A stretch of 64,000 bases of DNA from an uncultured delta proteobacterium. GTDB lineage: Bacteria > Myxococcota_A > Polyangia > Polyangiales > Polyangiaceae. This document shows positions 1-64,000 of the stretch, piece by piece. The stretch lies in the NCBI GenBank assembly GCA_903906315.1, contig CAIVJW010000432.1, forward strand, positions 1 to 64,000, given 5' to 3'. Below the pieces are notes generated by a model. The model saw only the letters and a list, made by a program, of their open reading frames with translations, ran no database searches and was not told the origin of the DNA. Position 1 is the first letter of the stretch, and each line of letters begins with the position of its first letter. The position numbers were made by a program, and so were the translations under genes.

Positions 1-869
1 CCGGCGGCGAGCGCGCGGACGTCGCCGTTCCACACGACCGCGCGCGCGGCGAGCTGCTCGCCCGTCGCGAGGCGCACGCCGGCCGCGCGCCCGCCCTCGA
101 CGATCACGCGGTCGACTGCCGCGCCAGTGCGGATCTCGACGCCGACGCGGCGCGCGACGCGCTCGAGCGCCGAAGCGAGCGCGTACATGCCGCCGTCGAC
201 GAGCCAGACGCCCGCCTGCTCGACGTGCGCGACGACGTTGAGCGTCGCGGGCGCGGTGAAGGGGGAGGACCCGGTGTACGTCGCGTACCGCCCGAAGAGC
301 TGGAGCAGGCGAGGATCGGCGAAGTGGTCGCCGAGGGCCTTCCACAGGGTCCGGTGCGCGTCGATGCGCAAGGGCAGGCCGAGCCCGAGCCGGTACGCCT
401 CGGCGATCATCGTGCCCACGCCGGGGCGAGGGCCGCGCAGGAACGGACCCTCGACCGCCTCGAAGATGCCCTGCGCGTAGGCGCAGAACGATCGAAAGCC
501 GCGCGCCTCCGCGGCCCCGGCGAAGCGGCCGATGGCGTCGGCCGACCGGTCCGGGTCGGCGAACAGATCCAGGGTTTGTCCATCATGCCAGGCGTGCCGA
601 GCGAGGCGCTCGGCGCGCGTCAGCCCGAGCTCGGCGTCCAGGCGGGCGCCCGCCGCGGCGAAGAGCTCGTCGAACACCCACCGCATGGTGAGCACGGTCG
701 GGCCCGCGTCGATCGATCGGCCCCCGACCCGGATCTGGCGCATCTTGCCGCCGACAGCGGGCTCCTTGTCGACCACGACGACGCGCACGCCGCGGCTCCC
801 GAGCTCGATGGCGGCGGCGAGCCCGCCGACCCCTGCGCCCACGACGACGACCTCGGTCCGCTCCGACAT
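1..869 (-). CDS. crtD: CrtD-like carotenoid desaturase (FAD-dependent), C-terminus cut off by window edge
   Basis: Flavin-dependent desaturase of the phytoene desaturase family, expected to introduce double bonds into a carotenoid precursor at the membrane. The start is the ATG at 869 and the frame stays open to base 1, so about 289 N-terminal residues are visible. The N-terminus has the dinucleotide-binding motif GAGVGG followed by GGKMR. The segment DAGPTVLTMRWVFDELF resembles the CrtD (hydroxy- or methoxyneurosporene desaturase) branch rather than CrtI; assignment to CrtD rests on that motif alone. It is divergent from a prenyl synthase gene across 86 bases, which supports a carotenoid locus. 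The substrate cannot be read from sequence. Confidence 0.8.
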   Translation of the reverse strand, partial: MSERTEVVVVGAGVGGLAAAIELGSRGVRVVVVDKEPAVGGKMRQIRVGGRSIDAGPTVLTMRWVFDELFAAAGARLDAELGLTRAERLARHAWHDGQTLDLFADPDRSADAIGRFAGAAEARGFRSFCAYAQGIFEAVEGPFLRGPRPGVGTMIAEAYRLGLGLPLRIDAHRTLWKALGDHFADPRLLQLFGRYATYTGSSPFTAPATLNVVAHVEQAGVWLVDGGMYALASALERVARRVGVEIRTGAAVDRVIVEGGRAAGVRLATGEQLAARAVVWNGDVRALAA

Positions 870-955
870 CTGACGACTCCCGCTTCGTGGTTCACGTTGG
901 ATGAACCTTGCTCGCGTAGTCTTGACAAACATTCGACGAACGTCAAGATGCGATC
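870..955. promoter_or_regulatory. Divergent control region between crtD and crtE genes with inverted repeats
   Basis: The 86-base gap holds two obvious inverted repeats: GTTCA (890-894) with TGAAC (902-906), and CTTGAC (921-926) with GTCAAG (942-947). Inside the second lies TTCGACGAA (932-940). Each arm of the second repeat contains a -35-like hexamer: TTGACA on the plus strand at 922-927 and TTGACG on the minus strand at 945-940. The minus hexamer would place a promoter at a normal distance for the desaturase. In Myxococcus, carotenoid promoters are controlled by MerR-type CarA/CarH repressors; whether these repeats bind such a protein is inference. Confidence 0.5.
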
Positions 956-1846
956 ATGTCCGACGCGCTATCCAAACGAATCGAAGCCTCTCTCGAAGAG
1001 TCCCTCTCGTGTGCGGTCGGCCTGGGCTCGCCTCCGACGCTCCGTGAGGCGCTGCACCACGCCGTGTTCCCCGCGGGAGGCCGCATCCGGCCTCGCCTCT
1101 GCCTCGAGGTCGCCCGGGCTTGCGGCGCGCCCTCCTCGCCGCTCGCCGAAGGCGCAGCCACGGCCATCGAGCTCGTGCACTGCGCGTCCCTCGTTCACGA
1201 TGACCTGCCGTGCTTCGACGACGCGCCCACGCGGCGCGGGCAGCCGTCGGTGCACGCAGCCTACGGCGAGGCGACGGCCGTGCTCGCCGGCGACGCCCTC
1301 CTCGTGCTCGCGTTCGAAACGCTCGCGCGGCGCGGGGAGCACGCGCCGGGGCAGGTCGTCGCGCTCGTGCGGACGCTCGCGCGCTACGTCGGCGGCGCGC
1401 ACGGGATCATCGCCGGCCAGGCGTGGGAGGTGGAGTCGTCCGTGCCGCTCGCCGCGTACCACCGCGCCAAGACGGCCTCGCTGTTCGAGGCGGCGGTCGT
1501 CTCGGGCGCCGTCGCCGCCGGGCACGACGGGGCCGCGTGGCGCGCGCTCGGTGATCGCCTCGGCATGGCGTATCAGGTCGCCGACGATCTCGCGGACGCG
1601 GTGGGCCTGGCGTCCGATCTCGGCAAGCCCGTCGGTCGCGACGGCGAGCTCGGCCGGCCGAGCGCCGCCCGCGAGCTCGGCGTCGAGGGTGCGTCCCGGC
1701 GGCTCTACCGGCTGCTCGACGACGCCCGCGACGCCGTGCCGCCGTGCGCCGGGCGCGCTGAGATCCTCGCGTGGCTGCGCAAGACGCTCGACGCGCTGCT
1801 GGTCAGCCGGGGGGTGGACTCGGTTCGACGCTCGGCGGTCGCGTGA
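956..1846 (+). CDS. crtE: Polyprenyl (geranylgeranyl) diphosphate synthase
   Basis: Trans-prenyltransferase of 296 residues that condenses IPP with an allylic diphosphate, probably supplying GGPP for carotenoids. The first aspartate-rich motif (HDDLPCFDD, then RRG) and the second (YQVADDLAD) are both present, as are AGGRIRP, which binds IPP, and GKPVGRD. Length is normal for the family. The ATG at 956 lies only 8 bases after a palindromic element and has no clear Shine-Dalgarno, so the transcript may be short-leadered. It is divergent from a CrtD-like desaturase, which supports the crtE assignment. Product chain length is inferred from context. Confidence 0.85.
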   Translation: MSDALSKRIEASLEESLSCAVGLGSPPTLREALHHAVFPAGGRIRPRLCLEVARACGAPSSPLAEGAATAIELVHCASLVHDDLPCFDDAPTRRGQPSVHAAYGEATAVLAGDALLVLAFETLARRGEHAPGQVVALVRTLARYVGGAHGIIAGQAWEVESSVPLAAYHRAKTASLFEAAVVSGAVAAGHDGAAWRALGDRLGMAYQVADDLADAVGLASDLGKPVGRDGELGRPSAARELGVEGASRRLYRLLDDARDAVPPCAGRAEILAWLRKTLDALLVSRGVDSVRRSAVA

Positions 1847-2105
1847 CGCGACGACGATCCCGCGCCGCGCCGGATCGCGCGAGCGTTCCGGCGTGACTCG
1901 TTGGTCGGGCGCCGGGTCCCAGGTGCTTCGTGCGCTCCTTCTGGGCCCTGGCGCCTGTTTGCGCGGGCGCCGAGGCTGAACTCCATCCGGGGACCACCCG
2001 CGTGGGTGGCGTGGTGCCTTGGGGGGCGTCGGCGCGCGCGGACGCCGACGCCGAGCGCGGGAGCCAGCCCGCCGGGCCTCGGCCTCGGCGGGGCGTCTCG
2101 ACGGT
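1847..2105. other. Intergenic region between convergent genes
   Basis: No convincing gene is seen in these 259 bases, which separate the 3' end of the prenyl synthase from the 3' end of a convergent small gene. The stretch contains two stem-loops, listed separately, and otherwise only GC-rich sequence. Confidence 0.6.
1908..2009. terminator. Tandem stem-loops, probable bidirectional terminator
   Basis: Arms 1908-1922 and 1941-1955 form a 15-position stem in RNA with one mismatch and one G-U pair, around an 18-base loop. A second tight hairpin follows, CCACCC (1994-1999) with GGGTGG (2004-2009) and a 4-base loop. They sit between two convergent 3' ends. There is no T-run, so intrinsic termination is uncertain. 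Confidence 0.45.
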
Positions 2106-2594
2106 TCAGTTCGCGCCCGGCGTCGGGCCTTCGCACGCCGGCCACAGCCGGCGGAACCCGACGCCCACGAGCACGCCGTCGTCGCGCAGGAGCAAGCCGC
2201 CGAAGCGGCACTTCTCGACGAGCGTGCCCTCGCCGAAGCGGCCGGGCGCGGGCTCGTAGCGGACGCGGGCGCCTTCGGCGAGCGCTCCGAACACGCGCGC
2301 GTCGTCGGCGACGGCCGCGAGGTCGCCGGGCGCGGGGCCGTCGTGCGGCGCGGCGCGGCCGCGGCTCGTCCGCCGCACCAGGCCGCTCGGCGTGCCGGTG
2401 TCCAGCCAGACGTCGATCGCTTCGCCCTGCGCGAACAGCACGACGCCGACCCGCTCGCCCTCCTGCCCGAGGTCGAGGAGCACGAGGTCGCCGGCGCTCG
2501 GATCGGTGGCTGCGCGCCCTCCCAGGCGCCTGCGCACCACGTCGAGCGTGGGGTTCCGGGCCGCGACGGGGAGCCTGCGCGCCATCGCGGCCAT
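2106..2594 (-). CDS. Hypothetical protein of 162 residues, beta-rich
   Basis: I do not recognise the family. The protein is 162 residues from the ATG at 2594 (a second in-frame ATG lies at 2585). It has no signal peptide or membrane segment. Two short beta-strand-rich stretches (about residues 35-65 and 110-155) alternate hydrophobic residues with glycine, as in small barrel folds such as KOW or Tudor modules; this is only a resemblance. Codon use matches the neighbours, and the gene sits cleanly between a convergent prenyl synthase and a divergent lipoprotein gene. Confidence 0.55.
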   Translation of the reverse strand: MAAMARRLPVAARNPTLDVVRRRLGGRAATDPSAGDLVLLDLGQEGERVGVVLFAQGEAIDVWLDTGTPSGLVRRTSRGRAAPHDGPAPGDLAAVADDARVFGALAEGARVRYEPAPGRFGEGTLVEKCRFGGLLLRDDGVLVGVGFRRLWPACEGPTPGAN

Positions 2595-2698
2595 CGTACG
2601 ACGTCGTCGACCTCGGGGCCACGCGCGGCGCCTGGTGGGCGATCGTGGCCGCGCCGGCGTTGACAGGGGCGCCGTCCGACCAACAGGATGGAAGCGTG

Positions 2699-3757
2699 AT
2701 GCCTGCTTCGCTGGGCCGCCTCGGGGGGCTCTTCGCGGTCGCGACGCTCGTCGGCGCGTGCCAGCTGGCGTTCGGCCTGGGCGACTACGCGGGCGTCGCC
2801 GCGGAGGGCGGCGCGGTCGGCGCCGCGGGCTACGGGGGAGCGAGCACGACGATCAGCGGGGCCGGCGGCACGTCGACCGGCGGCGGCGCGCACGGCGGCG
2901 CGAGCGCGGGGGGATCGGGCGGCTCGACGGGGACGCCGACGCCCGATGGGCCCTGCCAGTGCGTCGGTGCGCTGCAGGCGGGGTGGTCGTACGTCTACGT
3001 CTTCAGCTCCCCCGACCTGGCGGGGGCGCTGTCTGATTGCGGCGGTCAGAAGGCGCCCAAGGTGCTTCGGTCCGGGGCGCCGGTCGGCCCGGTCGCGTGC
3101 GGCGCGTGTGCCTGCGCGCCACCCGACGGGTCGAACTGCGCGACGCCGAAGCTCCTGTGCGCCGGCGGCGACGGTTGCTCCGGAGCCGCCGAGCTCCCCG
3201 TCGAGGACGTGTGCAAGTTCGTCGGTACGCCGGCGGCGTTCAGCGGCTCGTGCCAGCTCGCGGACACCGCGGTCGCCGCGGGCACCTGCCAGGCGTCCGG
3301 CGGAGGGGTGACGAGCCGACCCGACTGGCAGTCCGCCCTCAGCCTCTGCTCTGCCGCACCCGAGTCCCGGCCGGACTGCCCCTCGTCGTGCGTCGTGCCC
3401 GTCATCGGAGCCAAGACCTGCATCACCCGCGACGGCAACGCGCTCTGCACGGTCCCAGGCTTCCCGAACAAGCTCGACGCATGGGGCGGAGCGAGCGACG
3501 CGCGCGACTGCACCGCCTGCTCGTGCGAGCCGAGCTTCACCTGCGCCGGGGGGGGCTACGTGTTCTACGAGTTCGACACGGGCTCGTGCTGGGGATCGAC
3601 GCAGTCGATCGCGAGCACGAGCTGCACGCCGGTCCCGTCGTCGTTCGGGGCGAAGCGCTTGCCGGCCACCGCAGGTGGATCATGCTCGATCCATGGCGGC
3701 GCTCCGATGGGGGCGTTCACCGCGGCGGACCCCGCCACGGTCTGCTGCGCGGACTGA
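2699..3757 (+). CDS. Cysteine-rich lipoprotein with Gly/Ser/Thr linker
   Basis: Predicted secreted lipoprotein of 352 residues. A short hydrophobic signal ends in a lipobox-like GAC at residues 19-21, followed by a long Gly/Ala/Ser/Thr linker and a domain containing over 20 cysteines, presumably disulfide-bonded outside the cytoplasm. The start is the ATG at 2699, preceded by AGGATGGAAG; a GTG lies one codon upstream. The architecture (lipobox, low-complexity Gly linker, Cys-rich module) is common among Polyangiales surface proteins. No catalytic motif is visible and the function is unknown. Confidence 0.75.
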   Translation: MPASLGRLGGLFAVATLVGACQLAFGLGDYAGVAAEGGAVGAAGYGGASTTISGAGGTSTGGGAHGGASAGGSGGSTGTPTPDGPCQCVGALQAGWSYVYVFSSPDLAGALSDCGGQKAPKVLRSGAPVGPVACGACACAPPDGSNCATPKLLCAGGDGCSGAAELPVEDVCKFVGTPAAFSGSCQLADTAVAAGTCQASGGGVTSRPDWQSALSLCSAAPESRPDCPSSCVVPVIGAKTCITRDGNALCTVPGFPNKLDAWGGASDARDCTACSCEPSFTCAGGGYVFYEFDTGSCWGSTQSIASTSCTPVPSSFGAKRLPATAGGSCSIHGGAPMGAFTAADPATVCCAD

Positions 3758-3805
3758 AGCCCGCCGGTTCTTGGCGCGTCGCTCCGCGGGGGCGGTGCGC
3801 GCCGC

Positions 3806-4839
3806 TCAGAACGCGCCTGCGACGCCCAGGCCCGCCTCGCCGGGGCCCGCCGTCGGTGCGATCACGACCCTCGACGCGGCCTTCGGCGGCGCCTTGCCGC
3901 CGCTCGTGAGCAGCAGGAACCCGCCCACCGCGACCCCGATCACGCCCGCCGCGAGGCCGACGTTCGCGCCCCACGCGTAGCCGTTCGCCGAGGCGAGCGC
4001 GGCGACGCCCTCCGCGTCGCAGGTCGTCTTCGTCGGGCAGTGCGCGTCGAGCACGCCCTTGCGGTCCGCGGTGAGGCCGACCATCACGCCGCCCACGGCG
4101 AGGGCGGCGAGGCCGACCCCGCCGAGGACGAACCCTGCCGTGCGGCGACCGGCCGATGGGGGCGGCGCGTCGTCGACCGAAGCGGCGTTGGCGGGCCGAT
4201 CGGGCTCCGGCGACGCTACCAGGTCAGGGATCGACACCGTCACGCGGGCGCCGGCGGTGACCTCGATCCGCGTGCTGAAGGGCTCGTGCCCGGGCGCGCG
4301 CGCGGTGATCTCGTGATCGCCGGGGTCCACGGGCAGCGGCGTGCCGAGCGACGCGTCGCCGAGCTCGACGCCGTCGCGTGCGATGGTGAGCCCGGCCAGC
4401 GCCGGGCCGCGGATGACGAGCCGCGGCAGCTTCGGATCGAGCGCGGCCGCGCGGTCGCCGGCGAGCTTCTGACGGGCGGCGTCGCCGCTACGGAGCGCCT
4501 GCGCCTCCGCGTCGCGGAACTCGCTCCACGCGGAGGCGAGCCGACCCTCGAGCTGGTGGCACGTCGCGAGGTTGAGGAGCGACCCGAGCGCCGGGTCGAG
4601 GCGGTAGCTCTCGGCGAACTTGGGGCACGCCGCCTTCACCTTGCCGGCGGCCAGGAGCTTGCGGCCCTGGTCGAAAAGCTCCTCGGCGGCCGCGGCGTTG
4701 CCGGGAGCGCCCGCGCGGGCGGGCGCGGCTCCGACCGCCAAGGACGCGACCACCCCGATCGCTGCCAGGAGGCGCGATCGTGGCGGTTGGGGTGCGGAGG
4801 GCTCGCGGATCACGGTCGCATCGTGGGCGTGGGCGTGGG

Positions 4840-4843
<4 letters not shown>
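3806..4843 (-). CDS. TPR/PEGA-domain envelope protein, translationally coupled to upstream kinase
   Basis: A 345-residue protein from a GTG at 4843 that overlaps the stop of the upstream kinase gene in a GTGA tetranucleotide. After an N-terminal hydrophobic segment ending in APARA comes a short TPR-like region (EELFDQGRKLLAAGKVKAAC and the following helices), then a PEGA-like beta domain (roughly residues 140-200, with LPVDPGDHEITARAPGH). Two C-terminal hydrophobic segments follow. Such proteins are frequent partners of Ser/Thr kinases in myxobacteria. It ends 48 bases from a convergent lipoprotein gene. The molecular role is not known. Confidence 0.75.
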
Positions 4844-6231
<1,388 letters not shown>

Positions 6232-6320
6232 CGCGCCGATCGTAGCGCACCCGACCTCGAAGCGCCGACGATTCCGGGTAGACTGCGGCGCACCGGCCAG
6301 CGGCCGCACGACGAGGGAAC

Positions 6321-8783
6321 ATGAGGAACGTGGCGATGAGGCGGGGCCTGCCCCTCGCGATGCTGGGGCTCTGGTTGGGCTGCGGTGGCGACAGCCCCGC
6401 GGTCACCGAGGATCCGAACGGTGGAGCTGGCCCCGCCGGGCGCGCCGGGCTCGGCGTGGGCGTCGCGTGCGACGAGAAGAACGTTTGCCGCTCGGGGCTC
6501 GCCTGTGACGCGACGACGCACGCCTGCGCGCCGGGACATACGCAGGACGACGGCGCCGTGTGCACCGTGAGCGGCGAGTGCAAGGGCGGCCTGTGCGCCG
6601 AAGGCCACTGCGCCGCGGCGGGAAAGGGCGCGTCCGGCGCGGGCTGCGCGACGGACGCGGACTGCGTGACGGGGCTGCGCTGCGGGCTCGCGGGGCTCGG
6701 AGCGCAGTGCCAGCCCGAGGGGAAGGGCGACGTCGGCGCCACGTGCGCGTCGAACCGGGATTGCCTCGGCGGCCTCGGGTGCCTGCAGGGCGCGTGCTCG
6801 CCCACGCCTCCCGGCTACTTCGGCCCCTCGTGGGCGGGCGTCGCGTGCGCCGACGAAGCAGGCCCGGTGAAGGCGTACTTCGAGGTGCCGCGAGGCAAGG
6901 CCGACGCCGATTTCTACCGGCTGCCGTTCCCGAACGACGCGCGGCTGAAGGCCGGCAGGCCCGACCTGTCCGGGCACCCGACGCCCGGCGCCGCGCTGCT
7001 CGGCTTCGACCCGGTCGATCGGTACCTGCGCGCGCTCGAGCAGGACAGCGACGGCTGGGGGATCTACCAGACGATCTTCTTTCGCTTCTCCGGCGAGCTC
7101 GATCTGAGCTCGTTCGCGTCGAACGTGCACCTCGTCGATCTCACGAGCGGCAACACGATCGCGCTTCACTACACGTACTCGGTCGGCGGTGGCGGCTACC
7201 TCTGCGGCAACTGGCTTGCGGTGCGCGGCAGCGTCGGCGAGCCCTTCGCGCCGGGGCACGTGTACGCGAGCTGGCTCGGCACCGGCATCAAGGCCAAGGG
7301 AGGCGCGCTCGTCGAGCGGTCGCCGGAGCTCGTCGCGCTGCTCGACGGCGCCACGCCGGCCGACGCGGCCGTCGCCGCCGTCCACCCGCGCTACGCGCCG
7401 CTCCGCGACTACCTCGCGAAGAACCTGGTCGACGCGGGGAAGGTGCTCGGCGCCACGGTCTTCACGATCGGCCAGCCGCGGGCGACCTTCGAGAAGCTCG
7501 CCGCGTCCGTCGCGGCCGGCCCGGCGCCGACCGCGACGAAGTGGACCAAGTGTGGCGAGGGCGTCGTCTCTCCCTGCCCCGACGCCACGGGCGACCGCGC
7601 GTGCGGCGCCGCCGACCCCGATTTCGACGAGCTCCACGCGCTCGTGTCCCTGCCCATCTGGCAGCAGGGCACGGCGCCGTACCTGAAGCCCGAGGATGGC
7701 GGCGCGATCGCGACGGACGCCTCGGGCGCGCCCACGCTCGTGCGCACCGAGGACGTCTGCCTGTCGCTCTCGGTCCCGAAGGGGCCCTCCGGATCGGTGT
7801 GGCCGACCGTGGTGTTCGCGCATGGCACGGGCGGGCACTTCCGATCGCACCTCACGAACGGCATCGCGAAGGACTTCGCGAAGGGCGTCGACGACGGGGT
7901 GCCTGCCGTGCTGCTCCACAAGGCCGCCGTGCTCGGCATCGACCAGGTCGCGCACGGGCCGCGGCGCGGGGGCAGCGCGTCCTCGCCGAACGACCTCTTC
8001 TACAACTTCGCGAACCCGCGCGCGGCGCGCGGCAACGTCCTGCAGGGCGCCGCGGATCAGCTCGCGATCCTGCGCCTCGTGCAGGGCGTATCGTTCTCCG
8101 ACGCGAGCTCGCCCACGCTCGTCGCCTTCACGCTCGGCGGCATCGCGGCGATCTGGGGGCACTCGCAGGGCGCGACGGAGGCCGCGATCGCGCTGCCCTA
8201 CGGCGCGTACGCCGGCGCGGCGCTCTCCGGAGCGGGCGCGAGCCTGCTCGACGCGCTGTTGACCAAGACGAGCCCGGTGAACCTGGCGGCGGCCGTGCCG
8301 TTCGCGCTCTCGGACGCGGCCGGCGACGGCACGCTCCGCGGCGGCCGGAACAACCCCGTCCTGAGCCTGCTGCAGTTCTACATCGACCCGGCCGACCCGC
8401 TCGCGTACGCGCGCCTCGCGGCCGCTGCGCCGCCCGAAGGGGGCACCGCGCACCACGTCTTCCAGCCCTACGGCCTCTCGGACACGTACACGCCAGCGAT
8501 CGTGCAGGAGACCTTCGCGCTGGCGGCCGGCCTCGGCCTCGTGGCCCACGACCCGTCGGTGTCGAAGCCGGATCCGATAGGCTCGCTCACGACCCTGCCG
8601 GCGCCGGCCTCGGGCAACCTGACGGTCGGCGGGCTCCCGGTCACCGCGCTCGCGCGCGAGTATGCCCCCGAGAAGGGCAAGGACGGGCACTTCGTCGCGT
8701 TCGACCGACCCACCGCGCGCGCCGACGTGGAGCGCTTCCTCGCGGGATCGCTGGGCGGAAAGGTGCCGCGGGTCGGGCAGTAG
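6321..8783 (+). CDS. Large lipoprotein with alpha/beta-hydrolase-like domain
   Basis: An 820-residue predicted lipoprotein. The signal sequence ends in WLGC (Cys21). A Cys-rich segment follows (about residues 50-170), with repeats resembling C-x-x-x-x-C-x-x-G-L-x-C, and then a long C-terminal region. GHSQGA (nucleophile Ser615) fits the G-x-S-x-G elbow of esterases or lipases, and an earlier FAHGTGG resembles an oxyanion-hole segment. Overall it resembles secreted virulence-factor-type lipases, but substrate and activity are not readable. An internal ATG at 6336 is an alternative start. It ends 17 bases from a convergent VanW gene. Confidence 0.78.
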   Translation: MRNVAMRRGLPLAMLGLWLGCGGDSPAVTEDPNGGAGPAGRAGLGVGVACDEKNVCRSGLACDATTHACAPGHTQDDGAVCTVSGECKGGLCAEGHCAAAGKGASGAGCATDADCVTGLRCGLAGLGAQCQPEGKGDVGATCASNRDCLGGLGCLQGACSPTPPGYFGPSWAGVACADEAGPVKAYFEVPRGKADADFYRLPFPNDARLKAGRPDLSGHPTPGAALLGFDPVDRYLRALEQDSDGWGIYQTIFFRFSGELDLSSFASNVHLVDLTSGNTIALHYTYSVGGGGYLCGNWLAVRGSVGEPFAPGHVYASWLGTGIKAKGGALVERSPELVALLDGATPADAAVAAVHPRYAPLRDYLAKNLVDAGKVLGATVFTIGQPRATFEKLAASVAAGPAPTATKWTKCGEGVVSPCPDATGDRACGAADPDFDELHALVSLPIWQQGTAPYLKPEDGGAIATDASGAPTLVRTEDVCLSLSVPKGPSGSVWPTVVFAHGTGGHFRSHLTNGIAKDFAKGVDDGVPAVLLHKAAVLGIDQVAHGPRRGGSASSPNDLFYNFANPRAARGNVLQGAADQLAILRLVQGVSFSDASSPTLVAFTLGGIAAIWGHSQGATEAAIALPYGAYAGAALSGAGASLLDALLTKTSPVNLAAAVPFALSDAAGDGTLRGGRNNPVLSLLQFYIDPADPLAYARLAAAAPPEGGTAHHVFQPYGLSDTYTPAIVQETFALAAGLGLVAHDPSVSKPDPIGSLTTLPAPASGNLTVGGLPVTALAREYAPEKGKDGHFVAFDRPTARADVERFLAGSLGGKVPRVGQ

Positions 8784-8800
8784 GCTCGGTCCGCCGGCCG

Positions 8801-10210
8801 CTAGCCGGAGTACACCTCGGCCGCCGCCCTCGGGTCCTCGGGGGCCGGCGGCAGCACGCCGGCCGGGTCGTCGCCGGGCGCGATCTCGTAGATCTCGAAC
8901 GTCGGCGGGTACACGTCGACCGTCACCTCGACCCGCTCGCTGCCGTCACGCAGCCGCACGCGCCTCGTCTTGCGGATCGTCGCGCCGCGGATGCCCTTTT
9001 GCTTCAGCCGGAAGCCGCCGGGCGCCACGCGCGAGGTCTCCTCGACCTTGCGCTTGAACGCGGCCGTGCCGAGCGCGAGCGTGGCGAGGTCGACCGTCGC
9101 GGGCCGCTCGCGCCCGAGCAGCTCGAACGCGAGCACGCCGCCTTCGACGCGCGCGCGCACGACGACGGGGAAATCGAAGGGGTTCCTGATCTTCAGGTCC
9201 ACGTACGGGTACACGACCGTGGCGTCGAGGCCGAGCGGGATGTAGCCGCTCGGCCGCGAGTGGCTCGCGCGTTCGACGATCTCCAGGCCGCCGAAGACCG
9301 CCGCCGCGTGCAGCGTCCCCGCGACCTGGCACGTCCCGCCGCCCACGCCGTCGCGCAGCTCGCCCTTGTAGATCTCCGGCGCCAGCGCGAAGCCGTTGTC
9401 CTCGACGCGCGGGCCCACGTTCTCGTTGAAGCTCACCGTCTCGGCCGGCATCAGGACGACGCCGTCCATCCCCGCCGCCGCACGCGCGACGTTCTGCGCG
9501 CGTCCGGCCTGCTTGCCCGCGGTCCCGAAGCGCGTTTCGTAGCGGGCGATCACCGCGTCGGTCCGGATCGCCAGCACGGCCTCGCGGGTCGCGCGCGGCG
9601 GGACCTCCTGGCCCGCGACCTCGACCACCCGCGGCTCCAGCGATCCGCGGGGCGCCTCGGCGACGCGCTCGATCGCGTCGGCCGTCGCGTACACGTCGAC
9701 GTAGAGGCCCGGAGCGTGCGCGGTGGCGGCGTGGCGCGCCACGTCGAGCCGCGCCGAACGCGGCGGCGTGTCGTGCTCGTCCTTGAAGCGCCCGAGGCGC
9801 ACCGCGAGGGGCTCGACCGGCACCCGGACGCGCACCGGCACCTCGACCGCGCCGCGCCGCGCCTCGAGGGCGTCGTCGAGGCGGGCGAAGAGATCCCCCT
9901 CGCGTCCCACCCGCGCCGCCTCGCGCGCCGCCGCCCGCGTGTCCGCCGTCGCGCCGAGATCGGCCAGCGTCGCCTCGGCGATCGTTCGCCCCTGCCACCG
10001 GAGCGTGACCGTCACCGCGAGCAGCTCGGCCGCGCGCCGCGCCGCAGCCGCGCCGCCGTCCTCGCCCTCGCGCACCTCCGCGCCGCCGATCCGCACGCCG
10101 CGTGCTACCGCGCCATCGCGGGGCAGGGTCGCGCGCACGCCCCCGATCGCGGCGCCCGAGGCCGCCACGAGCAGCGCGATCGCGACCGTGAACCGAGCGC
10201 CGAAGGTCAT
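8801..10210 (-). CDS. VanW family protein
   Basis: A 469-residue protein with an N-terminal membrane or signal segment (FTVAIALLVAASGAAIGG), a central region resembling the peptidoglycan-binding-like domain often found before VanW, and a clear VanW domain. The VanW domain has SFNENVGPRVEDNGFA, then GVGGGTCQVAGTLHAAA, then SHSRPSGYIPLG. VanW proteins are linked to the cell envelope, but their biochemical activity is poorly defined. The ATG at 10210 places the hydrophobic segment at the N-terminus. It lies 91 bases downstream of the SH3-domain gene on the same strand. Confidence 0.85.
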   Translation of the reverse strand: MTFGARFTVAIALLVAASGAAIGGVRATLPRDGAVARGVRIGGAEVREGEDGGAAAARRAAELLAVTVTLRWQGRTIAEATLADLGATADTRAAAREAARVGREGDLFARLDDALEARRGAVEVPVRVRVPVEPLAVRLGRFKDEHDTPPRSARLDVARHAATAHAPGLYVDVYATADAIERVAEAPRGSLEPRVVEVAGQEVPPRATREAVLAIRTDAVIARYETRFGTAGKQAGRAQNVARAAAGMDGVVLMPAETVSFNENVGPRVEDNGFALAPEIYKGELRDGVGGGTCQVAGTLHAAAVFGGLEIVERASHSRPSGYIPLGLDATVVYPYVDLKIRNPFDFPVVVRARVEGGVLAFELLGRERPATVDLATLALGTAAFKRKVEETSRVAPGGFRLKQKGIRGATIRKTRRVRLRDGSERVEVTVDVYPPTFEIYEIAPGDDPAGVLPPAPEDPRAAAEVYSG

Positions 10211-10301
10211 GCTGCGGGAACGCTCCGCGATCGAGTTTACTTCACGACGCGCGTCCGAGCCGCGGGCCACCGATCGCGAGGGCGCCGGCCGATCGCCGCG
10301 C

Positions 10302-11222
10302 CTACAGCCCGAGCGAGCCCCGGTAGACCCAGCCGACCTTGCCCGACGACTCGACGCGGTACCAGTCGTTCTGCCGCGCGAGGACCTTCACCCGGGTCCC
10401 GCGGACGAGTCGCGCGACCACCTCGCCGTCCTTCGGATCCTTGCGGATGAGCGCGGTGTCCCACGTCACGGTTGCGGAGCTGGCCCCGGCCGGCGACTCG
10501 CTCGTCGTCGCGCCGGCGGTCCCCTCGCCGCCTTCGGCCTTGTCCTCGGCCTGCGCGGGGTGCTTGCCCGGCGGGTAGAACGAGGCCGTGTAGGCCAGGG
10601 TGTAGTGCCGGTATTTGTGCGGCACGTCCTCGAGCGCGACGTTCGCGAAATCGCGCGCCGCGCACTGCACCACGCCGTTCACGGTCGACCCCGGCAGGCT
10701 CGTCTTCTTGCCCCTGGTGACGTGGACTTCCTTCTTCTGGAAGTCGATCTCGAAGCCGACCGCGAGCTTGCCCTCGAGGCCGACGGCCGAGGCGCACTTC
10801 GCGAGGTCCTTGAGCTTGGGCAGGGCGATCGGGTCGAACTGCAGCGTGCCGCAATCCTCGACCTTTTTATCCTTCTTATCCCAACACTTTACGATCTTGC
10901 CGGGGCCCACGACCACGAGCTCCTTGTTCGCCGCGCCGGGATCCGGCGCCGAGGGCTCGCCCGTCGGCGCGGCCGCCGAAGCGGACCCGGCCGCCGGCGC
11001 GCCGGAGGGACCCGGGGCTGCGGACGCCTCGCCGCTCGGGTCGACCCTCGCGACGTGCGCGTCGGCGGGCACGCTCGGCCCGATCTTGACGCCGGCTACG
11101 CGCGGCCAGGCGATGCCGAGCACGAAGCCCGCGAGCCCGATGATCCCCACGCGCGACCACGGCGGGCGGTCCGCGGTGGCCCCGGGGATCTCGACCTTCA
11201 GCGGTTTCTCCGTTCGCGCCAT
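10302..11222 (-). CDS. Membrane-anchored protein with C-terminal bacterial SH3 domain
   Basis: A 306-residue protein from the ATG at 11222. It has a short cytoplasmic N-terminus, one transmembrane helix (VGIIGLAGFVLGIAW), an Ala/Pro/Ser-rich linker, and a middle domain with four Cys (CW, DCG, KCAS, QCAA). The last 65 or so residues form an SH3-like module (ALIRKDPKDGEVVARLVRGT ... NDWYRVESSGKVGWVYRGSL). Such SH3 modules often bind peptidoglycan. It lies 80 bases downstream of the DUF4340 gene of the ABC operon, so cotranscription is plausible. No catalytic residues were recognised. Confidence 0.75.
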   Translation of the reverse strand: MARTEKPLKVEIPGATADRPPWSRVGIIGLAGFVLGIAWPRVAGVKIGPSVPADAHVARVDPSGEASAAPGPSGAPAAGSASAAAPTGEPSAPDPGAANKELVVVGPGKIVKCWDKKDKKVEDCGTLQFDPIALPKLKDLAKCASAVGLEGKLAVGFEIDFQKKEVHVTRGKKTSLPGSTVNGVVQCAARDFANVALEDVPHKYRHYTLAYTASFYPPGKHPAQAEDKAEGGEGTAGATTSESPAGASSATVTWDTALIRKDPKDGEVVARLVRGTRVKVLARQNDWYRVESSGKVGWVYRGSLGL

Positions 11223-11302
11223 CGGGCTTCGAGAGGGGCCTACCACGGATGCGTCATCCGACGAAAATACTCCGTGGGAACGAGCGGCCCCACGCGGCCC
11301 GC

Positions 11303-13606
11303 CTACTCGACCCCGAGCGCGTCGAGGAGGGGCTGCACCCGCGCGCGCGCGACCGCGTACGTGGCGTCGACGCCCTCGCGCCGGACGTAGACCACGCTCG
11401 TGCCTTGCCAGGCGTCCGCGGACCCGACGATCAGCCTCGCGACGAGCGGCTTGCCGCCCTCGGGAGGCGCCGCGCCGACGGACGCCTTGCCCGGCAAGAG
11501 CTCGACCGTCACCGTGAGCCGCGGCTTGTCGAAGCCCTCGCGGGCCGGCGCCTTGCCGAGCGTCACGGCCCCCTCGGGGAGCAGCTGGCCGAACGCCTCG
11601 CGCACCGACGCCGCGCGCCGCGACGCCTCGGGGCCGTCGCCGCCGGGGCCCGCGACCTGGAACGCGCCCGAGGCGGTCCGCTCCACCGCGAGCCGCCGCT
11701 TGCCCGCGGCGTCGGCGAGGGAGACGCGCGCGAGGTCGGCAGGCACGAAGAGCAGCGCGTTGCGGTCGACGAGCCAGCGCTCGGCCGTCTGCTCGAGCAC
11801 GCGCGGCGCCACGAACACGGGGCCGCCATCGAGCCGCGCGAACGCGCCGTCGGCCGTCGCGGCGCCGATCAGGAGCCGGACCCTGCGCGGAGCGGCCTCG
11901 CCATCGTCCCCGAACGCGGCCTCGACGACGACCCGCGGCGGGTTGATCCCGAACGAGCCGTCGTCGCGGCCCGCGACCCATCGCGCCGCGGTGAGGCCGC
12001 CGATCATCGTCGCCAGGTCGCCAGCGAGCCCTTGGTCGATGGCCTGGCCGGTAGGCTCGAGGTACCGGAACCCCACGCCGGCGATCTGGTCGAAGCGCTG
12101 CACGCGGCCCGCGGCCTCGACCCGGACCGACCTGACGCGGCCCACCGGCTCGTCGAGGAGCTTCAGCGGTCGCAACGCGAGCTCGCTCGGGAAGAGCGCC
12201 GCGGCCTGGTCCTTGGGGATGAGCGCCACGACGTCGTCCTCGACGCGCCGCACGGCGACGCGCCCGTCGACCTCGCCGCCGACCTCGAGCACCTCGACGC
12301 GGTCGGCGGCCGGGTCGCGGGGCAGGGCACCGGAATCGCCCGCGATCGCGCCGCCTCCGACGCTGCGGATGCGCACGACGGCGCGCGGCTTGTCGAGCGC
12401 CGCGCCGGAGGCCTCCGCCGTCGTCACGAGGCGGTCGGCGGTCACGCGCAGGAGGGCGTCGACGAACGCGCGGCCGGCCTCGGCTTCGATCGCGCGGTCG
12501 GTCGGCGCGCGGAGGTGCCACGCGGGGCCGCTCCGCGCGAGGTCGACGTGCGTGTCGCCGGCGCGCAGGTCGACCTCCGTCACCTCGTCGATCGGTGACC
12601 CGACCAGGCGCCGGTCCACGAGCTTGTCCGCGGGCACGCCGAGCGGCTCCACGAGCGCCTTGCCGACGCACGCGCCGAGCCTCGACGGCTCGCGCCGGAT
12701 CGCGATCACGTGATCGTCGCGCCCGGGGCACGGGCCCCCGAGGTCGATCACCGTCGCCTTCGCGTCCTTGTCCTTGGGCACGAGCGTCACCGTGACCTCG
12801 CGCTGCGACGCGCGATCGGCCACGTCGTCGGCCACGAACTCGTCGGCGCGCAGCTGCTCGAGGCTGCCGAGCACGCGGTCGACCACGAGAGCGTCGGCGC
12901 GAGCGCGCCCCTCGACCGTCGATCCGTCGAAGCGGAAGCCCCCGCCGCGCCCGCCGCCCCAGCTGGCGCGCACGAGGTGGCGCGGGCCACCCAGACCGTC
13001 GATCCGCACCTCCGCGAGATCGCTCGCGGCGACGGGCGCGATCGCGCGCGCGCGCAGCGACTCCGGCGTGACGTCGAGTGAGGCCACGAGCTCCTTCGTC
13101 ACGACGACCACGCCCCGCCCGTTGACCTCTGCGTAGGCCGCGCCGGCCGGTGACGGCGCGGGCCCGCCGACAGCGACGCGATACGATCGCGCGCCCATCG
13201 CGATGGCAATCGTGACGCCCGGCGCGTCGAGCCCGAACGCCGCGCGGTCGACGGATCCGGCCGACACGGCGCGCTCGTAGACGCCGAGCTCGAGCGACGC
13301 GATCAGCGCGTCGACCCGCGGCTCCTCGGCGGCATAGTGCCGGCCGTCCACCTCGATCTCCCACGCGCGCTGTCCGTTCGCGTCGGCCGCGCCGCGTCGG
13401 ACCCGCGTCGTCCTGCCGTGCGCCGCGATCACGACCTCGGTCAGGTCGTCCGCGCGCCACGCCTCGAGGAGCTTCTTGCGGCGCACCACCGCCTCGCCGG
13501 TGGACACCGTCGCTCGATCGGCCAGCCACACCGCGGTGCCCGCGATCGCCGCGGCCACGAGCCCAAGGTTGACCGCGTGCGGCCGTAGCTTCTTCGCGAG
13601 GCTCAC
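11303..13606 (-). CDS. DUF4340-family protein of Gld-type ABC transporter operon
   Basis: A 767-residue protein with one N-terminal transmembrane segment (LGLVAAAIAGTAVWLA) and a long extracytoplasmic region of repeated alpha/beta units matching the DUF4340 pattern (DLTEVVIAAHG, then ...EIEVDGRHYAAEE). The start is a GTG at 13606 overlapping the stop of the upstream GldG-like gene (GTGA), implying translational coupling. DUF4340 proteins commonly accompany ABC-2 permease and GldG-like subunits; their function is unknown. It is the last tightly coupled gene of the operon. Confidence 0.8.
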   Translation of the reverse strand: MSLAKKLRPHAVNLGLVAAAIAGTAVWLADRATVSTGEAVVRRKKLLEAWRADDLTEVVIAAHGRTTRVRRGAADANGQRAWEIEVDGRHYAAEEPRVDALIASLELGVYERAVSAGSVDRAAFGLDAPGVTIAIAMGARSYRVAVGGPAPSPAGAAYAEVNGRGVVVVTKELVASLDVTPESLRARAIAPVAASDLAEVRIDGLGGPRHLVRASWGGGRGGGFRFDGSTVEGRARADALVVDRVLGSLEQLRADEFVADDVADRASQREVTVTLVPKDKDAKATVIDLGGPCPGRDDHVIAIRREPSRLGACVGKALVEPLGVPADKLVDRRLVGSPIDEVTEVDLRAGDTHVDLARSGPAWHLRAPTDRAIEAEAGRAFVDALLRVTADRLVTTAEASGAALDKPRAVVRIRSVGGGAIAGDSGALPRDPAADRVEVLEVGGEVDGRVAVRRVEDDVVALIPKDQAAALFPSELALRPLKLLDEPVGRVRSVRVEAAGRVQRFDQIAGVGFRYLEPTGQAIDQGLAGDLATMIGGLTAARWVAGRDDGSFGINPPRVVVEAAFGDDGEAAPRRVRLLIGAATADGAFARLDGGPVFVAPRVLEQTAERWLVDRNALLFVPADLARVSLADAAGKRRLAVERTASGAFQVAGPGGDGPEASRRAASVREAFGQLLPEGAVTLGKAPAREGFDKPRLTVTVELLPGKASVGAAPPEGGKPLVARLIVGSADAWQGTSVVYVRREGVDATYAVARARVQPLLDALGVE

Positions 13607-15219
13607 GGGGCCCTCGGCGCGCGCTCGAGCTGGCGGCGCTCGCCGTCGCGCCGCCGCAGATGCACGGCCACGCCGAGCAACATCGCCGCGGCCGGGATGA
13701 ACACGACCACGTAGCGGAAGATCGCCGCGAGCGAGTCCTCGTTCACCTTGAGGCCCGCCGCGACCGCGGGCTTGTCGGCGATGTCGACGATCGCCGGCCG
13801 CGCCGCGAGCCACGAGATCGCGCTCTCCACGAACAGACGCGTCCCCCGGAGCTCGTCATTGCGGAACGTGGGCCCGAACAGCGCGCTCGCCGATCCGATC
13901 GCCACGAGCCGCGCGCCGTGCGCCGCGCTGCTCCCCGCCTTCTTGGGCAGCTCGGTCGCCGCCGCGATCCAGAGCGGCCCCTTGTGGTCGAGATCGCCCG
14001 CGCTGGGCGCCGTCGGGCTCCTCGCCCACGCGAAGAAATCGAGCATCCCGAACGCCTTTTCGGTCGTCTGGAGCAGCGGCGCCGGCGCGGCGACGCCCGC
14101 CCCCGTCCGCGTGAGCGAGCTCGCGACCGTGAGCCCGATGGGCATGCCACGATCGGCGGCGCGGAGGAGCCCCTCCGTGATCGGGTGCGCGGTCGGGAGC
14201 GGCAGCAGCGTCTCGCCGAAGCCCTGGGTCGATCGGTGAGACGGGTCGGTTTCGAATACGAAGTCGTCCTCGAGCCGCAGGCCGGCGGCCGCGAAGAGGT
14301 CGTCGAGCCCGAGGCGCACGAGCCGCTGCGCGTCGCCGTCCGGCACCGGCCCGGCGGCGACGAGCACGCTGCCCCCGCCCTCGAAATAGGCGCGCATCGC
14401 GGCGACGTCCTCCGGCGCCACGCGCTCGCTCGGCCCGGCCACGACGAGGACGCGGCAGTCGGCGATCGACGCCGCCGCGACCGGATCCTGCCGCACCGGC
14501 GGGATCTCGGTCACGTCGTAGTTGTCCTTCGTGAGCAGGTCACGGAGCGGCGCGAGCGTGGCGCCGCCCGCGTCGAGCGAGCCCTCGCCGTGGCCCGTCG
14601 TGAAGCAGGCGCGCGGCCGCTCCTTCAAGATCACGCTGCGGATCGCCGTCGTCAGCGCCTGCTCGAGCCGCGGGCGCGCGCGCACGTCCTCGGCGTCGTC
14701 GACCTCGACGAGGTCGCGCTGCGAGACGAAGTAAGGCTTGTCGCCTCGCACCACGATCACGGCCGCGTCCGCGACGATGCGCCCGTCCTTCGTCTCGCCC
14801 GCCGTGAGCCCGTAGCGTTGCTGCACGGCGAGGAACTCGGCCGGGTGCCGATCGGGGTCGGTCGCCTTGATCTCGACGCGCGCGGACTCCCCCCGGTACG
14901 CGTCGAGCAGGTGCTGCAGCGAGACCGACAGCGGGTCGCTCGACGGCAGGAGAAGGTGAACCTGCACGGGCTCCTCGAGCGATCGCAGCGTCTGGAGCGT
15001 GGGCTCGCTCAGCGTGTAGAGCCCCGCCTTCGTCAGGTCCCAGCGCTTGTAGTGCCGCGCGACGAGCACGTTCACGAGCACGGCCAGCACCGTCGCGGCG
15101 ACGATGCCGACGAGCGTCGAGGCCTTCGTCGCGGCGGTCGTCGCGGGCGGCGCGGCCTCGGCGTCGGGCGCGCGAGGCTCGGTGACCTGCGCGGGTGCAG
15201 GCTTCTTCCGCGCGGCCAT
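13603..15219 (-). CDS. gldG: GldG-like ABC transporter auxiliary membrane protein
   Basis: A 538-residue protein with an N-terminal transmembrane helix (STLVGIVAATVLAVLVNVL), a large extracytoplasmic region resembling the ABC-transporter auxiliary/GldG family (LYTLSEPTLQTLRSLEEPVQ, and the GHGEG segment in RACFTTGHGEGSLD), and a C-terminal transmembrane helix (FRYVVVFIPAAAMLLGVAV). The ATG at 15219 overlaps the permease stop (ATGA). In Bacteroidetes, GldAFG is required for gliding. In myxobacteria homologues are common, but a role in motility is not established here, so the symbol indicates homology only. Confidence 0.78.
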   Translation of the reverse strand: MAARKKPAPAQVTEPRAPDAEAAPPATTAATKASTLVGIVAATVLAVLVNVLVARHYKRWDLTKAGLYTLSEPTLQTLRSLEEPVQVHLLLPSSDPLSVSLQHLLDAYRGESARVEIKATDPDRHPAEFLAVQQRYGLTAGETKDGRIVADAAVIVVRGDKPYFVSQRDLVEVDDAEDVRARPRLEQALTTAIRSVILKERPRACFTTGHGEGSLDAGGATLAPLRDLLTKDNYDVTEIPPVRQDPVAAASIADCRVLVVAGPSERVAPEDVAAMRAYFEGGGSVLVAAGPVPDGDAQRLVRLGLDDLFAAAGLRLEDDFVFETDPSHRSTQGFGETLLPLPTAHPITEGLLRAADRGMPIGLTVASSLTRTGAGVAAPAPLLQTTEKAFGMLDFFAWARSPTAPSAGDLDHKGPLWIAAATELPKKAGSSAAHGARLVAIGSASALFGPTFRNDELRGTRLFVESAISWLAARPAIVDIADKPAVAAGLKVNEDSLAAIFRYVVVFIPAAAMLLGVAVHLRRRDGERRQLERAPRAP

Positions 15220-15971
15220 CAGCCCCACCTCCACGAGTCCACCGTCCGCACGGTGACGAAGAGCGGGAGCACGACGACGGTCGCGTCGTAGACGAGGCGT
15301 CGCAGGTCCACGATCCCCTTCGAGAAGTCGTTCATCTGCGCCCAAACGGAGACGTGCTGCGAGATCGAGTGGAACGCTCCCTCGTCGAAGACGAAGTCGC
15401 CGATGCCGAGCATGAAGAGCCCGATGACGATCATCGAGGAGAGCACCGCCGCCGTGAGCTGGCTCTTCGTGAACGCGCTCGTCATCGTGCCGATCGCGAG
15501 GTAGCCGGCGCCCACCGCGGCGACCGCGAGGTAGCTCGTCCCGACCACGCGCACGTCGAGCTCGCCGCCCGTCCGCGCGACCAGCACCATGTAGAAGATC
15601 GTCGGCGCCCACATGACGAGGTACGTCGTGAGCGCCGCGCCGTACTTCGCCAGCACCACGCCGAGCGTGCTGACGGGCGCGGTCAGCAACGCCTCGATCG
15701 TGCCGCTGCGCCGCTCCTCGGCGAAGAGCCGCATCGTCAGGAGCGGGCAGACGAAGAGCAGCGGCAGGTAGAGCAGCACCGTCTGCCCGAAGAACGCCTG
15801 CACCGGGCCGCCGTCGGCCGACAGGTCGGCCGCGCCGCCGGCGTAGTGCGCGACGATGATGAAGAAGTGGATGCCCTGCACCGCGAGGAAGGTCGCGATC
15901 AACACCCACGCGAGGGGCGTGACGAAGAGCGAGAACATCTCGCGCTTGTAGATCGGCCAGAAGCCCCTCAC
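15219..15971 (-). CDS. gldF: ABC-2 type permease (GldF-like)
   Basis: A 250-residue integral membrane protein with about six hydrophobic helices. Typical ABC-2 features include YKREMFSLFVTPLAW at the N-terminus and LFAEERRSGTIEALLTAPVS, a signature of this permease class. The start is a GTG at 15971 overlapping the ATPase stop (GTGA), so ATPase and permease are coupled. Together with the GldG-like subunit it should form an inner-membrane ABC exporter or mechanical complex. The substrate is unknown. Confidence 0.85.
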   Translation of the reverse strand: MRGFWPIYKREMFSLFVTPLAWVLIATFLAVQGIHFFIIVAHYAGGAADLSADGGPVQAFFGQTVLLYLPLLFVCPLLTMRLFAEERRSGTIEALLTAPVSTLGVVLAKYGAALTTYLVMWAPTIFYMVLVARTGGELDVRVVGTSYLAVAAVGAGYLAIGTMTSAFTKSQLTAAVLSSMIVIGLFMLGIGDFVFDEGAFHSISQHVSVWAQMNDFSKGIVDLRRLVYDATVVVLPLFVTVRTVDSWRWG

Positions 15972-16945
15972 GTCCCCGCCTCCTCGTGCGGCGGCCCCGC
16001 CGCGTCGTCCGCGCCGGTGAGCTCCGAGAACACCTGCTCGAGCGACGCCGACCGCGGCGCGACCTCGTGGACGCCGAGGCCGGCGCCGACGAGCGCGCCG
16101 ACGGCCCCCTCGGCGACCGCCACCGGGTCCGCGCTCGCCGCGAGATCGACGTCGATCGTGGCGAGCCCCTCGGCGGCGCCCTTCGTGGCCTTCGCCCCGG
16201 CGACGCCCGCAATCGCTCGCACGATCGCGAGCGCGCGGTCCGCGTCGCCGCGCACTCCGAGGTGCAGCCCCGACGTGCGCCGCATCGCGCGGATCTCGTC
16301 TATCGATCCCTCGGCGACGAGGCGCCCGCCCGCGATCACCAGCGCCCGCGTGCAGGTGGCCTCGACCTCGGGCAGGATGTGCGTCGAGAGCAGGACGGTG
16401 CGCTCCTGCCCGAGCCGACGGATGAGCGCGCGCACGTCGCGGATCTGGTTCGGATCGAGGCCGGCCGTCGGCTCGTCGAGGATGAGCAGGGGAGGCGATC
16501 CGAGGAGCGCGTCCGCGAGCCCCACGCGCTGTCGGTACCCCTTCGACAGGTGCCCGATCAGCACGTCCGCCATGTGCTCGATGCGCGCGTCGGCGAGCGC
16601 CTGGCCCACCGCGGCCTTGCGCGCCTTGCGCGGCACGCGCTTCAGCTCGGCACGGAACCCGAGGTACTCGACGACGCGCAGCTCGGGGTAGAGCGGTGAC
16701 GTCTCGGGCATGTACCCGATCGCCGCGCGGGCCAGGAGCGGCTCCTCGGCGATGTCGTGGCCCGCGATGCGAACGCGGCCGCGCGTGGCGCCGAGGAAGC
16801 CGGCGAGGATGCGCAGCGTCGTGCTCTTGCCGGCGCCGTTCGGGCCGAGGAAGCCGACGACCTCGCCGCGGTCGACCCGGAACGAGACGTCGCGCACCGC
16901 GTCGACGGCGCCGTAGGACTTGGAGAGGTGTTCGACCTCGATCAT
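15968..16945 (-). CDS. gldA: ABC transporter ATP-binding protein (GldA-like)
   Basis: A 325-residue ATPase from the ATG at 16945. Visible motifs are Walker A (GPNGAGKSTT), the ABC signature (LSKGYRQRVGLA), Walker B with catalytic Glu (LLILDEPTAGLD) and the switch His (LLSTHILPEVE). The roughly 100-residue C-terminal extension is typical of ATPases serving ABC-2 permeases. It is the first gene of a four-gene operon with permease, GldG-like and DUF4340 subunits, each joined by a 4-base or shorter overlap. Energises the transporter at the inner membrane. Confidence 0.92.
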   Translation of the reverse strand: MIEVEHLSKSYGAVDAVRDVSFRVDRGEVVGFLGPNGAGKSTTLRILAGFLGATRGRVRIAGHDIAEEPLLARAAIGYMPETSPLYPELRVVEYLGFRAELKRVPRKARKAAVGQALADARIEHMADVLIGHLSKGYRQRVGLADALLGSPPLLILDEPTAGLDPNQIRDVRALIRRLGQERTVLLSTHILPEVEATCTRALVIAGGRLVAEGSIDEIRAMRRTSGLHLGVRGDADRALAIVRAIAGVAGAKATKGAAEGLATIDVDLAASADPVAVAEGAVGALVGAGLGVHEVAPRSASLEQVFSELTGADDAAGPPHEEAGT

Positions 16946-17146
16946 GCGCGCGCACGGCTTAGCACAGCCCCCGGGGTCGCGATCGCGCGACGCGCGGCCG
17001 CCGTGCGACGCCGGGCCCCTGTCGGCGAGGCGCGACGCCCGCCTCGTCCGCCGGAGCGAGCGCCTGTGGCGGCAGCGCGGGCGGTCTGGTATTCGGCACC
17101 GAGGCAGGCGTCCGGGGCACCCCGCCGACCGCCGGCCCCAGAGACC

Positions 17147-17614
17147 ATGGACCAAGCCCTCCTCCGCTCGTACTTCGCCACCATCTACGAGCTGCCGACC
17201 GCGAGCGGCGTGCTGCGCGCCTCGATGGACGGCGAGAACGTGGCCGACACGAGCGGCCTGCCGGAGCTCCTCAACCGGCGCTTCGCGCTGCTGACGTCGT
17301 ATAACCCCCGATCGATGCTCCTGCCGCGTCGGGTGAACGACCAGCGCCAGGTCGTCCTGCGCGATCTGCTCATCCTCGGCTGCTATCGCGTCGAGCCGGG
17401 CGTCGGCACCGAGGCCGAGCCGGAGGGCGTCTGGCGCGAGCCGGTGTGGCTCGTCCACGGCATGGACCGCGACGAGGCGCTCGCGTTCGGCCGCGTGTTC
17501 CGCCAGAACACCATCGTCTACGTGCAGAACGGGCGGCCGGAGATCATCGTCACCGACCCGACCGCCGACGACGTCGGCCGCACCTTCCACGGCAACTGGC
17601 GGGTGAGGACGTAG
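17147..17614 (+). CDS. DUF3293 family protein
   Basis: A 155-residue soluble protein resembling DUF3293: a middle segment FALLTSYNPRS followed by N...RQVVLRDLL, and a C-terminal segment GRVFRQNTIVYVQNGRPEII. The function is unknown in the family. The ATG at 17147 follows AGAGACC. The stop overlaps the GTG start of the next gene by one base (TAGTG), suggesting coupling with a small lipoprotein. It is divergent from the ABC operon across about 200 bases. Confidence 0.75.
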   Translation: MDQALLRSYFATIYELPTASGVLRASMDGENVADTSGLPELLNRRFALLTSYNPRSMLLPRRVNDQRQVVLRDLLILGCYRVEPGVGTEAEPEGVWREPVWLVHGMDRDEALAFGRVFRQNTIVYVQNGRPEIIVTDPTADDVGRTFHGNWRVRT

Positions 17615-18048
17615 TGCGCGCGGCCCGTGCTGCGCTCGCCGCCGTGGCCGCGACGCTCGCGATCGCGAGCGGCTGCGGGAGCAAGCGGGTCAGCGAGTGC
17701 AATGGCCTGATTCAGGTCGTCAACGCCGGCGTGCAGAGCGTCGACCGAAATCCCAAGCCCGAGTCCGATCCGACGGGCGTCGTGGGGCTGCGCGCGCTCG
17801 CGGAGGCGATGGACCGGGTCGCGGGCGAGGCTGCGACGGTGACGATCACGGTGCCCGAGGTAGGCAAGCTCTCCGCGGACTACCAGGCGATGGCGCGGGC
17901 TGTCGCGCGATCGGCGCGCGAGCTGGCCGCCGCCGCTGATGCCAAGGACATTCCCAAGGTCAACGCGGCGTGGGCGTCGCTAGAAAAAGCATACAATCAA
18001 GAGGATTTGCTCGTCGAGCAGCTGAACAAGGTCTGCCAGGCGCCGTAG
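17614..18048 (+). CDS. Small lipoprotein, helical
   Basis: A 144-residue predicted lipoprotein with signal sequence and lipobox ASGC at residues 19-22. It continues as an alpha-helical domain rich in Ala, Glu and Lys with few Cys. The start is the GTG at 17614, which overlaps the stop of the DUF3293 gene. No known domain is recognised. It is followed within 6 bases by strong stem-loops, consistent with the end of a two-gene transcript. Confidence 0.75.
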   Translation: MRAARAALAAVAATLAIASGCGSKRVSECNGLIQVVNAGVQSVDRNPKPESDPTGVVGLRALAEAMDRVAGEAATVTITVPEVGKLSADYQAMARAVARSARELAAAADAKDIPKVNAAWASLEKAYNQEDLLVEQLNKVCQAP

Positions 18049-18053
18049 TCACG

Positions 18054-18089
18054 CCGGGCCGCGATCGGCCCGGGTGGCGGCCTCCCGCC
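18054..18089. terminator. Paired stem-loops between convergent genes
   Basis: A perfect 8-bp stem, CCGGGCCG (18054-18061) with CGGCCCGG (18066-18073), closes a CGAT tetraloop. A second hairpin, GGCGG (18076-18080) with CCGCC (18085-18089), follows. They lie between the lipoprotein stop and the convergent response regulator stop. No T-run follows. Confidence 0.5.
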
Positions 18090-18164
18090 GGCTGCGGACC
18101 TCGCGCTCCCAGCGGATTGCTCTCGCCACGACCGAGCCACTCGGCGGCCGGTCGGCGCGCCGCC

Positions 18165-18878
18165 TCAAGCCACGAAGCGATAGCCGATGCCGCGCACGGT
18201 CACGATGTGGCGGGGCGCGGTCGGATCCACCTCGAGCTTGTTTCGCAGCTGGAGGATGAAGTTGTCGATGGTGCGCGTCGTCCCGTGGTGCGTCGGCCCC
18301 CAGACCTTGGCCTGGATCTGCTCGCGCGCCAGCACCCGCCCGCCCGCCTCGACGAGGCAGAGCAGGATGTCGAACTCGGTCGCGGTGAGCTCGACCGGCG
18401 CGCTGCCGCGGTGGACCTCGCGGGTCGCGGGGTCGATCTCCAGGCTCGCCACGTGGAGCTTCGACTCCGTGCCGCGCGCGATCGCGTCGCGCCGCAGCAC
18501 GGCCTTCACCCGCGCGAGCAGCTCCGCGAGGCCGAAGGGCTTGGTGATGTAGTCCTCGGCGCCGAGCTCGAGCCCGGTCACCTTGTCCATCTCCGCGCCG
18601 CGCGCGCTCAGCATGATGACCGGCATCAGCCGTCGCTCGGCGCGGAGCGTCCGGAGCACCTCGAAGCCGTTCAGCCGCGGCAGCATCACGTCGAGGATGA
18701 CGAGGTCGAGGTCGCTGTCGCGCGCCAGCGTCAGCCCGCTCTCGCCGTCGCCCGCCGTCAGCACGCGGAACCCCTCGGCCGACAGGTTCAGGTCGAGCCC
18801 CATCGCGATGCTCGCGTCGTCCTCGACCACGAGCACCGTCTTCTGCGTCGCGCCCGGGCCCGGCTGCGATCGGTTCAT
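18165..18878 (-). CDS. OmpR-family response regulator
   Basis: A 237-residue two-component regulator. The receiver domain (about residues 13-125) has acidic pair Glu19-Asp20, phosphoacceptor Asp63 in LDVMLP, and KPF near residue 113. The C-terminal winged helix (about 140-237) matches the OmpR/PhoB DNA-binding domain (ELTATEFDILLCLVEAGGRV, RTIDNFILQLRNKLE, and the end VRGIGYRF). It is transcribed 45 bases downstream of a histidine kinase gene, its likely partner. Target genes are not evident from the sequence. Confidence 0.93.
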   Translation of the reverse strand: MNRSQPGPGATQKTVLVVEDDASIAMGLDLNLSAEGFRVLTAGDGESGLTLARDSDLDLVILDVMLPRLNGFEVLRTLRAERRLMPVIMLSARGAEMDKVTGLELGAEDYITKPFGLAELLARVKAVLRRDAIARGTESKLHVASLEIDPATREVHRGSAPVELTATEFDILLCLVEAGGRVLAREQIQAKVWGPTHHGTTRTIDNFILQLRNKLEVDPTAPRHIVTVRGIGYRFVA

Positions 18879-18923
18879 CGGGTCACGTGTCTAGCACGAC
18901 TCGCCGGGGCCCGCGTAGGGCGC

Positions 18924-19874
18924 TCACGGGTCGGAGCGGAAGGCCTCGCGCGGCCCCTCGAGGGGAAGCACCAGCGTGAACGTGCTGCCCTTGCCGGGCG
19001 CGCTGTCGACCTCGACCGTGCCCCGGTGAGCCCTCATCACGTGCTGCACGATCGCCAGGCCCAGCCCCGACCCCTCCTGCTGTCGCGAGAGCAGATCGTC
19101 GATGCGGTAGAACTTCTCGAAGATGCGCTTGTGCTCGGTGCGCGCGATGCCCTTGCCGTTGTCGCGCACGGCGATCTCGAGCACCTTGTCGCGCGCACGG
19201 GAGGAGATGTCGATGCGACGCGGCTGGCCGCCATATTTGTAGGCGTTCGACAGCAGGTTCACGAGCGAGTCGACCATCGCCGCCTTGTCGCAGTGGACCA
19301 GCGGCAGGTCCGCGGGCACATCCAGCACGAGCTCGACGTGTCGTCGCTCGCGGGTCGGCTCGAACGCGGTCACGGCCTCGTCGATGACCACCCGAGGCTC
19401 GTACTCGAGCAGCTCGTAGACCCGCCGGCCGCTCTCCATCCGCCCCCAGTCCAGCAGCCGATCGATGAGCGCCTGCAGGCGCGCGCTCTCCTTGGTGAGC
19501 GCCTCGATGCAGCGGTCCTCGGCGACCTTGTCGCCCCGCCGAAGCATCAGCGTCTCGGTGAACATCCGGATCGACGTGAGGGGCGTGCGAAGCTCGTGCG
19601 AGACCTTCGACACGAAGTCGGCCTGGAGCTCCGAGACGTCGCGCTCGCGCCGCAAGAACACCCACACGAGGATGACGCCGGTGGCGAGCGTCCCCGAGAA
19701 GGTGAGCACGAGGATGCCCATCAGGAGGTTGAAGCGCGCCTCGCCGAGGATGAGCAGCAGCACGCCGACGGTGGACAGCAGCACCACCGGCACGATGACG
19801 AGGTAGACGAGGAGCTGGACGATGCGGCGGTAGCCGAGGCTCGTCAGGTCCCGACGCTTCGGGGTCGTCCTCAC
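18924..19874 (-). CDS. Sensor histidine kinase, two transmembrane helices
   Basis: A 316-residue kinase from the GTG at 19874, preceded by GGAG at a suitable distance. Two transmembrane helices (about residues 19-43 and 50-74) are separated by only a few residues, so there is almost no periplasmic sensor and no HAMP domain is obvious. HisKA has SHELRTPLTS (phospho-His93), and HATPase_c has NLLSNAYKYGG, DNGKGI and GSGLGLAI. It probably senses a membrane or intramembrane signal, or works with an accessory protein. It partners the response regulator encoded immediately downstream. Confidence 0.92.
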   Translation of the reverse strand: MRTTPKRRDLTSLGYRRIVQLLVYLVIVPVVLLSTVGVLLLILGEARFNLLMGILVLTFSGTLATGVILVWVFLRRERDVSELQADFVSKVSHELRTPLTSIRMFTETLMLRRGDKVAEDRCIEALTKESARLQALIDRLLDWGRMESGRRVYELLEYEPRVVIDEAVTAFEPTRERRHVELVLDVPADLPLVHCDKAAMVDSLVNLLSNAYKYGGQPRRIDISSRARDKVLEIAVRDNGKGIARTEHKRIFEKFYRIDDLLSRQQEGSGLGLAIVQHVMRAHRGTVEVDSAPGKGSTFTLVLPLEGPREAFRSDP

Positions 19875-19977
19875 GGCATGACTCCGCGGTCGCGGCGCCC
19901 CCCGATCGAAAGGCGGCGCTCGAGGCCCAGCCTGCCCGCGTCCGCCATGGGCTGGCGGCGACCGAGCCTGCGCGCGA

Positions 19978-21294
19978 TCACGAGCGCGAGGTGATGCGCT
20001 CGAGGACGAGCGACGCCTCGGCGGGTCGCTCGGGCGCGATGCGGAACGCGGCGCGCACCCGCGCGGCCGTCTCCGCAGCGGCAGCCACGTCGCGCACGGC
20101 GAGGCGCGCGAGCGGCTGACCGCGGCGCACCTCGTCACCACGGGCGACCTCGAGGTCGATGCCGACGGCGTGATCGACCGCCTGATCGGCGCGCGTGCGC
20201 CCCGCGCCCATCGCGACCGAGGCGAGCCCGACCTCGAGCGCGTCGATGCCGGCGACGAACCCGTCCGACTCGGCCAGGACCTCGACCGTGTGCGGCGCGC
20301 GAGGGAGCCGCGAAGTGTCCTCCACCACGCGCGGGTCGCCGCCCTGGGCCGCGATCATCTTCTCGGCGGTGGCCGCGCCTCGGCCGTCGGCGATCGCGCG
20401 CCGCAGCTCGGCGCGGGCCGCCGCGAGGTCCGCCGCCACGCCGCCGATCACGAGCATCTCGGCGCCGAGCGCGAGCGTGCACTCCAGGAGGTCCGCCGGC
20501 CCGCCGCCCTTGAGCACCTCGAGGGCCTCGCGGGTCTCGTTTGCGTTGCCGACCGCGCGGCCGAGCGGCGCGCTCATGTCCGTGAGCAGCGCGACGACGT
20601 CCTTGCCTGCCGCCGTGCCGACGCGCACGAGCGCCGTCGCGAGCGCGCGCGCGTCCTCGATCGACTTCATGAAGGCGCCGCGCCCGACCTTCACGTCGAG
20701 CACCAGCGCGTCGATCCCCTCGGCGAGCTTCTTCGAAAGGATGCTGGCGACGATGAGCGGGATGGCCTCGACCGTCGCCGTCACGTCGCGCAGCGCGTAG
20801 ATGCGCTTGTCCGCGGGCGCGATGCGATCGGTCTGTCCGATCATGCACGTGCCGACCTCGCGCACGATGCGCCGGAAGGTGGGCACGTCGAGCGTCACCT
20901 TGAAGCCCGGGATGGCCTCGAGCTTGTCGAGCGTGCCGCCCGTGTGTCCGAGCCCGCGCCCCGAGACCATCGGCACCGGCACGCCGCATGCGGCGACGAG
21001 CGGCGCGAGGCAGAGCGAGACCTTGTCGCCGACGCCGCCGGTGGAGTGCTTGTCGACCTTCAACCCCGGGACGTCCGAGAGGTCGATGACGTCCCCCGAC
21101 CCGAGCATCGCGCGCGTGAGCGCGACGGTCTCCGCGTCATCCATGCCGCGGAAGAAGATCGCCATGCAGAGCGCGCTCATCTGGTAGTCGGCCAGCTCGC
21201 CGGCGCCGTGAGCGCGGATGAGGCGCGCGATCTGCGACTCGGTCAGGTGGCCGCCGTCGCGCTTCAGGGCGATCAGCTCTACGAGGGTTTCCAT
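19978..21294 (-). CDS. deoA: Pyrimidine-nucleoside (thymidine) phosphorylase
   Basis: A 438-residue cytosolic enzyme cleaving thymidine or uridine with phosphate to a base and pentose 1-phosphate. The family signature KVDKHSTGGVGDK is intact, together with SGRGLGHTGGTLDKLE and the C-terminal PYNP domain (about the last 75 residues, GDEVRRGQPLARL). The ATG at 21294 fits the usual N-terminus (LIALKRDGG); a GTG at 21312 would add six residues. Whether it prefers thymidine (DeoA) or both pyrimidines (Pdp) is undetermined. A uracil phosphoribosyltransferase gene elsewhere in the window could use the released uracil. Confidence 0.92.
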   Translation of the reverse strand: METLVELIALKRDGGHLTESQIARLIRAHGAGELADYQMSALCMAIFFRGMDDAETVALTRAMLGSGDVIDLSDVPGLKVDKHSTGGVGDKVSLCLAPLVAACGVPVPMVSGRGLGHTGGTLDKLEAIPGFKVTLDVPTFRRIVREVGTCMIGQTDRIAPADKRIYALRDVTATVEAIPLIVASILSKKLAEGIDALVLDVKVGRGAFMKSIEDARALATALVRVGTAAGKDVVALLTDMSAPLGRAVGNANETREALEVLKGGGPADLLECTLALGAEMLVIGGVAADLAAARAELRRAIADGRGAATAEKMIAAQGGDPRVVEDTSRLPRAPHTVEVLAESDGFVAGIDALEVGLASVAMGAGRTRADQAVDHAVGIDLEVARGDEVRRGQPLARLAVRDVAAAAETAARVRAAFRIAPERPAEASLVLERITSRS

Positions 21295-21477
21295 CGCGCT
21301 CGGAGCTACCACGTCCGCGCGCGCAGCCCAAGCACGCGGCGCCTGGAAATGCGCCGCTGCAGGCCACTTTCGTGCGGGGAGGGGAGCCGCCGTGCGCGGC
21401 CCGGCGTCGTCGGAGGACCGCGCCGCGCGGCTGTCTCGAGGGACGGCCGCCGCTCTTCAGCAGGCCGGACGCGAGGG

Positions 21478-21518
21478 CTCGGAGATCGGGGCCGCCATCG
21501 GCCCCGTGGATCACCGAG
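21478..21518 (-). terminator. Long stem-loop downstream of the MopE/FGE gene
   Basis: A perfect 7-bp core, CGGGGCC (21487-21493) with GGCCCCG (21500-21506), is extended by GAT/ATC and CTCGG/CCGAG pairs out to 21478 and 21518. It begins 16 bases after the stop of the minus-strand MopE-repeat gene, as expected for an operon end. A T-run is lacking. Confidence 0.5.
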
Positions 21519-21533
21519 CCCGCGGGCCTGGCT

Positions 21534-24340
21534 CTACTTGGTCGGGTCGGCCGAGAAGCAGCAGCGGAAGCCGGTGTCGAAGAACTGGTAGCTCTGGCTG
21601 ACCGTGTAGAACGTGAAATCGCAGGTCGCGCCGTTCGGGTCCTGCGTGTCGAACGCGCCGCCGACGAGCTTGTAGCTCGAGTTCACGACGTCGCGCGCGA
21701 TCTCGCGGAGGTTGCCCGTCATGTCGAAGATCTTCGACGTCGACGGCGTGTTGCTGAGCTGGCCGGACCAATCCGACCAGCAGTTCTGCAGGAGGTTCGA
21801 TCCCGCGGGGAGGAGGCCGTTCTGCTGGCCCGGCGTCGGGCTGAAGTCGAAGGACGGCCCGAGGTTGCAGTACTTCGTCGCGGCGTCGTACGCGCTCGTG
21901 CAGGTCGCGCCGTGCGGCGCGTAGCCCCACTTGCACGTGTAGCTCGGCGTGACCCGGCACGCGGCCTGCCAGTCCGTGAGGGCGCAGATGTTGCCGCCCA
22001 TCGCGAGGCACGTCTGCTCGACCTCGGCCGGCGTCACGTTGAACCAGGGGATGCGGCCTTGCGCCGAGCAGGCCGGGGTCTTGTCCAGCGTCACGCCGGC
22101 GGGCGCCTGCGTCGTGTAGCCGTTGCCCGTGCCTGCCTGGGTGCCGTTCGCGCTCGGGCGGCTGGCCTCGTAGCTGTAGACCCACTTGCTCGCGCCGATC
22201 TGCGTCACCGCAGGCTGCACGAACGACGGGCTGCCGCCCTTGTTGTTGTACGGCTCGTCGATGAGGCCGTCGCAGTCGTTGTCGACGCCGTCGCACAGCT
22301 CGGTGCAGCCGCCCGGCAGGTTCGCGCAGTCGGCCTTCGCGGCGCTGCACTTCGTCGCCGCCTGGCCGTTGCACACGTACGTGCCCGTCTGTCGGCAGGC
22401 GCCGTCGCCCGGCGGCGGCTTGCCGTCGTCGCTCGCGCACGGCTTGCCGTAGTTCGGCACGTTCTCGTTGGTCGCGCCGTTGCAGTTGTTGTCGAGGGTG
22501 TCACACACCTCGGCCTGCGCCGCGCAGCTCGGGCTGCACACGTTCGCGGGGAACGTGCACTGCCACTTGCCCTGCTTGCACTGGACGGAGACCTGGCCGG
22601 CCTGGCACTCCGGGGCCGACGCCGCGGGGCTCACGCCGCACACCTGCACGGGCGAGGGCGCGGGCACGTTCTCGTCGACCTGCCCGTCGCAGTTGTCGTC
22701 CGTGCCGTTGCAGACCTCCTGCGCCTGCACGTACGCGCACGCGTACTCGCACTTGCCGTCCTTGGGGCTCGTCAGGTCGTAGTACCCCTGCTCGCACGCC
22801 TGGAAGACGCACGTCCCGTTCGAGCACGCGAACTGAGCGTGCACCGCGCCCGCGTTGCAGTCGTTGCCGCATTTGCCGCAGTTCGCCGGGTCGCCCGCGA
22901 GGTCCGGCTGCCCGGTGAGCTGGCCGTCGCAGTTCGCGTCGATGGCGCAGCCATCCTGTGCGCCCAGGGACGCCGTCACGGAGCCCTGGCAGACGATGGT
23001 GCCGCCCACGCACGCCTTCGTGCCGGCCTTGCACGCCGAGGTCGCGCCCGCGGGGGGGGGCGGGGCGACGTCGCAGGCGCCCGCGAGGTCCTTCGGGTTG
23101 TCGTCGATGGTGCCGTTGCAGTCGTCGTCGACGCCGTTGCACGTCTCGTCGGCCGCGGGGTCGACGTTGCCGACGCACTTGAGCGCGCCCGCGTTGCACT
23201 GGAACGTGCCCTTCGTGCACGGCGCGTTGTTGCTCTTGCCACACGCGCCGCCCTGGTCGATCGGGCTGTTGTCGACGATGCCGTCGCAGTCGTCGTCCTT
23301 GCCGTTGCAGGTCTCGAGCACCTGCCCCTGGAGGAGCACGTTCCCGCCGGAGCACTTCGGGGCGCCGCCGTCGCAAACGGTCGTGCCCTGGTGGGCGAGG
23401 GTCGCGCACTCGCCGTTCACGCTGCCGAAGCACGCGACGCCGATGGCGGGGTCGCCGCCGAGGTCGTCGACCGCGTCGATCTTGCCGTCGCAGTCGTTGT
23501 CGATGCCGTCGCAGATCTCGACGCCGCCGTTCGTCGGATCGCACTGGTAGTTGCAGGTGTTCGGCGGATCGCTGTCGAGGTGATGCCAGCAATCACCGGG
23601 GCCGTTGCACACGCAGCCCTTGAGGTTGCACTCCGCGTTGCCGCCCGCGTTGCAGGCCTTCTGCGGGTCGACGCGCTTGCACTCGGCGACGCCGTGCGGG
23701 ATGAGGCACTTGACGTTGCAGTCGCCGCAGTTGTCGACGCCGCAGAAATCGACGTCCTCGTCGACCTTGCCGTCGCAGTCGTTGTCCGTCTTGTCGCAGG
23801 CCTTGTCGTCGGCGGCCGTCTTGGTGCAGCCGTACTCGCAGGTGAGGCCGTCCCCATCGAGGTCGGTCCAGCCGACGTCGCACTGCTTGCACTCGCACGT
23901 GCCCTTCTGGCCGGCCTTCGCGGCCGGCTTGCACGAGATGCCGGACACGGCGCAGTTCTTCGCCAGCACGTAGCAGTCGTTCTCGCAGGTGCCGCACTGC
24001 TCGGGCTTGGTGAAGTCGAACGTCTCGTCGATCTTGCCGTTGCAGTCGTTGTCCTGGCCGTCGCACTTCTCGACGCCGTTGTTGGTCGGCGCGCACGTGC
24101 CGCCGGCGTCCTTGGCGCCGCAGTTGGGGAAGCAGTCGCTGCCCCCCTGGCCGCCCTGCCCGGCGTCGAACGTCGAGCCGCCGGCGCCGCTCGTGCCCGT
24201 GGTGGTCCCGGTCGTACCGCCGAGGGTGTCGGGGCAGTCCGCGTAGCAGAACGCGTCGGTGTTGCAGCCCGCCGTGCCGCCGAGGGTGAAGGCGAGGCCG
24301 ATCGTGGCGCTCGCGGCGCCGAGGAGCTTCCCGATGCGGC

Positions 24341-24344
<4 letters not shown>
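21534..24344 (-). CDS. Giant lipoprotein: MopE-type metal-binding repeats plus formylglycine-generating-enzyme-like domain
   Basis: A 936-residue predicted lipoprotein (lipobox TAGC, Cys27) followed by a Gly/Thr/Ser linker. About eight or nine MopE-type repeats of the form C-D/N-G-x-D-N/D-D-C-x-G-x-x-D-E/D lie between roughly residues 90 and 700. The C-terminal 220 or so residues resemble the FGE-sulfatase/SUMF1 fold (GYTTQAP, NVTPAEVEQTCLAMGGNICA, DMTGNLREI, then GFRCCF). The repeats resemble the copper-site motif of MopE and probably bind Ca or Cu. Whether the FGE-like domain is catalytic is unknown. The ATG overlaps the upstream stop (ATGA) and is preceded by AGAAGGAGGT, a near-perfect Shine-Dalgarno lying inside the upstream gene. 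Confidence 0.85.
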
Positions 24345-28261
<3,917 letters not shown>

Positions 28262-28446
28262 GACCGTCCCGTATTGGTTCGGATGCCTGCGCTGCGCGGC
28301 GCACACCTGCGGGCGTGCGCGCGAGCCGACTTCGTCCGGCCGCATGATCTCACGCTCGCTCGCCCTCGAGCAAGCGTCACCCCGCGTTGGTTCAAGCCCT
28401 ACAAACGTCTTGGTCGGGCCCGGGCTCTCTACTAGGACGTGCCTCG

Positions 28447-29583
28447 ATGGCTAAGATCACGCCGCCGTCCCCGGCGCGTCGGGTGCCGCCTCCATCGCTG
28501 CCCCCCTCGCCGCCCGCGCGCACCTCGGCCGCGGCGAAGCGTCGTGGACGGCCCCGGGGGCCCTTCACCCAGCACCGCCGCATCGACACGCTCCGGGCGC
28601 TGCTCTCCCGCCATCCGCGGGGCCTCACGATCTACGAGCTGGCGCGCGAGCTCGAGGTGACGCCGCGCTCCATGCGCCGGTATCTGGCCGAGATAAGGCG
28701 CGATCTGGAGCTCGTCAACACCACGGACAAGCCCGGTGGGACGCGGCTCTGGAGGCTCGCTCCCGGCGAGGTGCCCCGCAAGATCGAGGTCCGTCGCACA
28801 CAGGCCTACGCCCTGCTCGCCGCGCGGCGGCTCTTCGAGTCGATGAAGGGCTCGACGCTGTACGAGGAGATCGACCTTGCGGCCGAGAAGCTCCTCGGCG
28901 TCGCGCGGCGGCTCGGCCGTGGCCCGAACGCCGGCGTCGCCGACGCGCGCCTCGAGGAGCGCTTCCTCTACCTGCCGTTCGTGGGCAAGGACTACGAGGG
29001 CCACACCGAGGCGCTCGACGACCTGTTCCAGGCGGTGGCCGACCTCCGGCCGCTGCGGTGCCGCTACCGGCGGGCCAAGGACGGCACCGAGGAGCGCATC
29101 ACGATCCATCCGTACGCCATGGTGCTCTACAAGGACGGCATCTACTGCGTCGGCTTTCACCTGGGCCGCGGGGAGATCCGCACGTTCTTGCTCGACCGGA
29201 TGAGCGACACGGAGTGCTCGTCGAGCGAGCGGTTCGACCTGCCGCCCGACTTCAAGGTCGACGACTACTTCCAGGGGACGTTCGGCATCTTCCGCGGAGG
29301 CGTGCCCCACTCGGTCGTCATCGACTTCGACGCGCGCGTCGCCGAGTTCGTGCGCGCGCGCCGCGTGCACCCGTCGCAGGTGCTGACGGCGCTTCCGGCC
29401 GGCGGCGTGCGGCTCGAGATGACCATCGGCGACCTCACCGAGCTCGGGACGTGGATCCTCGGGTTCGGCGACACCGCGCGCGTCGTCGAGCCGCCGGAGC
29501 TCATCGAGCGCCTGCGGCGGGAGCTCACCGGCGCGCTCGCGCTGTACGACACGCCCGCGGCGCCGGTGAAGCGCACGAAGTGA
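28447..29583 (+). CDS. WYL-domain transcriptional regulator
   Basis: A 378-residue protein from the ATG at 28447. A Pro/Arg/Lys-rich N-terminus of about 45 residues precedes a helix-turn-helix (LRALLSRHPRGLTIYELARE, then VTPRSMRRYLAEI). The central and C-terminal region matches the WYL effector-binding domain (IHPYAMVLYKDGIYCVGFHL) and its C-terminal extension. Such regulators bind nucleotide or other ligands through the WYL domain. It is divergent from the giant MopE gene across 185 bases, making local regulation possible but unproven. It ends 45 bases from the convergent kamA stop. Confidence 0.88.
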   Translation: MAKITPPSPARRVPPPSLPPSPPARTSAAAKRRGRPRGPFTQHRRIDTLRALLSRHPRGLTIYELARELEVTPRSMRRYLAEIRRDLELVNTTDKPGGTRLWRLAPGEVPRKIEVRRTQAYALLAARRLFESMKGSTLYEEIDLAAEKLLGVARRLGRGPNAGVADARLEERFLYLPFVGKDYEGHTEALDDLFQAVADLRPLRCRYRRAKDGTEERITIHPYAMVLYKDGIYCVGFHLGRGEIRTFLLDRMSDTECSSSERFDLPPDFKVDDYFQGTFGIFRGGVPHSVVIDFDARVAEFVRARRVHPSQVLTALPAGGVRLEMTIGDLTELGTWILGFGDTARVVEPPELIERLRRELTGALALYDTPAAPVKRTK

Positions 29584-29628
29584 CCGCGGGCCGTCGCGCG
29601 CGCCGGTGGGCGCGTCGCGGCTCCGTCC

Positions 29629-31008
29629 TCAGCGCGAGGCGCGGAGGGCTTCGTCGATCATCACGGCGTGCTCGCGTGGATCGGCCCACCGCGAGCGGCC
29701 TTCGGCCGGGAGCCGGTCGATGGGGTCGAAGTACAGGTACTGCTGGCCGGGCTTCACGCTCGGCGCCTGGTAGACGGAGATGCCGGTCCCGCGGTCGTAG
29801 TGCTCGAACGAGTGCGCGTCGCGCTTGCCGCCGCCCCCGGGCGCGTCGACGACGAAGGTCGGCGTGTTGAAGCCCGCGGTCGACCCGCGCACCTGCTTCT
29901 CGATGTCGAGCGCCGCCTGCACGGTGGTGCGCAGGTCCTCGGCGCCCTTCACGAGGTCGTGCACGTAGACGTAGTACGGGTGGACGTTGACGTGGCCGAG
30001 CCGCTTCACGAGCAGTCGCATCGTCTCCGGGTCGTCGTTCACGCCGCGGATCAGCACGCTCTGGTTGCGCACGGTGATGCCGTGCTCGAGCAGCTTGTGC
30101 ATCGCGTCGCGGGTGATGCCGGTGATCTCGTTAGGATGGTTGAAGTGGGTGTGGAGGGCGACCTCCTTGTGGAGCTTGCGCCCGAGCTCGACGATGCGGG
30201 TGACCGCGTCGAACCAGGCGTCGTCCGTCAGGATCTTCTGCGGCATCACCGCCGGCCCCTTGGTCGCGAGGCGAATGCGGCGGATGTTGCCCATCGCGAG
30301 CAGCGTCTCGCCGATCGACAGCAGCTGCTCGGCGCGCAGGTTGTACGCGTCGCCGCCGCTCACCACGACGTCCTCGAGCTCCGGGCGCGAGGCGATGTAC
30401 TGGAACGCGCGGCGCCAGCGGGCCTCGTCGACCTTGAAGTGCGTCTTCTCGACCTCCTCGGTGTCGACGCCGACCGCGTAGCTGCGCGTGCAGAAGCGGC
30501 AGTAGACCGGGCACGTGTCGAGCGGCAGAAAGAGCGCCTTGTCCGCGTAGCGGTGCGTGAGGCCGGGGACCGGCGCGTCCGCGCGCTCGCCGAGCGAGTC
30601 GAGGCCGAGCTTCGGGTGGTCGGGCAGGAACCGCGACGCGAGCGGGATGAACTGGATTCGGAGCGGATCCGCGTACGGCTGCGACCAGTCGATGAGCGAC
30701 AGCAGGTAGGGCGTTACCCGCACGCTCATCGGCGCGATCGCGAAGCCCTTCGTCGCGTCCGAGATGAAGTCGTCGGACACCAGGCCCTGCAGCGCCTCGA
30801 GCAGCTTCTCCGGGCGAGTGATCGTGCGCTTCGACTGCCAGTGGTGGTCGAGGAACTGGCCCTCGTCCACGTCCGCGTACGCCGGGATGCGCCGCCAGTC
30901 GGGCCGCTCGAGGAACTGCTTGTGTCGCAGCGTGGCCGGGTCGACCGGGGGCTTCTGGGGGACGATCTCGTCGGTTCGGTGCTGGAGGTCGAGGAGGCTG
31001 ACGCTCAT
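29629..31008 (-). CDS. kamA: L-lysine 2,3-aminomutase (radical SAM)
   Basis: A 459-residue radical SAM/PLP enzyme converting L-lysine to L-beta-lysine. The radical SAM cluster motif is CPVYCRFC (Cys166, 170, 173). The PLP lysine lies in PGGGGK (Lys395) with the substrate-binding Asp388 of VVDAP. A second substrate-Asp region (YYVYVHDL) is also conserved, favouring lysine over glutamate as substrate. It is somewhat longer than clostridial LAM at both ends. Another enzyme of lysine fermentation (Kdd) is encoded 18 kb away. Beta-lysine could also serve as an osmolyte or natural-product precursor. Confidence 0.85.
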   Translation of the reverse strand: MSVSLLDLQHRTDEIVPQKPPVDPATLRHKQFLERPDWRRIPAYADVDEGQFLDHHWQSKRTITRPEKLLEALQGLVSDDFISDATKGFAIAPMSVRVTPYLLSLIDWSQPYADPLRIQFIPLASRFLPDHPKLGLDSLGERADAPVPGLTHRYADKALFLPLDTCPVYCRFCTRSYAVGVDTEEVEKTHFKVDEARWRRAFQYIASRPELEDVVVSGGDAYNLRAEQLLSIGETLLAMGNIRRIRLATKGPAVMPQKILTDDAWFDAVTRIVELGRKLHKEVALHTHFNHPNEITGITRDAMHKLLEHGITVRNQSVLIRGVNDDPETMRLLVKRLGHVNVHPYYVYVHDLVKGAEDLRTTVQAALDIEKQVRGSTAGFNTPTFVVDAPGGGGKRDAHSFEHYDRGTGISVYQAPSVKPGQQYLYFDPIDRLPAEGRSRWADPREHAVMIDEALRASR

Positions 31009-31161
31009 GGCTGACTCGAGGGGGAAGGGGGCGGCGGCTCCGCCCGAGGCCGGTGCGTGCTCGGCCTTCTAACGATCGGGCGACCGCAGCACAACCCCCG
31101 GGCCGAGAGGCTAGCACGCGCCCCGGGCCGGCGCGGCCGCGGGGGCGGATCGGGCGTCGGC

Positions 31162-31178
31162 GCGCTCCCGTCGAGCGC
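31162..31178 (-). terminator. Stem-loop after the transglycosylase gene
   Basis: GCGCTC (31162-31167) pairs with GAGCGC (31173-31178) around a 5-base loop, starting 7 bases beyond the minus-strand stop at 31185. It may separate this gene from kamA downstream. There is no T-run. Confidence 0.35.
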
Positions 31179-31184
31179 CGCCTG

Positions 31185-31865
31185 TCAGTTGCTCATCGAG
31201 GCGGTGACGACGTCGCGCGTCGACCGGTAGCGCCGGTAGTACGAGAGCACCTTGCCGACGTAGGCCTGCGTCTCCTCGTACGGCGGGATGCCCGCGTGCC
31301 GGACGACCGCGTTCTCGCCTGCGTTGTAGCCGGCGATCGTGAGCTCGAGGTCACCGTTGAACATGTTGGCGAGGATGCGCAGGTACCGCGTTCCGCCGAA
31401 GATCGCCTCGCGCGGGTCGAGCGCGTCCCGCACCTGCATGCGCTCGGCCGTCTCGGGGATGAGCTGCATGAGGCCCTGCGCGCCCATGTGCGAGACCGCG
31501 CGCGGATCGTAGTCGCTCTCGACCTTGATCACGGCGCGGACGAGCTCCTCAGGGATCTGGTAGAGCGTCGCCGCCTGGCGGATCCAGACGTCGAATCGCG
31601 CGTAACGCTCGGGCGATTTGTCGCTCGGGGCCACGGGGATGACTCCCGGCGGGGGCTTGCGGGAGCCGCGGTCGCGCGACTTCAGATAGAGCTTGAAGCG
31701 CCCGTCGCCAGCCGGCTTGTTCGCGAAGTGCGTCACGCCCTCGGCGTCGGTGTACGTGAAGATGTCGGCGTTCGCCGGGCCCGGTGAGGCTACGAGCGCC
31801 GCCAGCGCGACGAGCGCGACGGGGCCGATCACGCGGAGGGCTCGCAGGAGGCGTCGCTGGATCAC
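31185..31865 (-). CDS. Lytic transglycosylase with N-terminal DUF4124-like segment
   Basis: A 226-residue exported murein hydrolase from the GTG at 31865 (a TTG at 31874 is possible but less likely). The signal peptide ends near GPANA. A DUF4124-like stretch follows (IFTYTDAEGVTHFANKPAG), then an SLT domain with catalytic Glu in KVESDYDPRAVS, GLMQLIPETA and AGYNAGENAV, the canonical family 1 motifs. It cleaves peptidoglycan to 1,6-anhydromuropeptides in the periplasm. No clear Shine-Dalgarno is seen, so the start is uncertain. Confidence 0.87.
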   Translation of the reverse strand: MIQRRLLRALRVIGPVALVALAALVASPGPANADIFTYTDAEGVTHFANKPAGDGRFKLYLKSRDRGSRKPPPGVIPVAPSDKSPERYARFDVWIRQAATLYQIPEELVRAVIKVESDYDPRAVSHMGAQGLMQLIPETAERMQVRDALDPREAIFGGTRYLRILANMFNGDLELTIAGYNAGENAVVRHAGIPPYEETQAYVGKVLSYYRRYRSTRDVVTASMSN

Positions 31866-31988
31866 GTGGCGCAAGCGTCAGGAAACGTAGCACGCGCGCT
31901 CTCGCAACGAGAAGAAGCCGCCGAGCGCCGCGAAGATTGTCGTGCGAGGCCGGGGCGGCGCGGCCCGGAGTGTAGTAGACGGAAAGGC

Positions 31989-32468
31989 ATGGAGATCGGC
32001 TGGCAGCACGCCCTGGTCGGAGCGGCGGTGCTGTTTCTGCTGTTCCTCGTCGTGAAGCTGCGGCCCGTGGGCTTCGGTCGGCCAGGGCTCGCCGCCGGCA
32101 TCCGTGTCGAGAAGCAGCGCGCCCGCGACGCGAGCACGCCCGCCGATCGCGCGGAGGCCTTGTGCGAGGCCGGTCGGCTCGCTCGCGAGGCGGGGCGCAG
32201 CGCGCTCGCGGCGGCGTTCTTCCAGCGCGCGATGAAGGCCGACGAGACGTCGGTCGCTGCCGTCGAGCGCACCGCGTCCGCCCTGTCGCGCCGTCCGCGC
32301 CTGCTCGAGAAGCTGCTCTGGCGGCGCCTCGCGCACCTGCCCTGGGACGATGCCCACCGCGCCGCGGCGCACGCCACGGTGGCCGCGCTGCGGCACGTCT
32401 ACATGCACTCCGTCCGCGACTCCGCGCGCGCCGAGTTCCTGCGCCGCTTCGACGAGAAGCTCGGCTGA
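31989..32468 (+). CDS. Small membrane-anchored TPR-like protein
   Basis: A 159-residue protein: an N-terminal transmembrane helix (ALVGAAVLFLLFLVVKL) followed by a helical region resembling one or two TPR units (ADRAEALCEAGRLAREAGRS, then AAAFFQRAMKADE). The ATG at 31989 follows GGAAAGG. It is divergent from the transglycosylase across 123 bases. No catalytic motif is seen. It may be a scaffold, but this is inference. Confidence 0.65.
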   Translation: MEIGWQHALVGAAVLFLLFLVVKLRPVGFGRPGLAAGIRVEKQRARDASTPADRAEALCEAGRLAREAGRSALAAAFFQRAMKADETSVAAVERTASALSRRPRLLEKLLWRRLAHLPWDDAHRAAAHATVAALRHVYMHSVRDSARAEFLRRFDEKLG

Positions 32469-32517
32469 GGGCTCGCGCGGACGCGGGCGCGGCGCGCTCC
32501 CGGTGGTGAGGGGGGCG

Positions 32518-32534
32518 ACGCCGGAGGGGCGTCC
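32518..32534. terminator. Weak stem-loop between convergent genes
   Basis: GACGCC (32518-32523) pairs with GGCGTC (32529-32534) around a 5-base loop, between the TPR-like gene stop and the convergent CPBP gene stop. Evidence for termination is structural only. Confidence 0.3.
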
Positions 32535-32594
32535 TCGGCTCCTCGCCTTCACGTTTCACGACTTCCTGAACGGGCTCAGCGCCGCGCCAGGCGG

Positions 32595-33593
<999 letters not shown>

Positions 33594-33610
33594 GAACGGA
33601 CGGGCGCCGG

Positions 33611-35068
33611 TCAGGCTCCGCCGGCGGCGGCGAGCAGCGACAGCGCGTGATCGAGCCGATCGAGCGAGCGATCCCGGCCGAGCAGCTCGAGCACCTCGAA
33701 CACGCCGGGCGACACCGACCGGCCGGTGAGCCCGACGCGGACGGGCTGCGCGACGTCCTTCAGCTCGAGGCTGCGGCTGCCGAGCCACGCGACGACGTGC
33801 GCCTCGAGGCCGGCGCGCGTGAAGTCGGGCGAGCTCGCGATCACCTCGCGCAGGGCGCCGAGGTGCGACGCCTTCTCGGGGACGAGGAACTTCTTGACGG
33901 CCTTCTCGTCGTAGACCGGCCGCTCGCGGAAGAGGAAGTCGAGGCCCTCGGCGGCGTCCACGAGCGTCTGCGCGCGCTCGCGGACGTGCGGGATCGCGGC
34001 GAGGAGGAGCCCGCGATCCACGCCGGGCAGCCCGCGCTTCTCGAGGAACGGCGCGACCGTGTCGGCGTAGGCCTCGAGGCTCGTGAGCTCCGGCCGCTTC
34101 AGGTGCTCGAACGCGATGGCTGCCAGCTTCTTCGCGTCGAACTTCCCGTCGCCCTTGCCGCAGCGGGCCCAGTCGAAGGCGTCGACGAGCTGGGCGACCG
34201 AGAAGACCTCCTGGTCCCCGAACGACCAACCGAAGCGGACCAGGTAATTGAGGAGCGCCGCCGGCGCGATGCCCTTGTCGCGGTACTCGCCGACGCTCAC
34301 CGCGCCGTGGCGCTTCGACAGCTTCGTGCCGTCGGGGGCGAGCATCATGGGCAGGTGCGCGAAGCGCGGCGGCGTGCGGCCGAGCGCTTCGTAGAGAAGG
34401 ATCTGGATGGGCGTGTTGACCATGTGGTCGCGGCCGCGGGCGACCAGCGTGATGCCCATCGTGATGTCGTCGACCACCGCGCCGAAGTTGTAGAGCGGGA
34501 CGCCATCGGCCCGGACGAGGACTGCGTCCTGCTGGGCGCTGTTCGGCGTCGTGACCTCGCCGAAGACGAGATCCTCGTAGGTGACGGCGCCCGACGTCGG
34601 CGCCTTGAGCCGCAGCACCCACGGGCGGTCCGGCTTCGGGCCCTTGTGGTCGCGGCAGGTGCCGGGGTACCGGAAGACCGCCTTGGCGTCGCGCGCCTTG
34701 AGCGCCTCGCGCTGGGCGTCGAGCTCCTCCTTTGTGCACGTGCAGCGGTACGCCGCACCGCGCTCGACCAGCTGGTCGGCGAACTCGCCGTAGAGCGCGA
34801 GCCGCTCCATCTGGCGGTACGGGCCGTGTGCGCCGCCGACCTCGGGCCCCTCGTCCCACTCGAGGCCGAGCCACCGCAGCTCGCGGAGGATGACCGCCTC
34901 GTTCTCGGGGGTGCTCCGCTCCTGGTCCGTGTCCTCGATGCGGAGCACGAACGTCCCGCCCGTCTTCCTCGCCCAGAGCCAGTTGAAGAGGGCGGTGCGG
35001 ACGCCGCCGATGTGCAGGTAGCCGGTGGGGGAGGGGGCGAATCGGAGCCGCGGTTTGGCGTTCGACAT
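33611..35068 (-). CDS. gltX: Glutamyl-tRNA synthetase
   Basis: A 485-residue class I aminoacyl-tRNA synthetase charging tRNA-Glu (and possibly tRNA-Gln for amidation). The ATP-binding HIGH-type motif appears as APSPTGYLHIGG (residues 11-22) and the KMSKS-type loop as KLSKRHG. A Cys-rich insertion (RCTCTKEEL) precedes the catalytic core end, and the C-terminal half is the helical anticodon-binding region. Length is normal. The ATG at 35068 starts directly before the RFAPSPTG block. Confidence 0.96.
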   Translation of the reverse strand: MSNAKPRLRFAPSPTGYLHIGGVRTALFNWLWARKTGGTFVLRIEDTDQERSTPENEAVILRELRWLGLEWDEGPEVGGAHGPYRQMERLALYGEFADQLVERGAAYRCTCTKEELDAQREALKARDAKAVFRYPGTCRDHKGPKPDRPWVLRLKAPTSGAVTYEDLVFGEVTTPNSAQQDAVLVRADGVPLYNFGAVVDDITMGITLVARGRDHMVNTPIQILLYEALGRTPPRFAHLPMMLAPDGTKLSKRHGAVSVGEYRDKGIAPAALLNYLVRFGWSFGDQEVFSVAQLVDAFDWARCGKGDGKFDAKKLAAIAFEHLKRPELTSLEAYADTVAPFLEKRGLPGVDRGLLLAAIPHVRERAQTLVDAAEGLDFLFRERPVYDEKAVKKFLVPEKASHLGALREVIASSPDFTRAGLEAHVVAWLGSRSLELKDVAQPVRVGLTGRSVSPGVFEVLELLGRDRSLDRLDHALSLLAAAGGA

Positions 35069-35303
35069 GCAGGCGCGCCTCTACCACGATCCGTCGCGGC
35101 ACGACACGTTCCAGCCCGGTCGGGCGCGCGGCCCGAGGCCGCGTTTCATCTTCCGTGCGCTCGCGCCTTGCGGGGAGCGGTGGGCGTCTGCTAGAAACGC
35201 GCCCGCATTCATGCCGCGCGAGTGATCTCGCGCAACCACGAGGCCGGTCGTCGAGACGCCGGCCCCAGCGACGCGGCCGCCGAGGCCGCCTGGAGCACGT
35301 ACC

Positions 35304-35678
35304 ATGGCTCAGAAATCCCCGCTCGCGATTACCAAGGAGCGCTTCGGCGACAAGTCGAAGCTCGTCGAAGCCGTCAAGGCCTTCGGCACCGAAGATCTGT
35401 GGGTCGCCCGCACGGCGTCGGATCGCGGCAAGGAGAAGGGCCTCGAGCACGTGTCGAACGCGAAGCTCCTGCGCCTCCACGCGACCTTCACCACGGTGAA
35501 GGAGAAGTTCGGCACGCGCGCGAAGCTCATCGAAGCGATCCTCGAGGGCATGAACCGCTCGAAGGACGGCGGCATGAAGAAGCGGCTCGAGGCCTACCCG
35601 GTGCCGCGCCTCTTCGACCTCTACAAGAGCACCACCAAGCGCGCCAAGGCGGCTGCTGCCGCAGAGAAGAAGGCCTGA
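35304..35678 (+). CDS. Small helical protein, coupled to arginine decarboxylase
   Basis: A 124-residue Lys-rich helical protein. Two related halves can be seen, each with a K-E-R/K-F-G-x-K/R-x-K-L-V/I-E-A segment ([16 protein letters not shown] near residue 9; [15 protein letters not shown] near residue 64). This suggests internal duplication of a helical motif. The ATG at 35304 follows GGAG. Its stop overlaps the next start as TGATG, so it is translationally coupled with the pyruvoyl-dependent arginine decarboxylase. It may assist that enzyme or bind nucleic acid; neither is shown. Confidence 0.75.
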
Positions 35679-36316
35679 TGGTCACCAAGAAGGCGTTGAA
35701 GGGGGCCGGGGCGGCCGCGAAGGCTGCCGCGAAGCGGGATGTGCCGGTCGAGCTCGGGCTCCCGCACGAGGGCTTCGTCCCCAAGGCCATCTTCTTCACG
35801 AACGGCGTGGGGTCCCACAAGGACCACCTGACGTCGTTCGAGCTCGCGCTGCGCGACGCGGGCGTCGCGACGGCGAACCTCGTGACGGTCAGCTCGATCT
35901 TTCCGCCGCACTGCCGCGAGATCAGTCGCAAGCAGGGCGAGAAGCTCATCCGGCCTGGTCAGATCACCTTCTGCGTCATGGCGCGGCAGGCGACGAACGA
36001 GCCGAACCGCCTCGTGGCGGCCTCGATCGGCCTGGCCCGGCCGAGCGACCCGAACGCCTACGGCTATCTCTCCGAGCACCACAGCTACGGCGAGACGTCG
36101 AAGAAGTCGGGCGACTACGCCGAGGATCTCGCCGCGACCATGCTCGCGACCACGCTCGGCGTGGAGTTCGACGCGGACAAGGCGTGGGACGAGCGCAAGG
36201 CGGTCTACCGCATGAGCCGCCAGATCGTGCGCACGCGTTCGATCACGCAGTCGGCCGAGGGGCACAAGAACGGCCTGTGGACCACGGTCGTGGCCCTCGG
36301 CGTGTTCGTGTTCTGA
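35678..36316 (+). CDS. pdaD: Pyruvoyl-dependent arginine decarboxylase
   Basis: A 212-residue proenzyme expected to self-cleave at the Ser72-Ser73 pair in [13 protein letters not shown], leaving a pyruvoyl group used to decarboxylate arginine to agmatine for polyamine synthesis. [20 protein letters not shown] and [13 protein letters not shown] are characteristic family segments. The ATG overlaps the stop of the preceding small gene (TGATG). Ten or so Ala/Lys-rich residues precede the conserved core. Substrate is inferred from family, which in bacteria is mostly arginine. Confidence 0.88.
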
Positions 36317-36359
36317 CGTCCGCCACCCAGCCGAGCCCGCCGAGCCTCCGGATGAACGC

Positions 36360-37133
36360 GTGAGCCAAGGCGCCGCTCCGGCCGAGCCCGAGAAGTCCAC
36401 GTCGACCCGCGCGGAGGCCAGCCCTCCCGCGGGGCGCGTGCTCGTGCGCAACCCGCCGGGCTGGGTGCGTCAGGTCCTCCTCGTCGCGGGGAAGGACCTG
36501 TCCATCGAGCTCGCGACGGGCGAGATCATCACGACGAGCGGCTTCTTTGCCGTCCTCGTCGCCATCATCGGATCGCTGTCGTTCTACTCGGGCGCGGACG
36601 CGAAGCAGAGCGTAGCGCCCGGGGTCATCTGGGTCGCGGTCGCGTTCGCGTCGATCCTCGCGCTGAGCCGCACGTGGTCGCGCGAGCGCGAGGACGGGGC
36701 GCTGGCCGGCCTGCTCGTGATGCCGCTCGCCCGCAGCGCGATCTTCGCGGGCAAGGCGCTTGGGGTCGCCGCGTTCGTGACGGCCGTCGAGCTGATCGTG
36801 GTCCCCGTGTCGGCCTTGCTCTTCGCGGTCGACCTGGTGCAGGTCGGGCCGGGCCTCGTACTCCTCGCGCTCTCTGCGACGCCTGGCATCGCCGCGAGCG
36901 GCACGCTCTTCGGAGCGATGACGGTCCGTACTCGGGCGCGGGATCTCGTCCTCGCCAGCGTGCTCTTCCCGCTGCTCGCGCCGACCCTGCTGGCCGCCGT
37001 GGCCGGAACACGCGAGCTCTTCGGTGGGGCGCCCATCGGAGAGCTGGTCGACTACATGCAGCTGATGGGCGTGTTCGGCGTGGTCTTCACCGCCGGCGGC
37101 CTCGGATTGTTCGAGCTGCTCATCGAGTCGTAG
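36360..37133 (+). CDS. ccmB: Heme exporter protein CcmB
   Basis: A 257-residue polytopic membrane protein of the CcmB family (cytochrome c maturation ABC permease). It has about six hydrophobic helices and the typical WSREREDGALAGLLVMPLARS segment. No ccmA or ccmC is adjacent here, unusual for this system. The start is a GTG at 36360. It overlaps a tiny upstream ATG-AAC-GCG-TGA reading frame (36352-36363) whose stop covers the GTG, perhaps coincidental. The gene lies 43 bases after the arginine decarboxylase gene. Confidence 0.87.
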   Translation: MSQGAAPAEPEKSTSTRAEASPPAGRVLVRNPPGWVRQVLLVAGKDLSIELATGEIITTSGFFAVLVAIIGSLSFYSGADAKQSVAPGVIWVAVAFASILALSRTWSREREDGALAGLLVMPLARSAIFAGKALGVAAFVTAVELIVVPVSALLFAVDLVQVGPGLVLLALSATPGIAASGTLFGAMTVRTRARDLVLASVLFPLLAPTLLAAVAGTRELFGGAPIGELVDYMQLMGVFGVVFTAGGLGLFELLIES

Positions 37134-37160
37134 GCCGGGCCGCGCGTCGCACCCGGGTCG

Positions 37161-38408
37161 TCAGGACGCCGCGAGGATCGCCTCGGCCACGCGCGCACCG
37201 TCACCCGTGACAGCGTCCGGGTCGAACGCGACGCCCGCGCACTCGCCGGCCGCCCAGACCGAGCCAGCCGCCCGCCCGTCCGCGTCGCGCACGACGACGT
37301 AGCCCTGCGTCGGCTCGAAGCGCGTCTCGGCGCCTGCCTGCGCGGCGATCTCGAACGCGGGCGCGCCCGGCGCCGCGATCGCGACCACGGCGACCTTGAC
37401 CGTGCGCTCGCCCGTGGCCGTCTTCAAGGCGACGGCCTTCACCTGACCGGTGCCCTTGATGCCGGCGAGGTCCTCGGGGGCCACGCGCAGCACGTTCGGC
37501 GCCCCGATCGCGGCCTCGACTGCGTCCGCCCAGAAGCCCTCGCCGACGAGGGCCACCGGGCCGTCGGGCACGACGCCGTAGGACGCGAGCCTGCACACCG
37601 CGCGCGCCGAGAGCACGCCGGGAAGGTCGTCGTTCGGCACGGCGAGCACGCCGTCGTGCGCCCCGGTCGTCACGACCGTGTCGCGCGCGCGCACGACGAC
37701 CGCGCCCTCGGGCGTCGCGACGAGCGCCTCGCCGCCGTAGACGCCGACCACGGTCGCTCCGAGCAGCACCCTCGTCGCGCCGAGCGGGTGTTGCCCGCGC
37801 ACGGCGCCGGCCCGCTCGGGCAGAGCGAGGAGCGAGCCGCCGAGCTCGATGCCGTCGTCGACCAGGGTGACGTCGCGACCGCCGGCCGCGAGGCGCGAGG
37901 CCGCGGCGAGCCCGGCCGGTCCGCCGCCGACGACGAGCGCCCCGGTCTCGAGGCGCCGCGCGGATTGGACCGACAGCGTGTTGGTCGGGAGGCGCCCCAT
38001 GCCCGCGAGCTTCCTCGCGAAGCCGACCAGGAGGTCCTGCACGCCGGGGACGCCGGCCATCAGGTGGTGATGGTCGATCCCGTTCGGGAAGAACCAGTCG
38101 GTCACGCGCAGGAGGTCGGCGCGCCGCGAGCCGACGAAGTTCTGCGTCTCGACCTGCTCGCCCCCCTGCGCGGCGCAGAGGCACGTCATCACGTTCGGCG
38201 CGCCGTCGACGCGGGCGAGGCAGCCGTCGCAGCCACCCCGGAGGCAGCTCGGGCCGCGCGGGCGGTGCAGCTTCGCGCTGCGAGCGAGGGTGGTGCGGTC
38301 CGACGCGAGCAGGGCGACGGCCAGCGGCTCTCCGCGCTCGGCCTCGACGGGAGCGCCGTCGAGGTAGACCACCACGGGGTGCGCGAGGGGGCGCGCGCGC
38401 TTGAACAT
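37161..38408 (-). CDS. [2Fe-2S] and nucleotide-binding oxidoreductase subunit (sarcosine/octopine oxidase alpha-like)
   Basis: A 415-residue fusion of an N-terminal plant-type [2Fe-2S] ferredoxin domain (Cys55, 60, 63 and 76) and a pyridine-nucleotide/FAD-binding domain (GGGPAGLAAA from residue 161). This is the layout of the N-terminal part of sarcosine oxidase alpha, HcnA-HcnB and octopine/nopaline oxidase subunits. It lacks the C-terminal aminomethyltransferase-type domain of full sarcosine oxidase alpha. No partner amine-oxidase subunit is adjacent. It presumably oxidises an amine or amino-acid derivative, but the substrate is unknown. The ATG at 38408 is 47 bases from a divergent gene. 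Confidence 0.8.
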   Translation of the reverse strand: MFKRARPLAHPVVVYLDGAPVEAERGEPLAVALLASDRTTLARSAKLHRPRGPSCLRGGCDGCLARVDGAPNVMTCLCAAQGGEQVETQNFVGSRRADLLRVTDWFFPNGIDHHHLMAGVPGVQDLLVGFARKLAGMGRLPTNTLSVQSARRLETGALVVGGGPAGLAAASRLAAGGRDVTLVDDGIELGGSLLALPERAGAVRGQHPLGATRVLLGATVVGVYGGEALVATPEGAVVVRARDTVVTTGAHDGVLAVPNDDLPGVLSARAVCRLASYGVVPDGPVALVGEGFWADAVEAAIGAPNVLRVAPEDLAGIKGTGQVKAVALKTATGERTVKVAVVAIAAPGAPAFEIAAQAGAETRFEPTQGYVVVRDADGRAAGSVWAAGECAGVAFDPDAVTGDGARVAEAILAAS

Positions 38409-38455
38409 GGCGGGAACCTACCCGACGAGCCGCGGGTGATCTACCCTGTGCTCGC

Positions 38456-39094
38456 ATGCGGTTAGGCATCCTCGGCCCGGCGCACGGCGACCTACAGGCG
38501 CTCGCCCGGGGGGCGCAGTTTCTGCTCGACGACGCCCGCGCCGAGAAGATCATCTACCTGTCGGACGACGACGCGATGGACCAGGTGGTCGCGGCGTGGG
38601 CGTCCGGGCTGGTCGAGGATGACCCCGGGGAGGGGGCCCTCTTCGAGCGAGCCGCCGCGCGCGGCGCCGGCGCGTCCGCGGACGAGCTCGACTCGTTCGT
38701 CGAGCGCGAGCAGGCGCGGCTCCGCCTGAAGGTGCTCGTCAGCCTGCCGCGGGCGCCGAAGCGCACGATCGAGATCCTCGATGGGCGGGTCGTGCTGTTC
38801 GTCCACGACAAGGCCATGCTCGACGAGGAGGACATCGCCGCCGCGGCGCTGCTCGTCTTCGGCCGCAGCTCCGAGCCCGTGATCAAGCGCGTCGGCGCGC
38901 GCACGTTCCTTTCGCCCGGGCCGGTCGGCGACCCGACAGGAGGCCGCGCGGTGCTGGACGATGGCGGTGGCGGCATCCGGATCGAGCTCATCGACGCCGC
39001 AGGCGAGGTTCGTTCGCACGGCAGCGTCGAGCCGGCCAAGCAGGCGACCCGGATGCGCGTCCAGGGCGGCCCGCCGGGCGGGGCCGGCGCGTGA
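38456..39094 (+). CDS. Degenerate calcineurin-like phosphoesterase homologue
   Basis: A 212-residue protein resembling the YfcE-type metallophosphoesterase layout. GPAHGDLQAL replaces the usual SDxHGNLxAL, LSDDDAMD takes the place of the GD metal motif, and VFGRSSEPVIKRVGARTFLSPGPV corresponds to the HGHTHxP...NPGS end. Most metal-ligand Asp, Asn and His are missing, so it is probably not an active phosphodiesterase. It lies 40 bases upstream of nadD on the same strand. The ATG at 38456 is clear. Confidence 0.6.
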   Translation: MRLGILGPAHGDLQALARGAQFLLDDARAEKIIYLSDDDAMDQVVAAWASGLVEDDPGEGALFERAAARGAGASADELDSFVEREQARLRLKVLVSLPRAPKRTIEILDGRVVLFVHDKAMLDEEDIAAAALLVFGRSSEPVIKRVGARTFLSPGPVGDPTGGRAVLDDGGGGIRIELIDAAGEVRSHGSVEPAKQATRMRVQGGPPGGAGA

Positions 39095-39134
39095 TCGCGC
39101 GAGCCGTGCTGCGCACGCACCCCGGAGATCTGCG

Positions 39135-39713
39135 GTGATCGACGGATCGCCCCCGTCGCGGCGCGTGGCGCTGTTCGGCGGCAGCTTCAACCCGCCGCAC
39201 GTGGCGCACGTCCTCGCGGTCGTGTACGCGCTCTCGACCGCGCCGATCGACGAGGTGCTGGTCGTGCCCGTCTACCGGCACCCGTTCGCGAAGGAGCTCG
39301 CGAGCTTCGAGGACCGGCTCGCGATGTGTCGCCTCGCGCTCGGGTGGATCCCGCGCACGACGATCTCCCGCGTCGAGGAGGTGCTCGGGGGCGAGAGCCG
39401 GACGTTGCGCACGATCGAGCACCTGCGCGAGCAACACCCCGACTGGCAGCTGCGCCTGCTCGTCGGCGCCGACGTGCTGCCCGATCTGCCCAAGTGGCAC
39501 CGCTTCGACCGCATCGCCGAGCTCGCGCCGCCCATCGTCCTCGGGCGGGCCGGCGTCGACGCGGACGGCGCCCCGATTCCCTTCTTGCCCCGGGTGTCGA
39601 GCACCGACGTGCGCGATGCGCTGGCGGCCGGCGATCGCGAGGCGATCGCGTCGCGCGTGCCCGCGGCGGTGCTCGAGTTCATCGCGTGCCACGGGCTCTA
39701 CAAGAGAAGCTGA
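39135..39713 (+). CDS. nadD: Nicotinate-nucleotide adenylyltransferase
   Basis: A 192-residue nucleotidyltransferase of NAD biosynthesis, transferring AMP to nicotinate mononucleotide. The family signature GGSFNPPHVAH is intact (His-x-x-His for adenylate binding), as is VSSTDVRDAL (the SSTxxR signature). The start is the GTG at 39135, preceded by GGAG at a suitable distance. It is a compact family member. It sits between a degenerate phosphoesterase gene and the DUF2520 gene, 3 bases from the latter. Confidence 0.93.
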   Translation: MIDGSPPSRRVALFGGSFNPPHVAHVLAVVYALSTAPIDEVLVVPVYRHPFAKELASFEDRLAMCRLALGWIPRTTISRVEEVLGGESRTLRTIEHLREQHPDWQLRLLVGADVLPDLPKWHRFDRIAELAPPIVLGRAGVDADGAPIPFLPRVSSTDVRDALAAGDREAIASRVPAAVLEFIACHGLYKRS

Positions 39714-39716
39714 CCC

Positions 39717-40550
39717 ATGCCTCGTCGACAGCTCGAGCACGTGTTCGTCTTCGGCGCCGGCAAGGTCGGCGCGGGCCTCGCTCGCGCGCTGCGAAGGGCC
39801 GGGGTGCGCGTCACGCTGCGCGCGAAGCGCCTCGGCCTTCCGGCGGCGCGCATCGACGCCGATCTGGTCGTCCTCGCCTTGCGCGACCGCGACCTCGGTC
39901 CGTGCGCCGAGGAGCTCGTCGGCCGCGGCCTGATCGGTCGGGGCGATCGCGCCTCGGCCGTCGTCCATTGCGCGGGCGCGCTCGGGCCCGAGGCGATCGC
40001 AGCTGCCCGCGGCCCGCGGGTCGCGGTCGCGCAGATGCACCCGATGATCTCCTTCGCCGCCACGGCCTCGACCCCGACCCTGCTGCGCGGGCAGCTGCAC
40101 GTCGCCGGGGACGACCTTGCCGTACGGCGGGCGCGCGCGCTCGGGGCGCTGCTGGGGATGACCGCGCGCACGATCCCCGGCCTGGACCGCGTCGCCTATC
40201 ACGCCGCTGCGGGCCTCGTCGCGAACGGCGCCGCGGCGCTCGCGGCTGCGGGCACGGAGCTCCTCGAGCGAGCGGGCGTCGACCGCGCGACCGCCGTGGC
40301 GATGATCGGGCCCCTGCTGCGCAGCGTCGCCGACAACGTCGAGCGGCTCGGCCTGCCGGCGGCGCTCACCGGTCCGGTCCGCCGCGGCGAGGTCGGCGGC
40401 GTCGAGCGGCACCTCGCGACGCTCGACCGGCTCGCGCCGGACCTGGTACCGCTCTACCGCGCCATGGGACGCGCGCAGCTGCCTCTCGCCCGCGCGCTTG
40501 CCGAAGCCCCGCCGGAGAGCTTCGACGCCCTCGAGCGCTTGCTCGGCTGA
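39717..40550 (+). CDS. DUF2520 / Rossmann-like dehydrogenase family protein
   Basis: A 277-residue protein with an N-terminal Rossmann motif (VFGAGKVGAGLARAL) and the DUF2520 C-terminal domain (AAGLVANGAAALAAAG, LTGPVRRGE). The family resembles ketopantoate or F420-type reductases but lacks defined substrates. The conserved HPMISF segment around residue 109 is typical. The ATG at 39717 is 3 bases from the nadD stop, indicating cotranscription. Confidence 0.82.
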   Translation: MPRRQLEHVFVFGAGKVGAGLARALRRAGVRVTLRAKRLGLPAARIDADLVVLALRDRDLGPCAEELVGRGLIGRGDRASAVVHCAGALGPEAIAAARGPRVAVAQMHPMISFAATASTPTLLRGQLHVAGDDLAVRRARALGALLGMTARTIPGLDRVAYHAAAGLVANGAAALAAAGTELLERAGVDRATAVAMIGPLLRSVADNVERLGLPAALTGPVRRGEVGGVERHLATLDRLAPDLVPLYRAMGRAQLPLARALAEAPPESFDALERLLG

Positions 40551-40631
40551 AGCGACCTCGCGTCGGGCCGAGCCCGCTCGTTCCGGCGCCCATTGCGGTG
40601 CAGGCCGCGTGGCTGTTAGCTTCGAGGCATC

Positions 40632-43600
40632 GTGGAGCGCGCCGCCTCCCACTCGTCTTCGCTTCTCCTCGACGTCGGCCTCGGCGGTCGCGCAGACCGC
40701 GCGGGGGTCGCGCCCGAGGGCGGCCTCGACGCGCTCGGCGCGCTGGCCGCGTCCACGGCTCCCTGCTTCGCGATCGTGTGCTGCGCTCCGGCCATCGGCG
40801 GAGCGGTCGACGCGCGACCGCTTCACGAAGCGCTCGCGGCGCACCTCGCGCGCTGCGCGCGGGCGTCCGATCGCTCGGTCGTGCACGCGGGCGCCCACGC
40901 GACGGACGACGCCTGGAAGGAGCTCGCCGCGCGCCTCGGCGTGCCGACGCGGGAGGACCCTTCGTCCATCGCGCGCGCGCTCGTCGATGCCGTCGGTGCG
41001 GCGCTCGTGATCGTCCGGGGCGCCTCGACGACGGCCTTCGGGCGCGCCGTCGAGGTCGAGCTCGCCGCGAGGATGGCGGCCGTCGAGGCGACCTCCGCGG
41101 GGCCGACGTTCGTCGTCCTGACCGCGCGCGCCGGCCTCGAGATCCCCGCGGCGCGCCACCTGTCGCTGGCCGAACCGCGGACCCGCGCCGAGCTGGCGAC
41201 GGTGTGGCGCGTCCTCGCCCTCGCTGCCGGCGAGCAGCTCGTTCCGACGCTCGGCAGCGTCGACGCGCTCGAACGATGGTGGCGCTCCGCGCGTGCGATG
41301 CCGATCGACGCGCGCGCCGAGGCCGCTCCGCTTTCCGAGGCAGCCGCCCGACTGCTCGTGCGCCTCGCCCTCGCGCGCCGGCCGTGGCCGCTCGTCGACG
41401 TCGGTCGCCTCGCGCCCCTCTCCGCCCTCGCGGAGCTCGTCGCGGGGGGGCTCGTCGAGGCCGCGGGGCGCGGGCTTCTGGTGTGCGCGCCCGGTGCGCC
41501 GCTGCACGAGGGCGCCGTCGACCCGGACGACGCCGTCGCGGTGGCGCAAGCGCTCGAGGCCGTGTCCCCCGACGACCCCGACCCGTGGGCGTTCGCTCGC
41601 GCGAGCGAGCTCCACGCGCTCGTGGGCGCTTCCGATCGGGCCGAGGACTGTGCCGAGCGCGCGCTGACCGGCGCAAGCGATCCGTTGGTCCGCGCGGATT
41701 TCTGGGCCCGATGGCGCCGTACGCAGAAGCTGCTGCCCTCGGTCGGATCCGGCCCTCGCCTCGTGCGCTCGGCCGAGCTCGGGCTCCGCGTCGGCGACGT
41801 CGATCGCGCGCTCGATTTCGCGCGCGATGCGGTCTCCGTCTCGGGGGACAGCCACGACGCGCTGCTCACCCTCGGCCGCGCCACGGCCGCGCGCGGCGAC
41901 CTCACCACCGCCGCGATCGCGCTGGGCAAGGCCATGGCCTCCGCGCCAGACGCCGGCGACCGCGCCCGCGTGGGCGTGGAGATGGCCGAGGTGCGCTACC
42001 TCGCTGGCGACATGCCCGAAGCGCGGCGCCTCGCGGAGCTCGGCCTCACGGGCGCTGCGGACGCCGTCACTCGCCTCGCTGCCCGCAACGTCCTCGGCAA
42101 GCTGCACCTCGCCGCCTCCTCGTGGGACGAGGCCGAGCGCCATTTTGCAGCCGATGCGTGCGACGCGGCGTGCGCGGGCGACGTTCGGGGCGAGCTTCGC
42201 GCGCGGGTCAACCGCGCCATCGCGCTCCTTTCGAGCGCCCGGCGCGACGAGGCGCGCGCCATGCTCGCGTCGGTCCTCGAGGACGGCGAGCGACACGGCG
42301 AGCTCCGCGCGATCTCGTTCGCCCTCGCGAACCTCGCCGCCATCGCGACGCTGCGGCACGACTACGGCGAGGCGCTTCGGTTGTCCGAGCGATCGATCGA
42401 CGTTCGGCGCCGTATCGGCGAGCGCCTCGGCCTGGCGCGCGTGATCGTCAACCTCGCGGACCTGCGGCTGAGGGTCGGGCTCGTCGACGAGGCGGCTCAA
42501 GCGCTCGCCTTCGGTCGGCTCGCGTGCGGCCCGGGAATGCCCGCAGCTCGCGCCGTGCATTTCTCGCTGGTCGCCGCTCGGATTCACCTCGCACGAGGCC
42601 GCACCCTGGAGGCCGCGGTCGAGATCTCCGCGGCGATCTCGGGCGCCGCTCATGCGAGCGACGGCGCGCTCCGCGGCGAGTGCCACCGGGTGGCGGCGCG
42701 GATCGCGCTCGAGGACGGCGACGTCGTGCGAGCCGCGCAGGCGATCGAGGCCGCTCGGCCCGAGACGGGCGCGGCCCGACGTGCCGAGCTCGCCGTCCTC
42801 TGCGCTGCCGTACTCCGCTCACGCGGCGAGCCCTTCGAGCCCGCGGCCCAGGACGCCCTCGCACTCGCGCGCGAGACCGACGACCTCGAGGCCGGCCTCG
42901 AGGCGCACGTGCTCGTTCACCTGGCCGCCGTCGGCGCGGACGACGACCGTCGCGCGGCGTTCCACCTCGACGCCGCGCTCGCCGTGCGCGAGCGCCTGGC
43001 GCGTTCCCTGTCGGAGGCCATGCGCGCGCGGTTCCTCGCCCGCCGTGACCTCGCCGAGCTCGCGCGCCTCGAAGCGGTGAGCATCGAGCCCGCATCGTGT
43101 GACCGCTGCGGTGGCGCCGCGTGCTCCGGCTGCAGCCCCGCGACGACGAGGTCACACGACCTCGAGGCCCGCCCCTTCGCACGCGCGATCGTCAGCCTCG
43201 CGTCCCGCGCCGCGGCTCAGGCGCCCGCGCTCGAGCGCATGGTCGGTCGCGCGCCCGCGATGCTCTCTCTCGCCTCCGCCATCCGCAAGGTCGCCACGAC
43301 CGACGCCACCGTGCTCGTGCGTGGCGAGAGCGGCACCGGCAAGGAGCTCGTCGCCGAGGCGCTCCATGAGCTCGGCGCGCGGCGCGCCGGCCCGCTGGTG
43401 AAGGTCAACTGCGCGGCCCTCGTCGAGACCTTGCTCCTGTCGGAGCTGTTCGGCCACGAGAAGGGGGCGTTCACCGGCGCGGCCGCGCGCCGCCGCGGTC
43501 GCTTCGAGGCTGCGGAGGGCGGCACGCTCTTCCTCGACGAGATCGGTGATATCTCGCCCCGCACGCAGGTCGCTCTCCTCCGCGTGCTTCAGGAGCGCAC

Positions 43601-44489
43601 GTACGAGCGCGTCGGCGGGACCACCTCGCTCCGCGCCAACGTGCGCGTGGTCTGCGCGACGCACCGGGACCTCCGCGGGATGGTGGCGCGCGGCGAGTTC
43701 CGCGAGGACCTGTACTACCGGCTGCGTGGCGTGGTGCTCGAGGTCCCCGCGCTGCGCCTGCGCCTCGACGACCTCCCGCTCGTCGTCGGGGCCTTGCTCG
43801 CGCGCATCGCCGTGGACCGTGGCGAGGCCCCGAAGCGTCTCGCGCCGGCCGCCCTGGCCGGCCTCGCAGCCCACGCCTGGCCCGGCAACGTGCGTGAGCT
43901 CGACAACGCCCTGCGGGCCGCCACGGTGTTCGCCGAGGGCCCGGTCGTCGAGCTCGAGGACCTCGCCGCCAACGTCGAGGGGCTGCGCGCCTTGCGCATC
44001 GCTCCGCCGAGCGCCGTCTCGCCCCACGCGGGGGAATCGGGTCGTGGTACGGAGCATGCTTCGAGCCCCGGCATGCCCTCCGCGAGCGTCGCCTCACCGT
44101 CAGCGGATGCACCGTCCGTGGCCGGCGTGGGCGCTTCCGTCTCGCCGGTCGACGTTGCCTACACGCACATCCGTGCAGGGGTGAGCCTGGGCGAGATGAA
44201 GCGAATGATCGAGCGCGACTGCATCGCACGGGCGCTCGCCGAGAGCGGTGGCAACATCACGAGGGCGGCGGCGCTGCTCGGCATGAAGCGCCCCCGCCTC
44301 TCGCAGCTGGTCAAGCAGTACGGGCTCGGCGGCGACGGCGCGGCCGACCTCGACGGTGATGGGGAGTCGGACCTCGACGGGGCGGCCGTCGCGAGCTCCG
44401 ACGTGGACGAGGACGCGGCCCCCAGGGCCCGCTCCGCGGGTGGGAGCGGCGTCCGCTCCGACCGCGCGACCTCCAAGGAGTCCCGATGA
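40632..44489 (+). CDS. TPR-containing sigma-54-dependent transcriptional activator
   Basis: A 1285-residue regulator starting at a GTG (40632) preceded by GAGG. Residues 1 to about 290 form a degenerate AAA-like region. Residues 330 to about 810 are TPR-like helical repeats ([19 protein letters not shown] and similar). A small Cys cluster ([12 protein letters not shown]) precedes the AAA+ activator domain with Walker A GESGTGKE (898-905), GAFTGA (945-950) that contacts sigma-54, and FLDEIGD. A Fis-type helix-turn-helix ([20 protein letters not shown]) lies near the C-terminus, followed by an acidic tail. TPR domains in bacterial regulators often bind peptides or proteins. Its stop overlaps the ATG of the next gene (ATGA). 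Confidence 0.9.
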
Positions 44490-44806
44490 AGCGCCACAAA
44501 ACGAGCATTTTCGGCACGATCCTCCCGGCCTTCCTGCTGGCCGCGTCGGCTGCCCTCACCGGCTGCCTCGCGGAGACGGCGGACCCGGCCGACGGCGTCG
44601 AGACGGCGGAGTCGGCGCTGACCGGTGACGAGCCGACCTCCCCGGACAAGGTCCAACCGCCGCAGGTCGTCGGCGCGCCGTTCGGTCGCCCCGGCGCCGA
44701 TCGCGCGACCGATCCGCAGCCGGATCCGTGGACGGGGAGCTTCACCGGCTCCGCCCGCGACCCGCAGCCCGACCCCTGGCAGCCGAAGACCGTCAAGACG
44801 AAGTGA
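44486..44806 (+). CDS. Small lipoprotein with two DPQPDPW repeats, coupled to the sigma-54 activator
   Basis: A 106-residue predicted lipoprotein. The signal sequence ends in LTGC (Cys27), followed by an acidic linker and a Pro-rich C-terminus containing two exact DPQPDPW repeats (residues 76-82 and 92-98). The DNA of the two repeats (44711-44731 and 44759-44779) differs at four synonymous third positions while the peptide is identical, suggesting selection on the peptide. The ATG overlaps the stop of the TPR-sigma-54 activator gene (ATGA). The function is unknown. A role as a secreted ligand or substrate of the regulatory circuit is speculation. Confidence 0.75.
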
Positions 44807-44916
44807 GCGTCCGCCGGCGGGGCCGGGGTCGCTCTCGGCTGCGGGCCGCTGGCTGGTTTCGACTCCGCCCGCGAGCGCTCGCCACCGAGCGCGCGGGCAG
44901 CGTGTAGGCTCGTCCC

Positions 44917-47040
44917 GTGCCGCTCGGCTTCGACATCCGCACGCGCACGACGCTCGTCTGCGGCGCCCTGGCGCTGGCCATCGCCGTCGGCACGCTCCTG
45001 CGTGGTCGCGCGCGGCCGGTGCACCTGCTCTTCGCCGCGTTCGCGGGCGACATCGGGCTCTGGTACCTCGCGCAGTCGCTCTTCGGCTTCTTCCAGGCCG
45101 CGATCTGGGAGCGCTTCACGGCGGTCCTCGCCGTCGCGCTGCCGGTGTTCGCGCTTCACCTGTTCGAGGCGATGGTGCCGAACGAGGGCCAGCCCGCCGC
45201 GCGCCTGCCCCGCGTCGCCGGTGTGCTCGCCGTGCCGATGGTGCTGCTCGTCCTGAGCCCGCAGCAAGGCTCCTGGGTCGCGCGTGGAGCCGTCTTCCTG
45301 TACGTGTTCGCGCTCCTGACGGCGGGCCTCTACCAGCTCGGTCAGCGCGGCGAGAAGAGCCCTTCGCGCGCGACGCAGCGCCGCGTCCGGTTCCTCGTCG
45401 TCATCGGCGCGCTCGCCGGCCTCGCCAGCGTCAGCGATTTCGCGTGGTTCCTCGGCGCGCACCCGCCGCCGGTCGGCGCTGCGCTTTCGGTCGTGTTCCT
45501 CTTCGTCCTGGCGCAGGCGCTGCGGCACGAACGCTTGCTCGACCTCTACGAGATGCTCGGGCGCTTGCTCGTCGCGACGGCCGTCGCGTTCCTGCTCGCC
45601 GGCATCTTCTACGTGCTCTTCACGTTCAGCGCCTTCAGCACGATGTATCTGAACGCCGTCCTCGCGGCGATCGTGATCCTGGTGGTGTTCGACCCGCTGC
45701 GCGAGCGCGTCGAGGAGCAGATTCACCGCGTCTTCTTTCGAGAACGCTTCGACCTCGAGCGCCCGCTGGCCGACGCGCGCCGGCGGCTCGTGCACACGCT
45801 CGGCGTCGAGGAGATGGGCAAGATCGTCATGGACGCGCTCGAGCAGTCCCGGCGCGTGACCGCAGCCGTGCTCTACCTCCGCGACCAGGACGGCACGGGC
45901 TTCGACCGCGTCGCTCACGTCGGCCCGCGCGTCCCCGAGCGCGTCGAGTTCGCCACCGCCCGCGCGCTCCTCGACCGGCTCGAGCAGGGCCCGGTCGCGC
46001 TCGAGGAGGTCGAGGCCGACCTGCGCGAGCGACGCTCTCGAGGAGAGCGCGCCGACGCAGCCGAGGCGGTGCTCGCCGCCGCGGAGGTGCTCGGCAGTCT
46101 CCGCGCCGGGCTCGTGATCGGCAGCCGCGATCAGAACCGTGACTTGCTCGCGCTGCTCGTCGTCGCCGACGAGAACGTGCGCGATGCGTTCTCGCCGGAG
46201 GAGGCTCAGCTCCTCGATGGCGTCGCCGCGCAGGTCGCGGTCGTCATCGAGAACTCGCGCCTCTACCAGCAAATGAAGGAGCGCGACCGGCTGGCCGTGC
46301 TCGGTCAGATGGCGGCCGGCCTCGCGCACGAGATCAGGAACCCGCTGGGCGCGATCAAGGGCGCCGCGCAGCTGCTCGCCGACCCCGGGCCCGACGAGGA
46401 GGCCGCCGCCCAGTCGCGCGAGTTCCTCGCGATCATCCTCGAGGAGGTCGATCGCCTCGACCGCGTCGTCGGCTCCGTGCTCGACCTCGCCCGTCCGAAC
46501 CAGGCCCACGTCGTCCCGACCGACGTGAACGCGGTTGTGCGGCGCACGTTGCAGGTCCTCTCCAGCGAGCGCATGGGCGGCGCGATCACCGTCGAGGTCG
46601 TGCTGGATCCCTCCCTGCCTCGCGTGTCGATCGAGCCCGAGCAGCTCCGGCAGGTCCTCATCAACCTGCACCGCAACGCCGCGCAGGCCATGAAGGGCAG
46701 GGGGCGCGTGACGATCTCGACCCGCGTTCGCATCGGCCGTGGCACCCGCGGCGGGCCCGGCGACGCGGGCACGTTCGTCGAGCTCAACGTGGCGGACAAC
46801 GGGCCGGGCATCTCGCAGAAGATCCTCGACAAGCTGTTCCTGCCGTTCTTCACGACCAAGCAGGAGGGCTCGGGCCTCGGCCTCGCGATCAGCCAGCGCA
46901 TCGTGCAAGGCGCCGGGGGGCGCATCGAGGTGCGCACGTACGAGGGCAAGGGCAGCACCTTCTCGATCGTGCTGCCCGCGGCGATGGAAGCGCTCGGCAC
47001 CCCCGCGCCCGCCGAGGTCGACGAGCCGGCGCCGAGCTGA
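44917..47040 (+). CDS. Multi-spanning sensor histidine kinase with GAF domain
   Basis: A 707-residue kinase from a GTG at 44917. The first roughly 260 residues contain about seven or eight hydrophobic helices (7TM histidine-kinase sensor type), then a GAF-like domain (about 290-440), then HisKA with AHEIRNPLGAIKGA (phospho-His471) and HATPase_c with NLHRNAAQAM, DNGPGI and GSGLGLAI, ending near residue 690. The NtrB-like catalytic part suggests a partner of the sigma-54 activator class, but no receiver domain gene is adjacent. It begins 110 bases after the DPQPDPW lipoprotein gene. Confidence 0.9.
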   Translation: MPLGFDIRTRTTLVCGALALAIAVGTLLRGRARPVHLLFAAFAGDIGLWYLAQSLFGFFQAAIWERFTAVLAVALPVFALHLFEAMVPNEGQPAARLPRVAGVLAVPMVLLVLSPQQGSWVARGAVFLYVFALLTAGLYQLGQRGEKSPSRATQRRVRFLVVIGALAGLASVSDFAWFLGAHPPPVGAALSVVFLFVLAQALRHERLLDLYEMLGRLLVATAVAFLLAGIFYVLFTFSAFSTMYLNAVLAAIVILVVFDPLRERVEEQIHRVFFRERFDLERPLADARRRLVHTLGVEEMGKIVMDALEQSRRVTAAVLYLRDQDGTGFDRVAHVGPRVPERVEFATARALLDRLEQGPVALEEVEADLRERRSRGERADAAEAVLAAAEVLGSLRAGLVIGSRDQNRDLLALLVVADENVRDAFSPEEAQLLDGVAAQVAVVIENSRLYQQMKERDRLAVLGQMAAGLAHEIRNPLGAIKGAAQLLADPGPDEEAAAQSREFLAIILEEVDRLDRVVGSVLDLARPNQAHVVPTDVNAVVRRTLQVLSSERMGGAITVEVVLDPSLPRVSIEPEQLRQVLINLHRNAAQAMKGRGRVTISTRVRIGRGTRGGPGDAGTFVELNVADNGPGISQKILDKLFLPFFTTKQEGSGLGLAISQRIVQGAGGRIEVRTYEGKGSTFSIVLPAAMEALGTPAPAEVDEPAPS

Positions 47041-47048
47041 CGGCTGCT

Positions 47049-48743
47049 TCAGTCGTCGTTCTGCATCAGCCCGCGGATCTTCCCGTTCGGCAAGAGCTTC
47101 ACCTTCAGCGCGGCCGGCTCGCGCGGCAGCCCCGGCATCGTCATCATGTCGCCCGTCAGCGGCACGACGAAGCCCGCGCCCGCGGAGAGGCGCACCTCGC
47201 GCACCTCGATGGCGAAGCCGCGCGGTCGCCCCGCGATCGTCGGATCGTCGGTGAGCGACAGCGGGGTCTTGGCCATGCACACCGCGGCGCCGCCGTAGCC
47301 GAGCTTGTCGATGCGATCGATGTCCTTCTGCGCGGCGCTCGTGAACGTGACGTCGGACGCGCCGTACACGCGCGACGCGATCGCCCGCACCTTGGCTGCG
47401 ATCGGCCGGTCGAGCTCGTAGGCGTAGCGAGGGGTGGGCGGGCTCGCGTCGGTCGAGTCGGCGATCTCGGCGACGGCGGACGCGAGCCCGATCGCCCCCT
47501 CTCCGCCCAGCGCGAAGCCGTCGCAGCGCGCGAACGCGACGCCTCGCGATCGCAGGAAGCGCTCGAGCAGCGCGACCTCCTCGGGCGTGTCGTTCGGGAA
47601 CACGTTGAGCGCCACGAGCGCGGGGAGGCCGAAGCCGCGCGCCGTCTCGAGGTGCCGGTCGAGGTGATCGAGGCCCGCCTCGAGCGCCTTCGCGTCCGGT
47701 TCGCCCGCCGCTTTCACCGGCGCGCCGCCGTGCATCTTCAGCGCGCGGAGCGTCGCCACGAGCACCACGAGCCGTGGCCAGATGCCCATCTCGCGGCACT
47801 TGATATCGAGGAACTTTTCGCCGCCGAGATCGAAGCCGAAGCCCGCCTCCGTGATGACGTAGTCGGCGTAGCCGAGGCCGAGCCGCGTGCCGAGCACCGA
47901 GCTGCAGCCGTGCGCGACGTTGGCGAACGGGCCCGCGTGCACGATCGCGGGGCCGCCTTCGGCGGTCTGGACGAGGTTCGGCTGGAGCGCGTCGCGCAGG
48001 AGCGCGGTCATCGCGCCCGACGCGCCGACGTCGGCCGCCGTGATCGGCTCGCCGCGCGTGGAGCTGCCCACCACGATGCGGCCCAGGCGCGCTTCGAGGT
48101 CCTCCGGGCCGCTCGCGAGCGCGAGGATCGCCATCACCTCGCTCGCGGCCGTGATGTCGAAGCGGTCCTGGCGCGGCACGCCGTCGACCTTTCGGCCGAG
48201 GCCCACGATGACGTTGCGCAGCGCGCGGTCGTTCATGTCGAGCGCGCGGCCCCAGGTGATCTGCCGCGGATCGAGGGCGGCCTTCGACGCGCTCGCCGTG
48301 CCGAAGTGGCACGCGTTGTCGACCATGGCGGCGAGCAGGTTGTGCGCTGACGTGATCGCGTGCAGATCGCCCGTGAAGTGCAGGTTGATGTCGTCGGCGG
48401 GGACGAGCGTCGCGCGTCCGCCGCCCGTGCCGCCGCCCTTCACGCCGAACACCGGGCCGAGCGAAGGCTCGCGCAGGCACAGCACCGCGCGCTTCCCGAG
48501 GCGGCGCAGCCCCATTCCGAGGCCGATCGAGACGGTGGTCTTGCCCTCGCCCGCAGGCGTCGGGTTCACCGCGGAGACCAGCACCACCCGCCCGGCGCCC
48601 AATGGCGAGCGGCCGATGGCCCCGAGCGCGACCTTGGCTTTCCCTCGCCCGTAGGGCTCGACGTGCTCGGCTCCGAGGCCGAGCTCGCGCGCGACGTCGA
48701 GGATGGGCTGCGGGCCCATGGATACGGGCGGAGTGCTGGGCAT
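47049..48743 (-). CDS. fhs: Formate-tetrahydrofolate ligase
   Basis: A 564-residue enzyme making 10-formyl-tetrahydrofolate from formate, ATP and THF. Motifs include the P-loop TPAGEGKTT, LREPSLGPVFGVKGGGTGGG and FTGDLHAI. The C-terminus contains LPNGKIRGL. The ATG at 48743 gives a usual length; an ATG at 48719 is an alternative. A perfect stem-loop lies in its leader. It ends 8 bases from the convergent histidine kinase gene. An upstream terminator after kdd suggests separate transcription. Confidence 0.95.
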   Translation of the reverse strand: MPSTPPVSMGPQPILDVARELGLGAEHVEPYGRGKAKVALGAIGRSPLGAGRVVLVSAVNPTPAGEGKTTVSIGLGMGLRRLGKRAVLCLREPSLGPVFGVKGGGTGGGRATLVPADDINLHFTGDLHAITSAHNLLAAMVDNACHFGTASASKAALDPRQITWGRALDMNDRALRNVIVGLGRKVDGVPRQDRFDITAASEVMAILALASGPEDLEARLGRIVVGSSTRGEPITAADVGASGAMTALLRDALQPNLVQTAEGGPAIVHAGPFANVAHGCSSVLGTRLGLGYADYVITEAGFGFDLGGEKFLDIKCREMGIWPRLVVLVATLRALKMHGGAPVKAAGEPDAKALEAGLDHLDRHLETARGFGLPALVALNVFPNDTPEEVALLERFLRSRGVAFARCDGFALGGEGAIGLASAVAEIADSTDASPPTPRYAYELDRPIAAKVRAIASRVYGASDVTFTSAAQKDIDRIDKLGYGGAAVCMAKTPLSLTDDPTIAGRPRGFAIEVREVRLSAGAGFVVPLTGDMMTMPGLPREPAALKVKLLPNGKIRGLMQNDD

Positions 48744-48774
48744 CGAGTGTGGGGTCCTCTCGGGATCGTTGCGC

Positions 48775-48795
48775 GGCGTCCGCGCGCGGGACGCC
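48775..48795 (-). promoter_or_regulatory. Perfect stem-loop in the fhs leader
   Basis: GGCGTCC (48775-48781) and GGACGCC (48789-48795) form a perfect 7-bp stem around a 7-base alternating GC loop. It lies 32 bases upstream of the fhs ATG, inside the probable 5' leader. It may affect translation or mRNA stability. No known riboswitch class was recognised. Confidence 0.35.
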
Positions 48796-48857
48796 AGTGG
48801 CCAGAGCCTTGCGCGTGACGCGCGAGGGCCCGCCGTGAAGATTCCTCGGTCGTGCGC

Positions 48858-48875
48858 GCGCCCCAGGCGGGGCGC
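48858..48875 (-). terminator. Terminator-like hairpin after kdd
   Basis: GCGCCCC (48858-48864) and GGGGCGC (48869-48875) form a perfect 7-bp stem with an AGGC tetraloop, beginning 7 bases past the kdd stop. The T-run is weak. It likely separates kdd from fhs transcription. Confidence 0.5.
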
Positions 48876-48882
48876 CGTGGCC

Positions 48883-49923
48883 TCAACCGTACCGCGCCTC
48901 GAGCAGCGCGCGGAGCGCCGGCGTGCTCCTGACGAGGTCGAGGGTGTGGTCGGCGTGCCCGTGCGCGTACCCGTTGCCGATGTAGAGGTCCACGTCGCGG
49001 CCGATCCCCTCGGCCCCGAGCGCGGCTGCGGTGAAGCTCGTGCTCATCGCGAAGTAGTACACGCGTCCGCGGTCACGCGTGGCCACGATGCCCGAGAGCT
49101 CGGCGCCCGGGACGTTGACGCACGAGAGCGTGAGGTCGGCCCCGCCGCGGTCGCCGCAGAGCGGGACCACCGCATCGCGGACCGCGAGCGGGTCGCGGGC
49201 GTCGAGGAGGATCACGTGGTCACAGAGGCCGAGCGCGCGCAGGTCCTCGGCGTACCTCGGGTGGGACTCGAGGCCGATCACCAGGCCGGTCGATCCCACT
49301 CGCCGCCGAGCTTCGGCCCCGCACAAAAGGCCGCTCTTGCCGCCCGCACCCAGGATCGCGACGTGGTCGCCCGGCCCGCACAGGCGCGCGACCTGCGGCG
49401 CGGCGCCCGCGACGTCGAGCACCGCAAGCGCGAGCCGCTCGGGGAGGTCGGTCGGCACCTTGGCCAACGGAGCCGAAGCGAACGAGATCGCGGTGCCGCG
49501 AACGTCGACCTGCGCGCTCGCGGGACGCACCGCCAGGACCGCGTCCAGTGACAGCGGCGTGAGCGAGAGCGAGGCGAGCGTGGCGACCCGGTCGCCGACT
49601 CGGAACCCTCGCCCCTCCGCCAGCGCGCCGACCCGCCGCACCGTCCCGAGCAGCATCCCGCCCGAGCCCGTCACCGGGTTGTGCTGCTTGCCGCGGCGGC
49701 GGACCGTCTCGAGCACCAGGGCCGCGACGCCCTCGGGGGATCCCCCCGAGGCCTCTTCCATCTGGCGGAAGCTCGCTGCGTCGATGTTCAGCGTCTCGAC
49801 CGCGATCTCGATCTCGGTCGCGAACTGCCGCGACGGATCGGCGTCGAGCCGCTCCGCCGGCTGAGGGAGCGCGCCCGGCGGCGCGAGGACTCGATGCGTA
49901 CCGAGGACGTCGCCTGATTCCAT
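48883..49923 (-). CDS. kdd: L-erythro-3,5-diaminohexanoate dehydrogenase
   Basis: A 346-residue NAD(P)-dependent dehydrogenase that in lysine fermentation oxidises 3,5-diaminohexanoate to 5-amino-3-oxohexanoate. Segments typical of Kdd are GTHRVLAPPGALPQPA, HNPVTGSGGML, the nucleotide motif GAGGKSG (192-198), SCVNVPGAE and GNGYAHGHADHTL. The start is the ATG at 49923; longer versions only add basic sequence. The other genes of the pathway (kamDE, kce, kal) are absent from this window, but kamA is 18 kb away. In a soil myxobacterium it may work in lysine catabolism or beta-lysine metabolism. Confidence 0.88.
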   Translation of the reverse strand: MESGDVLGTHRVLAPPGALPQPAERLDADPSRQFATEIEIAVETLNIDAASFRQMEEASGGSPEGVAALVLETVRRRGKQHNPVTGSGGMLLGTVRRVGALAEGRGFRVGDRVATLASLSLTPLSLDAVLAVRPASAQVDVRGTAISFASAPLAKVPTDLPERLALAVLDVAGAAPQVARLCGPGDHVAILGAGGKSGLLCGAEARRRVGSTGLVIGLESHPRYAEDLRALGLCDHVILLDARDPLAVRDAVVPLCGDRGGADLTLSCVNVPGAELSGIVATRDRGRVYYFAMSTSFTAAALGAEGIGRDVDLYIGNGYAHGHADHTLDLVRSTPALRALLEARYG

Positions 49924-50001
49924 TGGACGGCTTCTACCATTTCGGGGCCGCTCGCCGGGAGGCTCCGCGCGCGCCGATCGCACCGCCTTCGCGGCTATCG
50001 C

Positions 50002-50031
50002 TTGACCGTAATGAATCCGAGAATCTACACT
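50002..50031 (+). promoter_or_regulatory. Candidate sigma-70 promoter of the FHA-DUF4388 gene
   Basis: TTGACC (50002-50007) and TACACT (50026-50031) are separated by 18 bases. Transcription would start near 50038, upstream of the ATG at 50083. The arrangement excludes the in-frame ATG at 50011 as start, if the promoter is real. Confidence 0.5.
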
Positions 50032-50082
50032 CGGTTGGCCAAGCGGTCCTCATTGAGAAACGCGCCCAGCCCCAGCTTCGAG

Positions 50083-51015
50083 ATGGAAAACCACGCGCAG
50101 CCGGTGCGTCTTCTCGCGCTTCGGTTCATCTCCGGGAAGTATCAGGGCGGCGAGTTTCCTCTCTCGGAGAACAAGGAGATCATCGTCGGGCGATCGAGCG
50201 ACCTCGACATGGTCCTCGTCGAGGACATGGTCTCTCGACGTCACGCGCGGATCGTCTGCGGGACGCAGCAGATCGTGATCGAGGACCTGGGCTCGACGAA
50301 CGGCACCTTCGTCAACGGCGAGAAGATCAAGCGCGCAACCCTCAAGGAGGGTGACCGCGTGCTCATCGGCACGAGCATACTCAAGGTGGTCGCGACCGAT
50401 CCGTTCGCGCCGTCCGGGCCCAAGCTCCCGCGCGCCAGCGAGACCGGATCCGCCCAGCGAGCGACGCAGGCGCGCACGATGTCGGGATCGATCGACGAGA
50501 TCCCGCTCCCCGATCTGCTGCAGCTCTTCGGCACGTCCAAGAAGAGCGGCGTCCTCGTGGTCCGATCCGAGGGCGACGTCGGCAAGATCTACATGCGCAA
50601 GGGGATGGTCTACTTCGCCAGCATCAATGACGTCGAAGACATCCCGGCCCTGAAGAGCATCTACCGCGTCCTCACGTGGGACCACGGCTCCTTCGACCTC
50701 GAGCCGCCGGAGGACCGCGCCATGCCCGGCGAGATCAACGCGGGCGTGACCGAGATCCTCATGGAGGGGCTGCGGCAGATCGACGAGCTGAACGCGATCC
50801 GCCACAGGATCCCCGACCTCGACGCCCACCTCGAGGTCGCCGTGCCGCTGCGACCGGCGCTGCGCGACCTCGGTCCGGTCGAGCTCGACGTGCTGCAGCT
50901 GGCGATAAACCATGGGGTCTTCTCGGCCGTGCTGAACAAGAGCTCGCTCACCGACCTCGAGACGGCGCAGATGGTCGCCAGGCTCGTGCAGTCCGGGTAC
51001 CTCCGCACCGAGTAG
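50083..51015 (+). CDS. FHA domain plus DUF4388 (PATAN-like) signalling protein
   Basis: A 310-residue protein. The FHA domain (about residues 10-105) has GRSSDLDMVL, SRRHARI and STNGTFVNG, which bind phosphothreonine peptides. The C-terminal DUF4388 region (about 130-300; SGSIDEIPLPDLLQLFGTSKKS) is common in myxobacterial and Deinococcus-Thermus regulatory proteins. It is a probable adaptor in Ser/Thr kinase signalling. The start at 50083 (GAG-ATG) is preferred over 50011 because a sigma-70-like promoter ends between them. Confidence 0.85.
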   Translation: MENHAQPVRLLALRFISGKYQGGEFPLSENKEIIVGRSSDLDMVLVEDMVSRRHARIVCGTQQIVIEDLGSTNGTFVNGEKIKRATLKEGDRVLIGTSILKVVATDPFAPSGPKLPRASETGSAQRATQARTMSGSIDEIPLPDLLQLFGTSKKSGVLVVRSEGDVGKIYMRKGMVYFASINDVEDIPALKSIYRVLTWDHGSFDLEPPEDRAMPGEINAGVTEILMEGLRQIDELNAIRHRIPDLDAHLEVAVPLRPALRDLGPVELDVLQLAINHGVFSAVLNKSSLTDLETAQMVARLVQSGYLRTE

Positions 51016-51455
51016 CTCGGTCCGGTCCTGCGCGCCGCGCCCGTGGGCGGCGCGAGCGCTCGGTCCCGCGTCGCGTGGCGTCGTCGCGCTCCGTGGCGGG
51101 GTCCGGACGGACCGGCGAGGCCTCGACAGGGTCGGCGCGCGTCTGCCCTGCGGGGCGCCTTTCGAGTCGAAGAGCGTCGCCGTCACGGCTCCGCGGCGCG
51201 TCGACCCGGGCGGCGTCCGGCTCGGCGGCGACCGCGTGCGAGCTCGACGGGGACGGCGGCGCCGGGGTGCCTTCGGTGGCCTCCCGGGGCCATCCCGCGC
51301 CGAGGGCGAGGGGCAGGCTGGGGGCAGCGGGAACGTGCCCGGTGGGCCGGCGACGTCCACAAAACGGAAGCGGCCACGACGCGTGACGCCGTGGCCGCTC
51401 CCTTCGGCGTCGGCACGAGCAGGTCGCTCGCGCCGGACGCCTCATGCGCGAGGGA
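51016..51455. other. 440-base intergenic region between convergent genes
   Basis: No supported gene is seen. Open frames here are short or on the shadow strand of GC-rich sequence. The region contains the terminator at 51369-51399. Otherwise it is GC-rich sequence without recognised features. Confidence 0.6.
51369..51399 (-). terminator. Terminator of the metzincin-like gene
   Basis: AGCGGCCACG (51369-51378) and CGTGGCCGCT (51390-51399) form a perfect 10-bp stem with an 11-base loop. On the minus strand the stem is followed by CTTCCGTTTTG, giving a short T-run. It lies 57 bases downstream of the minus-strand stop at 51456. Confidence 0.7.
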
Positions 51456-54400
51456 TCAGTTGTAGATGCCCTTCATCGTCGGATCGGCCAGGCCGTAGGC
51501 GTGGAGCGACTGACGGAGGAAGAACGGAATCTCCTCGTAGTGCGACAGCATGATGCACTGCGCGTCCTTGATGCACTGGACCTGGCCCTTGGCGTCGAGC
51601 TCCGGGATGTACCAGTCGGGGGTCCCGTCGCCGTTGAGGTCGGGGCCGTTCGTGACCGCGTAGCCCTTGACGAGGAGCTGGTTGGCCCACTCGAGGATGC
51701 GCGCCGCGATGCCCTTCTGGACGGTCTTGCCGAAGATGACCTCGGTGCCGAAGGTCTTCGCCACGTAGACCTTGCCGTTGGGCAGGTGCAGCTCGATCCG
51801 GTTGTCGAAGCCCGGGTCGCTGTCGCCGCCGATGTCCCAGATCCCGAGGTTGTTCAGCCACCACTGCTGCTGGTTCTCGGGGAGGTAGGCGAGCGTCATC
51901 GCGATGAGGAACTTCTGCTGCTCGAAGCCGACCTGCGGGTCGACCGTCAGCATCTTCTGGCCGGTCTTCGGGCTGAACGAACCGGAGTCCGTCAGGCTCG
52001 AGCACACGGTCGAGCCCTCGCCGGGGAAGCAGACCTCGGGGCCGTCGGCCGGCCACCAGCTGGTCCAGCCGATGGGCGTGCAGGGGAAGAGGGCCGCGGC
52101 CGGGTCCTCGGCGAGGTCGCGCTCCGACGCGCAGGTCTTCGGGCGGCCGTTGGCCTGGGCCTCGATGTGGACGCCCTTGAGCTCGTCGTCGCCCGTCAGG
52201 TTGCTGGCCAGCCACCGGCGGAAGCCGTCGGGGAACAGGTCGGCGACGGACACCGAGCGGTAGCGCGCGTCGTAGAAGTCGTCGCGCGTCGAGCTGATGA
52301 AGTTGTCGACCGACTCGGTCATCAGCATCGCGGCCCAGGCCTTGTCGTAATACGACCCGGCGTTGAGCGTGTAGTCGCGGTCGTACTCGCCGCGGTCGCC
52401 CGCGAGCTGGTTCTCGATCGGCTTGCCGCCGAAGGCGACGTTGCCGTAGTAGCCCGTCCCGCCGTTCGGGATCACGACGCCGAACGCGTACTTCTTCGCG
52501 TCGATGACCGTGCCGGGGGCCAGCTCGGTCGAGCGGTAGACGGTGTCGCTGCCCGTCTTCTGGTGCAGTCCCGGCTCCGGGCGAGCCGTCTGGCGAGCGA
52601 ACTCGTCGAAGGCCATGCCGGACGCGAGGATGTTCTCCGGGAAGAACCCGCCGACGAGGAACTCGGCCTGCGAGGTCAGGTAGAGGTCCCGGTACAGGTT
52701 GACGTAGAGGCCGAGCCCCTTCGCGCCGTCACGGATCTTCTCCATGTAGCGGCTGCGGATGCGGCCCGACGCCTTGCGGACGCTGAACGCCTGCCGGTTG
52801 CGCCGGAAGTTGTCGAAGATGTGGTTGACCTCCGGCTGCGTGATGAGGAAGTCGAAGAGCTCGTACGGGTCGGCGCCGTTGTCGTGCCGGTACACGCTCA
52901 GGTTGCCGAGGTCGGCCCACGAGTCGGTCGCGAAGCCGTAGGGCACGCGGGTGCGGCCCTGGGCGTCGATCGAGCCGCCGTGCGGCTGGTAGGCGTTGGC
53001 GCCTTCCTTCTCGTTCGCGGGGCGCAGGCGGTTCCAGTTCACGTAGTCGACCGGCTGCTGGCGGCAGCGCGAGAACTGGCCGTCGACGCGGACGATCTGG
53101 CCGTCGAGGAGCGGGTTCCAGGCGCCGTCGCGGGCATCGTTCCACGTGGCCGGGCGGAACTTCATGACCTCCTCGTCGGAGTAGTTCACGCAGCTCTCGG
53201 GCTTGATCAGCTCGTAGTTCTTCTGCAGCTCCGAGTAGTGGATGTCGTTGCCGTCGTACTTGAACGTCAGGCCGATGATGCCGCCGAACGTGTCCGTGAA
53301 CGTCTGCACGCCCAGGCCGCGGGGCTTCGAGATGTTGTAGGTCGGGTCGGCGTGCACGGCGACGGCGCCCGAGTAGAACATGCGCGCCGCGGCGAAGTCG
53401 TACGCGGCGAGGCCGGCCATGTCCTGGGCGATGTCGCCCGGGTACTCCATGACCGAGTCCTGCTGCCAGGCGCCGATCATGTTCTTGCTCTCGTTCGGCG
53501 TCATCGGGTCGAAGTAACGCCGGTCGACGCAGTTCTCGGCGTCCTTCTCGTTCTTCAGGTCGCCGCAGGGCTTGGTGACCTTGCCGTTCTTGGTGCGGAG
53601 CTGCCAGTACTGCGGCCGGAACGAGTGCGCGTCGTACGAGCTGATGAAGTTGTGGCGCAGGCCGATCGAGTGCCCCATCTCGTGGATGATGACGCCGTAC
53701 TGCAGGCGCTGCGCGACGTACTGGCGCATCTTCTCGGCGCGATCGAGCTGGGTCTGCAGGCTGTCCGCCGGGTTGAACGCGCCGAACTTCTCCTCGAGGA
53801 CATCCGCGATCCCCGTGAACGAGAAGGGTGCGGGCGCTTCGTTGACGATGCAGGCGTGCCGGTCGGCCAGCCCGAGCTCGCGCATGCGGCGCAGCTCACG
53901 CTCGAAGGTCGGGTTCGCGCCGCGGAGCGGCGAGGCGAACTGCAGCACGGTGTCGCTCAGGGGCAGGCCCTCGACGCCGGCGTACTGCTGCATCGCCGGC
54001 GTGACGAGCAGGGCCTCCATGTCGCTTCCGGCCGCGGCGCGGCGACGGGCGGCATAGATGGGCGCCATGGTCGACGCGGCCTTCGCGTCGGAGCGCGTGT
54101 TCTGGACCCTCTGCTTTAGCTCCAGCAGCTTGGCCTTCACGGCCGGGTCGATCTTCGCGGCAGCTTCCTTCGCCGCCGGGAGGTCCGCCGCCTTGATGCC
54201 GAGCGCCGACGCGATGCGCTGCTCGGCGTCGGCCTTGGTCATCTTCGGCGCCGAGCCGCTGGCGGACGCGTTGTTCGCCTCGACCCAGTCGCGGACGTAC
54301 TTGCCGTCGGTGACCTCCGAGGTCTTCAGCTCGCCCTTGATGTAGCGGGCGGTGTCGATGAGCCCCTGGCTGGCCAGGTCGTTGACGTGCGTCCAGATGT

Positions 54401-56234
54401 TGATGCTCGCCTGGACCTTCTCGCCGGTGAGCGGGTCGTCCGCGTCGACCATGATGCCCCAGGGCGACGGGTCCTGCGGCGACGTGATCGAGTTGACCTG
54501 GTGGTAGCGCAGGTCGCCGATGCGCACGGTCAGCGCGGCCTGGCAGGCCTGGCGCGTGGCGTCGTCGAGCTGGCTCGGGTGCACGGCGCACGCCCCGGCC
54601 TTCATGCCGGCGGGCAGTCGCGGCCCGCCGCAATCCGTCGGATCGTCCGCCTGCACGGGGCTGTGGCACATGACGATCATCTCGCGCGCCTTCGCGATCG
54701 CGATGACGCCCGGCGTGTACTGGCGCAGGGCACCGACCTCGTCGGCGACCGCGTTGCAGTCCTTGCCCTGGTACGCCTTGCCGTGCCGGCAGTCGTCGAC
54801 CTCACGCGCGAGCGCAATCGCGTCGGCGTTGTCGTCCATCTGGCCGGTGTAGACGGGGTACTGCGTCGCGCAGTCGGTGCCGCCCGTGGTCACGCACTCG
54901 GTGTAGCGCGCGGTGACGACCGACGCGCGCAGCGCGACGTCCCACTCGTGCGCGGCCCAGTCGGTGCCGTCGAAGAAGTTCGAGTTCGACCCCTGGGTGA
55001 AGTACCAGACGACCGGGACTTCCTTGCGGTCACGGTAGGGCAGCGTGCAGCGCTGCTTGAACGTGTCGCACTTGGAGCCCTTGCCGACGGCCTGGCACTC
55101 GTCCTCGGTGCCGTCCGGGCCGCCGCTGCCGTCCGCGCCGACCACGTCGCGGTGCGGGTCCTGGCCGGCGGGCGTGGTCTCCGGCGTGAAGCACGCGACC
55201 TCGCCCTTCATGTTCGCCGCGTCCTTGTAGAAGTGGCTGCGCTCCCACAGGTTGTAGCGGTCGAGGAACCGGTACCACTTGTTGTCGCTCATCCCGTAGT
55301 CGCGGGCGTAGCCGTAGCGGTCGGTGTAGAAGCCGCCGTACGAGGCGAACTTGAAGCCGTCCCAGTCGACCGGCTCGTAGTCCTTGTCGACCACGCGCAT
55401 GAACGAGTTGCGGATGGTCAGCTCGACCGGATCGCACGAGCCCGCGGGCGCCGAGCCGCTCATGAAGTCCGCGTCGAGGTAGCACGCGGGGAACTTCGAG
55501 ATGCCGTACTCGGCCGCCCAGTCGAACTTGGACAGGTCGATCATGCCCGGCGAGGCGAAGGCCTTCGTCGTCACGTCGAAGTAGCCGCCCTCGGCGTCGA
55601 AGTGCGGCGCGTTCGGGTCGGTCGGGTCGTTGACGTAGTACGAGAGCGGCTCGAAGCTGATGCCGCCGTTGATGCCCATCATCGAGAGCATGTCGAAGTC
55701 GTACGAGCCCGAGTTCAGGTTCTTCGACCAGTCGACGCGCATGTACTCGCGCTCGTACCAGGGCCGATCGGACTGGTTCTCGACGATGACGTTCGACTCT
55801 TCGCCCGTCGTCGGGTTGTAGTCGCGCCGGATGTCGAAGTGCGTCTGGATACGGAAGGCGACCGAGATGACGCCGTCGGTGCTCGCCGGTCCGACACCCT
55901 TGTGATCGCTGTCCGCGATGCGCTCGTAGGTGATTCGGCCGATCAGCATGTCCTCCTGGACCACCCACTTGATGCGGGAGATCGGCTGGGAGAACGTCGA
56001 GGTGAACATCCCGTCCTGAGCTGCGCCGTAGCCGACGTCGATGAGCGTCGGCCGGCTGTAGAACTCGGGGTCATCCGAGGGATCGGTCAGCTTCGCGCCG
56101 ACGAAGAACGACTTCGCCAGGGCGTTCGGCTGGACCCTGTTGATCGGTGGGCGTTCCTGGGCGCAGCCGACTGCCCCCCCGGCGACCAGCCCAACGGCTG
56201 CCGCCATAACCGCCCTTGTCCACATCCATCTCAT
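51456..56234 (-). CDS. Very large metzincin-like zinc metalloprotease lipoprotein
   Basis: A 1592-residue predicted lipoprotein (lipobox AVGC, Cys24). The metzincin-type zinc motif HEMGHSIGLRH lies at residues 851-861, with His851, Glu852, His855 and His861. The N-terminal 850 residues and C-terminal 730 residues resemble no domain I recognise, though an Asp-rich segment near the C-terminus (GPDLNGDGTPDWY) may bind calcium. The ATG at 56234 follows AAGGAGG at a suitable distance. Such giant metalloprotease lipoproteins occur in Myxococcota and may help degrade prey or matrix; the role is inference. A candidate sigma-54 promoter lies upstream. Confidence 0.85.
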   Translation of the reverse strand: MRWMWTRAVMAAAVGLVAGGAVGCAQERPPINRVQPNALAKSFFVGAKLTDPSDDPEFYSRPTLIDVGYGAAQDGMFTSTFSQPISRIKWVVQEDMLIGRITYERIADSDHKGVGPASTDGVISVAFRIQTHFDIRRDYNPTTGEESNVIVENQSDRPWYEREYMRVDWSKNLNSGSYDFDMLSMMGINGGISFEPLSYYVNDPTDPNAPHFDAEGGYFDVTTKAFASPGMIDLSKFDWAAEYGISKFPACYLDADFMSGSAPAGSCDPVELTIRNSFMRVVDKDYEPVDWDGFKFASYGGFYTDRYGYARDYGMSDNKWYRFLDRYNLWERSHFYKDAANMKGEVACFTPETTPAGQDPHRDVVGADGSGGPDGTEDECQAVGKGSKCDTFKQRCTLPYRDRKEVPVVWYFTQGSNSNFFDGTDWAAHEWDVALRASVVTARYTECVTTGGTDCATQYPVYTGQMDDNADAIALAREVDDCRHGKAYQGKDCNAVADEVGALRQYTPGVIAIAKAREMIVMCHSPVQADDPTDCGGPRLPAGMKAGACAVHPSQLDDATRQACQAALTVRIGDLRYHQVNSITSPQDPSPWGIMVDADDPLTGEKVQASINIWTHVNDLASQGLIDTARYIKGELKTSEVTDGKYVRDWVEANNASASGSAPKMTKADAEQRIASALGIKAADLPAAKEAAAKIDPAVKAKLLELKQRVQNTRSDAKAASTMAPIYAARRRAAAGSDMEALLVTPAMQQYAGVEGLPLSDTVLQFASPLRGANPTFERELRRMRELGLADRHACIVNEAPAPFSFTGIADVLEEKFGAFNPADSLQTQLDRAEKMRQYVAQRLQYGVIIHEMGHSIGLRHNFISSYDAHSFRPQYWQLRTKNGKVTKPCGDLKNEKDAENCVDRRYFDPMTPNESKNMIGAWQQDSVMEYPGDIAQDMAGLAAYDFAAARMFYSGAVAVHADPTYNISKPRGLGVQTFTDTFGGIIGLTFKYDGNDIHYSELQKNYELIKPESCVNYSDEEVMKFRPATWNDARDGAWNPLLDGQIVRVDGQFSRCRQQPVDYVNWNRLRPANEKEGANAYQPHGGSIDAQGRTRVPYGFATDSWADLGNLSVYRHDNGADPYELFDFLITQPEVNHIFDNFRRNRQAFSVRKASGRIRSRYMEKIRDGAKGLGLYVNLYRDLYLTSQAEFLVGGFFPENILASGMAFDEFARQTARPEPGLHQKTGSDTVYRSTELAPGTVIDAKKYAFGVVIPNGGTGYYGNVAFGGKPIENQLAGDRGEYDRDYTLNAGSYYDKAWAAMLMTESVDNFISSTRDDFYDARYRSVSVADLFPDGFRRWLASNLTGDDELKGVHIEAQANGRPKTCASERDLAEDPAAALFPCTPIGWTSWWPADGPEVCFPGEGSTVCSSLTDSGSFSPKTGQKMLTVDPQVGFEQQKFLIAMTLAYLPENQQQWWLNNLGIWDIGGDSDPGFDNRIELHLPNGKVYVAKTFGTEVIFGKTVQKGIAARILEWANQLLVKGYAVTNGPDLNGDGTPDWYIPELDAKGQVQCIKDAQCIMLSHYEEIPFFLRQSLHAYGLADPTMKGIYN

Positions 56235-56329
56235 CGGAGATCCTCCTTCAACTGCCACTCAAGGTTCGGACGTCGAAGCTCGTCGCGCCATGTGCCCGCG
56301 GGCTGCGCGGGGAGATCGCTAGGAGCGAA

Positions 56330-56345
56330 AGCAGAATCAATGCCA
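56330..56345 (-). promoter_or_regulatory. Candidate sigma-54 promoter of the metzincin-like gene
   Basis: On the minus strand TGGCATTGATTCTGCT has GG and GC dinucleotides separated by exactly 10 bases, matching the -24/-12 pattern of sigma-54 promoters; only three of the well-conserved positions deviate. The predicted start site, near 56319, is about 85 bases upstream of the gene. It lies past a hisD stem-loop, consistent with an independent transcript. Confidence 0.45.
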
Positions 56346-56390
56346 GTCGCAATGCTCAATCGTTACGGGAGATTGTCGGGGCTCCGTGCC

Positions 56391-56409
56391 ACGCGCCCCC
56401 GGCGCGCGT
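56391..56409 (-). terminator. Stem-loop overlapping the hisD stop
   Basis: ACGCGC (56391-56396) and GCGCGT (56404-56409) form a 6-bp stem with a 7-base loop immediately at the end of hisD on the minus strand. It probably ends hisD transcription before the metalloprotease promoter. Confidence 0.35.
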
Positions 56410-57728
56410 TAGGGCCCTGACTGCGGTTCGTTAACGCCGCGCGTGCGTGCGCCGACGGCGCCGAGCCGGAGCTCGACGGCGCGGGCGTGAGCCTCGAGGC
56501 CCTCGGCTCGGGCCAGCGCGGTGATGTGGGGGGCGTGCCGCGCGAGCGCGGCCGCGGAGTAGCCGATGATGCTCGAGCGGGTGACGAAGTCGTAGACCCC
56601 GAGCGGCGCTCCGAATCGCGCTCCGCCGCCGGTCGGGAGGACGTGCGACGGGCCCGCGAGGTAGTCGCCCGCGGCGACCGGGGCGAGGGGCCCCACCAGG
56701 ATCGCGCCGGCGGCGTGGATGCGGTCGAGGAGCGCCTCCGGATCGGCCACGTGCAGGGCGACGTGCTCGGCGGCGATGGCGTTGCCGATCTTCACGAGCC
56801 GGTCGACGCTCGTCACCACCAGGGCGACCCCGCGATCGCGGAGTGACGCCTCGATGATCGCGCGGCGCGGCTGGGTCACGAGCTGCTCGGCGATCGCGGC
56901 GACCGTCGCGTCGGCGAGCGCGCGGGAGGTCGTGGCGAGGATGGCCCAGGCGTCCTCGTCGTGCTCGGCCTGGGAGAGCAGGTCCGCGGCGACGAGGCGA
57001 GGGTCGGCCGACTCGTCGGCGAGCACGAGGATCTCGCTCGGGCCGGCGATCGAGTCGATGTCGACCTCGCCGAAGACCATGCGCTTGGCGCAGGCGACGT
57101 AGGCGTTGCCCGGGCCGACGATCTTGTCGACGGCGGTGACCGAGGCCGTCCCGTAGGCGAGCGCGCCGATGGCCTGGGCGCCGCCGGCGTCGAGGATCTC
57201 CGTGACGCCCGACAGGTGCGCGGCGGCCAGGATGGCGTCGTCGGGGGCGGGGGTCGCGAGGACGAGGTCGCGCACGCCTGCGACGCGCGCGGGGATCGCG
57301 GCCATGAGGACGCTGGAGGGGTAGCGGGCCTTGCCGCCGGGGGCGTAGACGCCGACCCGCGCGAGCGGGCGCACGCGGAGCCCCAGCGTGACGCCGTCTG
57401 CGTCCTCGAAGCGGAAGCCGGGCTCGCGCTCGCGCTCGTGGAACCGCTCGATGCGGGCTGCGGCGAAGGTGAGGGCGTCGCGCACGGGCGCGGGGAGTCG
57501 CGCGAGGGCGCCTGCGCCGTCGAAGGTCCGCGTCACCAGCACGGCCGGGGTGCGCCGCTCGAAGCGCTCGACGTAGCGCAGCACGGCGTCGTCGCCTTCG
57601 GCGCGCACGTCGTCGAGGATCGCGCGGACCGCGGGGGCGACGGCCTCCAGGTCCGAGGCGCCGCGGCCGCGGAGGCGGCGCAGCTGGGCCTCGAACGCGG
57701 GCGTGCCGTCGACGGTGAGGGTCAGCAT
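56409..57728 (-). CDS. hisD: Histidinol dehydrogenase
   Basis: A 439-residue zinc enzyme catalysing the last two steps of histidine synthesis. It has the family segments VYAPGGKARYPSSVLMAAIPARVAG, IVGPGNAYV and DSIAGPSE. SQAEHDE carries a zinc ligand His, AAEHVALHV the catalytic Glu-His, and GDYLAGPSHVLPT another conserved block. The ATG at 57728 gives normal length. No other his gene is adjacent, so it is away from a his operon. Confidence 0.95.
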   Translation of the reverse strand: MLTLTVDGTPAFEAQLRRLRGRGASDLEAVAPAVRAILDDVRAEGDDAVLRYVERFERRTPAVLVTRTFDGAGALARLPAPVRDALTFAAARIERFHEREREPGFRFEDADGVTLGLRVRPLARVGVYAPGGKARYPSSVLMAAIPARVAGVRDLVLATPAPDDAILAAAHLSGVTEILDAGGAQAIGALAYGTASVTAVDKIVGPGNAYVACAKRMVFGEVDIDSIAGPSEILVLADESADPRLVAADLLSQAEHDEDAWAILATTSRALADATVAAIAEQLVTQPRRAIIEASLRDRGVALVVTSVDRLVKIGNAIAAEHVALHVADPEALLDRIHAAGAILVGPLAPVAAGDYLAGPSHVLPTGGGARFGAPLGVYDFVTRSSIIGYSAAALARHAPHITALARAEGLEAHARAVELRLGAVGARTRGVNEPQSGP

Positions 57729-57938
57729 GCGGGGGCGGTGGGCTCTCGGCTGCGTGGTGGCGTCGCGCGACGGCACGTTGGCGGAGGGAGGCGAGCCTCT
57801 ACCACAGGGGCTACCCGCATGGAACGGCTCCTCGGTGCTCGGCCGCGCACCTCCGCATGCTCGCGTCCGCCCTCCCGGGGCTCTCGATCGGCCGCCGGGA
57901 AGGCGCCCGTGCCGCGCGGGGTGCGCTAGCGTTGGCGC

Positions 57939-58916
57939 ATGCGGCTCGGCCGAACCCTCTTGGCGGGCCTCCTGCTCGCGCTGCCCGCGCTCGCGGGGTG
58001 TCCCGGGAACCTCTGTCTGCTCAAGGTCTGCAATGGCGGCGACTGCCGATGCTCCATTTCCTCGTGTGGGGAGGGAGCTGCCTTCGACACGCGGCAGAAC
58101 CGTTGCCGGTGCGTGGTCGGCTACCTCGCCGCGGCGGGGCAGTGCCTCACGCCCGCAGCCGCGAATGCGTATTGCGGGCGCGGGCGGCACTGGGAGGGCG
58201 CGGGCTGCGCGGCGGACCGGTGCCGCCCGGGCGACGAGCTCGACCATGCGACCGGGATGTGCATCCCGCACGACCAGGTGACACAGGTCGCGACGAACCT
58301 CGGCGTCGCGGTGGGCAAGGACGAGAAGCTCGGGTGCCCGGCCGGGCAGGAGCTCGTGATCGATGGCGGCAACGCGGCCTGCGTGCCCAAGGCCGAGACG
58401 TGCGCGCCCGACGAGGTGTGGACGGGCCAGGCCTGTGCCAAGGTGGCTCAGTGTCCGACCGGGTCGAGCTTCGACCGCGCGCTCGGTCGCTGCGTCGAGT
58501 ACGCCCGCGGCGGATCGGGTGAGCTCGTGGTCGACGTCGCGCAGTGGGCGCAGTCGAGCTACGGGCCGAACGGGGGGGCGGGGAGCGCCGGATTCTGCGG
58601 TGATTTCACCAAGAAGCCGCTCGCGTTCGGCGTCGCGCCGGGGGCCACGGCGAGCGTGCGGGTCGCGGTGATGCTGTCGTTTCCCGACCGGACCATCGGG
58701 AAGGGCGCCCTCCGGACGGTCGCGGTCTTCGACGCGAGCGGCGTCCAGGTGCCGGCGCGCGGGGCGGCGGAGGTGGACGCCGCGGCCCGTTCGATCTTCG
58801 GCACCCTCGTCCAAGGGGGCGGGCGATCGAGCGTCGCCGGCGCGGCGACGACGGTGACGTGCTCCGTCGTGAACGCGAGCAAGCCGGTCGCGGTCCCGGC
58901 GACGGGCGGGTTCTGA
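57939..58916 (+). CDS. Cysteine-rich lipoprotein
   Basis: A 325-residue predicted lipoprotein with lipobox LAGC (Cys20). The first half is Cys-rich with EGF/TIL-like short modules (CNGGDCRCSISSC, then further C-x-x-C pairs). The C-terminal half is beta-rich with fewer Cys. No catalytic motif is recognised. It is divergent from hisD across 210 bases in which I saw no clear element, and ends 22 bases from a convergent kinase gene. Confidence 0.72.
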   Translation: MRLGRTLLAGLLLALPALAGCPGNLCLLKVCNGGDCRCSISSCGEGAAFDTRQNRCRCVVGYLAAAGQCLTPAAANAYCGRGRHWEGAGCAADRCRPGDELDHATGMCIPHDQVTQVATNLGVAVGKDEKLGCPAGQELVIDGGNAACVPKAETCAPDEVWTGQACAKVAQCPTGSSFDRALGRCVEYARGGSGELVVDVAQWAQSSYGPNGGAGSAGFCGDFTKKPLAFGVAPGATASVRVAVMLSFPDRTIGKGALRTVAVFDASGVQVPARGAAEVDAAARSIFGTLVQGGGRSSVAGAATTVTCSVVNASKPVAVPATGGF

Positions 58917-58938
58917 CGCAAGGCTCGCGCGCGGGCGC

Positions 58939-60738
58939 TCACTTCGGGCGGCGCGACAGCATGATGACGATGGCCGTCGTGCGCAGCGGGCCGAGGCCGC
59001 GGCAGCTCACGACCTTGTCGCCCTCGCGGACGAAGTTTGCCGCCGTCGGCTCGACCTTTGCCGCCTCGACGCGCAGGCGGGAGCCCTCGAGGGAGGCCGC
59101 GAGCGGGCGGCCGGCGGCGGTCGTGAACGTCTCGAAACAGGTCGTTCGGGCGCGTCCGTCGTAGGCGGTGCCGACGGGCGGCATCGGACGGAGGCGGTCC
59201 TCGACGGTGAAGTCGTCTTGCTTGCCCGCGATGGCGCGCAGGGTGAATCGCGCCTCGCCCGATCGGTAGCCCTGCGCGGCGAAGGGCGTGTCGTCGACGA
59301 TGCGAAACTCGAGCAAATCGCCCGAGAGGACGGCGTCGAAGTCGTTGCCGTTCTCGCTCGACCACGCCCCCTCGAGCGCGTGAAGTGGTGACACTGGCGG
59401 TGTGGCAGGCGCCGACGTCGCGGCGATGGACGGAGCCGGTCGCGGGGCCGAGTTCGCCGCAGGAGGCGCGAACGAGGGGCGGGCGGCGGTCGCTCGTGGC
59501 GGCGGAGGGGCCGGCGAGAGCGCGCCCGAGAGCGCGACGGCGGCGCCGGCCCCGAGGGCCACGACCGCCACGATCACCGCGAGGATCACGCTCGGTCGCG
59601 AGCCGGAAGGCGCGCTCGGTGCGGCGGAGTCGTCGCCCGTCCGTGCCGGCTGCGATCGCGCGGCTTCATCGAGCGCGGCGAGCAGCTCGGCGCAGCTGGC
59701 GAAGCGGTCCTCGCGGCGCTTGGCGCAGGCCTTCTGCAGGAGGGCGTCGAAAGCGCGAGGCACGTCGGGCCGCCGATCGGCCACCCGCGGCAGCGGCGCC
59801 TCGGCCTGCATGCGCATGATCTCGTAGTCGCTGTCCGCATCGAACGGGACGCGCCCGACCAGCAACTCGTAGAGCAGGACCCCGAGCGCGTAGATGTCCA
59901 CGCGCTCGTCGAGGTCGCGTCGGCCCGTGACCTGCTCGGGCGACATGTACCCGACCGACCCGATGATGCCCTTGGTCTGGCCGCGCCCCTCGCGCGCGTC
60001 GTCCGTCGACTTGGCGATGCCGAAGTCGGTGACCTTGACGACGCCGTCCTTGCGGCGGACGAGGATGTTGGCGGGCTTCAGATCGCGGTGGATCACGCCC
60101 TCGGCGTGGGCCGCGGCGATGCCTTGCACGACCTGCCGGAACAGCCGGACGGCCTCGTCGACGGCGAGCGGCTCGCCAGCTGCCACGTGGGCCGCGATGG
60201 TCGCGTCGAGGCTCTGCCCTTCGACGTACTGCATGACGAGCCAGAGCTCGTCGCCGTCGGCGACGACGGCCTTCAGCGGGACGACGTTCGGGTGGTCGAT
60301 GCGCGCGAGCGCCCGGCCCTCGGAGAGCGTCCGATCCCGGATGTCCGCGCGGTGGGCGAGCTCCGCGCGCACGGCCTTGAGGACGACGTCCGTGCCAGTG
60401 TGCACGTCGCGCGCGAGGTAGACGACGCCCATGCCGCCCTCGCCGAGGAGCCGCACGATCTCGTACTTGCGATCGACGAGCGCCCCCGGCGCGCGGGGCG
60501 CGACCGAGTCGCGACGGCCCGCCGCGCGGTCGCCGGTCGGCGGCTGCGCTGGATCGGCCGCCGCGCGGGGCGGGTCGGGGAGCGTGCTCGGGACCGCTGC
60601 CACGGCGGGCGCGGCCTCGAACGCCGCGGCCGCCGGCTCGCCGGGGACCGTGGCTTCGATGCGCAGGGCGGCACCGCACGCGCCGCAAAACGCGACGTTT
60701 CCCGCAGCGTCGGCCGCGCACTTCGGGCAGCGCGCCAT
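58939..60738 (-). CDS. Serine/threonine protein kinase with N-terminal zinc ribbon
   Basis: A 599-residue Hanks-type kinase from the ATG at 60738. An N-terminal zinc ribbon (CPKC...CGACG) precedes a Pro/Ala linker. The kinase domain has GEGGMG, VVLKAV lysine, HRDLKPAN (about residue 217), DFG and SPEQ. A transmembrane helix (VILAVIVAVVALGAGAAVAL) separates it from a Pro-rich linker and a beta-rich extracytoplasmic domain (about 450-599). It probably senses an external cue and phosphorylates cytoplasmic targets. It is followed on the same strand, upstream, by a SUKH gene 11 bases away. Confidence 0.88.
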   Translation of the reverse strand: MARCPKCAADAAGNVAFCGACGAALRIEATVPGEPAAAAFEAAPAVAAVPSTLPDPPRAAADPAQPPTGDRAAGRRDSVAPRAPGALVDRKYEIVRLLGEGGMGVVYLARDVHTGTDVVLKAVRAELAHRADIRDRTLSEGRALARIDHPNVVPLKAVVADGDELWLVMQYVEGQSLDATIAAHVAAGEPLAVDEAVRLFRQVVQGIAAAHAEGVIHRDLKPANILVRRKDGVVKVTDFGIAKSTDDAREGRGQTKGIIGSVGYMSPEQVTGRRDLDERVDIYALGVLLYELLVGRVPFDADSDYEIMRMQAEAPLPRVADRRPDVPRAFDALLQKACAKRREDRFASCAELLAALDEAARSQPARTGDDSAAPSAPSGSRPSVILAVIVAVVALGAGAAVALSGALSPAPPPPRATAARPSFAPPAANSAPRPAPSIAATSAPATPPVSPLHALEGAWSSENGNDFDAVLSGDLLEFRIVDDTPFAAQGYRSGEARFTLRAIAGKQDDFTVEDRLRPMPPVGTAYDGRARTTCFETFTTAAGRPLAASLEGSRLRVEAAKVEPTAANFVREGDKVVSCRGLGPLRTTAIVIMLSRRPK

Positions 60739-60749
60739 GGCCGGGGAGG

Positions 60750-61346
60750 CTACGTCCAGTGCCCGGCGCGCAGGGCGGCCGAGTCGATCGTCTTGATCTT
60801 GGGCCCCAGCGCCTCGCGGAAGGTCGCCTCGTCGTCGTCGTCCATCAGGCCCTCACCGAACCCGGTCGCGACTTCCATCGCCGTCGAGAGGATGCGGAGG
60901 AACTGCTGGAAGCTGGACGCGCAGAGCTCGGGCTTGATGGTCTCGGTGCCGGTCATCGACGTGTACACCGGGCAGTCGCCCTCGGCGTCGAGCTTGGACA
61001 CGTCGAGGAAGTACGGGTCGCCGAGCAGGGCGCTGCGAGCGATGAGGATCCAGCTCTTGCGCCAGCCCGGGTTGGCAGGCGTCGCGTCGGCGCCGACGCC
61101 GTAGCCGAGCTGCTCGGCGGCGAGCTTCTCCGACGAGAAGAGGCGCACCCGCTCCACGGGCGTGACCGTCTCGACGTCCGTCGGGTCGGCGTCGGCGAGG
61201 AACGCGCGGAATCGCGACGGGATGCGGAGCGACTTCCTCAGCTCGTCGACCCGGGCCGCATCGGCCTTGCCGAACGTCACCGCGAGGCCGCGTCGCGCGA
61301 AGATGTCCTTGAGCGCCGCCACCGACTCGGCAAGGTCGCTATCCAC
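60750..61346 (-). CDS. SMI1/KNR4 (SUKH) family protein
   Basis: A 198-residue soluble protein from the GTG at 61346. The middle contains the SUKH pattern: RIPSRFRAFLADAD, PVERVRLFSSEKL, ILIARSALLGDPYFLD, and SFQQFLRILS at the C-terminus. SUKH proteins often act as toxin-immunity proteins or protein-interaction domains. No toxin is recognised nearby, so an interaction role is more likely. It lies 11 bases upstream of the zinc-ribbon kinase gene on the same strand and may be cotranscribed. Confidence 0.72.
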   Translation of the reverse strand: MDSDLAESVAALKDIFARRGLAVTFGKADAARVDELRKSLRIPSRFRAFLADADPTDVETVTPVERVRLFSSEKLAAEQLGYGVGADATPANPGWRKSWILIARSALLGDPYFLDVSKLDAEGDCPVYTSMTGTETIKPELCASSFQQFLRILSTAMEVATGFGEGLMDDDDEATFREALGPKIKTIDSAALRAGHWT

Positions 61347-61479
61347 CGAACGAATCCCTTCCTTGGCTGCTGTCGAGCCCGGGTCACGCCCGGGTGCTGC
61401 CGTCGCCGCCTCCCTCGGCGCAGGCGCACAACGGAGCGGGGGCCACGTGGGCTCCCTGGGTCGGGGCGTCTGCCCGCCC

Positions 61480-61504
61480 CGCGCCCGGCTTCGCCGGGGG
61501 CGCG
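61480..61504 (+). promoter_or_regulatory. Stem-loop in the upp leader region
   Basis: CGCGCCCGGC (61480-61489) pairs with GCCGGG and GCGCG further downstream around a TTC loop (6 bp, a 2-base bulge, then 4 bp). A shorter hairpin, CCCCG with CGGGG, follows about 15 bases later, near the start of upp. Together they could form a regulated leader, but no known motif is recognised. Confidence 0.3.
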
Positions 61505-61549
61505 CGGAGGCATACCCCGCACCGGGGGAAGTAGTGTAACAGAAAAGCG

Positions 61550-62365
61550 ATGCCGGACGTCGCTTATGCTGAGAGTCGGTTCAGGGCCGCGGAGATCGAC
61601 CACCGCTACGGCCCCAATGTTCACCTCCTCGACGACCCGCTCGCGCTGAGCCTGCTCGGGCGGGCCTGCTCGCCGGACACCGGCCAGCCGGACGTGGGCC
61701 GCCTCGTCCACACGCTCTACGAGATGCTCGCGCGCACGGTCCTCGCGGCCGAGTTCCCGCGCGGCCGGGTGGACCTCCCCACGAGGATGGTCGCGTACCA
61801 CCAGGAGGCCGTGTACCGCGGCGTCGCGATCGCCCGTTCGACGAAGGCCGTCACGGTCGGCATCGCGCGGGCAGGGACGATGCCGTCGCAGGTCGTCTAC
61901 GAGCTGATGAACGAGGTGCTCGACCCGGCGCTCGTGCGGCAGGACCACCTGTTCATGAGCCGGCAGACCAACGCCGCGGGCGAGGTCATCGGCGCGACGT
62001 GGCACGACGCGAAGATCGGTCGAGACGTGGACGGCCGCATCGTGATGTTCCCCGATCCGATGGGCGCGACGGGCTCGTCGATGGTCAGCGCGGTGACCTA
62101 CTACACGACGCAGCTCGAGGGCCGCCCCGCCAAGTGCATCGCGCTGCACCTCATCGTCACGCCCGAGTACGTGCGGCGCGTCCACGAGGCGCACCCGAAC
62201 CTCGTCGTCTACGCGCTGCGGCTCGATCGCGGCCTGTCGACCACGCGCGCCCTAGCGGCCGCCCCGGGCGAGCTGCCGGAGGAGGAGCGCGGCCTGAACG
62301 ACGTGCACTACATCGTGCCTGGCGCCGGCGGCGTCGGCGAGATCCTCAACAACGCCTGGGTCTAG
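61550..62365 (+). CDS. upp: Uracil phosphoribosyltransferase
   Basis: A 271-residue enzyme, longer than the usual 210 residues, converting uracil and PRPP to UMP. PRPP-binding signature MFPDPMGATGSSM (the DPM/T-GATG pattern) is present, as is the C-terminal IVPGAGGVGEILNNAW. The extra N-terminal sequence is also seen in some deltaproteobacterial homologues. The ATG at 61550 follows the hairpin-rich leader. Its stop shares a CTAG tetranucleotide with the convergent gene's stop. Confidence 0.85.
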   Translation: MPDVAYAESRFRAAEIDHRYGPNVHLLDDPLALSLLGRACSPDTGQPDVGRLVHTLYEMLARTVLAAEFPRGRVDLPTRMVAYHQEAVYRGVAIARSTKAVTVGIARAGTMPSQVVYELMNEVLDPALVRQDHLFMSRQTNAAGEVIGATWHDAKIGRDVDGRIVMFPDPMGATGSSMVSAVTYYTTQLEGRPAKCIALHLIVTPEYVRRVHEAHPNLVVYALRLDRGLSTTRALAAAPGELPEEERGLNDVHYIVPGAGGVGEILNNAWV

Positions 62366-63432
62366 CCGCTCGCGCGCTGCCGGCGCGGCTTGCCCCGCGG
62401 GTTGTGCGAGCTCGCCAGCCGCTCGTAGTCGATGGCCGGTCGGGCGATCGGCGCGGCGGTGGTGAGCTCGCCCGCGCTCCGGTCGAGCGCGTCGATCATG
62501 GCGCCGACCCGGCTTGCGCCCGCGGCGCCGCGCTCGCTGACGAGCTCGCGGTAGGCGATCGCGAGGGCCGGCACGCCCGCGCCCGAGACGTGCCCGCGCC
62601 GCGCGAGGTCCGCGTAGCTCCTCGCGAGCGCGCCGCCGTCGAAATTGTGCGCGTAGGCCAGATCCTGCGCGACGCGAAGCACCGATCGCGCCGGGAGCCG
62701 GCCGTCCTCGTGCAGCACGAACGCGGCCTGGAGGTAGTTGTAGAACGGCACCACGCGCGAGCCGTAGACGGCGAAGTCCGACGGCGCCGACTGGCGCTCC
62801 AGGTGGATGAGAATGCGCTCGACCACGGCGCCCTTGTCGACGTAGCCGGCGAACCGGACCGCGTCGCCGATCGTGTCGTCGTAGGCGTCGCCGGCGCGCA
62901 TGACGCGGCGGAGCACGTCGGGCGCGACCAGGCCCGCGCAGACGTCGGCGTAGAGCGAGTAGACGAACGCATCGGCCTCTGCGTCGTCGCCGAGCAGCGC
63001 CTCGTGCACGAGCTCGCCGGCGTCGTCGCGCTGGCTCTGCATCTCGCAACGCCGGAGGAGCAGCGCCGGCAGCTTGTAGCCGAGCTGGCCACGTAGCGCC
63101 CGGAAGCGCAGGCGCAGGAGGTTCTCGAGGTTCGGCTTGAGGGTGAGGGAAGCCCAGCGAGCGCCATCGAGGCGCAGCTTCTCCTCGATGCGGGAGCGAA
63201 GCTGCGTCGGGCTGCCCGAGAGGATGTGGATCTCGACGCCCGTCCGGCCGAGCTCGCGCAGCAGGGCCGCGGCGCCGGGGACCGTGCGCTTCTGGTCGGG
63301 GCGCTCGATGGCCGTCCGGAGGAGATCGCGCAGCGTGTCGAAGTCGGTGCGCAGGTACGTCTTGTCGAGATCCCAGCGCGCGACGAAGCGCGCCGGGCCC
63401 GGCGTCGCGCCAGCGGCTCGGATCACGGACAC
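62362..63432 (-). CDS. APP1-like (DUF2183) phosphatase homologue
   Basis: A 356-residue protein with a DxDxT-type nucleophile segment DLDKTYLRTDF near the N-terminus and HILSGSPTQLRSRIEEKL further on, resembling the HAD-like catalytic domain of the APP1/DUF2183 phosphatidate phosphatases. The remaining C-terminal region is helical. The start is uncertain: GTG at 63432 is chosen (GTG at 63426 also possible) because upstream frames overlap the neighbouring gene. A role in lipid phosphate metabolism is suggested but not certain. The stop shares CTAG with upp. Confidence 0.6.
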   Translation of the reverse strand: MSVIRAAGATPGPARFVARWDLDKTYLRTDFDTLRDLLRTAIERPDQKRTVPGAAALLRELGRTGVEIHILSGSPTQLRSRIEEKLRLDGARWASLTLKPNLENLLRLRFRALRGQLGYKLPALLLRRCEMQSQRDDAGELVHEALLGDDAEADAFVYSLYADVCAGLVAPDVLRRVMRAGDAYDDTIGDAVRFAGYVDKGAVVERILIHLERQSAPSDFAVYGSRVVPFYNYLQAAFVLHEDGRLPARSVLRVAQDLAYAHNFDGGALARSYADLARRGHVSGAGVPALAIAYRELVSERGAAGASRVGAMIDALDRSAGELTTAAPIARPAIDYERLASSHNPRGKPRRQRASG

Positions 63433-63484
63433 GCTCGCACGCGTGCCGTCGCCGGTCGCGGCGTGCGCGCCCCGGGGCGGGGGA

Positions 63485-64000
63485 TCACTGCGCCTCGGCG
63501 CTCCACTCGGCCTGCATGCGCTCGAGCGACTCGACGAGATCCTCCGCCTGCGCCGTCCACGCGAGCTTGAGAGCCTCGTGCAGGTACGACGTCGCCTCGG
63601 CCTCGCGGTCACGCTCCTTCGACACGTAGGCGAGGAGGCCGAGCATCTGTGCCCGCTCGGGCCCGGTCGGCTCCGACAGGTCGAGCGCTTCGCGGAGCAC
63701 GCCGTCGGCGTCCGTCAGGTCGCCCGCGAACGCGAGCGCTTCGCCGAGCTTCTGGCTGAAGATGAGCACGGCGCGCACCGGGTCGTCGATCTCGCCGCGG
63801 AACATCTCGTGGCGCGCGACGTCGAGCGCGCGCCGGAGCGCGAGCACCGCGCCGCGCGGATCGCCGCGCGCCGCCGCGCGATTCGCGACCTGCTCGAGCA
63901 GCATGAGCGCCTCGAACGACTCCTGGGCGTGGTAGGCGTGCACGGCCTGGACCTCGAGCGGCTGCGGGTCGCGCTCGTCGACGAGGATGGCCGCCGCGTG
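63485..64000 (-). CDS. TPR-like protein, N-terminus beyond window edge
   Basis: The C-terminal part of a protein of unknown size. The frame is open from base 64000 to the stop at 63485, giving 171 visible residues. They form TPR-type helical pairs (ANRAAARGDPRGAVLALRRALD, LGEALAFAGDLTDADGVLREAL, and AEATSYLHEALKLA). No start is visible in the window. It lies about 50 bases upstream of the APP1-like gene on the same strand. Probably a scaffold or regulator; no enzyme motif seen. Confidence 0.65.
   Translation of the reverse strand, partial: HAAAILVDERDPQPLEVQAVHAYHAQESFEALMLLEQVANRAAARGDPRGAVLALRRALDVARHEMFRGEIDDPVRAVLIFSQKLGEALAFAGDLTDADGVLREALDLSEPTGPERAQMLGLLAYVSKERDREAEATSYLHEALKLAWTAQAEDLVESLERMQAEWSAEAQ

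Follow-up and report, generated by a model that had tools for sequence, protein, structure and literature searches.

What kind of protein is encoded by P0001, a very long open reading frame whose zinc motif lies in the middle of the chain, and what are the long stretches on either side of that motif? The frame is on the minus strand of a 64,000-nucleotide stretch of a contig from an uncultured member of the Polyangiaceae, referred to here as the window. We propose, from sequence comparison, that its product is an exported zinc endopeptidase, probably anchored by lipid, that it belongs to the metzincin clan, and that its family is a sister branch which has diverged from the DUF5117/DUF4953 Met-zincins.

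The gene, its lipobox and its zinc site

The frame is opened by a GTG at 56258 (51456-56258, minus strand), and an ATG at 56234 gives a product of 1592 residues; the relatives start at about the same point as this ATG and carry similar signal peptides. The G+C contents at codon positions 1, 2 and 3 are 0.61, 0.45 and 0.97, the pattern of a genuine gene in a high-GC genome, and the plus-strand frames overlapping P0001 look like shadows.

Conservation was read from two alignments. The first contains 30 full-length sequences of the giant family, P0001 included (30 of the 43 relatives listed), which were gathered by similarity and not by motif; the second adds 20 mostly shorter relatives to these 30 giants. 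Seven residues are invariant in the first alignment (C24, H851, E852, H855, H861, M929 and Y931), and all of them are kept in 50/50 sequences of the second. C24 is the cysteine of the lipobox, which reads AVGC followed by AQ; P0001 has the N-terminal signal peptide and lipobox cysteine that mark a bacterial lipoprotein, and the cysteine is aligned in all 50 sequences. The zinc motif HEMGHSIGLRH lies where the original prediction had placed it, with 850 residues before it and 731 after, and it is not a chance occurrence, since its histidines and glutamate are invariant in 30 sequences gathered without motif selection. The Met-turn that had been named as a check is present downstream as SVMEY, with M929 located 68 residues past H861. 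The metzincin clan (subclan MA(M)) is defined by the motif HExxHxxGxxH (PMC3890501). P0001 carries this pattern at 851-861, and its M929 is aligned to the methionine of the Met-zincin SVMDY. The metzincin-like lipoprotein of the original prediction is thus borne out in its motif, its Met-turn and its lipobox cysteine, all of which are conserved.

We propose that the signal peptide carries the protein through the inner membrane and that C24 is then lipidated. H851, H855 and H861 would bind zinc, E852 would activate water and M929 would form the Met-turn, while Y931 may help catalysis by analogy with astacins, in which a tyrosine at this place is a catalytic helper. Such an enzyme would be likely to cleave proteins in the cell envelope or in the extracellular space. 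Twelve more cysteines are invariant among the 30 giants, which suggests disulfides formed outside the cytoplasm; eight of these twelve are not universal in the 50-sequence set.

A different reading of the same site is an inactive, metal-binding lipoprotein of structural or adhesive function that retains its zinc site. The very large non-catalytic regions, a substrate that is not known and the change of the motif glycine to alanine in 2/50 sequences would be compatible with it, but the glutamate, the three histidines and the Met-turn are invariant in 50/50, which is unexpected in a dead enzyme, and we regard this reading as very improbable. The motif glycine itself is kept in 48/50 sequences; the two alanine variants, L012 (HEMGHGMALRH) and L014 (HEMGHSIALRH), retain every zinc ligand.

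Relationship to the DUF5117/DUF4953 Met-zincins

The sole Pfam match over cut-off in P0001 is PF16313 (DUF4953, 'Met-zincin') on residues 834-868, with 26.7 bits against a cut-off of 24.2, and it spans only profile positions 3-36 of 316, that is, about 35 positions; the same model matches 28/30 members of the giant family at E <= 0.01. Weak matches of the M10, M12 and M57 models around the motif are what could recommend P0001 as an ordinary matrixin (M10) or reprolysin/astacin (M12) with extra domains. All of these are below their cut-offs in P0001, whereas PF16313 is over its own, which makes such a membership hardly credible. The classical metzincins (matrixins M10, astacins M12A, reprolysins M12B and M57) have the zinc motif and the Met-turn in common with P0001, and differ from it in domain order. 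Peptidase M66 (PF10462), considered as a further candidate, had no match in the genome of P0001, and NCBIfam and PADLOC gave no match. Sequence searches of solved structures with P0001, profile A1 and the last 238 residues returned nothing relevant; the Met-zincin profile A2 retrieved only motif-sized matrixin matches among the best 60 of 113, the best of them at E 0.0032.

For comparison, a set of 12 Met-zincins was assembled from L059 and L060, which carry both domains by Pfam, four proteins taken from DUF5117 matches, and six plasmid-borne proteins taken by similarity to L059; members of this family have been annotated as 'zinc-dependent metalloprotease'. The 30 giants align to this set with hhalign over residues 69-618 (96.9%, E 1.8e-10), with a score of 99 compared with 15-23 for a reversed and seven column-shuffled controls. 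With the shorter branch added to the giants, the profile comparison reaches 99.4% and E 4.9e-22, with a score of 201 against 13-23 for a reversed and five shuffled controls. This alignment is one continuous path over residues 242-557 of the Met-zincin P0002, running in order through the last third of DUF5117, PIVYW, WNKSFE, DVRY and DPRTG, then the zinc motif and finally the Met-turn. Slices that lack the zinc motif also match the Met-zincins in order, namely residues 400-660 of P0001 (E 1.8e-7) and residues 300-470 of L140, a member of the shorter branch (E 1e-11). At the level of sequence profiles, homology of the putative catalytic domain to that of the Met-zincins is therefore demonstrated.

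The relation of the N-terminal domain to DUF5117 is graded along its length. DUF5117 (PF17148), which normally accompanies DUF4953 on its N-terminal side, has no Pfam match in P0001, was matched in 0/39 near genomes, the own genome included, and was matched in only 6/235 genomes of the phylum. Since P0001 is below the Pfam threshold, we do not file it as a DUF5117 member but only as a likely homologue. In P0002 the DUF5117 Pfam match covers residues 114-302, of which the strongest alignment takes in only 242-302; for the first two thirds of the domain, kinship is weakly suggested by just the 69-618 alignment and its controls. Residues 24-345 of P0001 alone match the Met-zincins at a colinear place, if weakly (E 3.2e-4 with the enlarged profile), and with the smaller profile the N-terminal domain alone gave E 0.011, 0.011 and 0.0095. 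Residues 9-384 of P0001 are matched at 1e-27 by a bridging protein, L103, in which the second part of DUF5117 occupies the equivalent position, with 30.0 bits (over the cut-off) in one search and 26.3, just under the cut-off of 27, in a second. Four proteins of 940-1000 aa (L062, L063, L065 and L068) and two ORFs of L109 were also tried as a bridge; they group with the Met-zincins (E 3.1e-35) and match the giants at E 2e-11, no better a bridge than the Met-zincins themselves.

It follows that a separate metzincin family, having only the catalytic core in common with the Met-zincins and an N-terminal domain unrelated to DUF5117, has to be weighed here. Such a family would agree with a single-sequence BLAST of P0001 against a Met-zincin, in which significance is confined to 36 residues around the motif, with the missing DUF5117 Pfam match, and with the weakness of the N-terminal domain taken alone. 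Against this stand the ordered matches of the two motif-free slices, the colinear position of the 24-345 match and the bridge that L103 forms between P0001 and the second part of DUF5117, so that we consider a separate family unlikely and favor the sister branch of the Met-zincins.

On this assignment P0001 resembles the Met-zincins (PF17148 plus PF16313) in its zinc motif, its Met-turn and its DxRY and DPxTGE strands, all in the same order, in a domain before the protease that aligns with DUF5117, firmly for the last third, and in a mid-chain motif. It differs in its size (1592 aa, compared with 744-876 aa for the Met-zincins as trimmed), in two insertions that the Met-zincins lack, and in a C-terminal half that cannot be aligned with theirs. 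The central position of the motif had been called not typical of known metzincins, a view that does not hold among the nearest relatives: 12/12 Met-zincins examined, with starts as trimmed by us, have the motif 51-59% of the way along the chain, and P0001 has it at 53%. Since an active site in mid-chain is the rule among its closest kin, the giant family should be seen as unstudied and not as odd. The Met-turn pattern S-[VI]-M-D-Y was found in 11/12 of the Met-zincins.

Domain layout and structure models

The features of the locus are listed in the table. A DUF5117-like beta domain would precede a metzincin catalytic domain of residues 404-960, and the zinc motif is so far into the chain because the N-terminal half of that catalytic domain is interrupted by insertions. 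The region of the catalytic strands includes an extra loop at about 530-565, and the Cys/Asp-rich loop, judged by eye, possibly binds calcium. Judging from this layout, the catalytic domain of Met-zincins may be able to accommodate large insertions. As a guess, the C-terminal part of about 630 residues might serve in the binding of a substrate or of partner proteins.

Features of the P0001 locus in the window (residue limits preceded by ~ are approximate)
Feature	Residues	Position	Strand	Basis
Whole protease gene P0001	1592 aa	51456..56234	-	open frame; GC3 0.97
Signal peptide and lipobox cysteine	1-24	56163..56234	-	aligned Cys 50/50; lipidation predicted
N-terminal beta-rich DUF5117-like domain	~30-345	55200..56147	-	hhalign 69-618; firm for ~265-333 only; model-1 strands
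Cys/Asp-rich loop	~345-400	55035..55202	-	four Cys invariant in giants
Catalytic domain start (strand PVVWYF; long helix with EWDVALR)	404-448	54891..55025	-	aligned to Met-zincin PIVYW ... WNKSFE
Insertion 1 in catalytic domain	~449-518	54681..54890	-	gap relative to Met-zincins; helical in models
Catalytic strands (IVMCH, GDLRYH, DPLTGE)	519-620	54375..54680	-	aligned to IVVKQ, DVRYN, DPRTGQ of Met-zincin
Insertion 2	~625-830	53745..54362	-	mostly helical in models, low confidence
Zinc-binding/catalytic motif HEMGHSIGLRH	851-861	53652..53684	-	conservation; PF16313 on 834-868
Met-turn SVMEY	927-931	53442..53456	-	M and Y 50/50; slice 830-960 against Met-zincins E 7.8e-16
C-terminal region, mixed, many helices	~960-1350	52185..53357	-	no outside match
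C-terminal alpha/beta region	~1355-1592	51459..52172	-	no outside match; pLDDT mostly >75 at ~1430-1580
hisD (histidinol dehydrogenase), neighbour gene		56409..57743	-	~175 bp upstream of P0001, same strand
Lipoprotein-like ORF (by eye)	325 aa	57939-58916	+	no Pfam match at E <= 1e-4

Both flanks of the motif had been described as unknown in the original prediction. That description no longer applies to about half of the N-terminal 850 residues, where some 450 residues belong to the DUF5117-like domain or to the opening half of the protease and the remaining upstream residues are, as aligned, insertions and loop; it stands for residues 960-1592, which have no match outside their own family. 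The known family to which the N-terminal flank relates, DUF5117/DUF4953, is itself uncharacterised, and the C-terminal flank matched none. In profile comparisons the P0001 slices 960-1380 and 1380-1592 had no match to any Met-zincin region, and parallels noted by eye between residues 960-1380 and the C-terminal part of the Met-zincins were not borne out. The part of the DUF4953 model beyond the Met-turn is thus unmatched in P0001, which is not evidence of a different fold.

Two AlphaFold2 models were built, each with 22-23 sequences, for residues 24-975 (model 1) and 400-1592 (model 2). Their mean pLDDT values, 62.0 and 63.8, are too poor for fold assignment. The two models agree on strands at 408-412 and 520-524 and near 594-599 and 606-614, on a helix at 418-449 and on a long helix that starts at 826 and runs through the first zinc ligands; model 1 also has strands within 38-280. 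This predicted secondary structure fits the Met-zincin alignment. With Foldseek neither of these low-confidence models had a match at E <= 0.001, and no metzincin was among the matches listed in the fold searches of both (pLDDT 62-64). With VIA-align the N-terminal domain reached Z <= 5.7, where PsbO and lipocalin-like barrels scored level with other barrels, and model 2 reached Z of at most 3.9; as these values are within the common range for the tool, no fold is claimed for P0001. The fold searches speak neither for nor against a metzincin fold.

Family spread, possible role and gene neighbourhood

The family of P0001 is ordinary in kind, under-studied and common in its phylum, among myxobacteria and bacteria akin to them. 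In named genomes 28 loci were identified, including ones from Sorangium, Polyangium and Minicystis, and from these names we take the phylum of the window to be Myxococcota; a match was present in 49/59 near-relative genomes, the own genome included, and the own genome holds one paralogue of P0001 on contig C363. The family profile matches 98/188 genomes of the phylum at E <= 0.001, with few candidates scored per genome, and at least one of the 98 (G069, E 1e-4) is probably just a canonical Met-zincin. The shorter branch, represented by 20 further relatives of 1205-1520 aa as trimmed (18 under 1400), belongs to the same phylum and joins the giants over residues 10-1586 in profile comparison (100%, E 8e-198). 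Its members, such as L140 (1254 aa), have the lipobox cysteine and the order of regions found in the giants, with smaller insertions, and some of them lack several of the giant-branch cysteines.

Met-zincin matches often occur as tandem pairs on the same strand, with at least 29 pairs in 29 genomes among hand-picked rows, 2.2-5.1 kb apart (for example G062:C2, G074:C8, G098:C37 and G082:C63); in several pairs the frame lengths differ, as in G062 with 1504 and 1825 aa. L109 (G121:C10) has two neighbouring Met-zincin-like ORFs with frames of 766 and 833 aa, and a canonical gene of the DUF5117/DUF4953 type is located on the same contig, some 18 kb from this pair.

The nearest known family, DUF5117/DUF4953, bears only domain-of-unknown-function labels, and the link to the Met-zincins offers a concrete and testable hypothesis of enzyme function for many proteins that lack characterisation in these bacteria, which are noted as predators. 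A literature search on DUF4953/DUF5117 Met-zincins and on myxobacterial metzincins, covering titles and abstract openings with most subscription journals outside its coverage, found nothing on the giant family. For the vesicles of Myxococcus xanthus, PMC4158809 lists many lipoproteins and, among the vesicle-specific proteins, seven predicted peptidases or proteases, of which one is given as M10A/M12A. Rather speculatively, the Myxococcota might possess a large, so far undescribed family of disulfide-rich outer-membrane lipoprotein metzincins of about 1200-1900 aa, encoded in many genomes by tandem pairs of genes, whose insertions and C-terminal regions would form a surface machine that digests prey or processes envelope proteins, with the expansion of paralogues reflecting substrate range. 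Elsewhere, the canonical Met-zincin genes of L097 and L101, from Segatella and Bacteroides plasmids, are immediately upstream of genes for SusC/RagA TonB-linked outer membrane proteins, an adjacency that hints at some connection with the uptake of nutrients.

The neighbours of P0001 suggest an old chromosomal position and have no bearing on its substrates. The hisD gene is directly upstream on the same strand, at about 90-215 bp, in 9/27 relatives' loci (L006, L007, L008, L016, L019, L021, L026, L027 and L031, four of which are near-identical Polyangium), several loci holding little upstream sequence. An FHA-DUF4388 gene lies downstream of P0001 in the window, and a relative of it is found within 4 kb downstream in 9/27 loci, one of these nine relatives being only 38% identical and one being on the other strand. 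Relatives of the 325-aa ORF are present in L011, L016 and L023, where they are again situated upstream of the gene for the protease and face the other way.
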